From Opitutaceae bacterium TAV5 (lineage in GTDB: Bacteria; Verrucomicrobiota; Verrucomicrobiia; Opitutales; Opitutaceae), in NCBI GenBank assembly GCA_000242935.3, contig CP007053.1:2899001-2963000 (forward strand): DNA of 64,000 bases. Reading direction: 5' to 3'. Position 1 is the first letter of the stretch; the number at the start of each line of letters is the position of its first letter. The position numbers and the translations under genes are program-made. The notes beneath the pieces are model-generated. The model was not told where the DNA came from, ran no database searches, and worked only from the letters and a program-made list of their open reading frames with translations. Shown in pieces: positions 1 to 64,000 of the stretch.

Positions 1-349
1 GTCCGCCGCGCAGGGCGACGACGCGGATGCGCACGTCGTCGGGCAGGGAGGTCTCCGGGCCGGCGAGTTGCCGGCCGGCGGGCGAAAAGAGGGAAAACTC
101 GACGCCGTAAGCTTCGCTGAACTGCGCAAGCAGTGCGTCGTGCGAGGCGAGGGGTTCGTTGCGCAGCCGGGCGGTGATGACATCGGCCACGGCCTGCACG
201 CGGTTGCCGGAGGAGCCGGCGACGAGGGCATCCCAGCGGAAGCCGGAGTGCGTCAGCAGGAAGGCGCCGGCGGCGGCGGCCAGCAACAGGAGGTTGAGGA
301 GCAGCCAGAGCGAGACCTTGAGCGAGAGGGGAAAGGCGATGCGTTTCAT
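1..349 (-). CDS. Sensor histidine kinase, N-terminal part (cut by window edge)
   Basis: The minus-strand frame is open from the ATG at 349 to the window edge and gives the first 116 residues. A basic start (MKRIAFPLSLK) is followed by a long hydrophobic helix at about residues 10-33 and then a soluble segment that reads like a periplasmic sensor region. It lies directly downstream of an OmpR-type response regulator on the same strand, so I infer that it is the cognate membrane histidine kinase. The HAMP, DHp and ATPase domains would lie outside the window, so kinase identity rests on context and topology. A repeat of about 130 bp separates the two genes. Confidence 0.65.
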   Translation of the reverse strand, partial: MKRIAFPLSLKVSLWLLLNLLLLAAAAGAFLLTHSGFRWDALVAGSSGNRVQAVADVITARLRNEPLASHDALLAQFSEAYGVEFSLFSPAGRQLAGPETSLPDDVRIRVVALRGG

Positions 350-361
350 GGGCGGAGGGGA

Positions 362-490
362 AGTTTGGAATTTGAATTTTGGAATTTGAAGTTGGCAGTT
401 TGTAGTTGGGTTCCGACCACCGATTCATGTCACCAATTTCCAAATACAAATTTCAAATTACAAACTTCCAGCTTCAAAATTCAAACTTCC
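362..490. repeat. AT-rich degenerate inverted repeat between regulator and kinase genes
   Basis: This stretch is strikingly AT-rich against GC-rich surroundings. It is built from variants of ttggaatttgaa on the left and of caaatttcaaattacaaact on the right, which are roughly inverted relative to each other. It fills nearly the whole gap between the response regulator stop (493) and the kinase start (349). It looks like a dispersed intergenic repeat rather than coding sequence; no frame of value crosses it. Confidence 0.55.
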
Positions 491-492
491 GG

Positions 493-1233
493 CTACTCCG
501 GCCTTGCCGGCTCCGGCTCCACGAGCATGTAGCCGGCGGAGCGGAGGGTACGGATGAAGCGCGGGTTGCGGGCGTCGTCGCCGAGCTTGCGGCGGAGCGA
601 GGAAATGTGCACGTCGATGGAACGGTCGAAGGCGTCGAAGTGGCGTCCGCGGATTTCGTCGAGCAGGACTTCGCGGGTTTTCACGCGGCCGCGGGCGGAG
701 GCGAGGCTCGCGAGCAGGTCGAATTCCACGGGCGTGAGCACGAGGGGTTCGTCGTCGAGCACGGCGATGCGGGCATCGAGGTTGATGCGCAGCGGGCCGA
801 CGACGCGCTCGGCCGGCGGCGGCTCCTCGGCCGGCGCGCGGACGGACCGGCGCAGGATGGCCCGCAGGCGGGCGAGCAGTTCGCGGGTGGAAAAGGTCTT
901 GGGCACGTAGTCGTCGGCGCCGACCTCGAGGCCGACGATGCGGTCGGTCTCGTCGCCGCGCGCGGTCAGCATGAGGACGGGGATGTCGCATTTCTGGCGG
1001 ATGCGCTTGAGCACGGCAAAACCGTCGAGCCCCGGCAGCATGACGTCGAGGAGGACGGCGTGCCAGGGAGCGTTGTCGGCCGTGGCCCGTTCGACGCCGG
1101 CGAGGCCGTCGTGCACGGCGGTGACATCAAAACCGAGCGGACGCAGGTAATCGGCCACGAGCAGGCAAAACTTGCGGTCGTCGTCGATGAGGAGGAGCCG
1201 GGTGCGGCCGCCATCGGGATCAAATTCTGTCAT
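493..1233 (-). CDS. OmpR/PhoB-family response regulator
   Basis: A 246-residue DNA-binding response regulator. The receiver domain spans about residues 11-125, with the acidic pocket IDDD at 16-19, phosphoacceptor Asp63 in LLDVMLPGLDG, Thr90 and Lys112. The C-terminal winged helix spans about residues 138-238 (LTPVEFDLL, SIDVHISSLRRKLG, IRTLRSAGYM). The frame stays open further upstream, but the ATG at 1233 begins exactly where receiver homology starts and lies behind the likely malic enzyme terminator. The usual Lys-Pro of the receiver is Lys-Thr here (VPKTFS). It probably acts with the kinase downstream. Confidence 0.92.
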   Translation of the reverse strand: MTEFDPDGGRTRLLLIDDDRKFCLLVADYLRPLGFDVTAVHDGLAGVERATADNAPWHAVLLDVMLPGLDGFAVLKRIRQKCDIPVLMLTARGDETDRIVGLEVGADDYVPKTFSTRELLARLRAILRRSVRAPAEEPPPAERVVGPLRINLDARIAVLDDEPLVLTPVEFDLLASLASARGRVKTREVLLDEIRGRHFDAFDRSIDVHISSLRRKLGDDARNPRFIRTLRSAGYMLVEPEPARPE

Positions 1234-1369
1234 GAAAGGAGTCGGATGTGTCGCTGCACAATGCCGGATTCCGGGCCGGTGGCAGCTAACTTTACACGGG
1301 CTTGACACAAGGGTTTCGGCGGAAGCCGTTGGCCGGGGTCGGCGACCGGGATGACTCGCGGGAATGACA

Positions 1370-1398
1370 AAACGCCGCCCGGGGGCCGGACGGCGTTT
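1370..1398 (-). terminator. Rho-independent terminator after the malic enzyme gene
   Basis: An 11-bp stem (AAACGCCGYCC pairing with its complement, one mismatch) closes over a short G/C loop and, read on the minus strand, is followed by TTTTG. It sits 60 bp past the stop of the malic enzyme gene and upstream of the response regulator, and so separates the two minus-strand units. Confidence 0.65.
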
Positions 1399-1456
1399 GT
1401 TGGCTGCCAATGCAGGGGATGATGTGACGAAGGGGAGGCCGCGGGAGCGCGGGCGT

Positions 1457-3133
1457 CTACACGTAGTCGCGGTACTCGGGCTGGAACATGCTCGCCTGGA
1501 TGGTGGCTTCGAGGTCGGCGGGACGCGGCAGGTTGGCGACGTTGGCCTCATATGCTTTTTCGGCCACGGCGACGGCAATCCCGAGCGAGACGTCGCGGAT
1601 CTTCGACAGCGGGGGATAGACGCGGCCCATCGCAAGGTCTTCCTTCGAGACGAGAGCGGCCAGCGTACGGGCCGAGGCGAGGAACATCGAGTCGGTGACT
1701 TCGGCGGCTTCGCAGGCGAGCGCGCCGAGGCCGACGCCGGGGAAGATGTAGACATTGTTGCCCTGGCCGGGGACGAGCGTGCGGTCGCCGAGCTTCACCG
1801 GAGCAAAGGGGCTGCCGGTGGCGACGATGGCGCGGCCTTCGGTCCATTTGTAGATGTCGGCGGGAACGGCTTCGGTCTGGGAGGTCGGGTTGGAGAGCGC
1901 GAAGATGACAGGCTGCTTGTTGAGCTCGCCCATGCGGCGGACGATGGCCTCGGTAAAGGCGCCGGGCTGGCTGGAAACGCCGATCAGCACGGTGGGTTTC
2001 ACGAACTCGACGGCTTCGGCCAGCGTCCCGAGGTGGGCGGCGGCGTGGGCGTAGGGGAGCTTGTGGTGGGCGAGCGGGCGGCCGGGGCGTTCCTGCACGA
2101 CGAGCCCCTGCGAATCGACGAACCAGCAGCGGGCGCGGGCCTGATCCTCGCCGAGGCCGGCTTCGCGGGCGGCGGCGACGTAGAGGTCGGCGATGCCGGT
2201 GCCGGCCTCGCCGGCGCCGAGGAAGAGGAGTTTCTGTTCTTCGAGCTTGCCGCCGGTGATGCGGAGGGCGCCGAGGAGGCCGGCGAGGGCGACGGCGGCG
2301 GTGCCCTGGATGTCGTCGTTGAAACTGCACACGCGGGTGCGGTTTTCGTGGAGGAGGCGGAAGGCGTTGGTGTTTCCGAAGTCCTCCCACTGGATCATGG
2401 TTTTCGGGAAGACCGCTTTGACGGCCTCGACGAACTCGTTGATGAACGCGTCGTACTCGGCGCCGCGCACGCGTTTTTCCGGCATGCCGGGGTAGAAGGG
2501 GTCGTTGCGGAGGGTTTCGTTGTCGATGCCGGTATCGAGCGAGATCGGCAGGCAGTAGGCGGGGTGAAGGCCGGCGCAGGCGGTGTAGAGAGCGAGCTTG
2601 CCGACGGGGATGCCCATGCCGGACACGCCGAGGTCGCCGAGGCCGAGGATGCGTTCGCCATCGGTGACGACGATCATGCGCACGTCCTGCACGGGCCAGT
2701 GACGGAGGATTTCGGCGATGCGGCCGCGGTCGCGGATGCTGAGGAAGAGGCCGCGGGGGCGGCGGAAATTCGAACCGTACTCGAGGCAGGCCTGGCCGAC
2801 GGTGGGGGTGTAGACGATGGGGATCATCTCCTCGGCGTGGTCCTGCATGAGCTTGTAGAAGAGCGTCTCGTTGCGGGACTGGAGGGTGGTCAGGTAGATG
2901 TACTTCTCGATGGGGGTGGGCTTCTTGGCGAGCGCGAGCATGGCGCGCTCGGCCTGTTGCTCGAGCGTGAAGACGCGCGGCGGGAGAAGGCCGCGCAGGC
3001 CGAGTGCATCGCGTTCGCGCTCGGAGAAGGCGGTGCCCTTGTTGAGCACGGAATCGGCAAGCAGTGCCGTGCCACGAAGGTGGGCGCGGGGGCCGGTGGC
3101 AAGGAGTCCCTGGGTAGATGCAGTATCGGGCAT
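1457..3133 (-). CDS. maeA: NAD-dependent malic enzyme
   Basis: A 558-residue cytoplasmic enzyme, close to the usual size of the large MaeA/SfcA type, that oxidatively decarboxylates malate to pyruvate. The N-terminal malic domain shows the catalytic tyrosine in IVYTPTVG (about residue 108), the YGSNFRRPRGLF segment, the catalytic lysine region GMGIPVGKLALY (Lys179) and the metal-binding acids in QWEDFGN (250-251) and FNDDIQGT (about 274). The NAD domain begins with the Rossmann motif FLGAGEAGTGIAD near residue 305. I chose the ATG at 3133; an in-frame ATG at 3190 would add 19 residues without family resemblance. It is monocistronic, with its own terminator. Confidence 0.93.
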   Translation of the reverse strand: MPDTASTQGLLATGPRAHLRGTALLADSVLNKGTAFSERERDALGLRGLLPPRVFTLEQQAERAMLALAKKPTPIEKYIYLTTLQSRNETLFYKLMQDHAEEMIPIVYTPTVGQACLEYGSNFRRPRGLFLSIRDRGRIAEILRHWPVQDVRMIVVTDGERILGLGDLGVSGMGIPVGKLALYTACAGLHPAYCLPISLDTGIDNETLRNDPFYPGMPEKRVRGAEYDAFINEFVEAVKAVFPKTMIQWEDFGNTNAFRLLHENRTRVCSFNDDIQGTAAVALAGLLGALRITGGKLEEQKLLFLGAGEAGTGIADLYVAAAREAGLGEDQARARCWFVDSQGLVVQERPGRPLAHHKLPYAHAAAHLGTLAEAVEFVKPTVLIGVSSQPGAFTEAIVRRMGELNKQPVIFALSNPTSQTEAVPADIYKWTEGRAIVATGSPFAPVKLGDRTLVPGQGNNVYIFPGVGLGALACEAAEVTDSMFLASARTLAALVSKEDLAMGRVYPPLSKIRDVSLGIAVAVAEKAYEANVANLPRPADLEATIQASMFQPEYRDYV

Positions 3134-3301
3134 AATTTTGAGTATTAAGGCCCGACAGGATGCCCGATCCGTTGCCGGGCGGCTGCTCATCTGTTGGCGT
3201 AGTCTGGGCGGGGACGGGATAGCGGGATCGGTTTTGTGCTGATGAACGCCTGCGAGGGAGGCCGGGGGGGCGGCAGAGGCGCGCGCGTTTGCCGCCGTCG
3301 C

Positions 3302-3814
3302 CTAGTGGCCGGGAATGGTGACGCGGGGCTGGCGGCGCGAGGGCGGGAGTTCCCAGAGCTGGCTCCGTTCGCGGGCGAGTTCCTTGCCGTCGGTGCCGAG
3401 CAGGCGGACTTGCCAGGCGGTGGGTGTGGCGGACGCGTCGGGCCAGTCCTTGCCGGTGACGCCGACGAGGAAGGGATTGCTGCCCGATTTCAGGTCGAGC
3501 GTGAAGAAGTGCACCTGCGGCTCGTCGGTATCGGGCAAAAGGAATTCGACGACGAGGATGGCGCCGGAGACGGTGGTGTCGGCCTTGACGCGGGTGGTGA
3601 AATAATAACCCGCTCGCGAACCGGTCTGGGTACGAAGGGCGCCGTCCTCCTTTTTCGGAGCATCCTTGCCCGCGAAAAACTCCCGGATCCGCTGGAAGGA
3701 AGTTTCGCTGCGATACCCGGGCCAGACATGGACAAACGAGGCCGAGGGTGCGCCGACGGCGAGGGGGGACAGGGAGGTCGCAAGAAAGAGGCAGATGAGA
3801 GCCGGAAAACGCAT
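3302..3814 (-). CDS. Small secreted protein of unknown function
   Basis: The 170-residue product starts with a clear signal peptide (about residues 1-22, ending near AVGAPSA). The mature part has beta-rich alternation with no motif I recognise. It contains a GYRSETSF segment, an AGYYFTTRVKAD strand and a C-terminal PRVTIPGH end. The ATG at 3814 places the signal peptide at the very N-terminus, so I prefer it to the upstream GC-rich extension. Its nearest neighbour upstream is a divergent deacetylase, and malic enzyme lies downstream on the same strand 168 bp away. I cannot assign a function. Confidence 0.7.
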   Translation of the reverse strand: MRFPALICLFLATSLSPLAVGAPSASFVHVWPGYRSETSFQRIREFFAGKDAPKKEDGALRTQTGSRAGYYFTTRVKADTTVSGAILVVEFLLPDTDEPQVHFFTLDLKSGSNPFLVGVTGKDWPDASATPTAWQVRLLGTDGKELARERSQLWELPPSRRQPRVTIPGH

Positions 3815-3993
3815 GGCGGCATTGGATAAAGGGCTCCGCGCCCGCGCACAAGCCAAGTTGCGCGGCGCGTCGTCACGCCGGGCAGGAAGCCCCCGGCGCC
3901 CCCCCGTGCCCCCGGGAGCGTTGCGCAGGCCGTGTTTTCGCTATCGCTCCGTGGCGCTTCCGGGCTTATGACTGGCGGCTTTTCCATCCGCCC

Positions 3994-4881
3994 ATGAGCA
4001 TCACTCCGTCTCCGTCCGCCGCCGCACCGGCACGTGTTGAAATCTGCGCGTTCCCGAAGGGAAAACGCATCGCCGTCACGACCAGCTTCGACGACGGGCA
4101 CACGTTCGATCGCCGTGTGGTGGCCGCCTTCAACGAGTGGGGATTGAAGGGCACGTTCAATCTCAACTCGGGCAAACTTCAACACACCGGCAAGCCCGCG
4201 GTCGAAAACCCGGCCAAGGGCGTGCGCACGTACCTTGACGCTTCGGAAGTCGCGGAGCTGTACCGGGGCCACGAGGTCGCCGTGCATACGGTGACGCATC
4301 CGTGGCTCGACCGGCTCGACCCGTTGCAGATCGCACAGGAAGTGATCGAGGACCGGCGCGCGCTGGAAGCGCTCGTCGGCTATCCGGTGCGCGGCATGGC
4401 GTACCCTTTCGGAAACTACAACCGGCGCGTGATCGACGTGCTGCGTTCGCTCGGCATGGTGTACAGCCGCACGACTGAGAATGCCGAAAAATGTTTTCCG
4501 CCTGCCGAGCCGCTGGCATGGCCGGCGACCGCCCACCAGTATGCGGTGAACCAGGACGGCACCGTGCCGGAACGTTTCGCCAAATGGCACGCCAATCCGC
4601 GCGCGACCGGCGTGTTTTATGTGTGGGGCCACGCCTACGAATTCGACGACCGCGACGACTGGGCCGGACTGGAGCGCCTCTACAAGCCGCTCTCGGGCAA
4701 GCCTGACGTGTGGTACTGCACCAACATCGAGCTTTTAGACTACGAGGCCGCGCGCCAGCGGCTGGTGCTCTCGGCCGACCGCACGCTGGCTCAGAACCCG
4801 GGCGCGATTCCCGTGACGCTCAGCGTCGACGGCCGCCTCGTGGACGTGCCGCCCGGCGCGGTGGTGTCGCTGCGCGGGTGA
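3994..4881 (+). CDS. Polysaccharide deacetylase (NodB-fold, CE4 type)
   Basis: A 295-residue protein with a NodB homology domain at about residues 25-240. Visible motifs are TSFDDG (31-35, catalytic and metal aspartates), the metal-binding HTVTH (98-102) and the substrate-groove segment GMAYPFGNYN. No signal peptide is seen, so unlike many chitin or xylan deacetylases it probably acts in the cytoplasm on imported oligosaccharides; this is inference. The 3' end overlaps by 62 bp the 3' end of the convergent LacI gene, which suggests linked function in carbohydrate locus A. The exact substrate is unknown. Confidence 0.87.
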   Translation: MSITPSPSAAAPARVEICAFPKGKRIAVTTSFDDGHTFDRRVVAAFNEWGLKGTFNLNSGKLQHTGKPAVENPAKGVRTYLDASEVAELYRGHEVAVHTVTHPWLDRLDPLQIAQEVIEDRRALEALVGYPVRGMAYPFGNYNRRVIDVLRSLGMVYSRTTENAEKCFPPAEPLAWPATAHQYAVNQDGTVPERFAKWHANPRATGVFYVWGHAYEFDDRDDWAGLERLYKPLSGKPDVWYCTNIELLDYEAARQRLVLSADRTLAQNPGAIPVTLSVDGRLVDVPPGAVVSLRG

Positions 4882-5965
4882 TTGCCGGCATCCGCGCCGT
4901 CGGTCCGTCGCGCCAGATGCCCTCGACGAGCGTCACGGTAGGGATTTTCGGGATACCGATGTCATTGCGGAAAAGCTGGCTGGCGAGCAGGTCCATGGCG
5001 GCCACGCCGATGGTGTGGTTGTCCTGCTCCATGCCGGCGAGTTGCCCGGCGTGTTCGCCGAGATCGAGCGTCGCGTAGCTCACCCGGTCCGGCACGCGGA
5101 TGCGCTGCGCGCGCAGCCAGGCAAGCGGCCGGTCGGGCCAGAGGCCGATGACGGCGTCGGGATCATGCTCCGCGAGCCACCGGGAAAAAGCCGCCGCGCT
5201 GGCCGTGGTGTCGGCATCGTCATCGAAGAGAAACGGTGGCAGGACGGCGTCGCCGTGCCGCCACTGCGCGCCAAGGTAGCCGGTGACCCAGAGGTAGCGC
5301 CCGCGCGCGCCATAACGCTCCGCGATCGCCAGGCCGATGCGGCGGCAACCGGCGGCACGCAGCCGGGCGTAGCAGGTGGCGATGAGGTTGACGCTGTCGT
5401 GAACGGCGCGGTGGAGCGGCACCTGCCGGAAGCCGTATCCGATCGCCACGGACGCGTGGTTTTGCCAGTCGAGCGCGAGCGGGCCGTCGTCGCCCGACAC
5501 GCCGGAGGCGAGCAGCGAGCCGCGCACGCCGCGGGCATGGAGCACGCGCGCCATCTGCCGCGCCTGTTCGCCGTGGTGGCCGAGCCACACGGGTTGCAGG
5601 TTAAAGCCGAGCTCCGCCGCGCGTTCGCTCGCGCCCTCGAACTGGTTGCAGACCGAGGGGAAGCGCCGCCACGCATGCTCGTCGTCGAAACCGGTCAGGA
5701 ACGCCACCACTTCGCCGGTCGGTTTGAGCCGGTGGCGCTGGCGGACCTGCGCCATGAGGGCGTTGACAAGCGCGTTGGCGCGATAACCGCTCCGGCCGGC
5801 CGCGGCGAGCACGCGTTCCCGTGTCGTCGCCGATACGTTGGGCTGGTTGCCGAGAGCCCGCGCCACCGTCGCATGGTGCAGGCCCAGTTCCGCGGCCAGT
5901 TCTCGCACCGTCGGCGGATTCGTATGTGACGACAAGGTGGATACGGTTGACGGGGGCGTTTTCAT
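4820..5965 (-). CDS. LacI-family transcriptional regulator (locus A)
   Basis: A 381-residue repressor-type protein. The helix-turn-helix is at about residues 19-40 (TVRELAAELGLHHATVARAL), followed by the hinge region and a periplasmic-binding-protein-like sensor domain that reaches the ENHTIGVAAMDLLASQL-type dimer and ligand region. The extra ATG upstream would only add a poorly supported leader; the start at 5965 (MKTPPST) is preferred. It is divergent from the PEP-CTERM gene at 6120, with a perfect 14-bp palindrome between them (6020-6033), so it probably controls locus A. The effector is unknown, perhaps an unsaturated galacturonide given the lyase at 7663. Confidence 0.93.
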   Translation of the reverse strand: MKTPPSTVSTLSSHTNPPTVRELAAELGLHHATVARALGNQPNVSATTRERVLAAAGRSGYRANALVNALMAQVRQRHRLKPTGEVVAFLTGFDDEHAWRRFPSVCNQFEGASERAAELGFNLQPVWLGHHGEQARQMARVLHARGVRGSLLASGVSGDDGPLALDWQNHASVAIGYGFRQVPLHRAVHDSVNLIATCYARLRAAGCRRIGLAIAERYGARGRYLWVTGYLGAQWRHGDAVLPPFLFDDDADTTASAAAFSRWLAEHDPDAVIGLWPDRPLAWLRAQRIRVPDRVSYATLDLGEHAGQLAGMEQDNHTIGVAAMDLLASQLFRNDIGIPKIPTVTLVEGIWRDGPTARMPAITRAATPPRRAARPRGGRRR

Positions 5966-6019
5966 GGCGGTGTGCAACACGAACAACGATACCGCTCCCG
6001 CCATGCAATGCGACAAGAA

Positions 6020-6033
6020 TGCGACGTGTCGCA
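6020..6033. promoter_or_regulatory. Candidate LacI operator TGCGACGTGTCGCA
   Basis: A perfect 14-bp palindrome in the 154-bp gap between the divergent LacI gene and the PEP-CTERM gene. A further half-site TGCGAC begins 11 bp upstream. Perfect even-length palindromes with a central CG step are typical of LacI-family operators; the assignment to the neighbouring regulator is inference. Confidence 0.5.
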
Positions 6034-6119
6034 GTCCGCCGCCGTTGAGCCTTCCCGATCCCTCCTGCAGCTTGTCTGCACCCGATAGCCAAACCCGTCA
6101 GCGTCATCACGTCACCGCC

Positions 6120-6836
6120 ATGAAAACCCGAATCCTCAAGCCTCTTGCCTTCGCCGCAACGCTCGCCCTTGGCAGCGTCTTTGCAACCGTCCCCGCCGCG
6201 CGCGCAGCCTACCTGTTCTACACTTTCGACACTGCGCAGGATGGTAACGGCGCGTTTACATTGGCCGCCTCCGGCAACGATGGTTTTGCCTCCGCTCCCG
6301 AGGTGGTCTATTCCGGCGGCAAGCTGTCCGAGACGGGCGGCAGCGCCGCCTATACCGATCCGGAGGAAAACACATGGTCGGGCAGCGGCGGCGCCGCGAC
6401 TCCCGGCCATTCGATCGGCTGGGGCAATGGCACCGGTAATTTCTTTTACGTCATCCTGAACATGACCGGACTGAAAGACCTGAAGGTGAAATTTGATATT
6501 CGTTCGGCCGGATCGAGCATCCCGACTGCGTTCACCTCCATTATCCATCGTGTGGACGACGCGAATCCGACAGCGATCAACGTGCCGCTGACTTTCCCGA
6601 CGGGCGACAATCGCTTCTACACATGGACAGCGGATTTTTCATCGGTGACGGCCATCAACAACCAGTCGTTCGTGAAGCTGATCTGGTATATCCCCAACAT
6701 TTCCAGCAGCGCCAGCCTGCGCATCGACAATCTCGAATTCACGGCCGTTGCGATTCCCGAGCCTTCCGCCTCTGTGGCGGCCTTGGCCGGCGTTATCGGT
6801 CTGTGCGTCGTGATGTGGCGCCGCCTGCGCCATTGA
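6120..6836 (+). CDS. PEP-CTERM sorting-domain protein (locus A)
   Basis: A 238-residue exported protein. The signal peptide covers about residues 1-28 (ending ARAAYLF). The body is a beta-rich galactose-binding-like domain ending in LRIDNLEF. The C-terminus has the sorting signal PEPSAS, a hydrophobic helix and the basic tail WRRLRH, which the exosortase family recognises for anchoring to the cell surface or exopolysaccharide. The ATG at 6120 gives a clean signal peptide. It is the first gene of locus A, transcribed away from the LacI gene, with a pseudopilin 72 bp downstream. No exosortase gene is in the window. Its ligand is unknown; carbohydrate binding is inferred from context. Confidence 0.9.
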   Translation: MKTRILKPLAFAATLALGSVFATVPAARAAYLFYTFDTAQDGNGAFTLAASGNDGFASAPEVVYSGGKLSETGGSAAYTDPEENTWSGSGGAATPGHSIGWGNGTGNFFYVILNMTGLKDLKVKFDIRSAGSSIPTAFTSIIHRVDDANPTAINVPLTFPTGDNRFYTWTADFSSVTAINNQSFVKLIWYIPNISSSASLRIDNLEFTAVAIPEPSASVAALAGVIGLCVVMWRRLRH

Positions 6837-6908
6837 CCTGCTCCCCGTCATCGTTGTACCCGGAATGTTCTTTTCGGGAACGCCTCCCGTCCCCCCCGAT
6901 TATCTCCC

Positions 6909-7616
6909 ATGAAAACATCCCCTCTCACCCGCCTCCCGTTGGCCCGGCAGGGTTTCACCCTGATCGAGCTGCTCACCGTCATTGCAATCATCGGCATCCT
7001 CGCGGCCATCCTCATCCCGACGGTCGGGCGCGTTCGCCAGAGCGCGCGGGCCGCCACTGTCGTCAGCAACCTCCGGCAGATCCACGCCGGCGTCATGCTC
7101 TGGGCCGGCGACAACAAGGACCGCTACATGCCTGCCAAAGGGAAAGCCGTGAGCGCTTCCCTTGACTGGTACTGGTATGGCCGCAAATACAGCACCCAGC
7201 CCGAAGTGTACGAAACTCCCCTGGGCAGCTACATGAACATCGCGGTGAAAGACTGGAAGGCGATCAACAAGATCACCGTCAGTCCGCTCAATCAGCGCGA
7301 TACCAGCATCCCCACGAGCAGCGCCTACGGGTATCCCTACCGCGTGAATTATTGGGTGATGGTGCACGAGGGGGGACCCGGCGGAGCCCCTAAAAAACCC
7401 GTTCCGATCTCAAGTCTCAGTGCGCCGTCGCGCATTATCATGATGTTCGATTCCTTCGCCGATGATGGCAAATGGAGCATGGGCAGCGGAGCCCTCGGCA
7501 CGATGGCGGATCGCATGGACGCTCCCTTTGGAGGCAAAGGCCACGTTCTCTGGGCTGACGGTCATGTGACTCTCGCGAAACCGGAGGCCCTGACCGAAGA
7601 CATGCTCATCCCCTGA
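6909..7616 (+). CDS. Pseudopilin-like protein with type IV prepilin N-terminus (locus A)
   Basis: A 235-residue protein with a short basic leader and a prepilin peptidase site at Gly15/Phe16, Glu20 at position +5 and the hydrophobic helix GFTLIELLTVIAIIGILAA. The C-terminal globular part ends with GHVLWADGHVTLA, close to the H-X9-DG type tail seen in planctomycete and verrucomicrobial pseudopilins, but with Phe in place of the first His. It probably sits in the inner membrane or envelope as a minor pilin-like subunit. It is co-directional with the PEP-CTERM gene before it and the lyase after it, so it belongs to the operon. Its role in glycan use is unproven. Confidence 0.9.
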   Translation: MKTSPLTRLPLARQGFTLIELLTVIAIIGILAAILIPTVGRVRQSARAATVVSNLRQIHAGVMLWAGDNKDRYMPAKGKAVSASLDWYWYGRKYSTQPEVYETPLGSYMNIAVKDWKAINKITVSPLNQRDTSIPTSSAYGYPYRVNYWVMVHEGGPGGAPKKPVPISSLSAPSRIIMMFDSFADDGKWSMGSGALGTMADRMDAPFGGKGHVLWADGHVTLAKPEALTEDMLIP

Positions 7617-7662
7617 CGAACCGCCCTTCCGCTCCCGGCTCGTGCCGCCTCACCCTTTTCCG

Positions 7663-8796
7663 ATGATCGCCGAACTCCACCCTGCGGTGAAACGACAACC
7701 GCAGCCACGGACTCTGTGCGCTTTCGCACAACGCCGTTATTTGACCTATCCGCATGCCAATGGCTTTGCGGACGGCGGACGCAGCCTCGTGTTCGGACAA
7801 CGCGATACGAACGAGTACAGCCTCTGGAAACACGATCTCGTCACGGGCGCCGAACGTCACATCTCCACTTGGCCACGCGCGCTCTGCCCTGGCGACATGC
7901 TTTGGTTCGACATCGCTCGCCACGTCAATCGCCTCGCTGTTGTCACAAAAAATACGCTACACATCATCGATCTCGGATATCCCGGTTCCGCCCCCGTTCC
8001 CGTCTACCGCCCCTCCACCGCCGCGACCCTCATCCCGCTTCCCTCTATCACCGCCGACGGCACCCGCGTTATCCTCGGCCAGCGTACCGGCATCAACGGC
8101 CACGCCTCCATCGACCTCATTGAAATCTCCCTCCCTCCGCCCGCACGCCTCACCTGCTCCATCCTCCACCCTCCCCCCCGTCCTCTCGCACGCTTCGACT
8201 GGCCCGCCAATCATTTTCATCTCTGCCCCGCCGACGAAACCTGGATCGGCTTGTGCCACGAGGGTCCCGCTCTCCAGGTTGCCGCCCGCGTCTGGGCCTG
8301 GCATGCGCAACACGCTCCGCGCGGACGTCCTCTTTTCGACAATGCCGCCGCCGGCCTCGCCATCGGACACGAACGCTGGGCCTTCCATTCCCCCTGCACC
8401 TACGCCGTCGCCTACGGCGAAAGCCCGCGGGAACCCAGAGGTGTGTATCAGATTTTTAACGATGCCCGCCCGGCCCGCCTCATCAGCGAAGGCAACCGCG
8501 ACTGGCACGTCTCCCCCAGCCACTGCGGACGCTGGCTCGTCATCGACACCACCGGCCCGCACGATGCCCCCGGACGCGGCTGGGAAAACGCCGCCAGCAT
8601 CAGCGACATCCTCCTCATCGACACCGCCACAGGCCGCCGCCATTTTCTCGCCCGCAGCCGCCTCCGCCACGACTGCCATCTCCATCCGCATCCCGTTTTC
8701 AGCCCCGACGGCTCCGCGATTTTCTACAATGAATCTTCCCCCGACGCCACCGGCCACCGCGTGCTCTCCATTTCCAATCCCTGGATAAACGACTGA
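7663..8796 (+). CDS. Oligogalacturonate lyase-like beta-propeller (PL22 type)
   Basis: A 377-residue protein with no signal peptide, matching the size of cytoplasmic oligogalacturonate lyase Ogl, which cleaves short pectin oligomers by beta-elimination. Family landmarks are CHEGP (199-202) followed by ARVWAW, GHERW (His236), WHVSPSHCGRW (His282) and HPHPVFSPDG (His341, His343), corresponding to the catalytic and manganese-binding histidines. The glutamine that normally precedes the HPH motif by three residues appears to be a cysteine here (CHLHPH), so metal binding may differ. I chose the ATG at 7663 over a GTG seven codons earlier. It suggests that locus A works on pectin. Confidence 0.82.
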   Translation: MIAELHPAVKRQPQPRTLCAFAQRRYLTYPHANGFADGGRSLVFGQRDTNEYSLWKHDLVTGAERHISTWPRALCPGDMLWFDIARHVNRLAVVTKNTLHIIDLGYPGSAPVPVYRPSTAATLIPLPSITADGTRVILGQRTGINGHASIDLIEISLPPPARLTCSILHPPPRPLARFDWPANHFHLCPADETWIGLCHEGPALQVAARVWAWHAQHAPRGRPLFDNAAAGLAIGHERWAFHSPCTYAVAYGESPREPRGVYQIFNDARPARLISEGNRDWHVSPSHCGRWLVIDTTGPHDAPGRGWENAASISDILLIDTATGRRHFLARSRLRHDCHLHPHPVFSPDGSAIFYNESSPDATGHRVLSISNPWIND

Positions 8797-8831
8797 TCCA
8801 GCAACGTACCTCTCCCTGAACCTTCAAGCGC

Positions 8832-11366
8832 ATGAAACCGCACACGCTACTCTTTTTCCTGCTCGCCTTCGTTCCGCTGACAACCCGCGCCGGCCTGCCG
8901 CCCGTGGAAGAACAGGATATCAACGCAGGACGCCACACCTACACCGCAGGCTGGGATTCCCTGATCCCCGAATCTGCGGGAGAACGCGCCAGAGCCGCCG
9001 GCACCTTCTTCGGTGACGCCGAACACGTCTCCGGTTTCAGCGTGGGCAACGACACCGCCAACGGCATCCGTACGGTCAACGTCCGGCCCGGAGTAAAAAC
9101 AGCCGTGCTCGAATACAAATTCGACTTCGGCCGGACCTCCTCGCGCGTGATGCGCATGAGCGTGCGGGACATCCTCCGCCTCGAACCGGAGCCGGGCAAC
9201 TGGGCCGCGATCACGGTGTATTGGCAGGCCGACGACAAGGGACCGTGGATCGAATTGCGTTCGCTCAACAGCACGCGTTTTGTCGCCCCGCCGGCGCGCA
9301 CCAGCGAGGTGATCCTGCCTGCTCCGGCGGCGGTGATCCGGTATCGCGTGGAGTTCGCCTCGGAAAAGCCGGTCGCCCACAAATGGGGACGCGCCCGTTG
9401 GAACTATCTTAAGAAAGACGCCGCCGCCGACTCCGCCTTCCGGATCGATTTCACCCTGGCGAAGGCGGGGACGGGCGCTGCGAATACACCGGCGGAGGTC
9501 CAAACCGCGCCGCCGGACGGAGAAAGCCCGTGGGGGATTTCCTCGCACCCCTTGCGCAACACCGAATGGGATCACCTCGACACGCTGGTCGAACGGGTGG
9601 GCGAGGCCGGGATGACCTGGCTGCGCGAGGATTTTTCCTTTCCCCGGATTCTGACGCGGGGAGGGGAGCGCGACTTCTCCAGATTCGACGTGCTCGTGGA
9701 CCGTCTCGGGCGGGCCGGCGTCGGCACGGTTGGCATCCTGACCGCTTACGACAGCGATCTCCGCAATAAAGGTCATGGAGATATCGTGCCCATCCACGAA
9801 CATCCCGAAGCCTGGCGCATCTACGTGCGCGCCATGGTCGGCCGCTACCACGACCGCGTGCGTCATTGGGTCATCTGGAACGAACAGGACGGCGGATTCT
9901 GGTTCCCCAAACCCGACGCTGTCCAGTACACAAAAATCCTCAAAATCGCCCACGACGAAATCCGTCGCATCGATCCTGATGCCAAAATCATCACCGGCGG
10001 ACTTGAGTATTGGAATACCGGATATCTGCGCGACATGTATCTCGCCGGCGCTGCGGGAAACTACGATGTCATCGGAGTCCATCGCTACGGGCCCGGCCCC
10101 GATGCCAGCCCCCTTGTGCGTCGCACCCTGCGCGAATTCCGTGCCCTCATGGCCGAACACAACGAATCGCACATCCCGGTGTGGCTCCTCGAAAGCGGCG
10201 GCAGCACCTTCCAGTCTCCTCTCCTCGCGCAACAGCCTCGTTTCCTCGAAAAATCCATCCGTGACGCCCTTGCCCGTATCGGGCGCGCCCCCGCGCCCGG
10301 AGCGCCGCTTACCGCCGGACTCGCACTCTCGCCCCGCATCACCCCCGCCCAACACGACGAAATCGACACTACCCGCCGCTGGCTTCCCGGCGTTACCCTG
10401 CGCCTCGTTCCGTTCGGGCAACTCTCCACGCTCTCGGCCGACGACTGCCCCGTTCTCGTCATTGAAAACGGCCTTCACATCGACGCGCCGCTGCTTCCCC
10501 GCCTTCAGGACTGGGTCAAGCGCGGCGGCCTCCTGGTGCTCATCGGCCACCCGCCGATGTATGTCCTCCACACGCAGGACGCCAACGGCATCTGGCAACG
10601 CCGCGACGCCGTCGGCGAAACTTATCCTTTGTTTCGCATGGCCTTTGCCGCGCACTGGAACCGAAAAGGCATCCCGGCCCAGACGGAGAACGTTTATGTC
10701 CCCGACGCCGCCCTTGCCGCAGGCGTCCCTCCTGTATCCGGAATCTACGTCAACCGCTTTTTCAGCGCCGACCGCCTGCAGCCTGGCGACACCTTCATCC
10801 CGCTGCTTGGCATCCGCAACTCCAGGGGCGAACCCGTTCCCGACGTCGCGGCCATTGCCCTTCACACCTACCACGACTGGAAAGGCGCGGTCCTTGCCAG
10901 CGCTGTTTCCCTTGGCGGCGGCCTGACCGAGGAAGAGCAGGCCACGCTTATCCCCCGCATGTACCTGAGCTACCTTGGCACGCCTGAATCCGGCGTCGAA
11001 AGAATCTTTACCTATGATCTCCACGACGACGGACAGAAACGCGGCGAACGCGAACACAACTTCGGTCTCGTCCGCTGGGACTGGTCACCCAAGCCGGCTT
11101 TCCACGCCTATGCGGAAATGACGAAAGCACTCGGGGCGGCTCCGAAATTCGTGAAACGTCTTTCATCCGCGGATACATCCGCCTGGGCGCTTGTTTTCCG
11201 GCGCCCCGGGGACAATCGCCTCGTGCTGGCGGCATGGACGACAGAGGCGGACGGACGTTTCGAGGTGACGGGAGCCGGCATCACCGTAACGGTTTCCGGC
11301 GACGTTGTCCGTTATCGGGAACTGCCGGAGGACGCCGATCCGGCGGCGTTGCAAATCCGGTTCTGA
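8832..11366 (+). CDS. Secreted glycoside hydrolase, clan-A TIM barrel with inserted domain
   Basis: The 844-residue product has a signal peptide (residues 1-20), an N-terminal beta domain to about 210, then a (beta/alpha)8 barrel beginning at SPWGISSHP. The acid/base is Glu351 in VIWNEQD and the likely nucleophile is Glu454 in WLLESGG, as in GH39/GH5-like enzymes. Between residues of about 472 and 696 lies an extra alpha/beta domain (LLPRLQDWVKRGGLLVLIG) resembling the class I GATase-like domain of some beta-galactosidases. The barrel then resumes with EHNFGLVRWDWSPKPAF. It is last in locus A, 35 bp after the lyase gene. Substrate is unknown; family assignment is approximate. Confidence 0.82.
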   Translation: MKPHTLLFFLLAFVPLTTRAGLPPVEEQDINAGRHTYTAGWDSLIPESAGERARAAGTFFGDAEHVSGFSVGNDTANGIRTVNVRPGVKTAVLEYKFDFGRTSSRVMRMSVRDILRLEPEPGNWAAITVYWQADDKGPWIELRSLNSTRFVAPPARTSEVILPAPAAVIRYRVEFASEKPVAHKWGRARWNYLKKDAAADSAFRIDFTLAKAGTGAANTPAEVQTAPPDGESPWGISSHPLRNTEWDHLDTLVERVGEAGMTWLREDFSFPRILTRGGERDFSRFDVLVDRLGRAGVGTVGILTAYDSDLRNKGHGDIVPIHEHPEAWRIYVRAMVGRYHDRVRHWVIWNEQDGGFWFPKPDAVQYTKILKIAHDEIRRIDPDAKIITGGLEYWNTGYLRDMYLAGAAGNYDVIGVHRYGPGPDASPLVRRTLREFRALMAEHNESHIPVWLLESGGSTFQSPLLAQQPRFLEKSIRDALARIGRAPAPGAPLTAGLALSPRITPAQHDEIDTTRRWLPGVTLRLVPFGQLSTLSADDCPVLVIENGLHIDAPLLPRLQDWVKRGGLLVLIGHPPMYVLHTQDANGIWQRRDAVGETYPLFRMAFAAHWNRKGIPAQTENVYVPDAALAAGVPPVSGIYVNRFFSADRLQPGDTFIPLLGIRNSRGEPVPDVAAIALHTYHDWKGAVLASAVSLGGGLTEEEQATLIPRMYLSYLGTPESGVERIFTYDLHDDGQKRGEREHNFGLVRWDWSPKPAFHAYAEMTKALGAAPKFVKRLSSADTSAWALVFRRPGDNRLVLAAWTTEADGRFEVTGAGITVTVSGDVVRYRELPEDADPAALQIRF

Positions 11367-11510
11367 CCGGCACGGAAGGAGCGCGGCGCGGGACGACCGG
11401 CAGCGGGCCTTATGCGATAAACGCATGACGGCAGCCGCGACTTTGCATTATGCGTGCGGTCCACAGACGTGGTATCGTGGGGCTTGTCGTCGCAACCGCT
11501 GCGGCCATAT

Positions 11511-11524
11511 TGATACCGTTATCA
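11511..11524. promoter_or_regulatory. TGATA-N4-TATCA site upstream of wrbA
   Basis: TGATACCGTTATCA lies 28 bp before the wrbA ATG. Its arms are identical to the four locus D operator copies (TGATACCGATATCA); only one spacer base differs. It may be a distant member of that regulon or the site of another LacI protein. Confidence 0.35.
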
Positions 11525-11552
11525 ACCGAATCCGAATCGAGGACCCGTCATC

Positions 11553-12173
11553 ATGAGCGTTAAAATCAAGGTTATCTTCCACAGCCTCTATGGCCACGTT
11601 TATCAACTCGCTGAAGCCATCGCCGAGGGCGCGCGTTCTGTGCCCGGCGTCGAGGCCGAGGTGTTGCAGGTCGCCGAAACCCTGCCCGATTCCGTTCTCG
11701 AAAAGATGGGAGCGCTCGAAGCCAAAAAGGCGTTCGCCCACATCCCGGTTGCCGATCCGAAAACGATCGCCGAAGCTGACGGACTGATCTTCGGCACGGG
11801 CACGCGCTTCGGCAGCGCAACGGCACAATTGCAGGCGTTCTTCGACGCGACCGGCGGCCACTGGGTCAAGGGGGCGCTCGTCGGCAAGGCGGGCGGCGTT
11901 TTTGCCTCGACCGGCACCCAGCACGGCGGACAGGAGACGACGCTGATCAGCATGCAGACGTTTCTCTTTCACCAGGGCATGGTGGTGGTCGGTGTGCCGT
12001 ATGCGGCGCAGGAGTTGACCAACATGAAGGAGATCACCGGCGGTACCCCTTACGGTTCCACGACGCTGGCGGGGGCGGATGGCAGCCGGCAACCGACCGA
12101 AAACGAACGCGCCATCGCCCGCTACCAGGGCAAGCACACCGCCGAAGTCGCCGCGAAACTCGCGCGGAAATAA
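11553..12173 (+). CDS. wrbA: NAD(P)H:quinone oxidoreductase, WrbA type
   Basis: A 206-residue flavodoxin-fold enzyme, the usual WrbA size, that binds FMN and reduces quinones by two electrons to protect against redox cycling. Visible features are the phosphate-binding loop [15 protein letters not shown] (about residues 9-23), [23 protein letters not shown] and the [14 protein letters not shown] loop near residue 115. The [12 protein letters not shown] segment is also characteristic. It stands alone between locus A and a convergent tRNA gene whose 3' end touches the wrbA stop codon. Confidence 0.95.
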
Positions 12174-12261
12174 TGGCGGAAGGGGAGGGATTCGAACCCC
12201 CGGAACCTTGCGGTTCAACTGTTTTCAAGACAGTCGCGATAGACCACTCTGCCACCCTTCC
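12174..12261 (-). tRNA. tRNA-Ser (anticodon UGA)
   Basis: Read on the minus strand, the sequence begins GGAAGGGTGGCAGAGTGG and folds into a class II tRNA. The acceptor stem GGAAGGG pairs with CCCTTCC, the anticodon loop is CTTGAAA with anticodon TGA, there is a long variable arm, and the T-loop reads GGTTCGAATCC. The discriminator base is G, as expected for serine, and the CCA tail is encoded (12174-12176). The gene starts one base after the wrbA stop codon on the opposite strand. Confidence 0.95.
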
Positions 12262-12282
12262 GGTCTGCGAGCAGACCGGAAG
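12257..12282. repeat. Perfect hairpin overlapping the 5' end of tRNA-Ser
   Basis: A 12-bp perfect inverted repeat, CTTCCGGTCTGC and its complement, is separated by GA. One arm includes the first five bases of the tRNA, so the precursor leader could pair with the 5' acceptor strand. There is no T-tract for a terminator. The remaining 240 bp up to 12523 show no gene or clear signal. Confidence 0.5.
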
Positions 12283-12523
12283 TGGAGCCAACGCAAGCCG
12301 TCAGGTCAACCTTGCTCGCCGGGTCATAAGCGGGATTCCGCGACTCGTCCGCAGAATGTCTTTTCGCAAACGAGGATATGAATGAAGAGGATATCATGCG
12401 GGCATACGAAACATGGTATGATGGCTGAACCCCGTCTGGCGGAGAACCGGTTACGGACAGGCCGATCCGCCGGATGAACCGGTTCCGGTGCTTCATGTGG
12501 CGAAAAGCGGTCCGCTTTGGGTA

Positions 12524-13735
12524 TCACCGTCCCCACACCGCGCACGAGAATCGCTTGACGAGATCGGCGTGGACCATGCGGACAGCTTGAGCGGGGGTTT
12601 CCGGCGCATGGGGGTTCTCCATCAACTCGGTGGCGGCATCGAGTACAGCGTCCGCCATGGTGTCGTGATGGACGTCGAATGTCGTCAATGCGGGCATGAG
12701 CTCCGCTGCCGCGGGTACGTTGTCAAAACCGATCAGACTCACCCCGCCGGGCACCGCAAGTCCCGCCGCTTGCGCCGCGCGCAACCCGCCCATCGCCAGC
12801 CAGTCGGAGCCGAACACCAGGGCCGTCGGACGTTCCTCCGCCGGAAGCGCCAATAGCGGAGCAAGCGCGCGGATCGCGCCCTCTTCGTTAATATTCGCCG
12901 CAGACAAAGCCACTCGCCACGCATCCGGAGAGATCAGTCTGAACTCGTTCACTGCTTCGGCGAAGCCCTCGATGTATCCGCGATGGTGCAGGGATTCCCA
13001 TCCTCCCGCGATCAGCGCGAAACGCACATGTCCGAGCGCCGCCAGGTATTTTACGGCCCGATACGCAGCCGTCTTCGTGTCCACTGTCACGCCGATCTGG
13101 CGCGGACCGCCGGGCAGGCTTTGCAGGCAGACGGCGGGGACCGATCCGTCGCGCAGCACGGCGAGCGTATCGTCATGAAAATGTCCATACGTTATGATCA
13201 CATCGGAGACCTGTTCCGCCACGTGCGCGGCCAGGTCCGCCGCCATCGTCGCTCCTGCGGCCGATCCCGGCTCGGAAAACTCGCGCATGGTCAAAAAAAT
13301 CCCTCGCGCCTCCGCCCGCCGGTGCAGCGCCCCGATGGTGGCCAGCGCGGCCGGGTTGATATTGTGATGGGGGTCCGGATACGGAGAGAAGAAGATCTCG
13401 ACGCGCAGGCGCGGATGCGATTTGAGGCGGCGCGCCGTGGCATCGGGCACATAGCCGATCTTGCGCGCCATCGCCATCACGCGTTGGCGTGTCCTGGCGT
13501 CGACGCGGTCGCGATTGTTCATCGCGCGCGACACGGTGCTGATGCCCAGCCCCAGGCGCGCGGCCAGTTCCCGGATGCCCGGCGGGCGGGCGTCGGCGGT
13601 GGCTGTGCCGCCGATCGCCTGCTGTGATTTCCGGGAAGAAGAGTCCCTGCGTCTCCGGCCCTGTCCGGAGCCGACGATGCTGCCTGACGAAGTGAGTGCT
13701 GGAGTCGTGTCGTTATCGGGAGCCACGGTCTGCAT
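12524..13735 (-). CDS. LacI-family transcriptional regulator (locus B)
   Basis: A 403-residue regulator. A low-complexity basic N-terminal extension of about 50 residues (GQGRRRRDSSSRK) precedes the helix-turn-helix at about 53-74 (IRELAARLGLGISTVSRAM) and the hinge ARRLKSHPRL. The sensor domain follows to the end (VFGSDWLAMGGLRAAQ, GVSLIGFDN). The ATG at 13735 is the last before the HTH; a longer frame upstream would run through the operator region and is rejected. The gene diverges from the locus B operon across an AT-rich gap holding two GGAAACGTTT sites, so it is the likely locus B repressor. Ligand unknown. Confidence 0.92.
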   Translation of the reverse strand: MQTVAPDNDTTPALTSSGSIVGSGQGRRRRDSSSRKSQQAIGGTATADARPPGIRELAARLGLGISTVSRAMNNRDRVDARTRQRVMAMARKIGYVPDATARRLKSHPRLRVEIFFSPYPDPHHNINPAALATIGALHRRAEARGIFLTMREFSEPGSAAGATMAADLAAHVAEQVSDVIITYGHFHDDTLAVLRDGSVPAVCLQSLPGGPRQIGVTVDTKTAAYRAVKYLAALGHVRFALIAGGWESLHHRGYIEGFAEAVNEFRLISPDAWRVALSAANINEEGAIRALAPLLALPAEERPTALVFGSDWLAMGGLRAAQAAGLAVPGGVSLIGFDNVPAAAELMPALTTFDVHHDTMADAVLDAATELMENPHAPETPAQAVRMVHADLVKRFSCAVWGR

Positions 13736-13841
13736 GACGCCAACCGCGGCACAGGATGACAAGTGTGATTCTGAAAGGGAGCATGCTTTCAATGTAATTT
13801 TATGGTTACTTAACATATTTTTATAGATAAAGTTAAAAAGA

Positions 13842-13853
13842 GGAAACGTTTTT
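13842..13853. promoter_or_regulatory. Candidate LacI operator, proximal copy (GGAAACGTTTTT)
   Basis: An imperfect copy of the palindrome at 13879, spaced 37 bp from it. It lies in an AT-rich tract (about 13790-13860) that probably carries the divergent promoters of the LacI gene and the PEP-CTERM gene. Confidence 0.45.
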
Positions 13854-13878
13854 ACAATTGACCAAAGATGCATTATGG

Positions 13879-13890
13879 GGAAACGTTTCC
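13879..13890. promoter_or_regulatory. Candidate LacI operator GGAAACGTTTCC
   Basis: A perfect 12-bp palindrome, 69 bp upstream of the PEP-CTERM/DNRLRE gene, with a core matching the general LacI/CcpA-type pattern (AAACGTTT). Together with the copy at 13842 it forms a two-site arrangement that could support looping. Confidence 0.6.
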
Positions 13891-13959
13891 ACATCCAGAT
13901 CCCCGATCTCTTGACCGGAAGGGGTCTGGTACATCCAAAAACCCGATCCACACCCAACC

Positions 13960-14796
13960 ATGAATATCAAGTTCTCACCCGGACTCCCTGTTCTGCGTGT
14001 CGCCAGCGTCGGCGCACTGGCACTCCTCGTCGCGGCATTCACCTCGGCCCCTTTGCTGGCGGCGGATCCGCAAACCCTTGTCGCCAGTCAGGACACTTTT
14101 ATCCACGGCGGAAATCAGACTACGAATTACGGCAATTCCACGAGTCTTGCGCTTGCCGGTCGCGGCGTGTCCAACGCCCGGAAAATCTATCTCGGCTTCG
14201 ATCTGTCCGGGATCGATTCCTCTGTGGCATTCGATGCGTCTTCCACGTTTTCACTCACGCTGACGAATTCCTCATTCCTGATCGGAAACGCCAACGGTTC
14301 GGTTACAATCAACGTGTATGGAACAACCGATAACACCGCACCTTTTAGCGAAGCATCGGTCACCTGGAATAATGCTCCGAAGAACAATACGAGCAACAGT
14401 ACCGGTTTCTGGACAACCGGTGTAACACTTTTGGGATCGATCACCATCGACTCGACCAGTGTGAGCGGAAACACCACTGTCACCCTGAGCGGCCTCGGAT
14501 TGTCCAATTATCTGAACTGGGCAATTGGCAACTCCGGCGATCTTTACGGCACGGGAGCCACGCAGGCGAACAGCAAGAAGATTACTCTCATGCTTGCTGT
14601 GGATGCCGCCTATGGCGGCACGGACTATCCGGGATTCAACTTCCATTCCTCGGAAGCCGGCGTGGCGGACGCCCTCAAACCGACGCTCACGCTCAGCACC
14701 AGCGAGATTCCCGAGCCGGCTACGATTGCCATCATTGCCGGAGTGGCCGTCCTCGTGGCTGGCGCGTTCTGGCGTCACTCTTGCCGTCGTCGTTAA
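13960..14796 (+). CDS. PEP-CTERM protein with DNRLRE-type domain (locus B)
   Basis: A 278-residue exported protein. The signal peptide spans about residues 1-35 (ending PLLAAD). The body resembles the DNRLRE beta-sandwich: TLVASQDTFIHGG, then YLGFDLSGI, VTINVYGTTDN and ASVTWNNAP, a domain common on surface proteins of polysaccharide degraders. The sorting signal is IPEPATIAI, then a hydrophobic helix and basic tail RHSCRRR. It is the first gene of the locus B operon, placed behind two LacI-type sites and 59 bp before the GH36-type gene. Function is probably surface attachment or glycan binding; this is inference. Confidence 0.9.
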   Translation: MNIKFSPGLPVLRVASVGALALLVAAFTSAPLLAADPQTLVASQDTFIHGGNQTTNYGNSTSLALAGRGVSNARKIYLGFDLSGIDSSVAFDASSTFSLTLTNSSFLIGNANGSVTINVYGTTDNTAPFSEASVTWNNAPKNNTSNSTGFWTTGVTLLGSITIDSTSVSGNTTVTLSGLGLSNYLNWAIGNSGDLYGTGATQANSKKITLMLAVDAAYGGTDYPGFNFHSSEAGVADALKPTLTLSTSEIPEPATIAIIAGVAVLVAGAFWRHSCRRR

Positions 14797-14855
14797 TTGG
14801 CGAAGAAATCCGATCCCCCGTCTCCCGTCACCAGCGAACGGTTCACCTTCTCTCG

Positions 14856-17060
14856 ATGATCACTCTCACGCCCCTCGCCCCGGTTGAGTCACAGACCACG
14901 CACCGGACTCCCGGCCGGAAGGCGAACGCGTCTGGTGATCCGCTCGATGCGGCAAACGAAGGTGTATCCACAATTTCATTGCAACATACTCGTCCGGACG
15001 CGCCCGGGCTTCTGTATTCGCGCCCGGTGCGCCTGCCAGACTGGAAGCGTTGTTGTTACTACGCGCCATTCCAGCGTCACGCGATCAATCCTGCGCTCGA
15101 CCTTTGGCCCGAAGGCTACAACCAATGCCATCCGTTGCCCCTCCGCAACCGTACAGAGCTCCGCCAGGCAAAACGTGGAGGCATGTTTGCCATTTTCGGG
15201 CTCACCGATGGATCGTTTCTCGCCCTGCTTCCTCTGGTCGGAATGAGGACCGCTGCGTGGCTCCGTGGCGATCCGGATGCGGAATTGCAAATCGATGTCG
15301 CGCATTTCGGCTCCCACCACACAGCCTTCACCGGAGACATTCCCCTGCTGGTCTCCGCGTGTGCTGCCACGCCTTATGCCGCCACCGCCCGCGCGTGGAA
15401 GCTGGCCTTGTCGCATCCCCTGATGCGTGCCGCCGGACGCCTGCGCCACGAAAAGGAATACCCGGAAGTTTTCGAATACCTCGGATGGTGTTCGTTTGAG
15501 GAATACAAGCTCGACATCAACGAAGGCATCATCACCGGCGCCTTGCGTTCCCTGGCCGCCTCGCCGGTTCCGGTTCGCTGGGCGCTGATCGACGATGGCC
15601 ATATCGACGATGGCAGCCGCGCCACCGATCCGCTCATGCAGACCCAGGAAGGCGCGGATGGCGGTCCCGGTCAGGTTTCTGCCACCATGCAGGCCCGCCA
15701 GTTGCACAGCGCCCGGCCTCACCCTGAAAAATTCCCGCATGGCTGGGCTCCCGTCCGCGCCGTAGCCGACGCCGATCCACGTCTGCGCTGGCTTGGACTC
15801 TGGCTCAACTACAATGGCTACTGGGGTGGCATCGCACCCGATCACCAACTCGGTGCGGACATCGACCGCCATCTCATCGCTCTCGATCCGGATGATCCCG
15901 GCTCGGCCCGGCTTCCTGGCGAAAAGCCCGGTGATGCCGAAGCATTTTATGAAGCGTTCACGAAACCGGTTCACGAAGCCGGCTTCGACTTCATCAAGGT
16001 GGACAACCAGGCCGCCAACCTCCGTTTTTACGCCGATTCTCCAGGCGTGCAAAACGCCGTCGCCGCTGCCGCCAGCTGCCGCCATGCGCTCGAAAAAACT
16101 GTCGCCGGCCACTTCAAGGCGATCATCGGCTGCATGGCACACAACAACCTGTACATTCTTCACCAGCCCGTGTCGCAGGTGATGCGATGCAGCGAGGACT
16201 ACAAGAAAGAAGATGCCTGGCGCGCGAAGCACCACCTGCACAATTCCTTCGGCAACATGCTCTGGATGGGCCAGACCGTTTGGGGCGACCACGACATGTT
16301 TCACAGCAGCGACCGGGTGGCCGGCGCACTCATGGCCCGCAGCAAGGCGATTTCCGGCGGTCCCGTTTATCTCTCGGATCATCCCGATCATTTTGCCAAG
16401 GAGCTCATCGCTCCGCTCCATCTTGCCGACGGCCGCATCCTGCGTCCGCTGGCGCCCGCGGTTCCCCTGCCGGAGAGCGTATTCATTGATCCGTACGAAG
16501 ATGATGAGGCATACCGTGTCATCGCGCCCCTCCCGCACGACTGCGCCGCGCTGGCCGCCTGGAATCTCACTCATCCCGAAAAAACGGTGCGTGGCGCATG
16601 GCATATGGATGACCTCCAGCACCGTGACGCCATGCTCGCTTCAAGTGGCGCGGGAGTCCCGCCCGCTGGTTTGGAAATCACGGGCGGGACACCCGTGCCC
16701 CATTTCGGAAGCGGGCGGGACGCCCGCGCCACACCGGGTCGGCAAGTCCTCCTCTACGACACGCTCACCCGCACCGTCCGCCTTCTCACGTCCAACGACG
16801 CGGAAGTTGCCTTCACGCTCGCGCCGCTCACCGACGCCTTTGTTATCATGTCGCCCGTCGTTCGAGGATGGGCACTCATTGGCAATCCCGAAAAATACCT
16901 GCCCCCCTCTTTTGTCTCACGATTCGAAATTTCATCTGACGGCACCGCCATCACTCTTGCCGGAGCCGAAGCAGGTTCCGTTCTCGTCTGGCATACCCGT
17001 TCAGGGCTGCGCCAGATCGACGTTCCATCTGGTCAACAGCCCGTTACCATCAACCAATAA
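14856..17060 (+). CDS. GH36-type glycosidase, Sip1/raffinose-synthase-like
   Basis: The 734-residue protein lacks a signal peptide. Landmarks of the raffinose-synthase/alpha-galactosidase branch are LGWCSFEEY, WALIDDGHIDDG and FDFIKVDNQ, where Asp383 is the expected nucleophile; GGPVYLSDHPDHF follows near the active-site rim. Expected activity is on alpha-galactosides, but substrate is unproven. I chose the ATG at 14856 over a frame start inside the previous gene. Residues of about 597-626 (GAGVPPAG, GTPVPHFGSGRDARAT) are encoded by a palindromic repeat inserted in frame and look foreign to the family. Next in the operon is a pseudopilin 9 bp downstream. Confidence 0.82.
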   Translation: MITLTPLAPVESQTTHRTPGRKANASGDPLDAANEGVSTISLQHTRPDAPGLLYSRPVRLPDWKRCCYYAPFQRHAINPALDLWPEGYNQCHPLPLRNRTELRQAKRGGMFAIFGLTDGSFLALLPLVGMRTAAWLRGDPDAELQIDVAHFGSHHTAFTGDIPLLVSACAATPYAATARAWKLALSHPLMRAAGRLRHEKEYPEVFEYLGWCSFEEYKLDINEGIITGALRSLAASPVPVRWALIDDGHIDDGSRATDPLMQTQEGADGGPGQVSATMQARQLHSARPHPEKFPHGWAPVRAVADADPRLRWLGLWLNYNGYWGGIAPDHQLGADIDRHLIALDPDDPGSARLPGEKPGDAEAFYEAFTKPVHEAGFDFIKVDNQAANLRFYADSPGVQNAVAAAASCRHALEKTVAGHFKAIIGCMAHNNLYILHQPVSQVMRCSEDYKKEDAWRAKHHLHNSFGNMLWMGQTVWGDHDMFHSSDRVAGALMARSKAISGGPVYLSDHPDHFAKELIAPLHLADGRILRPLAPAVPLPESVFIDPYEDDEAYRVIAPLPHDCAALAAWNLTHPEKTVRGAWHMDDLQHRDAMLASSGAGVPPAGLEITGGTPVPHFGSGRDARATPGRQVLLYDTLTRTVRLLTSNDAEVAFTLAPLTDAFVIMSPVVRGWALIGNPEKYLPPSFVSRFEISSDGTAITLAGAEAGSVLVWHTRSGLRQIDVPSGQQPVTINQ
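16645..16732. repeat. Palindromic repeat element inserted in frame in the GH36-type gene
   Basis: The left arm at 16645-16666 (GTGGCGCGGGAGTCCCGCCC plus GC) and the right arm at 16711-16732 are inverted copies with one mismatch in 22 bp, around a core containing another CGGGCGGGACACCCGTG palindrome. The GTGGC...GCCAC ends recall the intergenic elements at 39466 and 45027. The 88-bp element, with flanking bases, keeps the reading frame. Confidence 0.75.
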
Positions 17061-17069
17061 TCCGTCGCC

Positions 17070-17747
17070 ATGAATCCCCGTCCCCAAACCAACATCGTAC
17101 CGCATCGCCTGTCGGGCCATGCCTTCACGCTCATCGAGCTTCTGACCGTCATCGCCATCATCGGTATCCTGGCCGCTATTATTATTCCCACGGTTGGCAA
17201 AGTCCGGGATTCTGCTCGTTCCGCACAATGCCTCAGCAACCTGCGTCAGATGGGACTCGCGGCGCGCCTTTATGCGGAGGACAACAAGGGGAAACTCATG
17301 CCCGCCGACTATAATTTCCCAAGAGGACTCTGGAAATACACAGGCCGGTCAGACAGCCGCCTTCCTCAAATTAGTGGCGATCCTCCGCCGGATCTTAAAG
17401 GGACTATCTTTGAATGTCCCAAAGTGTATTCCGACAAGCTGACTCCTCGCCGGAGTTACGGTGTGAATTATTGTTTTGGTCCCGACTACGTGGTCGAGAC
17501 AAGTGCGCAGAGCGGAAAGATCGTTCTTCTGTCCCGTTTCGAAATGCAGTCACGAACCCTGCTTTTTGGCGATCTCGGCAGAGGCACAAGCGCGACAAGC
17601 AATCTCCATCCCGGCTCCCTGAATGGTCGTCACAACGAAAAGGCCAACGTCGTCTATCTCGATGGCCATGCTGCCGCCTTAACCATTACCGAGGAAATAC
17701 GTGCAGATCCTCCGCGTATAACCTTCTGGCTCGGATACGAACGCTGA
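17070..17747 (+). CDS. Pseudopilin-like protein with H-X9-DG tail (locus B)
   Basis: A 225-residue protein. The prepilin site is Ala18/Phe19 with Glu23 at +5, followed by the hydrophobic helix FTLIELLTVIAIIGILAAII. After the helix comes VGKVRDSARSAQCLSNLRQMG, standard for this family. The C-terminal motif is canonical: His, nine residues, then Asp-Gly (HNEKANVVYLDG). It is translated 9 bp after the GH36 stop and 102 bp before the next hydrolase gene, so it is embedded among catabolic genes and away from any pilus assembly operon. A structural or secretory role in the envelope is inferred. Confidence 0.92.
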   Translation: MNPRPQTNIVPHRLSGHAFTLIELLTVIAIIGILAAIIIPTVGKVRDSARSAQCLSNLRQMGLAARLYAEDNKGKLMPADYNFPRGLWKYTGRSDSRLPQISGDPPPDLKGTIFECPKVYSDKLTPRRSYGVNYCFGPDYVVETSAQSGKIVLLSRFEMQSRTLLFGDLGRGTSATSNLHPGSLNGRHNEKANVVYLDGHAAALTITEEIRADPPRITFWLGYER

Positions 17748-17849
17748 CATCCGGCCAGTACTCGCTCCTGCTCCCCTGGCTGCCTTCCCGGAGGAAGATG
17801 TAGTTTTTTTTCTGCCATCTCAAAACGGGATTTTCTCCCCGGTCCTTTT

Positions 17850-20800
17850 ATGAAATTTTTTTTGAATCTGTCTTCCGGATACAACAGGCATTTGTCTTTG
17901 GCACGCCTGTTTCCCGTCCACCTTGCTCGCCATGCTGCCCGGGCAGGCTCCCTGCTGCTGGGAATTACGACCGCTTGCTGTATCGGGGCGGTGCAACCAA
18001 TCGTCGATCTTGCTGATGAAAGCACGGTCATCGGTTTTCGATTCAAGGATCACGGCCAGAGCGGCCAGATCACCCGACTCGGGGAGCGGCCCGCGTTAAA
18101 GGTGGAATGGGATGGTACGCAAAAGGCCTGGTGCGAATTTGGGTTCAGGCAAAAGCCGGAGGTTCCTGACTTCATCCGGGCTCGCATGATCATTGATGTT
18201 CACGTACCGGACGATAACCGGGCCACCCTGCTTACGATACGCCTGGAAGACCGCGACGGGGAAATCTTTCAGTTCAGGCAGGACATCCCGGACGGAACCA
18301 CGGGTTGGGGGAAAATCGTGTTCGAAATGGATATCAACCAACCTCCCTCCGGGAGCTGGGGGGGAAAACCGGCCAACAAAAGAATCGATCTGCCGGTAAA
18401 AGTCTCGGGCATTTCGATCGGCTACAAGGACCGGAAATCGACCGGCACATTGGGCATCGGCAAAGTGGCGATGGAGGTTGTCAGTGGTCCGGTGAGCGCC
18501 GGCCTTGAGACGGGAAATCCACTCCACGTGGTCAAACCCGGCGAGGAAGATCTGCTCGGTATCCGCATCTCCAATCCCGGTACGGAAAGCACCCGTGTCA
18601 GTTTCCACTACGCCATCGCCTTTGCCGGAAGCGACGATGCCGACGAACCTCACATCCAGGAGCTGTCACTTCGCCCACGGGAGGAAACCGTCGTCCCCCT
18701 TCCGCACCCTTCCAGGTATGGTGTTTACAAACTCCGTTTCAAGTTGACGGACGATCAGGGAATGCTCGCGGAGAACACGCTGAGTTATTGCTACATGCCG
18801 CCTGCCGGTCCGGTTCCCGGACAGGCCAGAGGATTCCTGTTCGGGATAAGCGAACACCCGCAATGGTATCCGCGCGAGGAGCAGGACTTGATGGCCATGG
18901 CAGCTGCCTGGGCCGGCATCAAGGTTATCCGGGATGGTATCGACTGGCGGAAAATGCAACCGGCCAAAGACCAGTGGAGATTCGACAGTTTCGATTTCTT
19001 TCTGGAGGTCTTCGCGAAATATGGCATCGAGCTCGCTCCTACCTATCCTGGCCCACTTCCCCAATGGGCGACCGCTGCCGACTGGAAGCCGGCCAAGCCT
19101 GTCAATCGCGGACGTCCGCGCCCTGATTATGGATACTGGGCGGAGTTTGTCCGGACGTTCGTCGAACGATATAAAGGTCGTATTCGTTTTGTTGAGACAT
19201 GGAACGAGCCCGATTTGCTCTCCTTCGCCAATTTCACTCCGGAGGAATATGTCCGGTTGATGGAAATCGCCTACAAGGAAACGAAAAAAGTTGATCCGGG
19301 CATTCAGGTACAATCCGGCGGCTTCACGACCTTCAGGCTGGATCCATCCGCAACTTCCGATCCGAGATTCATGGAAAAATCCGTCCGCAACGGGAAAGAT
19401 TTTTACGACATTTTTGCATTTCACGGACACGGCCCTTTCCACCGCTATGTGATCAATCTCGGAAACCTGGCCGAAATGCGCACTTCGCTGGGCGACACCA
19501 AACCATGGTGGGCCAACGAAACCGCCATCTCGACCGTCCATGCCGGAGAAATCGGTCAGGCCGAAACCCTGTTCCGGAAATTCCTCTACAGTTGGGCGCA
19601 CGGAGCCATCGGCTACAACTGGTATAACCTCCGCAACAAGGGCTTCGACCCGAAGAACAACGAGCACAACTTCGGGCTCATCACCAAAGACTTTTATCCC
19701 AAACCCGCTTACGTGACCTACAACATGCTGGCGCGCTACTACCGGGAGGGCGAATTCATCCGTAGTGTTGATCCGGGCACGGGTCAGCACGGGTACCTGT
19801 TCCGGGGAAAATCAGGAGACTATCTGCTGGCCAACTGGAACGGCGACCCGGCTGCGGGCGATATCCGTCCTGTCATCATCAACGGTGTTACGGGCAAAGC
19901 CTTCATCATTGATCTTTGGGGCAACGAAACCCCTGTCGAAATTGCAAACGGCACATTGATTTTGCCCGTTACACGGCGTCCATCGACACTTCGCATTACG
20001 AACCAGACCGGCGAACCGTCCATCATCGGCGAACTGTTTGGAACCAGGGGAGAATTCACAATTCTACCCGGAACGAAGCGTGATTTTGCTCTCACGCTCA
20101 ACAATCCTGGTCAACGCGAACTCACCTTTGACCTGAATTTCTCCGCCCCGTCCGGAATCAGGATCACTCCTGCACAGAAGACAGTCACCCTTCGTCCGGG
20201 CCAAAGCCGGGATATCGTTTTTGATGTGTCGGCGGATGCCTCCTCTCCTGTTTCCTCCAGGTCTGATGAGAGGGACATCGTGCAACTCAACCTCCGCGCA
20301 GGGCAACTCTGGCAGGGAACATTTGACTACAAAGTCAGAACAGCCACGCGCATCCCGAACGGGAATTTTTCCAAAGAACCCAACTTTGTTCTCAACAACG
20401 TAAGCCAGGTAACGTCGCTCGTCGTCAACGAACCTTCATCCGCTCATCTTTTCTGGAAAGGTCCGGAGGATCTTGGCGCGAAAATCTGGTTGAGCGAAAA
20501 AGACGGGCGCTTGTTGCTGAAGGCGGTCGTGACGGACGATATCCATGTTCAGCCTTATTCGGGTCCGGAAGTCTGGAACGGAGACAACATTCAGTTTGGA
20601 TTCAAAATTCCCGGCCAGGAACCCAACTGGGAAATAGGGCTCACTCATCTTGCCTCCGGTCGCTCCGAAGTCCACATCTGGCAGGCACCCCGCGGTCGCT
20701 CCGTCCATTCTGTATCCGAAAAAATCTCACTCAAAACGCGACGTGATGAACCGGTAAAACAAACGATCTACGAAGCAGAAATCCCGCTCGACATCATTGG

Positions 20801-20954
20801 ACTGGACAGGGAAACCGCCCGACACGGCTTCAATTTCAACCTTCTGGTCAACGACAACGATGGCACGACACGTGAAAGTTACATCTCCATCGCCCCCGGT
20901 CTTGGTCGCGGCAAGGCAACGGAGGATTGGCCCGTCGTCGTATTTGACCAATGA
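17850..20954 (+). CDS. Large GH39-like glycoside hydrolase with C-terminal CBM9-like domain
   Basis: The 1034-residue product has a long N-terminal signal region (hydrophobic core at about 33-48). An N-terminal beta domain follows to about 330, then a TIM barrel starting GFLFGISEHPQWYP. The acid/base is Glu453 in ETWNEPD and the nucleophile candidate is Glu557 in WWANETA; the barrel ends with EHNFGLITKDFYPKPAY. After an immunoglobulin-like linker (about 720-830), the last 190 residues (VVTDDIHVQ, VWNGDNIQFGF) resemble the CBM9-like sugar-binding fold. It is probably exported and acts on plant hemicellulose or pectin side chains; substrate is not predictable. It lies in the locus B operon. Confidence 0.85.
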   Translation: MKFFLNLSSGYNRHLSLARLFPVHLARHAARAGSLLLGITTACCIGAVQPIVDLADESTVIGFRFKDHGQSGQITRLGERPALKVEWDGTQKAWCEFGFRQKPEVPDFIRARMIIDVHVPDDNRATLLTIRLEDRDGEIFQFRQDIPDGTTGWGKIVFEMDINQPPSGSWGGKPANKRIDLPVKVSGISIGYKDRKSTGTLGIGKVAMEVVSGPVSAGLETGNPLHVVKPGEEDLLGIRISNPGTESTRVSFHYAIAFAGSDDADEPHIQELSLRPREETVVPLPHPSRYGVYKLRFKLTDDQGMLAENTLSYCYMPPAGPVPGQARGFLFGISEHPQWYPREEQDLMAMAAAWAGIKVIRDGIDWRKMQPAKDQWRFDSFDFFLEVFAKYGIELAPTYPGPLPQWATAADWKPAKPVNRGRPRPDYGYWAEFVRTFVERYKGRIRFVETWNEPDLLSFANFTPEEYVRLMEIAYKETKKVDPGIQVQSGGFTTFRLDPSATSDPRFMEKSVRNGKDFYDIFAFHGHGPFHRYVINLGNLAEMRTSLGDTKPWWANETAISTVHAGEIGQAETLFRKFLYSWAHGAIGYNWYNLRNKGFDPKNNEHNFGLITKDFYPKPAYVTYNMLARYYREGEFIRSVDPGTGQHGYLFRGKSGDYLLANWNGDPAAGDIRPVIINGVTGKAFIIDLWGNETPVEIANGTLILPVTRRPSTLRITNQTGEPSIIGELFGTRGEFTILPGTKRDFALTLNNPGQRELTFDLNFSAPSGIRITPAQKTVTLRPGQSRDIVFDVSADASSPVSSRSDERDIVQLNLRAGQLWQGTFDYKVRTATRIPNGNFSKEPNFVLNNVSQVTSLVVNEPSSAHLFWKGPEDLGAKIWLSEKDGRLLLKAVVTDDIHVQPYSGPEVWNGDNIQFGFKIPGQEPNWEIGLTHLASGRSEVHIWQAPRGRSVHSVSEKISLKTRRDEPVKQTIYEAEIPLDIIGLDRETARHGFNFNLLVNDNDGTTRESYISIAPGLGRGKATEDWPVVVFDQ

Positions 20955-20995
20955 CAGGGGTATAGTCTCCCCTTCCTCTTGCATCAGCTAAACAT

Positions 20996-21886
20996 ATGGG
21001 TAGCTCGTCCTGTTTTCTTTTTTCATATTTTACCGGCAAGGGGCAGGAGGGTCTCCGGCTTGCTGCAAGCCGGGACGGCCGTTCCTGGGCTCCGCTGGGG
21101 AACGATCATGTTTTCCTGAGGCCACAGGTCGGCGAATCAAAGTTGATGCGCGATCCGCATCTGTTTGCCGGACCGGATGGAGTATTCCATCTGGTCTGGA
21201 CGACATCGTGGGACGGGCAAACCATCGGTTATGCGTCCTCGCGCGATCTCATCCACTGGTCCGCACAACGTGCGCTCCATGTCATGGCCAACGAGCCGGG
21301 GTGCCGGAACTGCTGGGCTCCCGAACTGGCTTTCGACGAGTCCTGCGGCGAGTTCGTGATTCTCTGGTCATCCACGGTGGAGGGACGATTTGAAACCACG
21401 GCAGGCAGTTGCGAAGACGGCTACAACCATCGCCTCTACGCTTGCCGCACCCGTGACTTTGTCACGCTGTCACCCGCGCAACTGATGTTCGATCCTGGTT
21501 ATCCGGTGATCGATGGATCGCTGGTGCGGCGGGGCGATTTCTGGTATCTGATTTACAAAGACGAAACGCGTCATCCCGAACCCCGCAAATACCTGCAATG
21601 GGTGTCCGGACCGTCTCCCTTCGGCCCGTGGTCCGCGCCTTCCGGTCCGATTTCACCCTCATGGGTCGAAGGACCGGCTCCGCTGGAGAAAGACGGGTAC
21701 TTGTGGGTTTACTACGACGTCTATCGTGAAGGCCGTTATGGAGCTGTCCGGACGCGTGATTTTGTTACATGGGAGGATGTGGAAGGTGTCGCCATGCCGC
21801 GCGGAGTACGCCACGGGACAGCCTTGGCTGTGCCAACGGAAGTCGTTTCCCGGATGTCTGCATCCATCGATATCGGCACGTTGTGA
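20996..21886 (+). CDS. Glycoside hydrolase family 43-like protein
   Basis: A 296-residue five-bladed propeller-type protein without signal peptide. The three expected acidic residues are visible: Asp53 in MRDPHLF, Asp173 in YPVIDGSLV and Glu225 in SWVEGPAPL, the usual base, modulator and acid of GH43. Blade repeats such as ASSRDLIHWS and TRDFVTWEDV are typical. The family includes arabinofuranosidases and xylosidases; the specific activity cannot be read from sequence. It follows the GH39-like gene by 41 bp in the same direction and is likely cotranscribed. Confidence 0.88.
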   Translation: MGSSSCFLFSYFTGKGQEGLRLAASRDGRSWAPLGNDHVFLRPQVGESKLMRDPHLFAGPDGVFHLVWTTSWDGQTIGYASSRDLIHWSAQRALHVMANEPGCRNCWAPELAFDESCGEFVILWSSTVEGRFETTAGSCEDGYNHRLYACRTRDFVTLSPAQLMFDPGYPVIDGSLVRRGDFWYLIYKDETRHPEPRKYLQWVSGPSPFGPWSAPSGPISPSWVEGPAPLEKDGYLWVYYDVYREGRYGAVRTRDFVTWEDVEGVAMPRGVRHGTALAVPTEVVSRMSASIDIGTL

Positions 21887-21968
21887 GGCACTGACCCGGA
21901 CGGGTTGGTCGCAATACTTCCCGGTGAACGGAATCTTTACGAAGAGGAAACTCCGGTGCTGTGAAAAA

Positions 21969-22048
21969 GTAGCGGCAGGCATCCCTGCCTGTCGGGCGAG
22001 GGGACTCGCCTCAAACCGGCGATGCTTTGCATCGTACCCACATGCCGG
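21969..22048. repeat. Chain of short hairpins in the GH43-oxidoreductase gap
   Basis: Three consecutive palindromes are seen: GGCAGGCATCCCTGCC, GGCGAGGGGACTCGCC and GATGCTTTGCATC, then ACCCACATGCCGG. The GGCATCCCTGCC core is shared with the elements at 39466 and 45027. The 254-bp gap (21887-22140) holds nothing else I can support; a terminator-like role after the GH43 gene is possible. Confidence 0.55.
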
Positions 22049-22140
22049 TTCACCGAAAATGAATACGTCGGGGTACTCATTGATGTGAGTGGCATTCCGC
22101 TGTCGTTCGCGCAGGCGCAGGATAGCGTCCGGGGGAATAA

Positions 22141-23511
22141 ATGAACCGCTGTTCCGATAATTCCGTCACCGGCCGGCCATCGCTTGCCTGTTCGCCCTTG
22201 CTGCCTGAGATAACCGAGCCGGAAAGAAGTATTCCGGTCCAGGATTCCTTCGATGTGCTGGTCTGCGGAAGCGGTCCCGCCGGTATCGCCGCGGCGCTTT
22301 CGGCGGCGCGAGCCGGAGCGCGCACCTGCATTGTCGAAAACGGCGGCTGTCTCGGTGGTGTATGGACCGCCGGGCTCCTGACCTATATTCTCGATGCCGG
22401 GAACAAGCCCGGTATCACCCGCGAAATCCGAGAGCGTTTGCGCGAACGCGGCGCGCTCGCACAATTGCATGATCTATATGACGTCGAGGCGATGAAGCTT
22501 CTTCTGGAAGAGCTTTGCGAACTGGATGGCGTCCACGTGCGGCTCTATACCCGGCTGGTCGCCGCGAGGGTTGAAGAGAGGCGTGTCACCCATGCGGTCT
22601 TCGAGTCGAAAGAGGGACGCTTTGCCCTGGAGGCCGCGCGTTTTGTCGATTGCACCGGCGACGGCGATCTGGGGGCGTTTGCGGGTTGCGGGTTCGATTT
22701 CGGGCGTGATTCCGACGGACTTACCCAGCCCATGACCCTGATGGCGATCATCGCCAATGTTCCTTTCGCCTGCCTGCACGGGGATCACCCGTGGGGACCG
22801 TTTCTTGCCGAAACCAAGGACCGGTTGCGCGAAATGCTGACGAGCGCGGGCTTTCAGCCTTCCTACGCGAAACCCACGATCTTTCCTCTGCCCAACGGAC
22901 TGGGAGCGCTCATGGTGCACCATGCCTATGAAATGTCGGGACTGAGATCGACCGACCTCACCGCCGCCACGCTCCAGGGCCGCCGCGAGCTCCATCAGGC
23001 AGTCGCTGCCATGCGCCGCTTCGGTCCCGGGTGGGAAAACCTCGTGCTCGTCGAGAGTGCCGCCCATATCGGGGTGCGCGAGGGGCGTCGTCTGCACGGC
23101 CGTTACCGGATTGTCGCCGATGACATTGCGGAAGGGAAGACGCATCCCGACGCCGTTGCCCGCGCGACCTTCGGTTTCGATGTTCACAGCGTGCGCCGGA
23201 GCGACGGTGGCGGTTATGGTTGCGACGGACTCGGGAAGCACCCGCAGCCCTACGATATCCCGCTGCGCGCGCTGATTGCCCGCGATCGTGACAACCTGCT
23301 CATGGCGGGACGCTGTATCAGTGGCGATTTTCACGCGCATGCGAGCTATCGGGTAACGGGCAACGCCACCATTACGGGTGAGGCGGCGGGCGTACTCGCC
23401 GCCGTGTCACTGTGCGATGACACCACGCCCTTCCAGGTGGAATTCTCCCGCTTTTTCCGCGCGCTCCATGACGTGCGGGAGTGTGCGGCATGCGCGGTGA
23501 CAGCAGGGTAA
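22141..23511 (+). CDS. FAD-dependent oxidoreductase
   Basis: A 456-residue protein of the FAD_oxidored type often found with polysaccharide genes. The dinucleotide-binding motif is GSGPAGIAAALSAARAG at about residues 41-57, ending in the ribose-binding acid IVE. FVDCTGDGDLGAFAG is the second family signature and LMAGRCISGDFHAHASYR is the C-terminal FAD segment. Typical members act on secondary alcohols of sugars or similar compounds; the substrate is unknown. It is last in locus B, 254 bp after the GH43 gene behind a repeat element, so it may be a separate transcript. Confidence 0.85.
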   Translation: MNRCSDNSVTGRPSLACSPLLPEITEPERSIPVQDSFDVLVCGSGPAGIAAALSAARAGARTCIVENGGCLGGVWTAGLLTYILDAGNKPGITREIRERLRERGALAQLHDLYDVEAMKLLLEELCELDGVHVRLYTRLVAARVEERRVTHAVFESKEGRFALEAARFVDCTGDGDLGAFAGCGFDFGRDSDGLTQPMTLMAIIANVPFACLHGDHPWGPFLAETKDRLREMLTSAGFQPSYAKPTIFPLPNGLGALMVHHAYEMSGLRSTDLTAATLQGRRELHQAVAAMRRFGPGWENLVLVESAAHIGVREGRRLHGRYRIVADDIAEGKTHPDAVARATFGFDVHSVRRSDGGGYGCDGLGKHPQPYDIPLRALIARDRDNLLMAGRCISGDFHAHASYRVTGNATITGEAAGVLAAVSLCDDTTPFQVEFSRFFRALHDVRECAACAVTAG

Positions 23512-23704
23512 AACCGGCATGTTCCCCGTCTTTCCCGATTGCGGGAAGATAGCCGCGTCATGATCGGACGACGGCTGGCTTCGTTATGAACCGGCCAGCT
23601 CGTTGGTATTCATGCCTGGTGCAGGCCGGGAGGCATATTGCGGCGAGCGACAAATCAAATCAGGAACGGAGAACGCGAGGGCGAGGATATCGTGATTCCT
23701 ACGC

Positions 23705-24328
23705 TCAGCGCGCGACGAGTTTCATGTCGTCGAAGTACAGAACCGTGTCCGGCAAGGCGGAGCCTTTCCAGCCATCGGCGTAGATTACGAAACGCGTGAT
23801 GCGGCTCCAGCCTCCGGGGGATTTGTTCGGGGCGAACCGGGTGAAGGGGACGACAACCTGCCGCCAGCCGGTCCAGTCAACCGTGAACGTATGGCGGTAG
23901 TAACTGCTCCGGTCGTCCGGGATGTCGGTGCTCCGGGGGGAGGTGAGTACGATGCTGAGCTGTTGTCCGTTGTTCGTCTCCGAATACAGCCAGAAAACAA
24001 GCGCCTCGTAAGCGGACCAGTCGACGGGGACATCGGCCAGTTGCAGGTGTTTGTTCACGGGCAGGTCGCTCCATCTTCCGGAGGTTTTCCCCTGTTTCAC
24101 CCGTTCGGGAATGGAAACGTATTCGAGAGGGCTCTTTCGGGGATTGGAGGGACGCAACCACTGGCGTTGTGCGTGAGGGATTTCGAAGTCACTGAGGAGG
24201 AGTTCCTGAGGGGCAGTATCGGCGGCGGTGACGGCGATTGCGAGGATCGCGGAAGCGAGGAAGGCGCAGACGGCAATGCCATAACGGACGGGAGACAGGA
24301 GCGGCAGGCGAGCTGTGTTTGTTTTCAT
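23705..24328 (-). CDS. Secreted carbohydrate-binding-like protein (locus C)
   Basis: A 207-residue product with a long signal peptide (about 1-35, ending VTAADTAPQ). The mature domain is a beta-jelly-roll of the CBM11/galactose-binding type: it opens with LLLSDFE, has VDWSAYEALVFWLYSE and WTGWRQVVVPF, and closes with DTVLYFDDMKLV. It is a non-catalytic glycan-binding candidate. Its ATG overlaps the upstream stop codon by 4 bp (ATGA at 24325-24328), so it is translationally coupled and last in the locus C operon. The following 193-bp gap to 23512 shows no further gene. Confidence 0.8.
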   Translation of the reverse strand: MKTNTARLPLLSPVRYGIAVCAFLASAILAIAVTAADTAPQELLLSDFEIPHAQRQWLRPSNPRKSPLEYVSIPERVKQGKTSGRWSDLPVNKHLQLADVPVDWSAYEALVFWLYSETNNGQQLSIVLTSPRSTDIPDDRSSYYRHTFTVDWTGWRQVVVPFTRFAPNKSPGGWSRITRFVIYADGWKGSALPDTVLYFDDMKLVAR

Positions 24329-25278
24329 GGGAGATCGGGTTCGGGATGGAGAGTCCATGTCGTGGTCCAGGTAAAAGTGTCGCCGGGAGCGATGTCGTAG
24401 CGGGTGAAGAGTTCGGGGCAGAAGACCCGGCGGGTGGCATAGAATGCGAAGCGAACGGCGGGAGTGTCGTTCGCGATCGTTATCCCGGTACCGAAGCGTC
24501 GGTGGATAACCCGGACAAAGGCGTCGGCGGGTTGCAGGCAATCGACGCTGAAGGTGAGCTTGTCGTCTTCGGCAAGTTCCCGGGCCAGGCGGAGGCGTCC
24601 ACGCGCAAGCAGGAGCGGATCGGCGCCCATGATGCGGGTGAGAGGCAGGCGGGGCGGGAGCAGGAGGAGGTAGTCGGTGCCGACGGGGACGCGGCCGATG
24701 GAGATGAAGTTATGGCCGTAGTGGTGGCCGGACAACAGGCGGGCGCCGGTGTTGGTGAGATGGCGGCGGATGATGAAAGCATCCCCTGTAACCGGAATGG
24801 TGATGTGTTTTTCGAGGGTGCAGGATGTGCCGTCGGATGAGGCCGGGCTTTGCCAATGGAACGTGAGGGCTGTGGTGAATTGTCGCCAGGTCCAGTGGCC
24901 GGCATCGGCGAGAACGGAGGCGTGTTCGTTCTGGCGGATGAGGCCGACGCCGATTTTGAGGGAGGTGGTGTCGCCGGTTTCGTCAGACACAAATTCTTCG
25001 GCGGTGCCGGCAGCGCTGTCGGGGGAATGCGGGTCGTGCGAATCGAGGTGGGCGCCGAGGAGTTCGAGGCCGCGCCATCTCGCGGAGAGCATCATGCCGG
25101 ACCAGTCGAAGCGGGTGGAGCGGTAGTAGCCATGAGCGGCTTCGGGAAGCGTGACCGTGAGGTCGATATCGCCGTGACGGAGCCGGGCGACCGGGAACGG
25201 GTGGGCATCGTCGCCCTTGGCGGCGGAGAGAGCGAAGAGGAGAAGCGGGATGAAAAACAGGGGCAGACGAGGGTTCAT
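24325..25278 (-). CDS. Secreted aldose-epimerase-like protein (locus C)
   Basis: The 317-residue product has a signal peptide (about 1-20, ending SAAKGDD). The mature part resembles a galactose-mutarotase fold: HGYYRSTRFDWSGMM, then LEKHITIPVTGDAFIIRRHLTNTG, GHHYGHNF and a beta-rich end. I see no clear pair of catalytic histidine and glutamate, so it may bind sugar rather than epimerise it. The start is fixed by a 4-bp ATGA overlap with the upstream gene (25275-25278), and its own stop overlaps the next start. Export suggests a role outside the cytoplasm. Family placement is by overall resemblance only. Confidence 0.7.
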   Translation of the reverse strand: MNPRLPLFFIPLLLFALSAAKGDDAHPFPVARLRHGDIDLTVTLPEAAHGYYRSTRFDWSGMMLSARWRGLELLGAHLDSHDPHSPDSAAGTAEEFVSDETGDTTSLKIGVGLIRQNEHASVLADAGHWTWRQFTTALTFHWQSPASSDGTSCTLEKHITIPVTGDAFIIRRHLTNTGARLLSGHHYGHNFISIGRVPVGTDYLLLLPPRLPLTRIMGADPLLLARGRLRLARELAEDDKLTFSVDCLQPADAFVRVIHRRFGTGITIANDTPAVRFAFYATRRVFCPELFTRYDIAPGDTFTWTTTWTLHPEPDLP

Positions 25279-28175
25279 CGTGCCGTGGTGATTTTTACGG
25301 GGAGTTCGCCGCCGTCTCCGGGGAGGGCAATGACGAGGCGCTGGATTGATTGATGCCTGGAGGAAGCGAGCTGGCCGGAGTGGTTCGCTGGCCATTCGAT
25401 GATCACACTTTTGCCTGCGGGGTCCTTGGGGCGGAAAAGGATGCGGTTGGAGGCGGACGTTTCGAGGGTGGCTCCGTCACGGGCGACGAGCGGGAGGTTG
25501 AGGAATACTTCGCGGATGGGTTCGACTGCGCGAAGGCGGATGATGATCGTCAGGATGTCGCCGGTTTGCGAATACTGCCAGACGAGATTGCCGAAAGGAT
25601 TGTCGAGTTTTGCATTGATGGCGAAGGTAACAGTGGCGCCGGCTGCTGCCGCGCCGGTGCCGGGATCAGTGGAGGTGGAACGTTCCTTGCCGGTGTGGAA
25701 GAACCGCCCGGATGCATCGCGGCCGTAGATGCAACTGAAGAGGAGATCCTCGGGGCGAGTGATCCGGGCGGTGGCCGAGGGAGCGAAGGGAGCGCCGCCA
25801 TTGATGAAGGAGCCGAGTTCCCGTGTCCAGAGAACGGTGGGGCCGCCGCCCATAAAGTTGTCGAGGCGACGGGTTGCGCCTTCGACATCGTAAAAGACGA
25901 CGCCATAAAGATCGCTTCCTTTCCAGGCACGCAAGCCGGGCAATTGCCAGATCCGGTCGCTCTCCTCGAAGGGCAGGCGGGCGGGAGCGGCAGTTTGCGG
26001 AAGGTCATACGCCTTGAAGAGATGGGGAAAGAGATTTCCGTAGTTGAATTTCCACGCACCATAGCCGCGAGCGAGCCCCTGCTCCACGACCTTGCGAATC
26101 CAGTCGGGGTTGTTGGCGATATAGCTGGCGTTGGTGGCATCGTTGCCGACACCCTGCCGGGGCTGGCGCGAGAGAGCGGCGCGGGCGGCGGCGAGAGGGA
26201 ATTCGGCCCTGGTGATGTGATCGGTGCCCCAGATGGCATGGGCGAAAGGGATGGTTTTGCGTGTGTTGACCGAACCTGGCGAGACGACGCCGCCACCGGG
26301 CTGGGGCAACCAGAAAAAACTTCGCAGGCGAAGATTTTTACCGATCGCCTCCCGCATGGTCGAAACGATCTCGGGCGAGGCCGCGGGGAGTTCGCGGTAG
26401 ATATGATAGCAGGCGGCCATGTAGGCGGCATTGACGGCGTCGTAGTTTCCGTCCGGCCCGTAATTTTCCAGATAAAATCCGGCGGGATGTTGTCCGAATT
26501 TTGAATCCGGCGCATCGCGACCGGCGGCAAGGAAGGCGCGCATCTGGTGCTCGAAGTAGCCGAGAAAGCGGGGTTCGCGGGTAACGTGGTAAACCTGGAG
26601 GTGGGCAAGAATGATGTGAAGCCACTGGTTGGACATGTAGGCGCGGAAGTCGGCAAGTTTGTCGCCCACGGCCATGACAGCTTCACGCCACAGGGCCTCC
26701 GCGTCGGAGGGCAATCCGGGATTCGTTTTGAGGAGCTGCAGGGTTTCGGCGAGCTCCATGTAGACGAAGAACACGTGCGTCATCGGGTAGCGGGTCTCGA
26801 TGAGGGTGCGTTCGCGGACGAGGTCGTCGCCTTGCAGGCTGACGATGTTGGAGAGGGCGGAAAAGGTGGCTCGGGTGAGCAACTCGTCCGTGCCACCCGC
26901 GGGATTGAGCGGGGAACGGAAGGCCCAGGCGGCAGCTAGGGCGGAGGGGATGCGGACGGAGGCCTTGTCGGTGGGAAGGAAGTGGGTCCAGTTGGGTGTG
27001 AGGCGGGCGGCCGGAGAGGTCCATGTCCACCCGAAGAAAGGGCTGGCAGGATCGAGGTTTTCGTTTTGCAGGCGGAGCATGTGCTCCAGGTTGTTGAGGG
27101 GAGCGTAGTATTTGCCGAAGGCGAGGGCTTGTCGGGCCAGTTCACGGTCGCTGGCGGCGAGCGTAGCCGGAATGCGGTCGGGCATGTGCCAGGCAGTAAC
27201 GATGTCGGGATGGATTTTGTGGACGTTGCGCACCATCCAGTCGCGGGCGCGGGCTTGCAGGGGGCCGGCGGTCCAGAGTCCGTGGCTTTTGATGGCGCCG
27301 CCGCGGAGTCGCCGGGCGGCTTCCGGATCCGGACAGAGGAGGCCGGGGGCGCCTTCGATGACGAGTGCTCCGGCGGCGGTAAAGGTTTCCGGAATTTTTA
27401 CTTGGCAGATCGTGTCAGGGGACGGTTTTTCCCAAAGAAGGCGGGCGGGGCGTTTTACGGGGTCCGGAGCGGGAGTGGCGACGAGTCGCCCGGCGCCGTC
27501 CCGGAGTTCGAGCCCTGCGGGATCGCCGGCTTCGATGCCAACCAGCAGCGTGACAGCGCTGTCGGGCAACCAGAGGAAGGCGCTGCGCGGTGTGGTTTTT
27601 GTGACGCCGAGAGCCATCTCGCCGCGTACGCCCCAGGTGTCGGTTGCCGGCAGGCGGAATTCCACCATGTCTCCCTGGCGTCCTCCGGTGAAGGATACAC
27701 GCCAGATGCCGGCGCTGGCGGGTGCGTCTGTTGGCAGACGGATTTCATGAATCGCCACGCCGGTTTGCTGGCCGGAGAAACTTTCGATGGCGACGAGATT
27801 GCCGTCGGGATTGAAGATGCGCATGTGGGCGGCGGGTTCCCAGGGCTGCGCGTCCGGGATGACGGTTTTGCGGGCAACGATGATCCGGTCTGGCCCGCCT
27901 TTGGCATACTCGGCCAGCATGCCGACTCCGCGAACCCCGCCACTGAGGACCTGGATGCGCATGCGCTGGACAAGCGGGAGCCCGCCGGCCTTGTCGGCAG
28001 GGATCAGTGCAACGTCATCGGCCGGAGTGGAGACGAGGGCTTCGGGGCCAGCCTCGACACCGGTTTGGGAAAACGCGGGTGTGAATGCTGCGAACTTCAG
28101 GGCAAGACCACCAAGGAGTACGGAAAAAGCGGGGCGCATTTTCCGCAGGGACGCAGAGAGGAGGATTGCTGTCAT
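25275..28175 (-). CDS. Large secreted protein of unknown function, possible polysaccharide-degrading enzyme (locus C)
   Basis: A 966-residue protein with a signal peptide (about 1-37, ending AFSQTG). The first 300 residues are beta-rich. The middle (about 310-770) is helical with many aromatic and charged residues (NVHKIHPDIVTAWHMPDR, MSNQWLHIILAHLQVYHVT, PAGFYLENYGPDGNYDAVN), reminiscent of alpha/alpha-toroid lyases. The last part is a beta-sandwich. This architecture suggests a polysaccharide lyase or hydrolase of an uncharacterised family, but I cannot name one. The start is set by a 4-bp ATGA overlap with the pseudopilin gene; its stop overlaps the next gene in the same way. Confidence 0.75.
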   Translation of the reverse strand: MTAILLSASLRKMRPAFSVLLGGLALKFAAFTPAFSQTGVEAGPEALVSTPADDVALIPADKAGGLPLVQRMRIQVLSGGVRGVGMLAEYAKGGPDRIIVARKTVIPDAQPWEPAAHMRIFNPDGNLVAIESFSGQQTGVAIHEIRLPTDAPASAGIWRVSFTGGRQGDMVEFRLPATDTWGVRGEMALGVTKTTPRSAFLWLPDSAVTLLVGIEAGDPAGLELRDGAGRLVATPAPDPVKRPARLLWEKPSPDTICQVKIPETFTAAGALVIEGAPGLLCPDPEAARRLRGGAIKSHGLWTAGPLQARARDWMVRNVHKIHPDIVTAWHMPDRIPATLAASDRELARQALAFGKYYAPLNNLEHMLRLQNENLDPASPFFGWTWTSPAARLTPNWTHFLPTDKASVRIPSALAAAWAFRSPLNPAGGTDELLTRATFSALSNIVSLQGDDLVRERTLIETRYPMTHVFFVYMELAETLQLLKTNPGLPSDAEALWREAVMAVGDKLADFRAYMSNQWLHIILAHLQVYHVTREPRFLGYFEHQMRAFLAAGRDAPDSKFGQHPAGFYLENYGPDGNYDAVNAAYMAACYHIYRELPAASPEIVSTMREAIGKNLRLRSFFWLPQPGGGVVSPGSVNTRKTIPFAHAIWGTDHITRAEFPLAAARAALSRQPRQGVGNDATNASYIANNPDWIRKVVEQGLARGYGAWKFNYGNLFPHLFKAYDLPQTAAPARLPFEESDRIWQLPGLRAWKGSDLYGVVFYDVEGATRRLDNFMGGGPTVLWTRELGSFINGGAPFAPSATARITRPEDLLFSCIYGRDASGRFFHTGKERSTSTDPGTGAAAAGATVTFAINAKLDNPFGNLVWQYSQTGDILTIIIRLRAVEPIREVFLNLPLVARDGATLETSASNRILFRPKDPAGKSVIIEWPANHSGQLASSRHQSIQRLVIALPGDGGELPVKITTAR

Positions 28176-28882
28176 GGAATGATCGTCGATCCGAGAGCCC
28201 ACCCGGAGCCGAGCCAGGCGTCGTTGGGGCGGCTGTTGACGGCGGCAGAGTACCACCAGCCCGACCAGAGACGCTTGTCGGAGCCTTTTATCCGTTCCAC
28301 GTGACCATCGAGAAACACGCAGTTCAGCGCCCCGGAATGGCGCAGCGGCAAGGTCTTTTTGGCGCCGGAATCATTGGTCCAGGCCGCGTTCCAGGAATCC
28401 CAGATGACAGGTGTGCGCGAGGGTTGCTCGTAGTGGGTGTGGGCGTTCTTGCCGGTTGCCTGGCTGGCCATGCCGTAATCGGGTCCGCCGTTCACGGGAT
28501 TTGTGGTGAGGCCGTTTTGCGCAACCGAGGGGCAGATGTCCGTTTCGTCCCTGATGAAGGTGCCGTCCGGCTTCCAGACGAAAGCAGGGCCCGGGCGGTA
28601 GTATTGACGCAGCATGCGTATGCCCTGCGCCGTGTGGTTTTCAAATTTCCAGGCCGCATTGTCGGTCGGCGGCATGATGCCCTTGTGCTCCTGGAGGTAC
28701 ATCTGGAGGGCGACACCGAGTTGGCGGACCTGACCGGAGCAGCGCACGGCTGTCGCCTTGCTCCGCACCGATCCGAGAACAGGAAGAATGATCGCGGCGA
28801 GTACGCCGATGATCGCGATGACCGCCAGCAACTCTACCAGGGTAAAGGCCCGCCTTGGCGGAGCGGATGCTTCTGTTTTCAT
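28172..28882 (-). CDS. Pseudopilin-like protein with H-X9-DG tail (locus C)
   Basis: A 236-residue protein. A short basic leader ends at Ala12/Phe13 with Glu17 at +5, followed by the helix FTLVELLAVIAIIGVLAAII. The tail has the complete signature His, nine residues, Asp-Gly (HSGALNCVFLDG). I chose the ATG at 28882; upstream codons in this frame belong to the preceding gap. Its stop overlaps the start of the 966-residue protein gene by 4 bp, so the pseudopilin and the presumed glycan-degrading protein are translationally coupled, direct evidence that the pseudopilin belongs to the catabolic operon. Confidence 0.92.
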   Translation of the reverse strand: MKTEASAPPRRAFTLVELLAVIAIIGVLAAIILPVLGSVRSKATAVRCSGQVRQLGVALQMYLQEHKGIMPPTDNAAWKFENHTAQGIRMLRQYYRPGPAFVWKPDGTFIRDETDICPSVAQNGLTTNPVNGGPDYGMASQATGKNAHTHYEQPSRTPVIWDSWNAAWTNDSGAKKTLPLRHSGALNCVFLDGHVERIKGSDKRLWSGWWYSAAVNSRPNDAWLGSGWALGSTIIP

Positions 28883-28979
28883 GGGGGAAGGAAAGAAATT
28901 GAGCGGGAGGCGAAACGCCGGGGCGATGCGGGAAGGGAAAGCCGGAAGTGAGACGGGCAGTGGCGCAATAACACCACGT

Positions 28980-29702
28980 TCACTTTCTGCTTGCACGCAC
29001 GAGCAGCGCAAGCGTTGCCGCACCGGCAAGCAGCAGCGCGGTGGCGCCTGCTTCGGGGACGGCAACGGAGCTTCCGTTGATAACGATGTTATCCAGACGC
29101 ACGTAATGCGCACCGATGTTGGCCGTGTCGTAGAGATAGAAATTCAGCGTGACGCCCGATTGCCCCTGGAAGGCTATTCCGGACAGATCCACCGTAAATG
29201 AGGTGAACCTGGATACCGAGTCGGTGTTGGCAACGGTATGGGAGGCCACCGTGCCGCCGCCTTCCAGAACGAGGCTGGTGGAGAAGGGAGATGTTTCCCG
29301 ATCACTGCGCACCTCGGCGGAGAGGAGATTGCTGATTCCGGTAGAGGTGGCGTTCCCGCCGAGATCGAACGAGACGGAGTCGAGATTCAGCACGTGGCCG
29401 GATTCCGCGCTGATGGTCACACTGAGGTAAAAGCCGGCGTCAAACGCATCCGGCGTATTGTTGGAAGTGACATACGCGGTGCCGCTGCCGGAGCTGAAAC
29501 CGCCGCTGGCACTCCAGACGGCGGCTTCCGCATGCACGGCTTCGCCCGGCGCTATGGTGGCGGCGCCGGTGCCGTCGCTGAACGTATAGCTGACCAGAGT
29601 CGCAGCTCCGGAAGCCTGCTGGAAGCCGACGGCTGCAGCGAGTGTGAAGAGGCCGGCGAACAGATGAGCGGGCCGGCTGACGAGGGTGAGTTTCGGGCGC
29701 AT
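28980..29702 (-). CDS. PEP-CTERM-like protein (locus C)
   Basis: A 240-residue exported protein with a signal peptide (about 1-33, ending QQASGAATL). The beta-rich body has SLDSVSFDLGGNA-type strands and ends with YVRLDNIVINGSS. The C-terminal sorting region reads VPEAGATALLLAG, hydrophobic helix, RASRK; the usual PEP is replaced by PEA, a tolerated variant or a weak signal. The ATG at 29702 gives the clean signal peptide. It is the first gene of the locus C operon, 97 bp before the pseudopilin and divergent from the LacI gene with only about 60 bp between. Confidence 0.87.
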   Translation of the reverse strand: MRPKLTLVSRPAHLFAGLFTLAAAVGFQQASGAATLVSYTFSDGTGAATIAPGEAVHAEAAVWSASGGFSSGSGTAYVTSNNTPDAFDAGFYLSVTISAESGHVLNLDSVSFDLGGNATSTGISNLLSAEVRSDRETSPFSTSLVLEGGGTVASHTVANTDSVSRFTSFTVDLSGIAFQGQSGVTLNFYLYDTANIGAHYVRLDNIVINGSSVAVPEAGATALLLAGAATLALLVRASRK

Positions 29703-29710
29703 GAAAAACG

Positions 29711-29767
29711 TCTGGCGGGAATTTTTCTGGCTGGAAACGGCTTCGTCGCTCACATCATTGAGTGATG
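29711..29767. promoter_or_regulatory. Divergent promoter/operator region of locus C
   Basis: The 62-bp gap between the PEP-CTERM gene and the LacI gene must hold both promoters. It contains a direct repeat TCTGGCGGG (29711-29719) and TCTGGCTGG (29726-29734), and an inverted repeat CATCA-TTGAG-TGATG (29753-29767) that overlaps the LacI start codon. Either could be the operator; neither is as clean as the sites in loci A, B and D. Confidence 0.3.
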
Positions 29768-30814
29768 CCGACACCCCGACCCGCCACCATGAGCGACGTA
29801 GCGAAGAAAGCCGGTGTGCACCCGTCCACGGTTTCGCTGGCGCTACGCAATCATCCGAGCATCCCGCGCGTGACGTGCGAGCGTATCCGCGCGCTGGCCG
29901 ACAGGCTTGGCTACCGCCCCAATCCCCTGGTTTCCGCACTCGTCGCCGAACGCAAGCGCAGGCGGCCTTCCGGTTACGGCTCCACGCTGGCTTTCCTTAC
30001 GGCGGGGAGGGCGCCGGACGAGTGGAAACTGTCGCCCAATTACGTGGTCCTGCACGATGCGATGCAGGTCCACGCCGACCTCCGCGGCTACAGGCTGGAA
30101 CGGTTCTGGCTGGAAGAGCCGGGGATGTCGCCTGCCCGGCTCCGGCAAATCCTGATCAGCCGGGGCATCCGGGGCATTGTCGTATGTCCGTTGTTCGGGC
30201 CGCCGCGTGGACTGGATTTCGACTTTTCGGGTTTCGCCGCCGTCGAGATCGGCCACACCGTGAGTTCGCCCAACCTGCACCGTGTCTCCATCAACTACTA
30301 CGCAGTCATCCGCCTGGCCATGGAGCGGTTGCGCGCGACCGGACACCGACGTATCGGCCTGGCCACGACATCGCAGGTGGACAATCGCGTCAATCACCTC
30401 TCCTTGGCCGCGTTTCTGGCCGAGCGGCACAACGATCCGAAACATTTTGTCGCGCCGTTGACGCGGTCGCACTGGGACAGGGAGAGTCTCGGACCATGGC
30501 TGCAGGCGAAGAGACCCGATGCCATCATGGTGCCGCTGGCCGGAGACCACGGGCTTTTCGGAACGTTGCTGCGCGACTTGTCCGTATCGGTGCCGCGTGA
30601 CCTGTCGCTGGTCTGCCTGGACAGCCTGCCCGGCTCCCGGCAGAGCGGGGTGGTGCAGGATCTGGAAGCAGCGGGCCGCGCGGCGGTCGACCTCGTGACG
30701 AGCCATGTCGAGCGGGCCGATTTTGGTGTTCCCCGACGGCCGCAGATGATCGTCGTCGATGGCGACTGGCAGGATGGCGACAGCTTCATGCCGAGAGGGC
30801 CGGGGAGCGTTTGA
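29765..30814 (+). CDS. LacI-family transcriptional regulator (locus C)
   Basis: The 349-residue regulator begins at the ATG at 29765 (a GTG lies one codon earlier). The helix-turn-helix is at about residues 8-29 (TMSDVAKKAGVHPSTVSLAL), followed by IRALADRLGYRPNPLVSALV and the sensor domain (GIVVCPLFGPPRGL, VSINYYAVIRLAMERL, GHRRIGLAT). The YYAV segment and the SALVAERKRRR linker are typical of the LacI group found with verrucomicrobial PEP-CTERM loci. It diverges from the locus C operon and probably represses it. It converges on the GH4 gene. Confidence 0.93.
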   Translation: MPTPRPATMSDVAKKAGVHPSTVSLALRNHPSIPRVTCERIRALADRLGYRPNPLVSALVAERKRRRPSGYGSTLAFLTAGRAPDEWKLSPNYVVLHDAMQVHADLRGYRLERFWLEEPGMSPARLRQILISRGIRGIVVCPLFGPPRGLDFDFSGFAAVEIGHTVSSPNLHRVSINYYAVIRLAMERLRATGHRRIGLATTSQVDNRVNHLSLAAFLAERHNDPKHFVAPLTRSHWDRESLGPWLQAKRPDAIMVPLAGDHGLFGTLLRDLSVSVPRDLSLVCLDSLPGSRQSGVVQDLEAAGRAAVDLVTSHVERADFGVPRRPQMIVVDGDWQDGDSFMPRGPGSV

Positions 30815-30828
30815 GCCTGGCGAAACCG

Positions 30829-30859
30829 TCGACCGGCCTGTTTGGCTCGATCCGGTCGA
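30829..30859. terminator. Weak hairpin in the convergent LacI/GH4 gap
   Basis: TCGACCGG and CCGGTCGA form an 8-bp stem with a 15-nt loop in the 73-bp gap between two convergent genes. No T-tract follows on either strand, so termination is only suggested by position. Confidence 0.3.
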
Positions 30860-30887
30860 GGGAAACGGTGATCCGGTAAAATGGACA

Positions 30888-32360
30888 TCAATGTCCGGCG
30901 CGCGGGTTGGCGCGGGCCTTTCGGAGTTCGGAGAGGGTGCGGGTTTTTTTCGCGGCGGCCGGCTTTCCGGGACGGGCTCGCAGGCGGGGTCCGGTGGCGA
31001 GGCGGTGTTTCGCGGCGGCAATGGTGGGGCCGTATTGCGGCAGCCACTTCTCGCCCGCCACCAGCATGTCATCCACGAGTTGCCAGATCTCCGGCGGATT
31101 GCAGACCGCGCCGGTCAGCGGATCGAGCATGAACGCTTGGCGCAGCAGCGCGTCGTCGCCGGAAACCGCCGCCGCGACCGCGAGGCGCTGCACGTTGACC
31201 GAGACATGGCACACCGCCGCGCAGCCGGGCGGCAGGTCGCCGACGACAGGCATGCTGATGCCGTTGCGATCCACATAGCCGGGGGCCTCGATCACACAGT
31301 CGTCGGGCAGGTTTGGGATGACGCCGCGGTTGATCGTGTTGAAATGCCCGCGATAGATGCGGCCGGTTTCGAGCGCCTCCACGATGCGCGAGCCGTGTTC
31401 GTCGGAACGGTTTTCCGGAGCGTAGGCGAGCGGCGCGATTTTCCGGCCGCGGCCGAATTCTTCCTCGAACCAGTGACGGCCCTCGGTGCACACGCGGAGG
31501 TAACCGCCGGTCTCGCCGTGTATCCATTCGCCGAGGTCGATCCATTTCCGGATTTCGGCGGGGCGCTTGCGGTACCACGGCACGTATTCGCTGAGGTGTC
31601 CGTTGGATTCGGTGCTGTAAACGCCGAAGCGGCGGAGCATGTCGATGCGTACTTTTTCCGTGCGGGAATAGCGCGGGTGCCGCTCGAAGGCGGCGAGCAG
31701 TTCCCCGCCGCCGATCTCGCGTCCGGCGTAACGGATTTTCACATACCAGGTCTGGTGATTGATGCCGGCGCAGACGATGTCCACCTCGCTGCGCGATTTC
31801 GCTCCGAGCACGTCGGCGATCTGCGTGTGGCCGTGCTGCACGCCGTGGCAAAGGCCGATGCAGCGGACGCCGCCGTGCGTGTTGGCCGCCCAGGTGAGCA
31901 TGGCCATGGGGTTGGCGTAGTTGAAGAGGATGCAGCCGGGCGCGGCGACTTCGCGGATGTCCTTGCAGAAATCGAGCAGGGCGGCGATGCCGCGCTGGCC
32001 GTACATGATGCCACCGGCGCAGAGCGTGTCGCCCACGCACTGGTCAATGCCGTAGCGGAGCGGGATGTCGATGTCGGTGGCGAAGGCTTCGAGCCCGCCG
32101 ATGCGCACGACGCAGAAAACGTACTTCGCGCCGCGGAGCGCGGCACGGCGGTCGGTGGTGGCGACGAGTTTCACCGTCTTGCCGAGACCGTTGGCGGCGA
32201 TGTCGGCGCGGCAGATGCGCGCCACCCTGTCGAGGTTGCGCCGGTTGATGTCGGTGAAGGCGAGTTCGATGCCGGAAAACTCCGGCACGGCGAGCAGGTC
32301 GGCGACGAGTTTGCGGGTGAAGCCGATGGAGCCGGCTCCGATGAAGGCGATGCGGATCAT
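30888..32360 (-). CDS. GH4-family NAD-dependent glycosidase (alpha-galactosidase/alpha-glucosidase type)
   Basis: A 490-residue cytoplasmic enzyme. GH4 enzymes cleave glycosides by an NAD- and metal-dependent oxidation-elimination route. Features are the Rossmann motif FIGAGSIGFTRK (7-17), NYANPMAMLTW (about 147-157), GLCHGVQHGH with metal-ligand Cys171, and CAGINHQTW with metal-ligand His201. The CHGVQ and GINH pattern fits the MelA/AglA/LplD branch rather than phospho-beta-glucosidases. The basic C-terminal tail (RPGKPAAAKKTRTLSELRK) is an extension beyond the family core. It is divergent from an AraC gene that may control it. Confidence 0.9.
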   Translation of the reverse strand: MIRIAFIGAGSIGFTRKLVADLLAVPEFSGIELAFTDINRRNLDRVARICRADIAANGLGKTVKLVATTDRRAALRGAKYVFCVVRIGGLEAFATDIDIPLRYGIDQCVGDTLCAGGIMYGQRGIAALLDFCKDIREVAAPGCILFNYANPMAMLTWAANTHGGVRCIGLCHGVQHGHTQIADVLGAKSRSEVDIVCAGINHQTWYVKIRYAGREIGGGELLAAFERHPRYSRTEKVRIDMLRRFGVYSTESNGHLSEYVPWYRKRPAEIRKWIDLGEWIHGETGGYLRVCTEGRHWFEEEFGRGRKIAPLAYAPENRSDEHGSRIVEALETGRIYRGHFNTINRGVIPNLPDDCVIEAPGYVDRNGISMPVVGDLPPGCAAVCHVSVNVQRLAVAAAVSGDDALLRQAFMLDPLTGAVCNPPEIWQLVDDMLVAGEKWLPQYGPTIAAAKHRLATGPRLRARPGKPAAAKKTRTLSELRKARANPRAGH

Positions 32361-32446
32361 GGGAAATGCGGGATGTGGAATGCGGTTCGTGGAGCGCGGT
32401 TCGTGACAGGCGGAACGGAGGATGCCGGTTCCCCGGATGTTTCGGG

Positions 32447-32523
32447 TTTTACACAAAGATCGCGAAGGGCGCGAAGAGCCTGACAGACAATTCTTTGTGG
32501 TCTTTGCGATCTTTGTGTAAAAA
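32447..32523. repeat. Long inverted repeat in the GH4/AraC divergent gap
   Basis: TTTTACACAAAGATCGCGAAG (32447-32467) is matched by an inverted copy at 32503-32523 with one mismatch in 21 bp. Between them lie GGGCGCGAAGAG and TTCTTTGTGGTCTTTG, giving a 77-bp hairpin-forming unit. The rest of the 327-bp gap (32361-32687) shows no further gene. It looks like a dispersed repeat rather than an AraC site. Confidence 0.7.
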
Positions 32524-32687
32524 TCAGAAGGTTTTGAAGCGTTGGCAGGATACCGGTTCTCCCGAAACCCCGGTTGTCAGGGAATCACAGGATTTGCGGG
32601 ATCGTGCTCGATAGTAGCGAAGTCTTTTCCCGGTTGCTACGGGATGAATGTGCGATTTTTTGCAGTTTTGTGCTTTTGTCGAAAAAC

Positions 32688-33560
32688 GTGTCGGGACGAC
32701 TTTCCCGAAAGATTCCGGTCGGGGCCTGTCCGCTTTTTTTCCCGGCGCGGACGGCGCCGCTGCATGCGATGGCGAGCGGTCTGGGTCACATGACGGAGAC
32801 GTCGCCGGCGTATGACTGGCACGGGTTGAAGCGGGGGCGGTCGGAGTTCGTACTGTTCCAGTACACGCTTGCCGGTCGCGGGCGTTTGCGGGCGGGAGAT
32901 CGCGAGTGCGAGGTGACGCCGGGCACGGCCATGTTGCTGCATTTTCCGGCGGACAACCGTTACTGGCTGCCGGCAGCGGCGGGCGCATCATGGGAGTTTT
33001 TTTATCTGTGCCTGCATGGGCTGGAGGTGATGCGGCTGTGGCCGCGCGTGGAGCAGGCGCACGGGCCGCTGGCGGAGATCGCCCCGGATGCGGAGCCGGT
33101 GCGGCTGGGGGCGGAGTTTGTGACGGCGGCGCTGGAAGGGCAGGTGACGTCGGCGTTCGAGGCGTCGGCCTGGAGTTACCGGTGGCTGATGGCGATGCTG
33201 GCGCTGGCGCCGGCGCGGGAATCACACGCGCCCCACGCGGCGGCGCTGGAGCGGGCGCGGCGGTATGCGGAGGAGCATCTTGCGGAAGCGCCGGGGCCGG
33301 GGGTGGAGGAGATGGCGCGGGCCGCGGGGATGTCGCGGTTTCACTTCACGCGGTTGTTCACGGCGCAGTTTGGCGCCCCGCCGGGCGAGTGGCTGCTCGG
33401 GCGCCGGATCCGGGAGGCGGCGCGGTTGCTGCGGGGGACGGAATTGCCGCTCAAGGAAATCGCCATGCGCTGCGGGTTTCGCGAGCCGGGGTATTTCGGG
33501 CGCGTGTTCCACGAAAAGACCGGGCAGCCGCCGGGGAGTTTCCGGAAGAGCGGGGTGTGA
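32688..33560 (+). CDS. AraC-family transcriptional regulator
   Basis: A regulator with an N-terminal cupin sensor (about residues 30-130: RSEFVLFQYTLAGRGRLRAGD, MLLHFPADNRYWLP) and a C-terminal pair of HTH motifs (PGVEEMARAAGMSRFHFTRLFTAQFG and LPLKEIAMRCGFREPGYFGRVFHEKTG). No ATG is well placed: the frame is open from a TTG at 32574, and I use the GTG at 32688 (290 residues) as the most plausible start; TTG codons nearby and an ATG further in remain possible. It diverges from the GH4 gene and is its likely activator. Confidence 0.8.
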   Translation: MSGRLSRKIPVGACPLFFPARTAPLHAMASGLGHMTETSPAYDWHGLKRGRSEFVLFQYTLAGRGRLRAGDRECEVTPGTAMLLHFPADNRYWLPAAAGASWEFFYLCLHGLEVMRLWPRVEQAHGPLAEIAPDAEPVRLGAEFVTAALEGQVTSAFEASAWSYRWLMAMLALAPARESHAPHAAALERARRYAEEHLAEAPGPGVEEMARAAGMSRFHFTRLFTAQFGAPPGEWLLGRRIREAARLLRGTELPLKEIAMRCGFREPGYFGRVFHEKTGQPPGSFRKSGV

Positions 33561-33613
33561 CCGCGGGAGGCGGCGAGGTTCTTGCTGCCGGACGAGGGAG
33601 GCAGCCTTGTCGG

Positions 33614-35800
33614 TCAGGATGCGGGAGCCGGTGCGGGCGCGGGATTTGCCGGGGCAACTGGTGCGGCCGGGGCAGCCGGTTCCGGAGGCTGGGCCGATGT
33701 CGCCGGGGCCGGCGGGGTGGCCGGGGCCGCAGGTTCGGCGGGTTTTGGCGACGCGGGGGCATCGGCCGGGGCGGCGGGTTGGGACGGCCCGGGTTCTCCG
33801 GTGTTTTTGGCGTCGGGTTTGGCGTCGGGCCCGGCGGGTTTTTGCGGACCGGGATCGCGATCCGCGTAGAGGAGCGCCCAGAGGGCGTCGATCAGGGGCT
33901 GCGGGGCCTCGAAAACCAGGTTGAGATCCTGGTTGGGCGAACCGAGGAGCCAGGTGGTGCCACCCGAACGTTCGGCGATGAAGAGCGTGACGATGCCCGG
34001 CGCAGGCGCGTTGCCGGCAGGGCTGGCGGGCGTGAGCTCGATTTTCCAGGCCCAGGGACGTTCGCGTCCGTTGACGTTGACGCGATCGGGGAACGAATCA
34101 TGGGTGATGGTTTTGGCCTGGATGCGGGGAATTTGCGCGAGAAGGGCGGCGAGAGCGTCGCGGCGGGGGCCGGGTTCGGAGGCGAGGGCTTTTTCCCATG
34201 TCTCGCCGGATGCGAGGGTGTGTTCGTAGAGCGTGGTGGCGCCATCGGCGGTGCGGAGGGCGAGGCGGGCGACGGGGGTATCGGGGGGGAGGATTTGCAG
34301 GGTGCGTTCGCGGTAATCGAGCGGGTTGGTGGAGAGGGTGTTGAGGATTTCGGGCGTGATTTCGTAGATGAAGGGCTGGCCGGCGACGCGCGCATAGAGG
34401 GCGCGCTTGTCCCCGACTCCATGGCCGAGTTCGAGCTTGATGCTGGTGGCCGGTTGCGCGGAGGAGGGTTTGCAGGCGAGGGTGACGGTGCGCTCGGGGA
34501 GATTGAAGCCGTAGGTCTCGATGTCGGCGCGGGAGGGAGCGTCGTTCACGAATTGTTCGGGTTTCTCGACCTTGAGCAGCGAGAGTTCCTGCACGAGGCG
34601 GGCGACGCGGGCTCCGTCGGCCGTCACGGTGCGGGGCGCCATGTCGCCTTCGCGGCTGAGCACCTGCCAGCCGGCATCGGGCGCGGCATCCTCGAGATGT
34701 TGCAGGGTGATCTCGGACTGGGGAGAGGCAATGGTGACGGAGGCGATCGCGCTGGTGTCGAGATCGAGGATGTTTTTGTCGCGGAGCGCGGTCTGCGCTT
34801 CCCTGAGGGTATCGGCGAGTTTGCCGGGAACGAGGGTGGAAAAGAGGATGCCTTCGCGGTCTTCGAGCCGGGCGTAACGTTCGACGATATTTTCGGCGCC
34901 GGCGGGCGCGGCCGCAGCGGCGGAGGAGGGGGGCGTGACCGGGTTGCCGAGGAGGAGCGTTTCGCGGCGGTTGTTGCCTTCGAGGGTGATGCGGATGGCG
35001 CCGGGGCCGAGGCCGGTGCGGTCGGGAGGCAAGGGAGCGCCGGCGTCGAAGAAGCGGTGGACGCGGAGGGCGTTGAGGTCGTTGATGGCGAGTTCGGTGG
35101 CGGGCTTGGAGGCACGGGCCACGATGGGGGCCTCGAACATCCAGCGGGCCTGTTCGCGACGGAGCCGGAGGCGGGGGGCGGAGGCGCTGGTCTGGAGATT
35201 GAGCGAACGGACTTCGAAAACGGGAATGCTGAAGACGGCGTCGGAGCGGATTTCCTGGAGCGTGAGCACGAGGCTGTCGGCAAGGGCGCGGCTGACGACG
35301 TGGATGCGGTCGCCGGTGCGGATGTAGAGGCGGTTGCCGACGGCGGTATCGGAGCCGATCTCGAGGGTGCCGCCGAGCGCGGGCGCGCCGGGCGTGGCGG
35401 CGGGGGCGGACCAGAGGATGGTCAGGGCGGGGGTTTCGAGTCCGTAATCGGAGAGCTTCTGGCCATTCTCCTCGGCGTCGGAGACGGAGAAGCTGGTTTC
35501 GTGTTCGAGGAGTTGCAGCTGGGTGATGATGCGGGAGACGGCGAAGGTATTGGCCGGCCAGCGCATGGGTTCGGTGAGCATCCAGAGGTCGCCGCTGCGT
35601 TCGACGATGCGCTCGAGTTTGATGGAGCCCTTGTTGCCGGTCAGGGTGAGGCTGTCGATGCTGGCGGATTCGGGGCCGAGGACGCGCTTGCGCACCTGGA
35701 GGGCAACGCGCTCGGCGCGCCAGTCGCGTTCGAAAAAGAAGATGAAGGCGAAGAGGGCGACGTTGAGGAGGACGAGGATGAGAGTGACTTTGGTGCGCAT
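33614..35800 (-). CDS. DUF4340 protein of a GldG-type ABC system
   Basis: A 728-residue membrane-anchored periplasmic protein. One N-terminal transmembrane helix (about residues 6-24, LILVLLNVALFAFIFFF) is followed by repeated DUF4340-type segments (DSLTLTGNKGSIKLER, WMLTEPMRWPAN, LSDYGLETPALTILW, FIYEITPEILNTL). The last 70 residues or so are almost only Pro, Ala, Glu, Asp and Lys, a flexible tail. It is the last gene of a four-gene operon, 57 bp after the GldG-like gene. The family has no proven biochemical function; it co-occurs with GldFG-like ABC transporters. Confidence 0.85.
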   Translation of the reverse strand: MRTKVTLILVLLNVALFAFIFFFERDWRAERVALQVRKRVLGPESASIDSLTLTGNKGSIKLERIVERSGDLWMLTEPMRWPANTFAVSRIITQLQLLEHETSFSVSDAEENGQKLSDYGLETPALTILWSAPAATPGAPALGGTLEIGSDTAVGNRLYIRTGDRIHVVSRALADSLVLTLQEIRSDAVFSIPVFEVRSLNLQTSASAPRLRLRREQARWMFEAPIVARASKPATELAINDLNALRVHRFFDAGAPLPPDRTGLGPGAIRITLEGNNRRETLLLGNPVTPPSSAAAAAPAGAENIVERYARLEDREGILFSTLVPGKLADTLREAQTALRDKNILDLDTSAIASVTIASPQSEITLQHLEDAAPDAGWQVLSREGDMAPRTVTADGARVARLVQELSLLKVEKPEQFVNDAPSRADIETYGFNLPERTVTLACKPSSAQPATSIKLELGHGVGDKRALYARVAGQPFIYEITPEILNTLSTNPLDYRERTLQILPPDTPVARLALRTADGATTLYEHTLASGETWEKALASEPGPRRDALAALLAQIPRIQAKTITHDSFPDRVNVNGRERPWAWKIELTPASPAGNAPAPGIVTLFIAERSGGTTWLLGSPNQDLNLVFEAPQPLIDALWALLYADRDPGPQKPAGPDAKPDAKNTGEPGPSQPAAPADAPASPKPAEPAAPATPPAPATSAQPPEPAAPAAPVAPANPAPAPAPAS

Positions 35801-35857
35801 TGAAGAAAAAGGCTGAAATGCCGAAATGCTGAAAACTGAAATGGAAAAGGCGGCGCG

Positions 35858-37321
35858 TCAGCGTCGGCGGGTCCAGTAAACGATGAAACCGAGGATGGCG
35901 GCGAATCCGGGCAGGCCAAAGACGAGCGCGTAGCGGAGCTGCGTGATCCGCTCCTTGCTGAGCGTGAGCTGGTAGCGCTGGATGGGGCGCGCCGGGATGC
36001 TGAGTTGTGCGTCGCGGTCGATCAGCCAGTTGATCGACGAGAGGATGAGCGAGAGGTTGCCGCCGGCGGCAAGGCGTCCGTTGGCCACCCAGTCGGCGCC
36101 GCCGTAGGCGACGACGCGACCGCCGCGGATGCTGAGGGCGAGGTTGGCCCTGGCGGTGGTCCGCTCGGAGGCGGTGCCGACGGCGAGGGGGCCGGCGAGA
36201 TCGGCCTCGGGATCGTAACGCGGCGGCGTCTGGAGGTTGCGATAGTCACGTTCGCCCCAGGCCTGCCTGGTGGTGGCGAGGAGCGGCACGACGTTGAGCG
36301 CCGGATCGAGGTCGCCGCCGAGGGGGCGCACCTGGCGGGAGGGGCCGAAACGCACGGCGATACGGTTCTCGGAAATGAAGCGGGTGATCGGATGCTCGGA
36401 TTTGGCGGGGCTGAGGATGAGATCGCCTGTATCGCTCTGGCCGATACCGGCGGGATCGATGACGAGGACGTTGTCCACAAACATGCCCCAGTCGTAAAAG
36501 AGCATTTCCAGCCCGTGCGCGTAGCCGGGGGTGAGCAGGACGAGGAGGCGGCCGGCGCGGTTGGAGAGATACTGGCGGAGGATTTCCTGTTCGTTCTTGT
36601 CGTAGCTGCCCTGGGGGGCGGCGATCACGACCAGAGCGGCATCCTGCGGTATCCGGGGGTTGTTGTTGAGATCGAGCGTTTCGAGCACGAGATTGCGGGC
36701 AACGAGTTCGTCCTTGAGGAGCGAGATGCCGCGGATCGGATCCACATCGTCGAGCCGCATCTCGCCGTGGCCTTCGAGGAAATAGATTTTTTTCTTTTCC
36801 GGGTTGGTGACATCGAGGATCGCGGAGGTGAGGGTCTGTTCGCCGAGGAAGCCTTTTTTTTCGCTGTTTTCGATCCGGTAGAGATCGTTGAGGACGATGG
36901 TGTGGCGTTTGGTGCCCGAGGAAACCAGGATGATGTTGGGTTGTTCGATCCCCCAGGTCTCGGCGTCGCGGCGCTGCTTGTAGATGTCGAGAAACTCGAC
37001 GGTGATGTGGTGTTCGCTGGCCTTGGTGGCTTCGGTGTAGTCGCGGAGGAGGTGGGTGACGTCCCGGTAAGCCTGGGTGACTTCATCGTTGTCGGCATCG
37101 GGCGCGAGGGTGACGACGACCGTCACCGGCGCGGGCAGCGTCCGGATGTAGGCGAGGGTTTCGGGAGAGAGCGAGTGGCGGCGGTTTTGCGTGAGATCGA
37201 AGCGCCAGCCGTGGTTGATCGCGAGGTAGTTGAGGCCGCCGACCAGCGTGAGCACGAGAACCGCCTGGAGCAGGAGGTTGATGGTGCGGAGCCAGCGGGC
37301 GGTGCGGAAGGAAAGGGACAT
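35858..37321 (-). CDS. GldG-family ABC transporter auxiliary protein
   Basis: The 487-residue protein has an N-terminal transmembrane helix (about 15-33), a large periplasmic domain and a C-terminal helix (about 463-482) ending in WTRRR. Segments typical of the GldG family are FDLTQNRRHSLSPETL, ITVEFLDIYKQ, IIVSSGTKRHTI-like strands, FLEGHGE and LLVLLTPGYAHGLEMLFYDWGM. GldG works with GldA and GldF in Bacteroidetes gliding; here a role in export or envelope upkeep is inferred. It is flanked by the permease (39 bp upstream) and the DUF4340 gene. Confidence 0.87.
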   Translation of the reverse strand: MSLSFRTARWLRTINLLLQAVLVLTLVGGLNYLAINHGWRFDLTQNRRHSLSPETLAYIRTLPAPVTVVVTLAPDADNDEVTQAYRDVTHLLRDYTEATKASEHHITVEFLDIYKQRRDAETWGIEQPNIILVSSGTKRHTIVLNDLYRIENSEKKGFLGEQTLTSAILDVTNPEKKKIYFLEGHGEMRLDDVDPIRGISLLKDELVARNLVLETLDLNNNPRIPQDAALVVIAAPQGSYDKNEQEILRQYLSNRAGRLLVLLTPGYAHGLEMLFYDWGMFVDNVLVIDPAGIGQSDTGDLILSPAKSEHPITRFISENRIAVRFGPSRQVRPLGGDLDPALNVVPLLATTRQAWGERDYRNLQTPPRYDPEADLAGPLAVGTASERTTARANLALSIRGGRVVAYGGADWVANGRLAAGGNLSLILSSINWLIDRDAQLSIPARPIQRYQLTLSKERITQLRYALVFGLPGFAAILGFIVYWTRRR

Positions 37322-37360
37322 GGCGGAATGGCGGAAAAAGCTGAAAGACCGGGTAGCGTT

Positions 37361-38122
37361 TTATGAGTGCAACTGGCGGGCCTCGACGCCGAGGACGCTG
37401 AGGATGAGGGCGAGGGCGGTGCCGCTGAGATAGAAGAGGATCTGCCGCGTCTCGACGACGCCGCGGGTGAAATCTTCCTGATGCTGGAAGATTTGCGCGT
37501 AATCGATGATCTGGCGGACCGGGGCCATCGCTTCGGGTTTGAGCAGCTCGAGCCCGGCCGCGTAACGCAGGCCGACGATGACCGCGAACAGGATCGCGAA
37601 AGCGACGATGGCGGCCACCGCCTGGCTGCGGAAGAGCGAACTCGCCAGAACGCCGATTGCCACAAACAGCATTCCCGAAATCGCCACATAGATATACCCG
37701 CCGGCCAGCGAACCGTAGTCGATGAAATGCGACGCGCGGGCGAAGCGGTGCAGTATCCAGAAAAACCCTCCGGTCGAAACCCACAGGCCGGTGTAGAGCA
37801 GCCAGGCCGCCGCATATTTGGCAAACACGACTTCGCCCGTGGTGACGGGCGTGGTGAGCAGGGTTTCCAGCGTTCCCAGCCGGCGCTCTTCGGCCAGGCA
37901 CTTCATGGTCAGCAGCGGCACCATGAAGAGCACAGGAATCCAGAAAAGCTGGAAAAACACCGAGGCGGGCGAGACCTCCTGCATGGTGACGCTGTAGTTT
38001 TCCAGGATGCCGGCGAAGATGAAGCCCATGAGCATGAGAAACAGCACGGCGGCGATGTAGGTGCCGGGGCTGACAAGCAACATCCGGAGTTCGTGGCCGA
38101 AAATGGTAAAGAAGTGTTTCAT
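37361..38122 (-). CDS. ABC transporter permease (GldF/NosY type)
   Basis: A 253-residue inner-membrane permease with about six helices. It starts MKHFFTIFGHELRMLLVSPGTY, the typical opening of the ABC-2 GldF group. The family segment LLTMKCLAEERRLGTLETLLTTPVT, the cytoplasmic coupling loop, is at about residues 72-96. It pairs with the ATPase encoded 60 bp upstream and the GldG-like protein downstream. Substrate is unknown. Confidence 0.9.
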   Translation of the reverse strand: MKHFFTIFGHELRMLLVSPGTYIAAVLFLMLMGFIFAGILENYSVTMQEVSPASVFFQLFWIPVLFMVPLLTMKCLAEERRLGTLETLLTTPVTTGEVVFAKYAAAWLLYTGLWVSTGGFFWILHRFARASHFIDYGSLAGGYIYVAISGMLFVAIGVLASSLFRSQAVAAIVAFAILFAVIVGLRYAAGLELLKPEAMAPVRQIIDYAQIFQHQEDFTRGVVETRQILFYLSGTALALILSVLGVEARQLHS

Positions 38123-38182
38123 CGGAAAATGCGGAAAGCGGAGTGTGAAAGGATCGGAGTGTGAAGCCGGCGACGGGGCGAG

Positions 38183-39340
38183 TCAGCGGCGCAATACCTG
38201 CTGGGCGTCGTCGCTGATTTCCCAGGTGCGGCGGGTGGCGGCGAGGAATACGTCCTCGAGTGTCGCCCGGCCGGGCGCGAGCAAGCGCACGCGCAGGGCG
38301 GGCTCGTGGACGAGAGCGGCGAGGATGCGCTCGCCGAGGTCGGGGAATGGCGGCGTGGTGCCGGCGTGCGTTGATGAAGCCGGCGGGCCGGCGGGTGGCG
38401 GGGAGAGTGGCGCGGCGAGGGCTCCGTCACCGGACGGGGCGGCAGCCGGCGTGGCATCCTCGCCCGGGCGGGTTGCCTCGGGGGCGGCGGCGGTGGCAGC
38501 AGCGGGTAGCGTGAAACTGATCCGCCCCCGGTAAAATCCGTCGGGCGCGGCCGCGCTGGGCAGGGCGAGCGCGAGGCCGGAGTCGATCCCGGCGAGCACG
38601 CGCGAGACATCGGCCGGCTCGCCGGCAAACTCGACGTCGTAATGCGCCCCGCCGATCAGATCGCGCCGCAGTTCGGCGGGCGTGCCGGTGGCGACGAGGC
38701 GGCCGCCGTTGATGATGAGCACACGATCGCACGTCATCTCGATCTCGGGCAGGATGTGGGAGGAAATGATCACCGTCATGCGTCCGCGGAGGCTGGCGAT
38801 GAGGTCGCGCACGATGAGAATCTGGTGCGGGTCGAGACCGATGGTGGGCTCGTCCATGATGATGACGGGCGGTTCGGCAAGGACGGCTTCGGCGATGCCC
38901 ACGCGCTGGCGGAAACCTTTCGAGAGTTTTCCCAGGATGCGGTGCCGCACGCGTTTGAGATCGCACAGCTCGAGCACCTCGTCGATGCGGGGACCCAGCT
39001 TGCGGCGCGACACTTCCTTGAGGCGGCCGCGGTAGTGCAGGTACTCGGAAACGCGCATGTCCTCGGGCAGCGGATTATTTTCCGGCATGTAGCCGATGAG
39101 GCGTTTCACGTCTCCGGGGCGGGTGGCCACGGGCACGCCGCACACCTCGACACGTCCTGCCGTGGCCGGCAGGTAGCCGGTGAGGATGCGCATGGTGGTG
39201 GACTTGCCCGCGCCGTTGGGACCGAGAAACCCGACGATCTCGCCGCGCGCCACGTTGAATGAAACCCGGTTGACGGCCGTGACGCCGGCATAGGTTTTCA
39301 CGAGATTTTCAACAACAATGGCAGAGGCAGTTTCGGACAT
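38183..39340 (-). CDS. ABC transporter ATP-binding protein (GldA/NatA type)
   Basis: A 385-residue ATPase with Walker A GPNGAGKST (about 39-47), Q-loop region YMPENNPLP, signature LSKGFRQRVGIA instead of LSGGQ, Walker B VIIMDEPTIGLDP and the H-loop SSH. These features are those of the multidrug/gliding ABC-2 group. The C-terminal half contains an unusual insert of about 60 residues rich in Ala and Pro (near 283-340) before RILAALVHEPALRVRLL. It is the first gene of the operon and energises the permease and GldG-like partners. The 265-bp region upstream holds a repeat fragment. Confidence 0.93.
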   Translation of the reverse strand: MSETASAIVVENLVKTYAGVTAVNRVSFNVARGEIVGFLGPNGAGKSTTMRILTGYLPATAGRVEVCGVPVATRPGDVKRLIGYMPENNPLPEDMRVSEYLHYRGRLKEVSRRKLGPRIDEVLELCDLKRVRHRILGKLSKGFRQRVGIAEAVLAEPPVIIMDEPTIGLDPHQILIVRDLIASLRGRMTVIISSHILPEIEMTCDRVLIINGGRLVATGTPAELRRDLIGGAHYDVEFAGEPADVSRVLAGIDSGLALALPSAAAPDGFYRGRISFTLPAAATAAAPEATRPGEDATPAAAPSGDGALAAPLSPPPAGPPASSTHAGTTPPFPDLGERILAALVHEPALRVRLLAPGRATLEDVFLAATRRTWEISDDAQQVLRR

Positions 39341-39465
39341 GGCCCGGAAAACTCACACGGACAGCCGCGGAAGTGAAGCCTGCGGTGAGATTTTGCAGAC
39401 GATCCGCGACAGCGGGAGGGCAGGGAGGTTCCGGGAAGTCTTCGGCGATGTTACGCAGGCGCGGC

Positions 39466-39492
39466 AAAGTGGCACGGGCATCCCTGCCCGTG
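39466..39492. repeat. Copy of GTGGCACGGGCATCCCTGCC repeat
   Basis: The 27-bp unit AAAGTGGCACGGGCATCCCT plus GCCCGTG occurs again, identical, at 45028-45054. CACGGGCATCCCTGCCCGTG is itself palindromic. It lies in the 265-bp gap between the divergent ABC operon and the lipoprotein gene, which otherwise shows only the presumed promoters. Confidence 0.7.
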
Positions 39493-39605
39493 TTCCGGGG
39501 GGAGGGGGGAAGGGGGCTGGAACATTTGGAACATTTATTTGATCGGCAGGCAGGAACCCCCATCCTGCGGGGCTGACAATACGTTCACCCTTCTTCCGCA
39601 TTACC

Positions 39606-40016
39606 ATGAAAATTCCTCTTGTCCTTTCTGCCACGCTTGCCGTCTCCGCTCTCGTGACCGGTTGCAAGACCGTCGATGTGAGCAGCCGGGAATCCGGCAG
39701 CATGCAGGCCGTCTACCAGTACGGCGAATTCAGCATGTTGCTCAACGGCACCGCGCCCGCCGCCGCCGCCGCCGCCGAGGCCGCCATCAAGGAGCTCGAT
39801 CTGTACGCGGTCAGCAAGAAACTCAACACCTACGATGCCGAACTCGTCGCCCGCACGCGCAAGGACCAGAAGGTGACCATTGCCATCAACGAGGTGAACA
39901 GCCGCCAGACAATGATCAAGATCCGCGTCGGAGCGACCGGCGACCTCGCGGTGTCGCGGCAGATCTACGACGCCGTCGAACGCAACATGGCCGCTGGCGA
40001 CAAACCGGCGCACTGA
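39606..40016 (+). CDS. Small lipoprotein, DUF3568-like
   Basis: A 136-residue protein with a type II signal peptide: MKIPLVLSATLAVSALVTGC, so the lipidated cysteine is Cys20. The mature part contains an Ala-rich helix (about 50-62) and the strand-helix pattern TRKDQKVTIAINEVN, MIKIRVGATGDLAVSRQIYDAVERN, which is the pattern of short DUF3568-type envelope lipoproteins. Function unknown. It is probably monocistronic; the next gene starts 191 bp later. Confidence 0.8.
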   Translation: MKIPLVLSATLAVSALVTGCKTVDVSSRESGSMQAVYQYGEFSMLLNGTAPAAAAAAEAAIKELDLYAVSKKLNTYDAELVARTRKDQKVTIAINEVNSRQTMIKIRVGATGDLAVSRQIYDAVERNMAAGDKPAH

Positions 40017-40207
40017 ACCGGCCCGAAGGCCTTTGTCTCCCATGCACGCCCATGGACACCCGTGAAAAAGGCCGGGCGGACCAGCTTCGAAGCCGGACTT
40101 CCCGTCACGGGTGCAGTTTCCGGATCTTTTGACCGCTTTCTCCGCATCCATCCGTGCCTGTTCGAGTGCATGGGTGGTCAACCTTTTCTCCCTCCGTTTC
40201 CCTCATC

Positions 40208-40723
40208 ATGTCCGAAATCTGGCACGCGACTTATCCCGTCCTCGTCTGGCTGCTGACGGGCGTGCTTACGCTGGTCGGCGTGGCGGGCGTGGTGATCCCG
40301 GTGCTGCCGGGCACCACGCTGATCCTCATCGCGATGGGCCTGCACCAGATTTTGCTGCCGGCCTCGGCTCCGGGCTGGTGGTGGATCGGTGTCATCGCGT
40401 TGATCTGGCTGGTGTCGGTGATCGGGGATTTTGTGAGCGTGATCATCGGCACAAAATGGTTTGGCGGCTCGAAGTGGGGCGCGGCGGGAGCGACCGGCGG
40501 CGCGCTGGTCGGCATGTTTTTTTCCCTGCCCGTCCTGCTGCTCGGCACGGTGCTCGGCGCGATGGTGGCGGAAAAACTGGTCGCGAAAAAAGACCTGCGC
40601 ACCACAATGCTTTCCGGAGCGGGTGCGGCCGTGGGGTTTCTGGTCTCGACGGTCGTCCGTCTCGCCTGCGCACTGGGCATGGTGGCGGCTTTTCTTTTTG
40701 GCGTATGGCAGGCGGCGGGGTGA
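40208..40723 (+). CDS. DUF456-family membrane protein
   Basis: A 171-residue integral membrane protein with about five helices. It starts at the ATG at 40208; an earlier GTG would add a non-membrane leader. The glycine-rich membrane pattern VGVAGVVIPVLPGTTLILIAM, GDFVSVIIGTKWFGGSKWG and PVLLLGTVLGAMVAE is characteristic of DUF456 proteins. No function is established for this family. It converges on the AraC gene with a 22-bp gap. Confidence 0.85.
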   Translation: MSEIWHATYPVLVWLLTGVLTLVGVAGVVIPVLPGTTLILIAMGLHQILLPASAPGWWWIGVIALIWLVSVIGDFVSVIIGTKWFGGSKWGAAGATGGALVGMFFSLPVLLLGTVLGAMVAEKLVAKKDLRTTMLSGAGAAVGFLVSTVVRLACALGMVAAFLFGVWQAAG

Positions 40724-40745
40724 ACGGCCAGGCGCTGGCCCGGCA

Positions 40746-41633
40746 TTACCGGCGCGCCGCATGGCGCTCCTCGCGGTAACGGCCGGGAGCCATGCCGCAG
40801 GACCGGCGGAACACCGCCGAGAAATAATACTCGTCGCGCCAGCCACACAGCGCCGCGATTTCTTTCAACGTCAGCGGCGAATGCGCCAGAAGCGTCCGCG
40901 CCCGCGCCACGCGGACCTCGTTCAGGTAGCTGACCAGCGTGCGTCCGCGCAGCCGCCGGAAAAGGTGCCGCAGATGATCGCCGCCGAGGCCCGCGCCCGC
41001 CGCGATTTCGAGGACCGAGCCGATCCTCGCGTAGTGTTCCTGCACATACCGCTCGGCGGCCCGCACGTGGCGCTCGCCCTGCCGCGTTCCGGCCGCCTCC
41101 CGCGCGTGGCGCCCGTGCGCCAGTTCGAGCAACTGCAACAGCACCGCCGTCGCCCGCAGGTTGAGAAGCGCCGCGCGGCCCGGTGTCGGCGCATGCATCC
41201 CGTGCGCGAGCAACTCCATCTCGCTGCGCAATACCGCATCCTCCACGCGCCCGATGTGCAGCGCGCCGGTCAGGCGGTGGCCGGCCGGCGCCCGGAGTTG
41301 CACGCAGTGATCCTCGCCGCCGGCTTCCATCCGCTGGTCGTGGAGCGTGCGGGGCGCGTACACGATCACGTCGCCCGCGTCGAATGCCAGTGCGCGCAGA
41401 TCATCGCCTCCGGTTTTCCCGGCAGCCGCGTTGCCGGTCCGGGTGACGCCCCGCCCTGTCGGGTGAAAGACGATCTCGATGCTCTCGTGCTCATGCAGCG
41501 GGCAATAGTAGCCGGCTGCCACCGGATGGCGGAGCCCCGCCGTGTGCCGGAGCACGGCGCCCGCCACGAGCTTTTCCTGCAACGCCTTCCATGCGGAGGC
41601 CGGCTGCATGTTGCCTTTCATGCGCGTTGTCAT
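40746..41633 (-). CDS. AraC-family transcriptional regulator
   Basis: A 295-residue regulator with an N-terminal cupin (YYCPLHEHESIEIVFHPTG, AFDAGDVIVYAPRTLHD) and a C-terminal double HTH (VLEIAAGAGLGGDHLRHLFRRLRG, LTLKEIAALCGWRDEYYFSAVFRRSCG). Three nearby ATGs are possible (41633, 41621, 41609); I used the first. It is divergent from the dehydrogenase gene at 41729 with 95 bp between, and so probably controls the dehydrogenase-isomerase pair. Effector unknown, probably a sugar or sugar acid. Confidence 0.88.
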   Translation of the reverse strand: MTTRMKGNMQPASAWKALQEKLVAGAVLRHTAGLRHPVAAGYYCPLHEHESIEIVFHPTGRGVTRTGNAAAGKTGGDDLRALAFDAGDVIVYAPRTLHDQRMEAGGEDHCVQLRAPAGHRLTGALHIGRVEDAVLRSEMELLAHGMHAPTPGRAALLNLRATAVLLQLLELAHGRHAREAAGTRQGERHVRAAERYVQEHYARIGSVLEIAAGAGLGGDHLRHLFRRLRGRTLVSYLNEVRVARARTLLAHSPLTLKEIAALCGWRDEYYFSAVFRRSCGMAPGRYREERHAARR

Positions 41634-41728
41634 GCCCGGCCACGCTGAGCCTGAAAAGCCGAAATTCACAAACAAACACCGATACCTCCACTCGCCCCCG
41701 CTCGACATCGGCGGCACATTGTCCCGGC

Positions 41729-42742
41729 ATGAAAGCTACCTCGCCAACAACCTCGCCAGCCGGCCTCAGGCTGGTGTTTCCTCGCGGATCGGAAGTCATC
41801 GCCGAGCCCTTTTCTCCTGCCGAACCCGCAGCGGATGAAGTCCTCGTCCGGACCACGTGCTCGCTTCTCAGCACCGGCACCGAGACCATCGTCTATGCCC
41901 GAAAATTCGATCCCGGCACTCACTGGGATAACTGGGTGCGCTATCCGTTCTATCCCGGCTACGCTTCTGTCGGAACGGTGCTCCGGGCAGGAAGCGGAGT
42001 CAGCGCGCTGAAGCCCGGCGATCGCGTCGCCTCGCGCACCGGCCATGCGTCCCATAGCGTGCGCAAGGCCGACGACTGTTTCCGTGTGCCCGACGGCGTG
42101 GCGCCCGACGAAGCCGTGTGGTTCGCTCTCGCCAAGATCACCGGCCACGGTGTGCGCGCCGCCCGCATCACGCTCGGCGATACGGTGGCGGTCATTGGCG
42201 CCGGCCCCATCGGCCAGATGACTTGCCGCTGGGCGCTGGCCAGCGGCGCGGACCGCGTGATCTGCGTGGACATGGCCGAAACCCGTTTGCAGATGGCGGC
42301 GGCAGCCGGAGCCATCCTGGTGCACGCCCCTGCCAGCGAAGCGCTCGCCGCCATCGAAAAAATCACCGGCGGTGTCCGTCCGCGCATTGTGATCGAATCG
42401 ACGGGCAACGCCGCCGTCCTCAAATCCGCCTTCGAACTCGTCGCAACCGAAGGCACGGTTGTCCTTCTCGGCGACACGGGCAGCCCTGGCAGCCAGACGC
42501 TCACCGGCGACGTCATCACGCGCGGCCTCACGCTCGTCGGCGCGCACGACGCGCGCAATTCTCCCGCCTGGAACAACCCCCTGGCAGCGGCCTGCTTTTT
42601 CGAGTTCGTGCGCGGCGGCCGTTTCCTGCTCGCCGGCCTCAACACGCATCACTTCGCTCCGGCGCAATGCAAGGACGCCTACGAACTCGCCATCAACGAC
42701 CGGACCCGCACGATGGGCATCCTCTTCGACTGGTCGGCCTGA
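41729..42742 (+). CDS. Zinc-type medium-chain alcohol dehydrogenase
   Basis: A 337-residue oxidoreductase of the MDR superfamily. The N-terminal GroES-like fold shows VLVRTTCSLLSTGTET and YPGYASVGTVL; the Rossmann fold has VAVIGAGPIGQM followed by VICVDMAE. The STGTE pattern matches the subgroup of sugar or polyol dehydrogenases that lack the structural zinc. Start at 41729 avoids overlap with the AraC gene. The next gene in the same direction encodes a hydroxypyruvate-isomerase-like enzyme, 158 bp away behind an inserted palindrome, and the two probably act on one substrate. Confidence 0.88.
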   Translation: MKATSPTTSPAGLRLVFPRGSEVIAEPFSPAEPAADEVLVRTTCSLLSTGTETIVYARKFDPGTHWDNWVRYPFYPGYASVGTVLRAGSGVSALKPGDRVASRTGHASHSVRKADDCFRVPDGVAPDEAVWFALAKITGHGVRAARITLGDTVAVIGAGPIGQMTCRWALASGADRVICVDMAETRLQMAAAAGAILVHAPASEALAAIEKITGGVRPRIVIESTGNAAVLKSAFELVATEGTVVLLGDTGSPGSQTLTGDVITRGLTLVGAHDARNSPAWNNPLAAACFFEFVRGGRFLLAGLNTHHFAPAQCKDAYELAINDRTRTMGILFDWSA

Positions 42743-42743
42743 C

Positions 42744-42888
42744 GGAGCGGCGGCATTCCTGCCGCTGCGACGAGGCGCGTCAGCGCCTCGCCGGTTGCCT
42801 CGCCGACCGACCATCCGACCGACCTCCATCCTCCATCCAGACCGGCGACGCTTCGCGTCGTCGCAGCGGCAGAAAATGCCGCCGCTCC
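42744..42888. repeat. Palindromic repeat filling the gap between dehydrogenase and isomerase genes
   Basis: The left arm GGAGCGGCGGCATTCCTGCC (from 42744) and the right arm at 42858-42888 are inverted copies about 30 bp long with one indel-type difference. The inside has further small palindromes (GGCGCGTCAGCGCC, GACGCTTCGCGTC). The element occupies nearly all of the 158-bp gap, so it sits within the likely operon. Confidence 0.7.
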
Positions 42889-42900
42889 TGCTGATTCTCC

Positions 42901-43725
42901 ATGAACACCTCTCCCCTGAAACAATCCTTCACCTGGTGGTCGTTCGCCAACCGTGGAGTCGAACCGGAGACCCTGCTCGCAGGCGCGGCCCGGATCGGCT
43001 ACGCGGGTGTGGAACTCATCGACGAATCCCTCTGGCCGCGCGCCCGCGACCACGGCCTGGTGATCGCCACCGCCGGCGGACACGGCACAATCGGGAACGG
43101 CCTCAACCGCTGCGAGAACGCGCCGCGCATTCTCGATGAACTCCGCGCCAGCATCGCGAAAGCGGTCGAGTGGCGCATTCCGGTCCTGATCTGTTTCAGC
43201 GGCAACCGGGCCGGAGCCGGTAACGAAAATCTCGATACGAATCACCCTGGAGATGCCGACGGCCTCGCCATTGCCGCCGAAACCCTCGCCCGCATCGCGC
43301 CCGAAGCGGAGCAGGCCGGTGTGACGCTCGCCGTCGAGTTGCTCAACAGCCGCGTCGATCACGCTGGCTACCAGTGCGACCGCACCGCCTGGGGCGTGTC
43401 GCTCTGCGAACGCGTGGATTCGCCGGCGGTGAAACTGCTCTACGACATCTACCACATGCAGATCATGGAGGGAGACATTATCCGCACGATCCGTCGCGAC
43501 CATCGCTGGTTCGCCCACTACCACACCGCCGGCAACCCGGGCCGCGGTCCGATCGACGGCGGCCCGGGCTCCCCGCAAGAGCTCAACTATCCTGCCATTT
43601 TCCAGGCCATCCGGGAAACGGGATACGCGGGATTCGTCGGCCACGAGTTTATCCCGGGCGACAACCCGATCGACGACCTGGCCCGGGCGTATATGACGAC
43701 AACCGCTGCGTTTGCGACGGATTGA
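42901..43725 (+). CDS. Hydroxypyruvate isomerase-like TIM-barrel enzyme
   Basis: A 274-residue cytoplasmic xylose-isomerase-like TIM barrel. It matches the Hyi pattern: [30 protein letters not shown] (metal-binding Glu), [15 protein letters not shown] (Asp and His), [13 protein letters not shown] and [13 protein letters not shown] (final Glu). These enzymes isomerise hydroxypyruvate and tartronate semialdehyde or related ketoses. The preceding dehydrogenase and divergent AraC gene suggest a small sugar-acid or polyol route. Confidence 0.88.
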
Positions 43726-43816
43726 CGCACAGGGGTTACTCCTGTTCCCGAGTCACACCTTTCCGGGAAGGTGTTGTGGCATTGCAGGCATGAAAAAATC
43801 CTGTTTTTCGTAAGCC

Positions 43817-45007
43817 ATGTTCACGCCCGGCACTTTTGCTCCTCCGTCCTCACCACGCGCCACGCGCGTCCTGTTGCTCGGGTCGGGCGAGCTCGGCAAG
43901 GAGGTCGTCATCGAACTCCAGCGGCTCGGCTGCGAGGTCATCGCGTGCGACCGCTATGCGGGGGCACCCGCGATGCAGGTCGCGCACCGGCATCATGTGT
44001 TTTCCATGACCGACGGGGCAGCGTTGCGGCGCGTGGTTGCCGAAGAGAAACCCGATCTGGTCGTGCCCGAAATCGAAGCCATCGCCACCGATGTGCTCGT
44101 GGAACTGGAAGCCGCCGGGCAACGCGTCGTGCCGACGGCACGCGCGGCGCGGCTGACCATGAACCGCGAGGGCATCCGGCGGCTCGTCGCCGAGGAACTG
44201 AAACTGCCGACCTCGCCCTACCGGTTTGTCGGCACCGAGGCCGAGGCGCTGGCGGCGGGAGAGACGCTCGGGTTTCCCTGTGTGCTGAAACCGCTGATGT
44301 CTTCGAGCGGACACGGACAGAGCGTCGTCAAGACCGCCGCCGATCTGCCGGCCGCGTGGAAATACGCGCAGGAAGGCGCCCGGGCCGGCGCGGGACGCTG
44401 CATCGTGGAGGGGTTTGTGACGTTCGACTACGAGATCACCGTGCTCACGGTGTCAGCGGCCAACGGCATCCAGTGCTGCCTGCCGGTCGGGCATGTGCAG
44501 ATCGACGGCGACTACCGCGAGAGCTGGCAGCCTTGCCCGATGTCGGAGGCGGCGTGGGCGGAGGCGCAGCGCATCGCCAAAACCGTGGTGGGCAATCTGG
44601 GCGGTTACGGATTGTTTGGCGTGGAGTGTTTTGTGCGCGGCGACGAGGTGATTTTCAGCGAGGTGAGCCCGCGTCCGCATGATACGGGGCTGGTGACGAT
44701 CGGGAGCCAGGCGCTGACGGAATTTGCGCTGCATGCGCGGGCGATCCTCGGGCTGCCGGTGCCGCCGATCCGGTTGCTGCGGCCGGCGCACAGCGTGGCT
44801 TTGCTCGGTTACGGCGATGGCGTGCCGGTGGTCTCCGGCGTGGCCGAGGCGCTGGCTGTACCGGAAAGCCAGATACGGATTTTCGGAAAACCGGAATGCC
44901 GCGGACATCGCCGGCTGGCGGTCGCGGTGGCGAGCGGCGACACGCCGGAGGAGGCGCGGGATCGCGCGCGGGCGATGGCGGCGGCGGTGCGGATCGAGGT
45001 CGGGTAG
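43817..45007 (+). CDS. purT: Formate-dependent phosphoribosylglycinamide formyltransferase
   Basis: A 396-residue ATP-grasp enzyme of purine synthesis that formylates GAR using formate and ATP. The N-terminal domain has [12 protein letters not shown] and [15 protein letters not shown]; the ATP-grasp part has [15 protein letters not shown], the metal-binding [25 protein letters not shown] and [14 protein letters not shown], all highly conserved in PurT. Length matches the family. It stands alone; a palindromic repeat fills the convergent gap after it. Confidence 0.96.
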
Positions 45008-45026
45008 GGCGCGGCGGATTAGCGGA

Positions 45027-45235
45027 AAAAGTGGCACGGGCATCCCTGCCCGTGGACGGCGCGAAGCGCCGCAAAGTGGCATGGGCTTCCAGCCCATGAT
45101 TCCGGTGAGGCGTGAGCATCCCTGCCCGCGCCTCCCGCGCTTCCCGCGCCACTTCTGCCGGGAGGCAACGCTCACGGGCTGGAAGCCCGTGCCACTTGCT
45201 CAGACCTCACGGGCAAGGATGCCCGTGCCACTTTT
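45027..45235. repeat. Composite palindromic repeat filling a convergent gap
   Basis: The outer arms AAAAGTGGCACGGGCATCC (45027-45045) and its exact inverse complement (45217-45235) match 19 of 19. Inside are more palindromes of the type GGGCATCCCTGCCC, TGGGCTTCCAGCCCA and GGGCTGGAAGCCC. It covers almost all of the 235 bp between the stops of purT and the Gfo/Idh gene and could serve as a bidirectional terminator. Confidence 0.75.
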
Positions 45236-45242
45236 CAATCCC

Positions 45243-46337
45243 CTACACGTTGACCGGCGCGCCGAGTTCGTCGGAGCGGAAGCAGGCGTCGAGGACTTTT
45301 TGCACTTCGGCGCCGCGCGCGAAGTCGGGTTGCTGTTGCACGCCGCTGCGGATGCTTTCGATGAAACGGCGGTAGTTGTTGGGCGTGGGCTTGACCTGCA
45401 CGTCCTTCCACTTCGCCTTGTCGAAATCGGGGCCGGTGCTGATGCGGTAGCCGGCGGTGGTGCGCTCCGAATCGATCTCGATCGAGCCGAGCGTGCCGGA
45501 GATTTTCAGGTAGAGGCGGTTGGCGTGGCCTCCGGACCAGCGCGTGGTGTGGATCGTGCCGAGCGCGCCGTTGGCAAACTCGACGGTCATCACGGCGGAA
45601 TCGTTGGCGTCGAGCGTGTATTCGCCGATGCGGTTGCGCGGCGCCTTCCTGAACGCTTTCAGCTTGCAGTAAACGTTCGCGATGGGACCGGCGGGGAAGG
45701 TGGCGAAATCGACAATGTGCACCCCAACATCGCCGAGCACGCCCTTGCTGCCGTGTTTCGAGGAGAGGCGCCAGAGCCAGGCGGGCGTGGTGCGCCAGTC
45801 GCCCCAGACCTTGCTGGCGAGCCAGGATTGCAGGTAGCTGGCCTCGATGTGGCGGAGCTCGCCGAGCTTCCCGGTGGCGACGAGCGTATGCACCGCCTGG
45901 ATGCAGGGCCAGTCGCGATAGGAGAGATTGACCATGTTGATGACGCCGGCCTTGCGGGCGGCGGCGACCATCGCCCTGGCGTCGGCGTGGTTGAGCGCGA
46001 GGGGCTTTTCGCAGAGCACATGCTTGCCGGCTTGCAGGGCCTGGATGGAGAGCGGCGCATGGAAGGCGTCGGGCGTGACGATGGAGACGGCGTCGATTTC
46101 GACCGTCGCGAGCATTTCGGCGACATCGGTGAAGGCGGCGGGGATCTTGTGCTTTGCACAAAAGGCATCCACACGGGCGCGGTCGACATCGGCGGCGGCG
46201 ACGAGCTTGCAGCCCCGGATGGCGGCGAACTGTTCGGCGTGGCGGTTGGCCATGCCGCCGGTGCCGATGATGGCGAGGCGGACGGTACGGGCGGCGGGCT
46301 TTCGGGCGCCGGCTTTTTTCCTGGTGGTGGTGCTCAT
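45243..46337 (-). CDS. Gfo/Idh/MocA-family oxidoreductase
   Basis: A 364-residue NAD(P)-dependent sugar oxidoreductase. A basic Lys/Arg-rich leader (about 1-18) precedes the Rossmann motif IIGTGGMANRHAEQF. The second signature is HVLCEKPLALN, with the catalytic lysine, and the active-site segment is GDVGVHIVDFA with Asp and His. The C-terminal beta-sheet holds the substrate site. The gene lies 92 bp after the ThuA-like gene in the same direction; such pairs are common in sugar catabolism. The substrate is unknown. Confidence 0.92.
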   Translation of the reverse strand: MSTTTRKKAGARKPAARTVRLAIIGTGGMANRHAEQFAAIRGCKLVAAADVDRARVDAFCAKHKIPAAFTDVAEMLATVEIDAVSIVTPDAFHAPLSIQALQAGKHVLCEKPLALNHADARAMVAAARKAGVINMVNLSYRDWPCIQAVHTLVATGKLGELRHIEASYLQSWLASKVWGDWRTTPAWLWRLSSKHGSKGVLGDVGVHIVDFATFPAGPIANVYCKLKAFRKAPRNRIGEYTLDANDSAVMTVEFANGALGTIHTTRWSGGHANRLYLKISGTLGSIEIDSERTTAGYRISTGPDFDKAKWKDVQVKPTPNNYRRFIESIRSGVQQQPDFARGAEVQKVLDACFRSDELGAPVNV

Positions 46338-46429
46338 TGGGAAATCGGATGTGTGGTTGGTCAGGCGATGCGCATGCGCCCCGCAGGTCACACAGACCCT
46401 GTGGGGCGCATGCGCGCACAGAGGATGCT

Positions 46430-47209
46430 TCAGCGGTGTCCGACCGTCGGACGCGCGGCGGCTTCGGGATCGTCGGGAAGCGGCTCCAGCGGATCGACGC
46501 GCGGGCAGATGTCGGGAATGTTGACCGTGGGCCGGGCCCAGCGGACGGCGTTGGCGATGACCTTCTGGATGTTGGCGTCGTGGTAAGTCGGATACGTCTC
46601 GTGTCCGGGGCGGAAATAGAAGACGCGCCCGTTGCCGCGCTGCCAGGTGGCGCCGCTGCGGAAAACCTCGCCGCCGGTGAACCAGGAAATGAACACCAGT
46701 TCGTCGGGCGTGGGAATCCCGAAGGGCTCTCCGTACATTTCCTCGGCGGGGAGTTCGAAGTGCTCGGGGAGGCCGGCGGCGATGGGGTGGGCGGGGTTGA
46801 TGGTCCAGAGGCGCTCCTTGTCGGTGGACTCGCGCCACTTGAGCGAGCAGGTGGTGCCGAGGAGTGTCTTGAAGATTTTCGAGTAGTGGCCGGAGTGCAG
46901 GACAATGAGCCCCATGCCTTCGAGGACGCGCTTCTGCACGCGTTTCACGATTTCGTCCTGCACGTCGCCGTGGGCCATGTGGCCCCACCAGACGAGGACG
47001 TCGGTGGAGGCGAGGACCTCCTGCGTGAGGCCGTGCTCGGGTTCGTCGAGCGTGGCGGTGCGGGCCTCGATGCCGGGCTGGCTGCGCAGGGGCGCGGCGA
47101 TGGCCTCGTGCATGCCTTGCGGGTAAATGGCGGAGACCTTCGGGTTCTTCTTTTCGTGGCGATATTCGCCCCAGACGGTGACGCGGATCGATGATGCGGA
47201 ATGGCTCAT
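46430..47209 (-). CDS. ThuA-domain protein
   Basis: A 259-residue protein of the trehalose-utilisation ThuA family, a GATase-like fold. It starts with [23 protein letters not shown] and has [34 protein letters not shown] and [18 protein letters not shown], all standard for the cytoplasmic ThuA type. ThuA proteins take part in disaccharide catabolism through 3-keto sugars with Gfo/Idh/MocA partners, which fits the next gene. It diverges from an AraC regulator 163 bp away, the likely controller. Confidence 0.9.
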
Positions 47210-47372
47210 GATAATTTTATGATACGGATGAAGGCGAACCCGGGTCGCGCCGGCATTGCGCCGGCGGCATGAGTCCGCGAGAGATAACGGAGAACCAATC
47301 AAGCCTCGCCGGCCCACGTCGCCAAGAATGAGGGATCGTATTTCTCCGCACTTTATATCAATTTTCCGATCA

Positions 47373-48263
47373 ATGCCTGCCTCCGTCCACGCCACCCGTC
47401 CCGATCCCCGCGCCGAATTCGAGCGCGATCTCTCGCGCACGCTGGAACGGATGCACGCGGGACGTTTGCGGGTGCATGTCGCGCCGGAGATCGACCTGCG
47501 GCGGCCGCGGCCCGGGGCGCATTTTCATCCGACTCCGGAATTTTTTATCCAGACGGGCGGCGGCACGGATTTCGTCTGCCCGGGCGGAGCGTTTCGCGTG
47601 CGCACGGGCGATGTGTGCGTGATGCCGCGGGGGGTGCCGCACGCGGAGACGCCGCGCGATCTGCGCACGCCTTATGGCATCCTCGTGTGCATGCACCGGA
47701 GCGACGGCCTGTACCTGCATCGCGGCCGTGCCGATCCGGCCCGCCGCATCCAGGGTTACGGCACCACTCTGGTCCCCGGCACCCGCGGGCGCGATGCGCT
47801 CCGTTACCTCGACGACATCGCCGCCCGCGACAACGTGCCGCGTTCCGGACAGAAGCGCTACACGGAGGCGCTGGTCGAGGCGTTCCTGCTGACGGTGCTC
47901 GGCGAATTGCAGCGGCCCGCCCAGACGGCGCCCGCCGGATCGGCGCTCGTGGTCGAGACGGAAAAGCTCGCGCACACTCATCTTGCCGATCCGGCATTGT
48001 CGGTCGCAGCCCTGGCGAAGGGACTCGGGTGCACGCCGGATCATCTGTCGCGGCGTTTTCACCGCGAGCGGGGCGTGACGCTCAACACGTGGATACGCCG
48101 CGAACGCGTGCGGGCCGCGCAGGAGCTGCTGGCCGATTCGCGCTACAACATCGCGGAGGTGGGCTGGGCCTGCGGCTTCGCCACTCCCTCGTATTTCATT
48201 CGCGTCTTCCGCGAACACACCGGGCTGACACCGCGGCTGTTTCGCGCCGGGCAGGCGAGGTGA
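47373..48263 (+). CDS. AraC-family transcriptional regulator
   Basis: The 296-residue regulator starts at the ATG at 47373 (an ATG at 47328 would add 15 residues). The cupin sensor has [21 protein letters not shown] and [15 protein letters not shown]. The C-terminal DNA-binding domain has [26 protein letters not shown] and [27 protein letters not shown]. It is divergent from the ThuA-Gfo/Idh pair and probably governs it. The 222 bp after it (48264-48485) hold no supported gene. Confidence 0.9.
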
Positions 48264-48485
48264 GACAGGGGACGGTGCACGGGAGAACTCGCATACGTCC
48301 TAAGGATATCGATCCGATGACACGTGAACTGAATGCACAGGGCAATGATATCGTGCCCGCCCTGCTCCCGTGCGAGGAAGATGAGTGAATCGGAGTCTGT
48401 CCGGACGTTTTTTTCTTGGGGATATCAGGGTTATACTTGATGCTATTGCAGCATTCGATTGTGAAAGGAATACCGGGAAGGGATG

Positions 48486-50249
48486 TCAGGGTAATTTAAA
48501 AACAATCCTGTTGCCCTCTTTTAGAAGAACTGCCGGGGAGTCGTTTACGGTTACCGTAATGTCGTCGGCGGAAAAATCATTTTTCTCTGTGACATCAAAA
48601 ATAACATGCTGGCCAGAGATGGCGCCAGTAACAGAAATCTCAAAGGGGCCCGATCCGGTCTTTTTCAGGTTTTTGACGTGAAGAAAAGGCTTATCCAACA
48701 CCGTGGTCAGGTTGATCCCGATGCGTGCTCCAGAATGCCATTCCAGGTCATTGCCTCTCAGAAAATCATTGCCAGGCAGGAGAGTTGCACCTTCGCGCAA
48801 TGTCACCTTGCCGTTCACACGGCCTGTCCCGCCCAGTGTGGCTCCGGAACCAACGGTAATATTACTGGCAACGGAGGCCGTTTTCCCGTCGATGAAAAGC
48901 TCTCCTCCTTCGATGATGGTAGTCCCCGTGTAAGTGTTGGCACGCACGAGGCGCAGGCCGTTGTTTCCCTTTTTCAGCAACCCACCTTTCCCGCGTATTG
49001 CGGACGCGATGGTCGCAACCGTGGTTTTGGCGTTGTTGCCAATCCCCGTGGTGTCGAACACCACACCGTTTTCGCCAATTTCTATATGGCTGCTCTCCGT
49101 TCCTTCAAAGCCAGTGATAAAGCCGTCAAGCCGCGTCTGAAGCTGTGTCGCATTCGCGGAGGAGTATCCGGAATCCAGTGACTCGGCGGTGCTGACTTTC
49201 ACCGTCGCGCCGTCAAGGTTGAGGATGGCGGTGCCGCCGGGCGCCACCCTGGCGCGAATGTTGGTCACGGCAAGCGTGCCGCCCTTGAGATTGACGATGC
49301 CGCCTTTGTTGGTCGCACCCAACCCGATCGCGATGCCCGCGTAGGAATCGTTGCCGCCGGCCGACCGCGGGTCGCCCAGCGCGGTGATTTCACCGGAAAC
49401 GAGATTGAGTGTCGCCGGAGCGCCGTCTGGCGTTGCGCCAACCGCAATGCCAAAGCCCCGCCCGTCGGGGCCGGCGAGCGCAAGGGCTTTGGCGTGATAG
49501 CCTGTGATGAGACGCCCGCCATTGACCGTGAGAGTGCCGTCTTCGAGGGCGATGCGAGTCGCCACGGGGGGGAGGGGCTTGGCAAAGTTGCCTGTCATTG
49601 CGGTATAAAGAGTGTCGTCATTAAAATTGACCGTGGTGCCTTCGCGGATGGTCAGGCGGCTGTTGGCGGAGCCGTTGCGCACAAGGGTGCGGGAGCGGAG
49701 GTCAACGACGCCTCCTCCGGTGAAAAGCAGTCCCGGGCCGGCGGATACATCGGAACCGGTTACGAGGGCGATCTGCTGTCCGTTGCCTCCAAGGGTGAGC
49801 GTCGCTCCCTTGCCGACGTTGTAAACGATATGGGCAAGGGCGCCCGAACTGATGGCGCCCCAGGGAGCGAGATCGGGGCTGGTGAGGGTGTAGTGGCTGC
49901 CCGGGGCAAAGTTCAGGGTGTGCGTCCGGTTGGGTTTGGGATTGCTGCCGAAAAAGGCGATGTCGGTTTTGATGATGGTGCCGCCTTTGCCGTTGAAGTT
50001 AAGCGTGGCGTCCTGCGTGGCGGAGCCGAAGGGGAGGCGGTTGCCATCTCGCCCGTTGCCGCCGGCGGCAATGATTTTTGTCCCGTCCCACCAGAGAGCA
50101 TATGCGGCGTTCCATTGGCCTGCGCCGCCTTGCGTGGCACTCGCTTCCGTGCCTTCGGGTGCCCAGGTATAGGTGGCGGAGCCGCCGTGGAGCACAACGG
50201 CAGTCAGGGTGTTCAGGAGGAGGAGACGCAGGTTGATGTCGGGTTTCAT
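48486..50249 (-). CDS. Autotransporter-repeat beta-helix protein (locus D)
   Basis: A 587-residue exported protein with a signal peptide of about 25 residues. The body is a beta-helix: many GGxxxL/NLNGG-type turns, SAIRGKGGLLKKGNNGLRLV and NTYTGTTIIEGGELFIDGK, the autotransporter-associated beta-strand repeat. The protein ends FKLP with no outer-membrane barrel and no PEP-CTERM tail, so it is either released or held by other proteins. The start at 50249 is preferred; the ATG at 50267 would add 6 residues. An operator copy lies 76 bp upstream, linking it to the locus D regulon. Function in pectin binding is inference. Confidence 0.82.
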   Translation of the reverse strand: MKPDINLRLLLLNTLTAVVLHGGSATYTWAPEGTEASATQGGAGQWNAAYALWWDGTKIIAAGGNGRDGNRLPFGSATQDATLNFNGKGGTIIKTDIAFFGSNPKPNRTHTLNFAPGSHYTLTSPDLAPWGAISSGALAHIVYNVGKGATLTLGGNGQQIALVTGSDVSAGPGLLFTGGGVVDLRSRTLVRNGSANSRLTIREGTTVNFNDDTLYTAMTGNFAKPLPPVATRIALEDGTLTVNGGRLITGYHAKALALAGPDGRGFGIAVGATPDGAPATLNLVSGEITALGDPRSAGGNDSYAGIAIGLGATNKGGIVNLKGGTLAVTNIRARVAPGGTAILNLDGATVKVSTAESLDSGYSSANATQLQTRLDGFITGFEGTESSHIEIGENGVVFDTTGIGNNAKTTVATIASAIRGKGGLLKKGNNGLRLVRANTYTGTTIIEGGELFIDGKTASVASNITVGSGATLGGTGRVNGKVTLREGATLLPGNDFLRGNDLEWHSGARIGINLTTVLDKPFLHVKNLKKTGSGPFEISVTGAISGQHVIFDVTEKNDFSADDITVTVNDSPAVLLKEGNRIVFKLP

Positions 50250-50324
50250 GGGATTTTTCCGTGGCATGGTCGCAGGCAGGTCGATGAAAAGGGGAGATGG
50301 AACATGGTGTCTGATGGCAATAAA

Positions 50325-50338
50325 TGATACCGATATCA
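50325..50338. promoter_or_regulatory. Locus D operator TGATACCGATATCA, copy 1
   Basis: An exact 14-bp copy of the locus D site, 76 bp upstream of the autotransporter-repeat gene start. Arms TGATA and TATCA are perfect inverse complements around CCGA. Confidence 0.7.
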
Positions 50339-50425
50339 ATATAAAAGTGCTCATGCAGAAGCATGGAATCTCCTGATTAACGATCGGTGGTTCTTGGATG
50401 AGGAGAGAAAATGTCAAAATTTTAT

Positions 50426-50439
50426 TGATATCGGTATCA
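50426..50439. promoter_or_regulatory. Locus D operator, copy 2 (reverse orientation)
   Basis: TGATATCGGTATCA is the exact complement of copy 1. It lies 98 bp upstream of the symporter start, about 100 bp from copy 1 in the same divergent gap, so each divergent gene has its own site. Confidence 0.7.
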
Positions 50440-50536
50440 AATTTGATCCTTCTTCCGTTTCCCGGATCAAGGCTTCCTCATGATTTCGGGATTTTCATTT
50501 CATTTCCGTTACCCATCCAGCCATATCTTTCCAATA

Positions 50537-52066
50537 ATGCATCCCCTTGATATATCGATTATTCTGCTGTTCTTTGTCGTGATGGGGCTCATGGGGGCAT
50601 ATTTTGCCCGGAAGACGAAAACGACGGACAGCTATTTTTTGGGAAATAATCTTCCGGGCTGGGCGATCGGCCTGTCCATGCTGGCGACTTCGATCAGTTC
50701 CGTCACCTTTCTGGCCTTCCCGGCGGCGGCCTTCGTTTTAGACTGGCGGCAGGTGGTGCCCAACCTGGCGAATCCGCTGTTTGCGGTGCTGGCGATCTGG
50801 CTTTTCGTTCCTTTTTTTCGCAACACCGCCAAGACAACCGCCTACGAGTATTTGCAGAAACGCTTCGGGGAAGGCGCGCGGTTGTATGCGGCGATCATGT
50901 TTCTGGTCTCCCAGTGTCTTCGACTCGGATCCATCCTCTACTTGCTGGTCATTCCCATGCAAATGATGACGGGGATTCCCCCCGCCTGGATCATCTTGAT
51001 CACCGGAGGGATTGCCGCCCTCTACACCATTATGGGCGGCATGTCCGCTTCGGTGTGGACGGACGTGGTGCAGGCGTTCATCCTGTATCTGGGCGGATTT
51101 GTGGCGGTGGCGATCATGATTTATGACATACCGGGAGGGTTGGGCGAAATCATCCGTGTGGCGGAGGCACATGACAAATTCAGCATGGGACCGATGCGCT
51201 GGGACTTGTCGGAGCGCACGTTTTGGACCATGGCCATCCTCGGATTGACCCACTGGGTGGGCGGCTATGTGGCGGATCAAAATGTGGTGCAGCGCTACCT
51301 CGCGGCCAAAAGCACGGCCGAGGCCCGGCATGCGACCTTGATATGCGCCCTGATGAGCCTGCCGACCTGGCTGTTTTTCTTTTTCATCGGGACCTGTCTG
51401 TTCGCCTATTACACGGTGCTGCCCAGTGAACAGGTGGCGGGTTTGCCGGCCGACTATGTGTTTCCCCATTTCATCATGTCACGTTTGCCGGCTGGACTGA
51501 GCGGTCTGGTGATTGCCGGTGTGCTTTCCGCGGCGATTGGCTCCCTGAGTTCCAGCCTCAACGCATTTTCCACCGTCTCCACGGTGGACATACTCCAGCC
51601 CCATGTTTTCAGGAACCGGTCGGACCGGTTCTACGCGCGGCTGGCCCGGGTGATGACAGCGGTGGGCATGGTGGCGATGTTTGCCGTTGGCTACGGATTT
51701 CTGTTCGCGGAGAAGGAGAGCTTCCTGGATCTTTCCTTCAAGGTCGTGGGGCTGATTGGCGGAGTGACGGTTTGCTTTTTCATGCTGGGGTTCTTCGCGC
51801 CGAGGGTAAGCCGGAAGGTGCTGTGGCAGGCTTTCTCGGTGGCATTTGCCCTGAATGTTTATCTGGCGATGGTCGAGTGGGGCTTCATTCCCAATGTTCT
51901 GAATATCAAGATTCATGCGTATTGGGTGTCCACGCTGGTCATTTGGGTGATGATCGTGCTGGCCTTGGTGCTGGCGCGGATTCAGCGGGTGAAGCCTGAC
52001 CGGCGCCCAGGCATGACTCTGGTCGGAGGGCGGGTGGTGGCGGAGGGTGCCGGGCAGGACACGTGA
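50537..52066 (+). CDS. Sodium:solute symporter (SSS family), locus D sugar transporter
   Basis: A 509-residue membrane protein with about 13 helices, of the SSS family that carries sugars and related solutes with sodium. It begins MHPLDISIILLFFVVMGLMGAYFA and has MLATSISSVTFLAFPAAAF, YTIMGGMSASVWTDVVQAFIL, HWVGGYVADQNVVQRYLAAK and the sodium-site segment AAIGSLSSSLNAFSTVSTVD. The ATG at 50537 starts the first helix. An operator copy lies upstream and a sugar isomerase gene follows by 21 bp, so it probably imports the sugar released by the rhamnosidase; this is inference. Confidence 0.92.
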   Translation: MHPLDISIILLFFVVMGLMGAYFARKTKTTDSYFLGNNLPGWAIGLSMLATSISSVTFLAFPAAAFVLDWRQVVPNLANPLFAVLAIWLFVPFFRNTAKTTAYEYLQKRFGEGARLYAAIMFLVSQCLRLGSILYLLVIPMQMMTGIPPAWIILITGGIAALYTIMGGMSASVWTDVVQAFILYLGGFVAVAIMIYDIPGGLGEIIRVAEAHDKFSMGPMRWDLSERTFWTMAILGLTHWVGGYVADQNVVQRYLAAKSTAEARHATLICALMSLPTWLFFFFIGTCLFAYYTVLPSEQVAGLPADYVFPHFIMSRLPAGLSGLVIAGVLSAAIGSLSSSLNAFSTVSTVDILQPHVFRNRSDRFYARLARVMTAVGMVAMFAVGYGFLFAEKESFLDLSFKVVGLIGGVTVCFFMLGFFAPRVSRKVLWQAFSVAFALNVYLAMVEWGFIPNVLNIKIHAYWVSTLVIWVMIVLALVLARIQRVKPDRRPGMTLVGGRVVAEGAGQDT

Positions 52067-52087
52067 TTGATTTTGTAACGATAAGCC

Positions 52088-53128
52088 ATGAAAAGTAATA
52101 AATATTCTGTCATCCTGGGAAATCTGGGGAACACCTGTGATCGTTTCCTTCCTACCGGTTACAAATCGCAACCGACGAAGGCGGAGATGATCCGGCAGGC
52201 CGCTTCGATCGAAGGGCTGGGAGGACTGGAACTGGTCGGGGGCTGGGATGTGACCCCCGAAAACGCCCGCGAAATGCATTCGCTGATGAGCGATCACGGT
52301 CTGGCCTGCGTTTCGATCATACCGGACTTCTTTTCACGGAGTGTCTGGGGGTCGGGCAGCTTTTGTTCCCGGGATGCGAACGTGCGCAAGCTCGCGCTGG
52401 AGGAGGGGCACCGGGCGGCCGAGGTTGCGAGCCTGATGGGATGTCCGTTACTCAACCTGTGGCTGGGGCAGGATGGTTATGATTATCCGTTGCAGTCCGA
52501 CTTCGGAAGCCAGCGGCAATGGATGCTGGAAGGAATCCGCTCCCTGGCCGGGGCGTGGCCGGCGTTGAAATTTGCCTTGGAATACAAGGTCAAGGAGCCG
52601 CGGGTGCGTTCGTTTCATGCTCGTGCGGCGGACACACTGCTGATGGCCCGGGAGACGGACTTGCCAAACGTGGGGGTGTGCATCGACGTGGGGCACGCTT
52701 TTGCGGCGGAGGAGAATGTCGCCGAGTCGGCCTGGCTGCTCAACCACTACGGCAACAAGCTGTTTCACATGCACTACAATGACAACTACGGTCATTGGGA
52801 CGACGATATGATCGTCGGCAGTGTGCACCTCGTGCACTACATCGAGCTCTACTATTGGCTCCGCAAGATCGGATATGAGGGCTGGCACTCCATGGACCAG
52901 TATCCTTATCGCGAAGACGGCGTGCGCGCGGTATCCGAGAGCATCGCATTCCTGCAATCGCTCGAACGAAGCCTGACAACTGAACGGCTGGCGGAGATCG
53001 GGGCATTGCTGGCCAAGGGAGACGCCACGAAATCAACCCGCTGGATGCGCGAGTTTGTGTTTGGCCGTCACGAGCCTGCTTTTGCCGGGGAGCAAGCCTT
53101 TGCCGAGGCGGCCTGCGCTGTTCGGTAG
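52088..53128 (+). CDS. Sugar isomerase/epimerase, xylose-isomerase-like TIM barrel (locus D)
   Basis: The 346-residue enzyme shows the metal-binding set of this fold: FALEYKVKEPR (Glu), VGVCIDVGHAF (Asp, His), LFHMHYNDNYGHWDDD (His, Asp) and GWHSMDQYPYRED at the end of the barrel. NLWLGQDGYDYPLQSDFG is a segment I associate with rhamnose-type isomerases. In context (symporter before it, GH78 rhamnosidase in the same regulon), L-rhamnose isomerisation is likely but unproven. It is cotranscribed with the symporter and ends before a strong terminator. Confidence 0.85.
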   Translation: MKSNKYSVILGNLGNTCDRFLPTGYKSQPTKAEMIRQAASIEGLGGLELVGGWDVTPENAREMHSLMSDHGLACVSIIPDFFSRSVWGSGSFCSRDANVRKLALEEGHRAAEVASLMGCPLLNLWLGQDGYDYPLQSDFGSQRQWMLEGIRSLAGAWPALKFALEYKVKEPRVRSFHARAADTLLMARETDLPNVGVCIDVGHAFAAEENVAESAWLLNHYGNKLFHMHYNDNYGHWDDDMIVGSVHLVHYIELYYWLRKIGYEGWHSMDQYPYREDGVRAVSESIAFLQSLERSLTTERLAEIGALLAKGDATKSTRWMREFVFGRHEPAFAGEQAFAEAACAVR

Positions 53129-53142
53129 CCGGACGACCAAGT

Positions 53143-53184
53143 CCACAAGAAAGCCGCCTCTTCCCGGAGGCGGCTTCTTTGTGG
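53143..53184 (+). terminator. Terminator after the symporter-isomerase operon
   Basis: A long stem, CCACAAGAAAGCCGCCTC with its near-complement GGAGGCGGCTTCTTTGTGG around a TTCCC loop, 15 bp after the isomerase stop. A short T-rich run is inside the right arm. It lies between convergent genes and may work in both directions. Confidence 0.8.
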
Positions 53185-53259
53185 ATGCGCACTACTTGTT
53201 CACTACTCGTGCAAGATGAGGAGCGCCAGCGAAACGCGGTCTCCCTTCGTCTTGCCAAG

Positions 53260-54048
53260 TCAGGCGGAGCGGCGGCGGCGCCAAGCGACCAGTGCCAGCG
53301 CGCCAAGCCCGATCATGGCGCCCCAGGTGGAAGGCTCCGGGATGGCGGTGAAAGAAATATCATCGTAATACGCCGCAGTGTTGGTGCCACCCAGCCAACC
53401 GGCGGCAAATGTGATTTGCGACGCTTCGAGGTTGATTCCACTGTCAATCAGCGCCTGTCCAGTTAACGAAAGGATCACCGTGCTATTAAGGCTCATAACC
53501 AAACTGTTGGCAGCCTTATCGAATGAAATGTTGAAGTTGTTCCAATTCCCTGGCGTGAAGCTGGCACTGGTATATGTAACGCTTTGGACGTTTGTCCCGC
53601 TGGCATTACGGATCTGTAGGGCGGTGGCACTGATACCCAGGGCGAAATTACCAAAACCGATGCTGTAGCTTACGGTTCCGGCAGTGTGTTTAAACCAGAA
53701 ATCCAGACTGCCGGCGGACACGGTTTCCCCCAGGGAATAAGTGGCCGAAGGTGTGTAAGCTGCCGCAGTATCATGTATGTATAGGCTCTGAGAACCGCCT
53801 GGGGTATGATTGTCACCATTGCTGATCACCACGCTGGTTCCGGAATTGTTACCTGTCCACCCGGCCTGGGCCGTGGGAGTCAGCACGGTGTTTACGGTCC
53901 ACCCCTCGAAGTTTTCGTTGAACCAGGGGTCCGCTTGAGCGGTGAATGGCAATACGAGTGCAGCTATGAACAAACAGGCTGCATTTGAGTTCACGAAAGT
54001 TCGATTATACACTCCGTTTTTCTTATTGTTTTGGGATGTGAGTTTCAT
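53260..54048 (-). CDS. PEP-CTERM protein (locus D)
   Basis: A 262-residue exported protein. The signal peptide has its hydrophobic core near residues 24-36 (CLFIAALVLPFTAQAD). The body is a concanavalin/LamG-like beta-sandwich (WFNENFEGW, DFWFKHTAGTVSYSIGFGNF, WNNFNISFDKAANSLVMSLN, YYDDISFTAI). The sorting signal is IPEPSTWGAMIG with a hydrophobic helix and RRRRSA tail. The ATG at 54048 is preferred to an upstream TTG. It follows the pseudopilin by 46 bp in the same direction, mirroring loci A-C with the order reversed. Glycan binding is inferred from the fold. Confidence 0.9.
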   Translation of the reverse strand: MKLTSQNNKKNGVYNRTFVNSNAACLFIAALVLPFTAQADPWFNENFEGWTVNTVLTPTAQAGWTGNNSGTSVVISNGDNHTPGGSQSLYIHDTAAAYTPSATYSLGETVSAGSLDFWFKHTAGTVSYSIGFGNFALGISATALQIRNASGTNVQSVTYTSASFTPGNWNNFNISFDKAANSLVMSLNSTVILSLTGQALIDSGINLEASQITFAAGWLGGTNTAAYYDDISFTAIPEPSTWGAMIGLGALALVAWRRRRSA

Positions 54049-54094
54049 TGTGTCTGTATTCGTTTTCAAACAGTTGGTGAAGCGTTTGTAATGG

Positions 54095-54907
54095 TTAGGG
54101 TTGATATCTGATTTTGCCGGTGGGTGAGGTGGAGTTAATGTCGCTCCAGTCGATGGTCTCCAGTTTGATTGCCTTCACATGGAAATCTGCGAAGAGGAAA
54201 TTGCAGGGGCCGGAGATGGATTTTGAGCCGTTGACTTGCGCATTGGCCGCCGGGCCAAGTGGCTTGTCGGGGTATGCTCCCGTCAGGTCAAGAATCGCAC
54301 CTATGGCCGATCCGTTGCCCCATACGCCGGAGTAGCGTTCGGCCAGCAGGACCGTGCCGCCAGGCCAAGTGATTGTATCGGCCGGGATACCTCGGTGGCG
54401 GTTGCGGGTGAGGATATTGGGATTGCCACCATAAATGCCCATGGATTCGTTGGGGAGCGCATTAACGTTGTACTCTTTGGGGTCGGTAAACGGACTGTGG
54501 AAAATGGGAGTCCGGTAAGCATCATCGAAAGTCGTGACCCATCCCACTCCGGCTTCATGGCTATTGCGGTCCGTTTTGGGGCCGGGGAGGTCCATGTAAA
54601 CTCCAATACGGTGCATCCATCGGTAGATTCTTCCGTTGGCGTCGGGTCCTGATCCACAGTAGATGCCTTTGTTCTCGGCGAGAAGCATCGCAAAGCCTTG
54701 GCCGCAGGCACGCAGGTTGCCGACGCATGTGACATGCTTGGCTTTGATGCGCGCGGCCCGGATTCCGAAGAAACTGAGAGAGGCAAGGATGCCGATGATC
54801 GCAATGACGGTGAGAAGTTCGATCAGGGTGAAACCTCGCGCGCGTCTGAATATATTTGATGACGATAGGGTTACGTGGGCGGGTGGGATGGATGCAGGGG
54901 ATTTCAT
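54095..54907 (-). CDS. Pseudopilin-like protein (locus D)
   Basis: A 270-residue protein. The prepilin site is Gly25/Phe26 with Glu30 at +5 and the helix GFTLIELLTVIAIIGILASL. The following CVGNLRACGQGFAMLLAENKG is typical of the verrucomicrobial pseudopilins. The C-terminal signature is degenerate (CNFLFADFHVKAI in place of H-X9-DG). The ATG at 54907 fits the short leader. An operator copy lies 68 bp upstream, so the PEP-CTERM/pseudopilin pair is under the locus D regulator. Confidence 0.9.
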   Translation of the reverse strand: MKSPASIPPAHVTLSSSNIFRRARGFTLIELLTVIAIIGILASLSFFGIRAARIKAKHVTCVGNLRACGQGFAMLLAENKGIYCGSGPDANGRIYRWMHRIGVYMDLPGPKTDRNSHEAGVGWVTTFDDAYRTPIFHSPFTDPKEYNVNALPNESMGIYGGNPNILTRNRHRGIPADTITWPGGTVLLAERYSGVWGNGSAIGAILDLTGAYPDKPLGPAANAQVNGSKSISGPCNFLFADFHVKAIKLETIDWSDINSTSPTGKIRYQP

Positions 54908-54974
54908 AGGTTTATTGGGCGGGAAGATAACTGGGCACTTCTGGAGCGATTGGCACGAGTTATCGTGCAAGATA

Positions 54975-54988
54975 TGATACCGATATCA
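54975..54988. promoter_or_regulatory. Locus D operator TGATACCGATATCA, copy 3
   Basis: An exact copy 68 bp upstream of the pseudopilin start, in the 159-bp gap after the LacI gene. It implies that the pseudopilin and PEP-CTERM genes have their own promoter rather than depending on LacI read-through. Confidence 0.7.
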
Positions 54989-55066
54989 ATCAAAAAATCG
55001 TTTTTTCTGATTTTTTGTGATCACCGGTCTTTCGCCTTCGGCGCGAGGCGGGAATCGGGGGAGGAA

Positions 55067-56074
55067 TCAGGTGGATTCGCGGATCACCAGTTCTGCCTCA
55101 TACTGCTGTTTTTGTAAGGTGGGGATGTCGGATTCCGCTTCCAGATGGCGGAGCAACAGGGTAACGATATCAGATACCATTGCCTTCAGGGGTTGCCTGA
55201 CCGTCGTGAGTCCGGGATTGAGGAGGCTGGCTTGGGCGATGTCGTCAAATCCTGTGATGGCAATGTCTTGCGGGATGCGCAGGCCGTTTTCCAGCGCCGC
55301 CTTGATGGCGACCATCGCTATCATGTCGCTTGTGCAGACGATTGCCGTGGGGCGCGATTTGGCGCGCAGCAGCTGGTGGGCGCGCTGGGCGACGCTGTCG
55401 AGCGAAGGGTTGCCTTGCGAGATCCAGGCCGGCTCCGCTGGCAGTCCGGCCTTTTCCAGGGCGGTGCTGAAGCCTTCAAGGCGATTCTTGATGTTCAGGT
55501 TGTCGGCCAGCCCGCCGAGAAAGCCGATGGAGCGGTGTCCCCGGCTGACAAGGTGGCGGATCACCTTGGCAATGGCCCGCTTGTTATCGAGGTAAAGGTG
55601 GTCGTGGGGAATGTCGTGCTGCTGGGCTCCGGTGATGACGACCGGGCGGGACCGTTGCCGGGCCTGCTTCAGCTGTTTTTCGATCTCCCCGGTCATCGCG
55701 CCTTCACTTATGTCCAGAACCAGTCCATCCACATTGTAGGTTCCGAACAGATTGATGGTGGCCTGCATACTGGCGCTTTCGCCGAAGGAACAGCCGATCA
55801 GGCACTGATACTGGCGCGCTGCCAGGGCGTTGTGCATCTCCTGCAAGAATTTGGTGTAAAAGGGATTGTCGATAAAAGGAACCATGATCCCGATGATCCG
55901 GGAGCGTCCGGTGCGTAGATTTGCCGCATTCTGGTTGCGGACGTATCCCAGTTTTTTGGCGCAATCCAGCACCCGGTCCCTGTTTTTTGAGCGGCGGCTG
56001 GAGCCGGCAAGAATCCGCGCCGCCGTCATGGGGGAAACCCCGGCAAGTTCCGCTACTTCGTAAATTGTGGCCAT
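55067..56074 (-). CDS. LacI-family transcriptional regulator (locus D)
   Basis: A 335-residue, full-length LacI protein. It starts MATIYEVAELAGVSPMTAARIL, the helix-turn-helix (about residues 2-23), followed by the hinge NAANLRTGRSRIIGIMVPF and the sensor domain (DNPFYTKFLQEMHNAL, VDGLVLDISEGAM, AIVCTSDMIAMVAIKAAL, DIAITGFDDIAQAS). The start at 56074 is clear. It is the regulator nearest to all four exact TGATACCGATATCA copies and has one in its own upstream region plus a TTGATATCAA palindrome at 56122-56131, so autoregulation is likely. Confidence 0.95.
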   Translation of the reverse strand: MATIYEVAELAGVSPMTAARILAGSSRRSKNRDRVLDCAKKLGYVRNQNAANLRTGRSRIIGIMVPFIDNPFYTKFLQEMHNALAARQYQCLIGCSFGESASMQATINLFGTYNVDGLVLDISEGAMTGEIEKQLKQARQRSRPVVITGAQQHDIPHDHLYLDNKRAIAKVIRHLVSRGHRSIGFLGGLADNLNIKNRLEGFSTALEKAGLPAEPAWISQGNPSLDSVAQRAHQLLRAKSRPTAIVCTSDMIAMVAIKAALENGLRIPQDIAITGFDDIAQASLLNPGLTTVRQPLKAMVSDIVTLLLRHLEAESDIPTLQKQQYEAELVIREST

Positions 56075-56195
56075 AAACCATTCCGGGAAACACCACTTGC
56101 CGTCATGGGGCAAGCCTGCGATTGATATCAACAGAAACAAGAGGTGCGCATCAGATCCTTCTCTTTTAACGAATAAGAATAGTTATTTTAAAATA

Positions 56196-56209
56196 TGATA
56201 CCGATATCA
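56196..56209. promoter_or_regulatory. Locus D operator TGATACCGATATCA, copy 4
   Basis: An exact copy in the divergent gap, 63 bp upstream of the FG-GAP gene and 122 bp from the LacI start. It could control the FG-GAP/GH78/SGNH operon and the regulator itself. Confidence 0.7.
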
Positions 56210-56271
56210 TTTTTTGTTTGCTCATGCCCGGCCATTTCTGCTGATTGCGGGTAAGCTATCTCTTCAAATCC

Positions 56272-58404
56272 ATGAATCGTCCCCCCCTTCTCCCCCTGTC
56301 CGCCTTGTGTTTGTCTGTGCTGGTTGCCGCATTCCCGGCGTTTCTGCCCGCGCAACCGGAGGTGTTCTATGGTTCCGCTGCGGCCAAATCCACGGAACCG
56401 TTGCCGCTGCTGGCGTTCAACCATCCGGACCTGCTTGTGGACCTTGGGGTCGGTCCGTCCGTGCCGCTGCCCGTCGACTATAATGGAGACGGCCTCCTGG
56501 ACTTCGTGCTGATGTGCCCGGCCGTGCCTCACAACGGCACCTGGCTGTCCGAGAACACCGGCATCATCGATCCCCGGACGAACCTGCCGATTTTCAAGCC
56601 GCCGGTCAGAATCGGGAAAACGGTGGACGGGCCGGTGATCTCTTATGCGACCGGGAAACCCGTGGTCACAAGTGTCGGCGCGATGCATCCCAATTTTCTG
56701 CGCAGCCTCTTTTCCGAGCCGGTCAAGCTCCCCGCTCCCAAACGGATTCATCTGGAGCCTGGCATGGTTCGGCAAAACCACTGGCTGCTCGCCGACTACG
56801 ATGGCGATGGCGCCTTGGACCTGATCGTGGGCAACGATTACTGGGGTATCCAAAAATACCCCCACGGGTCCACGAAAACTTACGGCTGGCACGCCGCCTT
56901 CGACGAGAAGGGCAAGTGGACCAACGGCCCCCTGCACGGTTACGTTTACCTCTTGCGCAACACAGGCACGACGGAGGCTCCGCTCTACGCCGCGCCGGTG
57001 ATGATCGAGGCGGGCGGGGAACCCATCGACACGTATGGCATGCCTTCGCCCATGCTCGGGGACTTCCGCGGAACCGGGAAACTCGATATCATCTGCGGCG
57101 AATTTCTCGATGGGTTCACCTTTTATGAAAATATCGGCACGCGCACCGAGCCCCGCTACGCCGCCGGGCGGCGGCTCGGCGTCAGGATGGATCTGTGCAT
57201 GACCAAGCCCGTGGCGGTCGATTTCAACGGCGACGGCCGCCTCGACATCGTGTGCGGCGACGAGGACGGCCGCGTGGCCCTGCTCGAAAACACGGGCAAG
57301 GTGGACAAGGATGGCGCGCCGCAATTCCTGCCGCCGCGTTATTTCCGCCAGTTCGCCGAGTATGTGAACTTTGGCATACTCTCCACCCCCTACGCCTACG
57401 ACTGGGATGGCGACGGGCTGGTGGATATCATCACCGGCTGTAGCGGCGGCTACCTCGGGTTCATCAAAAACCTCGGCGGCAACCCGACGCGCTGGGCGGC
57501 GCCGGTCCTGTTGACGACCGCGGAGGAACCTGTCCCCGGCGCGCCGGTCAACGGCCCCCACCGTAGCGCGCATCCGGATACCGCTTTCCAGGGCAGGATC
57601 ATCCGCGAGCAGGCCGGTTACAACGGCTCGATCCAGGGTCCGGCCGAAGCCAATTGGGGCTACTCCATCGTCTGCGTCGCCGATTGGGACGGGGACGGGC
57701 TGCCCGACCTCATCACCAACGGCATCTGGGGAAAGATTCTCTGGTATCGCAACATCGGGACGCGCACCGAACCGCGCTTGGCTCCTGCCCAGCCGATTGA
57801 GCTGGCGCCGGGGCACACGTCGCCCAAGCCCGCCTGGAACTGGTGGAATCCGCAGGGGCGCGAACTCGTCACCCAGTGGCGCACCATGCCGCAGGCTATC
57901 GACTGGAACGGCGACGGACTCATGGATCTGGTGATGATGGACCACGAAGGCTATCTGGCCTTTTACGAGCGTGCCCGGGCCGAGGACGGCTCGCTGATTC
58001 TCCTTCCGGGCAAGCGGGTGTTCCGGGGGGAGGGCGACAGCGTGTTTGACGAGAGCGGCCGGGTCAAAAAAGGCGAGGAAGGCGTGTCGGGCCTGCTTCG
58101 GCTGAATTTCCGGGACAAGGGCGGCAGCGGTCGCCGGACCTTCTGCATCGTCGATTGGGACGGCGACGGCATCCTCGATCTCATCGTCAACGGAGCCCCC
58201 AGCGCGAACTTGTTGCGCGGCCTCGGCCGAAACGCCGACGGTTTGTGGGCGTTCAAAAACGAGGGGCCACTCAGCCAGTATCGGCTCGCCCACCACGCGA
58301 CCAAGCCCACCGCAGTTGACTGGAACGGAGACGGCATCTTCGACCTGCTCATCGGCGCCGAAGACGGCTTCTTCTATCAGCTCAAAAATCCCCGTTCACG
58401 ATGA
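56272..58404 (+). CDS. Secreted FG-GAP/VCBS-repeat beta-propeller protein (locus D)
   Basis: A 710-residue exported protein with a signal peptide of about 27 residues. It carries nine calcium-binding loops of the type Asp-x-[Asp/Asn/Arg]-Gly-[Asp/Thr]-Gly, for example DYNGDGLLDF, DYDGDGALDL, DFRGTGKLDI, DFNGDGRLDI, DWDGDGLVDI and DWNGDGIFDL, spread over the whole length. This is the pattern of FG-GAP propellers, also seen in some rhamnogalacturonan lyases, but no lyase signature is evident. It is the first gene of the operon; the stop overlaps the GH78 start by 4 bp (ATGA at 58401). A binding or lyase role on rhamnogalacturonan is inferred. Confidence 0.82.
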   Translation: MNRPPLLPLSALCLSVLVAAFPAFLPAQPEVFYGSAAAKSTEPLPLLAFNHPDLLVDLGVGPSVPLPVDYNGDGLLDFVLMCPAVPHNGTWLSENTGIIDPRTNLPIFKPPVRIGKTVDGPVISYATGKPVVTSVGAMHPNFLRSLFSEPVKLPAPKRIHLEPGMVRQNHWLLADYDGDGALDLIVGNDYWGIQKYPHGSTKTYGWHAAFDEKGKWTNGPLHGYVYLLRNTGTTEAPLYAAPVMIEAGGEPIDTYGMPSPMLGDFRGTGKLDIICGEFLDGFTFYENIGTRTEPRYAAGRRLGVRMDLCMTKPVAVDFNGDGRLDIVCGDEDGRVALLENTGKVDKDGAPQFLPPRYFRQFAEYVNFGILSTPYAYDWDGDGLVDIITGCSGGYLGFIKNLGGNPTRWAAPVLLTTAEEPVPGAPVNGPHRSAHPDTAFQGRIIREQAGYNGSIQGPAEANWGYSIVCVADWDGDGLPDLITNGIWGKILWYRNIGTRTEPRLAPAQPIELAPGHTSPKPAWNWWNPQGRELVTQWRTMPQAIDWNGDGLMDLVMMDHEGYLAFYERARAEDGSLILLPGKRVFRGEGDSVFDESGRVKKGEEGVSGLLRLNFRDKGGSGRRTFCIVDWDGDGILDLIVNGAPSANLLRGLGRNADGLWAFKNEGPLSQYRLAHHATKPTAVDWNGDGIFDLLIGAEDGFFYQLKNPRSR

Positions 58405-61079
58405 CCCGACACGCACCGCCTGCGATCGAGCCGCATTGCGACTACGTCGCCTCTCCTCTGGGGATCGACACGCTTTCCCCGCGTCTCGGCTGGCGCTTTC
58501 TGGAGGACGCGCCAGCCTCGTCCCGACGGGGCCGCCGGCAAAGCGCCTGCCAGATCCGCGTGGCTTCCTCACCGGAGCGGCTGGAGACGCCCGATTTGTG
58601 GGACACCGGGAAAACCCCTTCGGACCATTCCTTTGGCATCCCCTATGAAGGCCCGCCGCTCACTTCCCGCCAACGCTGTCACTGGCAGGCGCGGGTATGG
58701 GACGAGCGGGACGTGCCTGGCGCCTGGTGTCCGCCGCAGACTTGGGAGATGGGTCTCCTGTCTCCGGCGGATTGGGCCGCCCGCTGGATCGGATACACCG
58801 GCGGGTGGAATGGCCAGGCACTCTATTTCCGTAGCCGTTTTGCCCTTGGCAAACCCGTCGTTCGCGCCCGCGCCTACATCGCCGGACTGGGCTGCTACGA
58901 ACTGCGGCTGAATGGCCGCAAAGTCGGCGACCACGTCCTCGACCCCGCATGGACCGATTATTCCAGGCGGGTGCTTTACGTCACCCACGACATCGGCGAC
59001 CGCCTGCGGCAGGGCGTCAACGTGGTCGGCGTGATCGTCGGCAATGGCTGGCACGGCCAACCCAAGCTCCTGCTGCAAATCGAGATCACCCACCCGGACG
59101 GCAGCCGGACGCTCGTCGCCACCGAAGGCGGCCACTCCATGATAAACGGCGAATGGTTTGTCTCCAGCGGCCCGATCACGCGCAACAGCATCTACGATGG
59201 CGAGACCTGTGATGCCCGGCTGGAAAAGGACGGCTGGGATTGGCAGGATGTGCGCAGTCCGATGGGCAGCGCCGGACTGCACGACATGTGGCAGACGGCC
59301 GTGGAGGTTCCTCCCCCCGGCGGACGACTTGTCGCCCAGGCGCTGGAGCCGATCAAGATCGTCGAGATCCTGCACCCGGAGCGCCTGACTTCACCCTCCC
59401 CCGGCGTGCATGTGTTCGACGCCGGGCAGAATCTGGCCGGCTGGGCGGAACTGCGCGCGAAGGGCGAACCGGGCACGTGCGTCACCCTGCGCTTTGCCGA
59501 GCACTTGAGCCCGGACGGCACGATAAATCAGGAGAATCTCCAGAAGGCGGCGCAGACGGATGCCTGCATCCTGAAAGGCGGAGAGGCCGGGGAAACATGG
59601 GAACCCCGATTCACGTATCATGGTTTCAGATACGTTCAGGTGGAGGGCTTGCCCGGAGAACCCGCGTCGGACACGCTTGCCCTCAAGCGCGTTCGCTCGG
59701 CGGTGGAGCCGGCCGGAGCCTTCCGCTGTGGCAACGAACTCCTCAATCGCATCGAACAAATGGTCGTCCGCAGCGAGACCGGGAATCTCCACGGCGTGCC
59801 GACTGACTGCCCGCAGCGGGGCGAGCGCCTGGGCTGGCTCAACGACATGACGGTGCGTTCCGAGCAGGCGCTCTACCATTTCCGCCTGCCGCGTTTTTAT
59901 CGGAAATGGATTGCCGACATCGCAGACACGCAAGACGAGGCGGGGAGGATCACCGACACCGCCCCCTTCAAGTGGGGAAAGCGACCCGCCGATCCCGTGT
60001 CGGCCAGCTACCTGCTGGTCGCGTGGCACGTCTGGCTGCACTACGGCGATGACACGATCATTCGTGAGCACCGGGCCGGTTTCGCGCGCTGGGTGAATTA
60101 TCTCCTCTCCCGCAGCGAGGACGGAATTCTCGCGTACAGCAGTTGGGGGGATTGGGCGCCGCCGGTCGCCTTTGCCATCCCGGGCAGCGTTTCCGACGCC
60201 GTCTCTTCGGGCACCCCCGGCCCACTTGTCTCGACCGCGCACCTGCATTGGCAGTTGCGCTTGCTGGCCGACATGGCGCGCGTGCTGGACGATCCGGCAG
60301 AAGCGGCCAGGCGCGAGGCGCAGGCGGCTGCGGTGGCGTCTGCCTTCAACCGAAGTTTCTGGGACGAAGCCGCCGGCGGCTACGGCTCCAACAATCAGGC
60401 GTGCAACGCGATCGCCCTTCACCTCGGATTGGCGCCTGCCGGCCGTATCCCGCGCACGCTTGCCAGCCTCGTGCGCGCCGTCGAGGCGAACGACGGGCAT
60501 CTCAGCACGGGCAACCTCGCCACCAAATACCTGCTGGAAGCGCTTTCCGAGCACGGGCGGACCGACATCGCCTACCGTATCGCTACCCAAACCACCTACC
60601 CGAGTTGGGGCTACATGCTGGAGAACGGGGCGACTACGCTTTGGGAACGATGGGAGCATGTCACGGGCTCCAGGATGAATTCTCATAACCATCCGATGCT
60701 CGGCTCGGTCAGCAGTTGGATGTTCAAATACCTGGCCGGCATCCGGCCCGATCCGGAGGGACCGGGCTTCCGGCGCTTTGTCATCCGGCCCCACCCGGTT
60801 GAGGGTCTGGACTGGGCGGAGGCGGAGTATCGCGCCCTACCGGGTACGATTCGCAGCGCGTGGCGGCGGGACTCCGGTCGGCTGGTGATGCAACTGTCCG
60901 TTCCTCCCAACGCGACGGCGCGGGTGCATGTGCCGTGTGGAGAGGAGTGCGCGATCACGGAACGGGGCATTCCTCTCGCCGCGGTGGATGGGGTCCGGGT
61001 GCTCCCGGCGACTGCCACCGGGCAGGGAGAGACCGTAATCGAGACCGGTTCGGGAGACTATGAACTCACAGTTGGATGA
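58401..61079 (+). CDS. Alpha-L-rhamnosidase, GH78
   Basis: An 892-residue enzyme of the usual GH78 size, with no signal peptide. N-terminal beta domains (SPLGIDTLSPRLGWRF, WIGYTG, YIAGLGCYELRLNGRKVGD, LDPAWTDYSRRVLY) precede the alpha/alpha barrel. Catalytic signatures are TDCPQRGERLGWLND (Asp469, Glu475, Asp482) and ATTLWERWE (Glu749). It removes terminal L-rhamnose from pectin or glycoside fragments, probably after import. Start and stop both overlap the neighbours by 4 bp, so the three genes are translationally coupled under operator copy 4. Confidence 0.95.
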   Translation: MTRHAPPAIEPHCDYVASPLGIDTLSPRLGWRFLEDAPASSRRGRRQSACQIRVASSPERLETPDLWDTGKTPSDHSFGIPYEGPPLTSRQRCHWQARVWDERDVPGAWCPPQTWEMGLLSPADWAARWIGYTGGWNGQALYFRSRFALGKPVVRARAYIAGLGCYELRLNGRKVGDHVLDPAWTDYSRRVLYVTHDIGDRLRQGVNVVGVIVGNGWHGQPKLLLQIEITHPDGSRTLVATEGGHSMINGEWFVSSGPITRNSIYDGETCDARLEKDGWDWQDVRSPMGSAGLHDMWQTAVEVPPPGGRLVAQALEPIKIVEILHPERLTSPSPGVHVFDAGQNLAGWAELRAKGEPGTCVTLRFAEHLSPDGTINQENLQKAAQTDACILKGGEAGETWEPRFTYHGFRYVQVEGLPGEPASDTLALKRVRSAVEPAGAFRCGNELLNRIEQMVVRSETGNLHGVPTDCPQRGERLGWLNDMTVRSEQALYHFRLPRFYRKWIADIADTQDEAGRITDTAPFKWGKRPADPVSASYLLVAWHVWLHYGDDTIIREHRAGFARWVNYLLSRSEDGILAYSSWGDWAPPVAFAIPGSVSDAVSSGTPGPLVSTAHLHWQLRLLADMARVLDDPAEAARREAQAAAVASAFNRSFWDEAAGGYGSNNQACNAIALHLGLAPAGRIPRTLASLVRAVEANDGHLSTGNLATKYLLEALSEHGRTDIAYRIATQTTYPSWGYMLENGATTLWERWEHVTGSRMNSHNHPMLGSVSSWMFKYLAGIRPDPEGPGFRRFVIRPHPVEGLDWAEAEYRALPGTIRSAWRRDSGRLVMQLSVPPNATARVHVPCGEECAITERGIPLAAVDGVRVLPATATGQGETVIETGSGDYELTVG

Positions 61080-62095
61080 TTTCGGTATCCATGAATAAAT
61101 TACGAAAACTGTTTCTCCTGGCGTTCTGCGTATTCTTCTGCGTATCCGTTTCTGCTTCCGAAATTTCCGGCACGGTCCGCGACGGGGCGGGAACCAGCGC
61201 CGTGGGTTATGCCGACGTGGTGGTCGTGCCGGAATCGCAAGCGATCCGCACCGGTGCGGACGGACGCTTCCGCATCACGAACCTCCCTCCCGGACGCTAT
61301 CAGGTGACCGTAACTCAGGAAGGCCGGCTGCCGGAGACCCTGAAGGTCGAGGTCACCGATGACGGCCTCCGGGATGTCGACATCCCTTTTCACAAGGCGG
61401 AGCCGGCAGATCAACCCGTTTCCCGGCTGAAAGACTGGCCATGGATGTCTGTCGCCGACTGGCACAAAAAACATGCCGCCAATGTCGCCCGTTCCCGACA
61501 AGGCTCACTCGATGTTATCTTCTTTGGTGATTCGATTACCGAACAATGGGAAACATCCGGGGCCAAGGTATGGGAAAAGTATTTCAATACCGGGCATGTG
61601 GCAAATTTCGGTATTGGCGGCGACACGACGCAAAACCTTCTTTGGCGGATACAAAATAATGACGGCCTGAAAGGCTTGTCGCCCGAGGTTGTGGTTGTCC
61701 TCATCGGCACGAACAACTTCGGCTTCAGCAAACACCGACCTGACGAAGTCGCAAACGGCATCACTGCCATTGTCGATGCACTCTGTCGCCAATTTCCCAA
61801 GACTCATGTCCTGTTGCTGGGGGTGCTGCCTCGGTCTCCCAATCCCGATGCTTTCGTGCGCGGCCTGATTCACGAGGCCAACGGGGGCATCGCGAGTCTG
61901 GGCAATCGTCCATCGGTGACTTATCTGGATATCGAGTCTGTTCTTCTGACTTCAACAGGACAAACCCGTGAGGACATTTACACGAAGGACCATCTTCATC
62001 TTGCCGAAAACGGTTACTATGTCCTGCTGGAAATTCTGCGCCCGTATTTACGGAAACATCTTGATGAAAAAACAGCTCAAAGAGTTTTTAAGTGA
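61076..62095 (+). CDS. SGNH/GDSL hydrolase with N-terminal CarboxypepD_reg-like domain
   Basis: A 339-residue exported esterase-type protein. After a signal peptide (hydrophobic core about 11-25) comes a small beta-sandwich (ISGTVRDGAGTSAVGYADVVV, TGADGRFRITNLPPGRYQVTV) of the carboxypeptidase regulatory type. The SGNH domain has block I FFGDSIT (Ser153), the oxyanion glycine GIGGDTT, GTNN (Asn213) and the C-terminal DHLHL (Asp305, His308). It probably removes acetyl groups from rhamnogalacturonan; substrate is inferred. The ATG at 61076 overlaps the GH78 stop; an ATG at 61091 would give a shorter, equally good signal peptide. Confidence 0.9.
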   Translation: MISVSMNKLRKLFLLAFCVFFCVSVSASEISGTVRDGAGTSAVGYADVVVVPESQAIRTGADGRFRITNLPPGRYQVTVTQEGRLPETLKVEVTDDGLRDVDIPFHKAEPADQPVSRLKDWPWMSVADWHKKHAANVARSRQGSLDVIFFGDSITEQWETSGAKVWEKYFNTGHVANFGIGGDTTQNLLWRIQNNDGLKGLSPEVVVVLIGTNNFGFSKHRPDEVANGITAIVDALCRQFPKTHVLLLGVLPRSPNPDAFVRGLIHEANGGIASLGNRPSVTYLDIESVLLTSTGQTREDIYTKDHLHLAENGYYVLLEILRPYLRKHLDEKTAQRVFK

Positions 62096-62302
62096 CACGA
62101 TGTCTCGCGGAACAGGTAGCTTGAATTGCTGAAATCATATCATAAGGGCTCACTGCAGAAGTGCAGCCATTTGAGTGTGAAGTGCGGCAAACCGGTCCAG
62201 GCATTTTGGAGGCGCCGGGAGACTGAGTCTCGTCTGCAAGCTATTGTTCCCCAATGTTCTGTTGGCGAACGAGGGCGGAATGTGCAATGGTTCGCCGCGA
62301 TT

Positions 62303-64000
62303 ATGGAAACCAGTTGGACTGAAACACTCGCGAGGTTTTTGCGCAACGAGCCGGGCGTCGAGGCCGTACGTCTCGATCCGGTGACGCGCAAGGTGGCCGT
62401 GGCCACGCTCGGCGAGGTGGACATGGTGCGGTTGCGTGAACGTCTCGATGCCACGCTGGCGGCGATCGACTCGCAACTCGGCACCGTCCGTCCGGGCGCG
62501 ATGCGCGACAGGAGGGTGCGAACCGGCCACGGATCCGGCGCGGGAGCGACCGGGAATGCGAGCCCGGCGAGCTTGCCGGAGGACTACACGGTCGAACACG
62601 GATCCGACGGCATCACGCAGGTGGCGCGGCCGACGTGCGCGACGGCTCCGCGGTTCTGGCAGTGGCGCGAGTTTGCCTGGCCGGAATTGCGTCCGGATGC
62701 GGAAACCGGCGTGGCAGGGGCGGGCGAGGAGGGCAGCGAATGGAAACAACTCGCCTGGCTGGCCGCGGTTTGCGGCGTGTCGGGTCTGGCGGCGTTTTTG
62801 CTGGAAAAATCCGGTGTCGCCGGAGACGGGAACACGGCGGGCGATGCGACCGGCGGCGGCATCCTCGCGTGGCTGCCGCGCGCGCTCTACATCGTGGCGC
62901 TGGCGACCGGTGGATGGGACGCGGCGGTGGATACGCTGAAAAACCTGCGGCGAGCGAAGCTCGATATCCATTTCCTGATGCTGGCCGTGGCGGTCGGCGC
63001 GGTGTGCATCGGCGCGTGGGGCGAGGCGGCGCTGTTGTTGTTCCTGTTTTCCGCGTCGGGAGCGATGGAGGAGTTTTCGGTGGACCGCACGCACCGCGAG
63101 GTCAGCGCGCTGCTCCGGTCGGCGCCGCGGCAGGCGACGCTGGTGGAAAAGGACGGGCGCGAACGCGAGATCGCGGTCGGGGAAATCGGCATCGCCGACG
63201 TGCTGCGCGTGCGGCCGGGCGCGGTGTTTCCGGCGGATGGCGAAGTGGTGCGCGGCGAGACGGCGAGCGACGAATCCAACCTCACCGGCGAAGCCGCGCC
63301 GGTGGACAAGGCCGTGGGCGACCCGGTTTTCAGCGGCACGCTCAACCTGTGGGGCGCGGTGGATTTCCGGGTGCGGCGGCTGCCATCGGAAAGCACATTG
63401 CAAAAGATCATCCGGCTCATCCATACGGCGCAGAAGCTGCGCGCGCCGAGCGAGCGGCTGACGGACCGGTTTGGCCCGCACTACACGCTGCTCGTGCTGG
63501 GGGTGTGCGCGGCGATGTTTCTGGTCTGGTGGCTGGGGATGGGGCTGCCGGCGTTTGTCAACGAGGAGGGCGCGCGGTCGGCTTTTTATCGGGCGATGAC
63601 GTTGCTCGTGGTGATGAGTCCGTGCGCGCTGGTGCTTTCGATCCCGTCGGCGATCCTCGCGGCGATTGCATGGGGGGCGCGGCATGGCGTGCTGTTTCGC
63701 GGTGGCGCCGCCATCGAGAAACTGGCGGGGATCGGCGTGGTGGCGCTCGACAAGACCGGCACATTGACGACGGGCGAACTGGTCGTCGAGGGGTGCGAGA
63801 GTTTTCCGCCGGGGCGCGAGCGCGAGGTGTGGGAGTACGCTCTGGCGCTGGAACTGGGTTCGCAGCACCCGCTGGCGCGCGCCATCGTCCGCGATGCGCG
63901 GGCGCGCGGCGTGGCCGAGCACGGGGTGGCGGAGTTTCAGTCGCTCACCGGTCATGGCGTGAGCGGCCGCGTGGGCGCGGTGCGCGTGGTGGCGGGGCGG
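62303..64000 (+). CDS. P1B-type metal-transporting ATPase, N-terminal part (cut by window edge)
   Basis: The frame is open from the ATG at 62303 to the window edge (566 residues shown). The N-terminal region (about 1-60) resembles a heavy-metal domain but lacks the CxxC pair. The membrane motif is SPC (439-441, VMSPCALVLS), the P1B-4 type linked in the family to cobalt, zinc or cadmium export. The actuator motif is SNLTGEA (Thr328-Glu330), the phosphorylation motif is DKTGTLT with Asp483, and the HP dipeptide is in GSQHPLARAI. The 207-bp gap before it shows no other gene. Metal specificity is inferred. Confidence 0.93.
   Translation, partial: METSWTETLARFLRNEPGVEAVRLDPVTRKVAVATLGEVDMVRLRERLDATLAAIDSQLGTVRPGAMRDRRVRTGHGSGAGATGNASPASLPEDYTVEHGSDGITQVARPTCATAPRFWQWREFAWPELRPDAETGVAGAGEEGSEWKQLAWLAAVCGVSGLAAFLLEKSGVAGDGNTAGDATGGGILAWLPRALYIVALATGGWDAAVDTLKNLRRAKLDIHFLMLAVAVGAVCIGAWGEAALLLFLFSASGAMEEFSVDRTHREVSALLRSAPRQATLVEKDGREREIAVGEIGIADVLRVRPGAVFPADGEVVRGETASDESNLTGEAAPVDKAVGDPVFSGTLNLWGAVDFRVRRLPSESTLQKIIRLIHTAQKLRAPSERLTDRFGPHYTLLVLGVCAAMFLVWWLGMGLPAFVNEEGARSAFYRAMTLLVVMSPCALVLSIPSAILAAIAWGARHGVLFRGGAAIEKLAGIGVVALDKTGTLTTGELVVEGCESFPPGREREVWEYALALELGSQHPLARAIVRDARARGVAEHGVAEFQSLTGHGVSGRVGAVRVVAGR

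Follow-up and report, generated by a model that had tools for sequence, protein, structure and literature searches.

In-frame REP clusters and REP-associated tyrosine transposases apparently nested within host genes of Verrucomicrobiota

REP elements with GTAG and CGTC tags have been described, as have REP-flanked genes encoding REP-associated tyrosine transposases (RAYT/TnpA-REP) (PMC3733652). Opitutus terrae has the most intragenic GTAG REPs, GTGG tags occur in its GTAG-20 family, and in-frame REP copies lie in its uvrA and other genes (PMC3733652). In a classification of Y1 proteins, a few unexpectedly long ones were discarded as gene fusions or annotation errors (PMC6006769). The RAYTs of PMC3733652 are flanked by REPs but do not lie inside host genes, and a typical RAYT is free-standing with its own stop codon; those described here are nested within hosts, often stopless and in frame. 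Selfish enzyme genes carried harmlessly in host genes, essential ones included, are otherwise represented by IStrons, inteins and intron-encoded enzymes, which are spliced out at the RNA or protein level.

The DNA analyzed here (the window) is a 64,000-nucleotide stretch of the genome of the termite-associated strain TAV5, which belongs to the same bacterial family, Opitutaceae, as O. terrae. The TAV5 genome consists of two contigs, one of 7,317,842 bases that carries the window and one of 99,831 bases. A preliminary description of the window had reported an 88-bp inverted repeat at 16645–16732, translated within a GH36-type enzyme. Inverted-repeat analysis located arms of 23 nt each at 16645–16667 and 16710–16732, which are 96% complementary and separated by a 42-nt spacer; a 22-nt arm matched twice in the window, against 0.04 matches expected from shuffling. 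The arms were confirmed, and the structure could be refined: the cluster consists of three REP units, of which the central one is degenerate, rather than of a single palindrome. Unit 1 lies on the plus strand at 16645–16666 (GTGGCGCGGGAGTCCCGCCCGC) and unit 3 on the minus strand at 16711–16732 (GTGGCGCGGGCGTCCCGCCCGC on that strand), both defined by the inverted repeat and the arm matches; between them, the degenerate unit 2 lies on the minus strand at 16681–16699 (inverted repeat I2, 89% complementary). As read from the sequence, the stem-loop of the unit is GCGGGC-GTCCC-GCCCGC, with a 6-bp stem, a GTCCC loop and a GTGG tag, and the tags of the cluster point outward. The core unit contains no stop codon in any of the six frames.

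The host gene lies on the plus strand at 14781–17060, bounds that are those of a stop-to-stop open reading frame (ORF) with a TTG start, so that the real start may be further downstream. Its protein matched Pfam Raffinose_syn (GH36 type) with E = 8e-39. The frame stays open across the REP cluster (...SSGAGVPPAGLEITGGTPVPHFGSGRDARATPG...), and the entire 88 bp at 16645–16732 codes for GAGVPPAGLEITGGTPVPHFGSGRDARAT; the in-frame position of the repeat within a GH36-type gene is thus borne out. Comparison of the gene between TAV5 and its nearest relative, Geminisphaera colitermitum TAV2, gave dN 0.18, dS 1.25 and dN/dS of about 0.15, values that indicate that it is under purifying selection. Similar palindromes elsewhere in the window had also been noted. 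Motif search of the window located a lone unit of a second subtype (GTGGCACGGGC...GCCCGT) on the plus strand at 39469–39491, and four second-subtype units, two facing two, lie between long open frames at 45031–45231. The latter subtype is the one that brackets a RAYT elsewhere in the TAV5 genome.

A DNA search with the element returned 76 matches in the TAV5 genome. When an 18-base core was used and one mismatch allowed, 229 matches were obtained, compared with 0 for the reversed control pattern. TAV2 had 327 core matches. The core was absent or rare in 131 further genomes from the order, G091 having 13 matches and G021 having 5, most of which end in GCGCT. The GTGG tag was present in 190 of 195 REP units, a proportion that holds within the four tags admitted by the search pattern (GTGG, GTAG, GGGG and GGAG). 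Opposite-facing pairs occur at the window site and at 45031–45231, and the 229 copies are dispersed over the chromosome. A GTAG-like tag (GTGG), a stem within 5–13 bp, a high dispersed copy number and association with a RAYT are properties of GTAG-type REPs. Judged by these features, the element at 16645–16732 is a REP cluster of GTAG/GTGG type that is very probably translated, and it belongs to an already known kind. It resembles the O. terrae GTAG REPs in its GTGG-type tag, found there in one family, and in its small hairpin, dimers, high copy number and in-frame copies, although species and repeat set differ and the likeness is one of described features. The preliminary description had compared it with the palindromic elements of Rickettsia. 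This comparison is fair as an analogy, since those palindromes too are retained in frame in proteins, but the class differs: CGTC REPs and the Rickettsia RPE have a CGTC tag and no linked transposase, whereas the present repeats are tagged GTGG and linked to a RAYT. We rejected identity with them because CGTC occurs solely inside the hairpin (GGGCGTCCC).

The claim that a mobile repeat enters genes without breaking them was followed up by scoring codon usage on both flanks of 111 REP sites on sampled stretches of the TAV5 genome. Thirty-four lay in one continuous coding frame. One of them, at locus L120, had matched a histidine-kinase-like motif (GPGIPPA) by chance; its removal left 33 of 110, in agreement with the claim. 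Frame preference, a check proposed at the same time, was also evident: of 30 first outward-facing units, 25 were read in the GAGVPPA/GAGVSPA frame and 4 and 1 in the other two (p = 4e-8), some sites lying within one gene so that the cases are not fully independent. As the core is open in all six frames, this bias reflects a preference, which would arise either from target choice or because frames rich in Arg and Trp are selected against. Survival within genes is presumably limited to copies that inserted in frame and at sites where an insert is tolerated. Genes carrying REPs include MurC, UvrA, UvrD and PheT, named by sequence recognition rather than family search. In alignments with TAV2 and the relative G013, the corresponding sites were empty or held another insert, as in MurC, UvrD and UvrA; the PheT insert was present in TAV5 and TAV2 and absent from G013. 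Two UvrA-like genes and a UvrD-like helicase with in-frame REPs (L005, L030 and L023) match the gene classes reported for O. terrae (PMC3733652).

According to the preliminary description, no transposase of the RAYT kind was visible. At the level of the genome this did not hold, as TAV5 has six Y1_Tnp genes, one of them REP-bracketed. The latter, at C1:4441225 (L034:424-2823), lies in an 800-aa frame and is nested in isochorismate synthase, in the order isochorismate synthase N-terminal part, three REPs, RAYT, more REPs, and chorismate-binding C-terminal part. The bracketing REPs are of the second subtype of the same family. The RAYT is homologous to Escherichia coli TnpArep (PDB code: 4er8; E = 1.3e-10); the group shares with known RAYTs and REPtrons this homology, the HUH and tyrosine motifs, the REP-flanked gene and the NCBIfam family REP_Tyr_transpos. 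Isochorismate synthase has only a short linker at this point in seven relatives (G013, G133, G050, G126, G091, G035 and G080), and in TAV2 this linker holds a pair of REPs of the subtype present at 16645–16732. A RAYT bracketed by the window's exact REP subtype was found in the relative G091, not in the TAV5 genome; its bracketing repeats, GGAGCGCGGGCGTCCCGCCCGC, combine a GGAG tag with the core of the first subtype and share the hairpin of the window's units. In G091, two creatininase-like stretches are joined in a 731-aa frame by a RAYT that REPs flank on either side (L109:3483-5675). This may be two tandem genes linked by the element, and the case was not counted among the split genes.

The TAV5 RAYT, used as query, matched in 113 of 388 Verrucomicrobiota genomes. 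The domain has about 190 aa, but 54 of the 150 listed places of the RAYT clade lie in open frames of 440–2175 aa, compared with 0 of 61 places of the other Y1_Tnp clade (about 320 aa). The 40 stretches examined contain loci chosen by their long open frames, from which the rate of in-frame versus out-of-frame insertion is not deducible. In at least 20 cases, Pfam and NCBIfam domains of the host family flank the transposase on both sides in the same frame. The hosts are LeuRS (four), ValRS, IspG (two), MetH (two), CarB, PriA (three), HypF, the large subunit of exonuclease VII, HsdR (three), restriction-modification methylases and others. Some cases come from draft genomes; the TAV5 and G424 contigs are chromosome-sized. 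One LeuRS ORF, that of G344, clears the NCBIfam cut-offs for both LeuRS and REP_Tyr_transpos. In four genomes the sole strong LeuRS match is the RAYT-nested gene, and the insertion site is common to all four; the LeuRS gene is uninterrupted in three further members of the same class. The loci sharing this site are L251, L252, L253 and L268. Between L251 and L268 the LeuRS hosts are 92–93% identical and their RAYTs 51%, which by sequence comparison fits either repeated invasion of one LeuRS site or fast divergence.

Among readable nested copies, the HUH motif was intact in 39 of 39, and the catalytic tyrosine, located by alignment to 4er8, was present in 36 of 37. Nested copies lack their own stop codon, and the frame runs at least 90 aa on into the host gene; this absence concerns the nested form and leaves the RAYT homology unaffected. 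Both flanks had 13-mers in common in 35 of 39 nested RAYTs (9 of 544 control windows) and in 25 of 27 standalone RAYTs (4 of 140 control windows). Nested copies are scattered over the RAYT tree, and its well-supported branches force at least 11 state changes; nesting has therefore been gained or lost many times. Among three DUF4080 host genes, RAYT dN was 0.16–0.21 with dS saturated, as it was for most nested pairs, so that dN/dS is there only a bound. In contrast to IStrons, inteins and intron-encoded enzymes, nine nested loci contained no Rfam intron at gathering scores, and no splicing (Hint) domain was among the Pfam matches of the scanned nested ORFs.

These observations make it very probable that the REP cluster of the window sits, translated, in a tolerant stretch of the GH36-type gene, and that the same lineage nests RAYTs in host genes. 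A GTAG/GTGG-type cluster would have inserted into a part of the enzyme that is poorly conserved and tolerates it, presumably moved, like other such clusters, by a RAYT. RAYT genes with their flanking REPs lie in frame in hosts, with no stop before the C-terminal part of the host. Host and transposase would then be made as one polypeptide, in which the transposase forms an inserted domain on REP-encoded linkers. Out-of-frame loss of such an element would break the host gene. We consider it reasonably likely, though less so than the reading of the window itself, that Verrucomicrobiota RAYTs repeatedly exist as domains inserted in essential host proteins (LeuRS, ValRS, IspG, MetH, CarB and the like), stopless, unspliced, flanked by REPs with a core free of stop codons in every frame, and keeping themselves by co-translation. 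The nested host genes are apparently unbroken by the transposase.

The history of the GH36 insert bears on two other readings. In the TAV2 orthologue the segment is in frame and, at 76 nt, shorter by 12 nt; in a TAV5 paralogue a one-unit remnant is left. Such related sequence at the same place would be expected if the segment were an ancestral part of the enzyme merely resembling a repeat, but this can hardly be upheld: alignment showed that the segment is absent from the orthologues of four distant genomes (CSMAG_1311, G049, G090 and G126), TAV2 is itself repeat-rich, the paralogue retains a single arm, and the core recurs at unrelated places throughout the TAV5 genome. The finding that the preliminary description had named as fatal to its proposal, the same segment in orthologues from repeat-free genomes, was not made. 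As TAV5 and TAV2 share the insert, the insertion either dates back some time or has recurred, and the event itself was not captured; an AlphaFold2 model of the protein, based on three sequences only, had a pLDDT of 33, too low to place the insert. DNA identity between TAV5 and TAV2 was 86% for the insert (16645–16732 versus L077) and 73% for the rest of the gene, as if the repeats had been homogenized or inserted later. Gene conversion would give this pattern, and the copies might have spread mainly by conversion or recombination between hairpins, the association with RAYTs being incidental. We regard this as unlikely, because orthologues have clean empty sites and the repeats common to both RAYT flanks, nested or standalone, indicate a mobile unit.

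Two further readings concern the nested transposases. In one, the insert is taken out ahead of production of the host enzyme, in the manner of IStrons or inteins, which would most readily account for hosts that are essential and single-copy. Such removal is less probable still, considering that neither introns (nine nested loci) nor splicing domains (scanned nested ORFs) were found, that small REP inserts in the same genes require no removal, and that RNA splicing needs no frame retention, yet the frame is retained across the insert. Misassemblies, pseudogenes or neighboring genes joined by a chance frame are the least probable of the explanations for nesting. It is true that long spurious frames are common in high-GC genomes, that the loci were selected for long frames and that the creatininase case of G091 is perhaps two tandem genes. 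However, in many cases a single protein family is split by a RAYT in the same frame and curated full-length cut-offs are passed; host domains on both sides together with these curated family scores make chance read-through unlikely. Moreover, one site is used in four LeuRS genes, nesting is also seen on contigs the size of a chromosome, the catalytic residues are retained, and none of 61 places of the other Y1_Tnp clade has a long frame.

In-frame REPs were already known, whereas transposases nested in frame in essential genes appear to be new. We found no report of RAYTs in frame inside host genes in a search that left out most subscription journals and bioRxiv and does not establish priority. 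If nesting is as proposed, a RAYT within single-copy essential enzymes of many families, with catalytic residues intact, represents a mobile-DNA lifestyle that we did not find described. With nested RAYTs, both the tolerance of proteins for inserts the size of a domain and the persistence of RAYTs at low copy number would become open to direct testing. The overlong Y1 proteins that earlier surveys discarded as fusions or annotation errors would merit re-examination.

Restriction-modification genes (Eco57I-type methylases, HsdR and MmeI) were frequent hosts of nested RAYTs (L234, L235, L240, L247, L254, L262, L202, L203, L260 and L267). At four other loci (L232, L249, L258 and L270), the RAYT lies at or near the C-terminal end of the host ORF, the hosts being TatD, a lyase-family enzyme and RarA/MgsA; this placement is a second arrangement beside true nesting.
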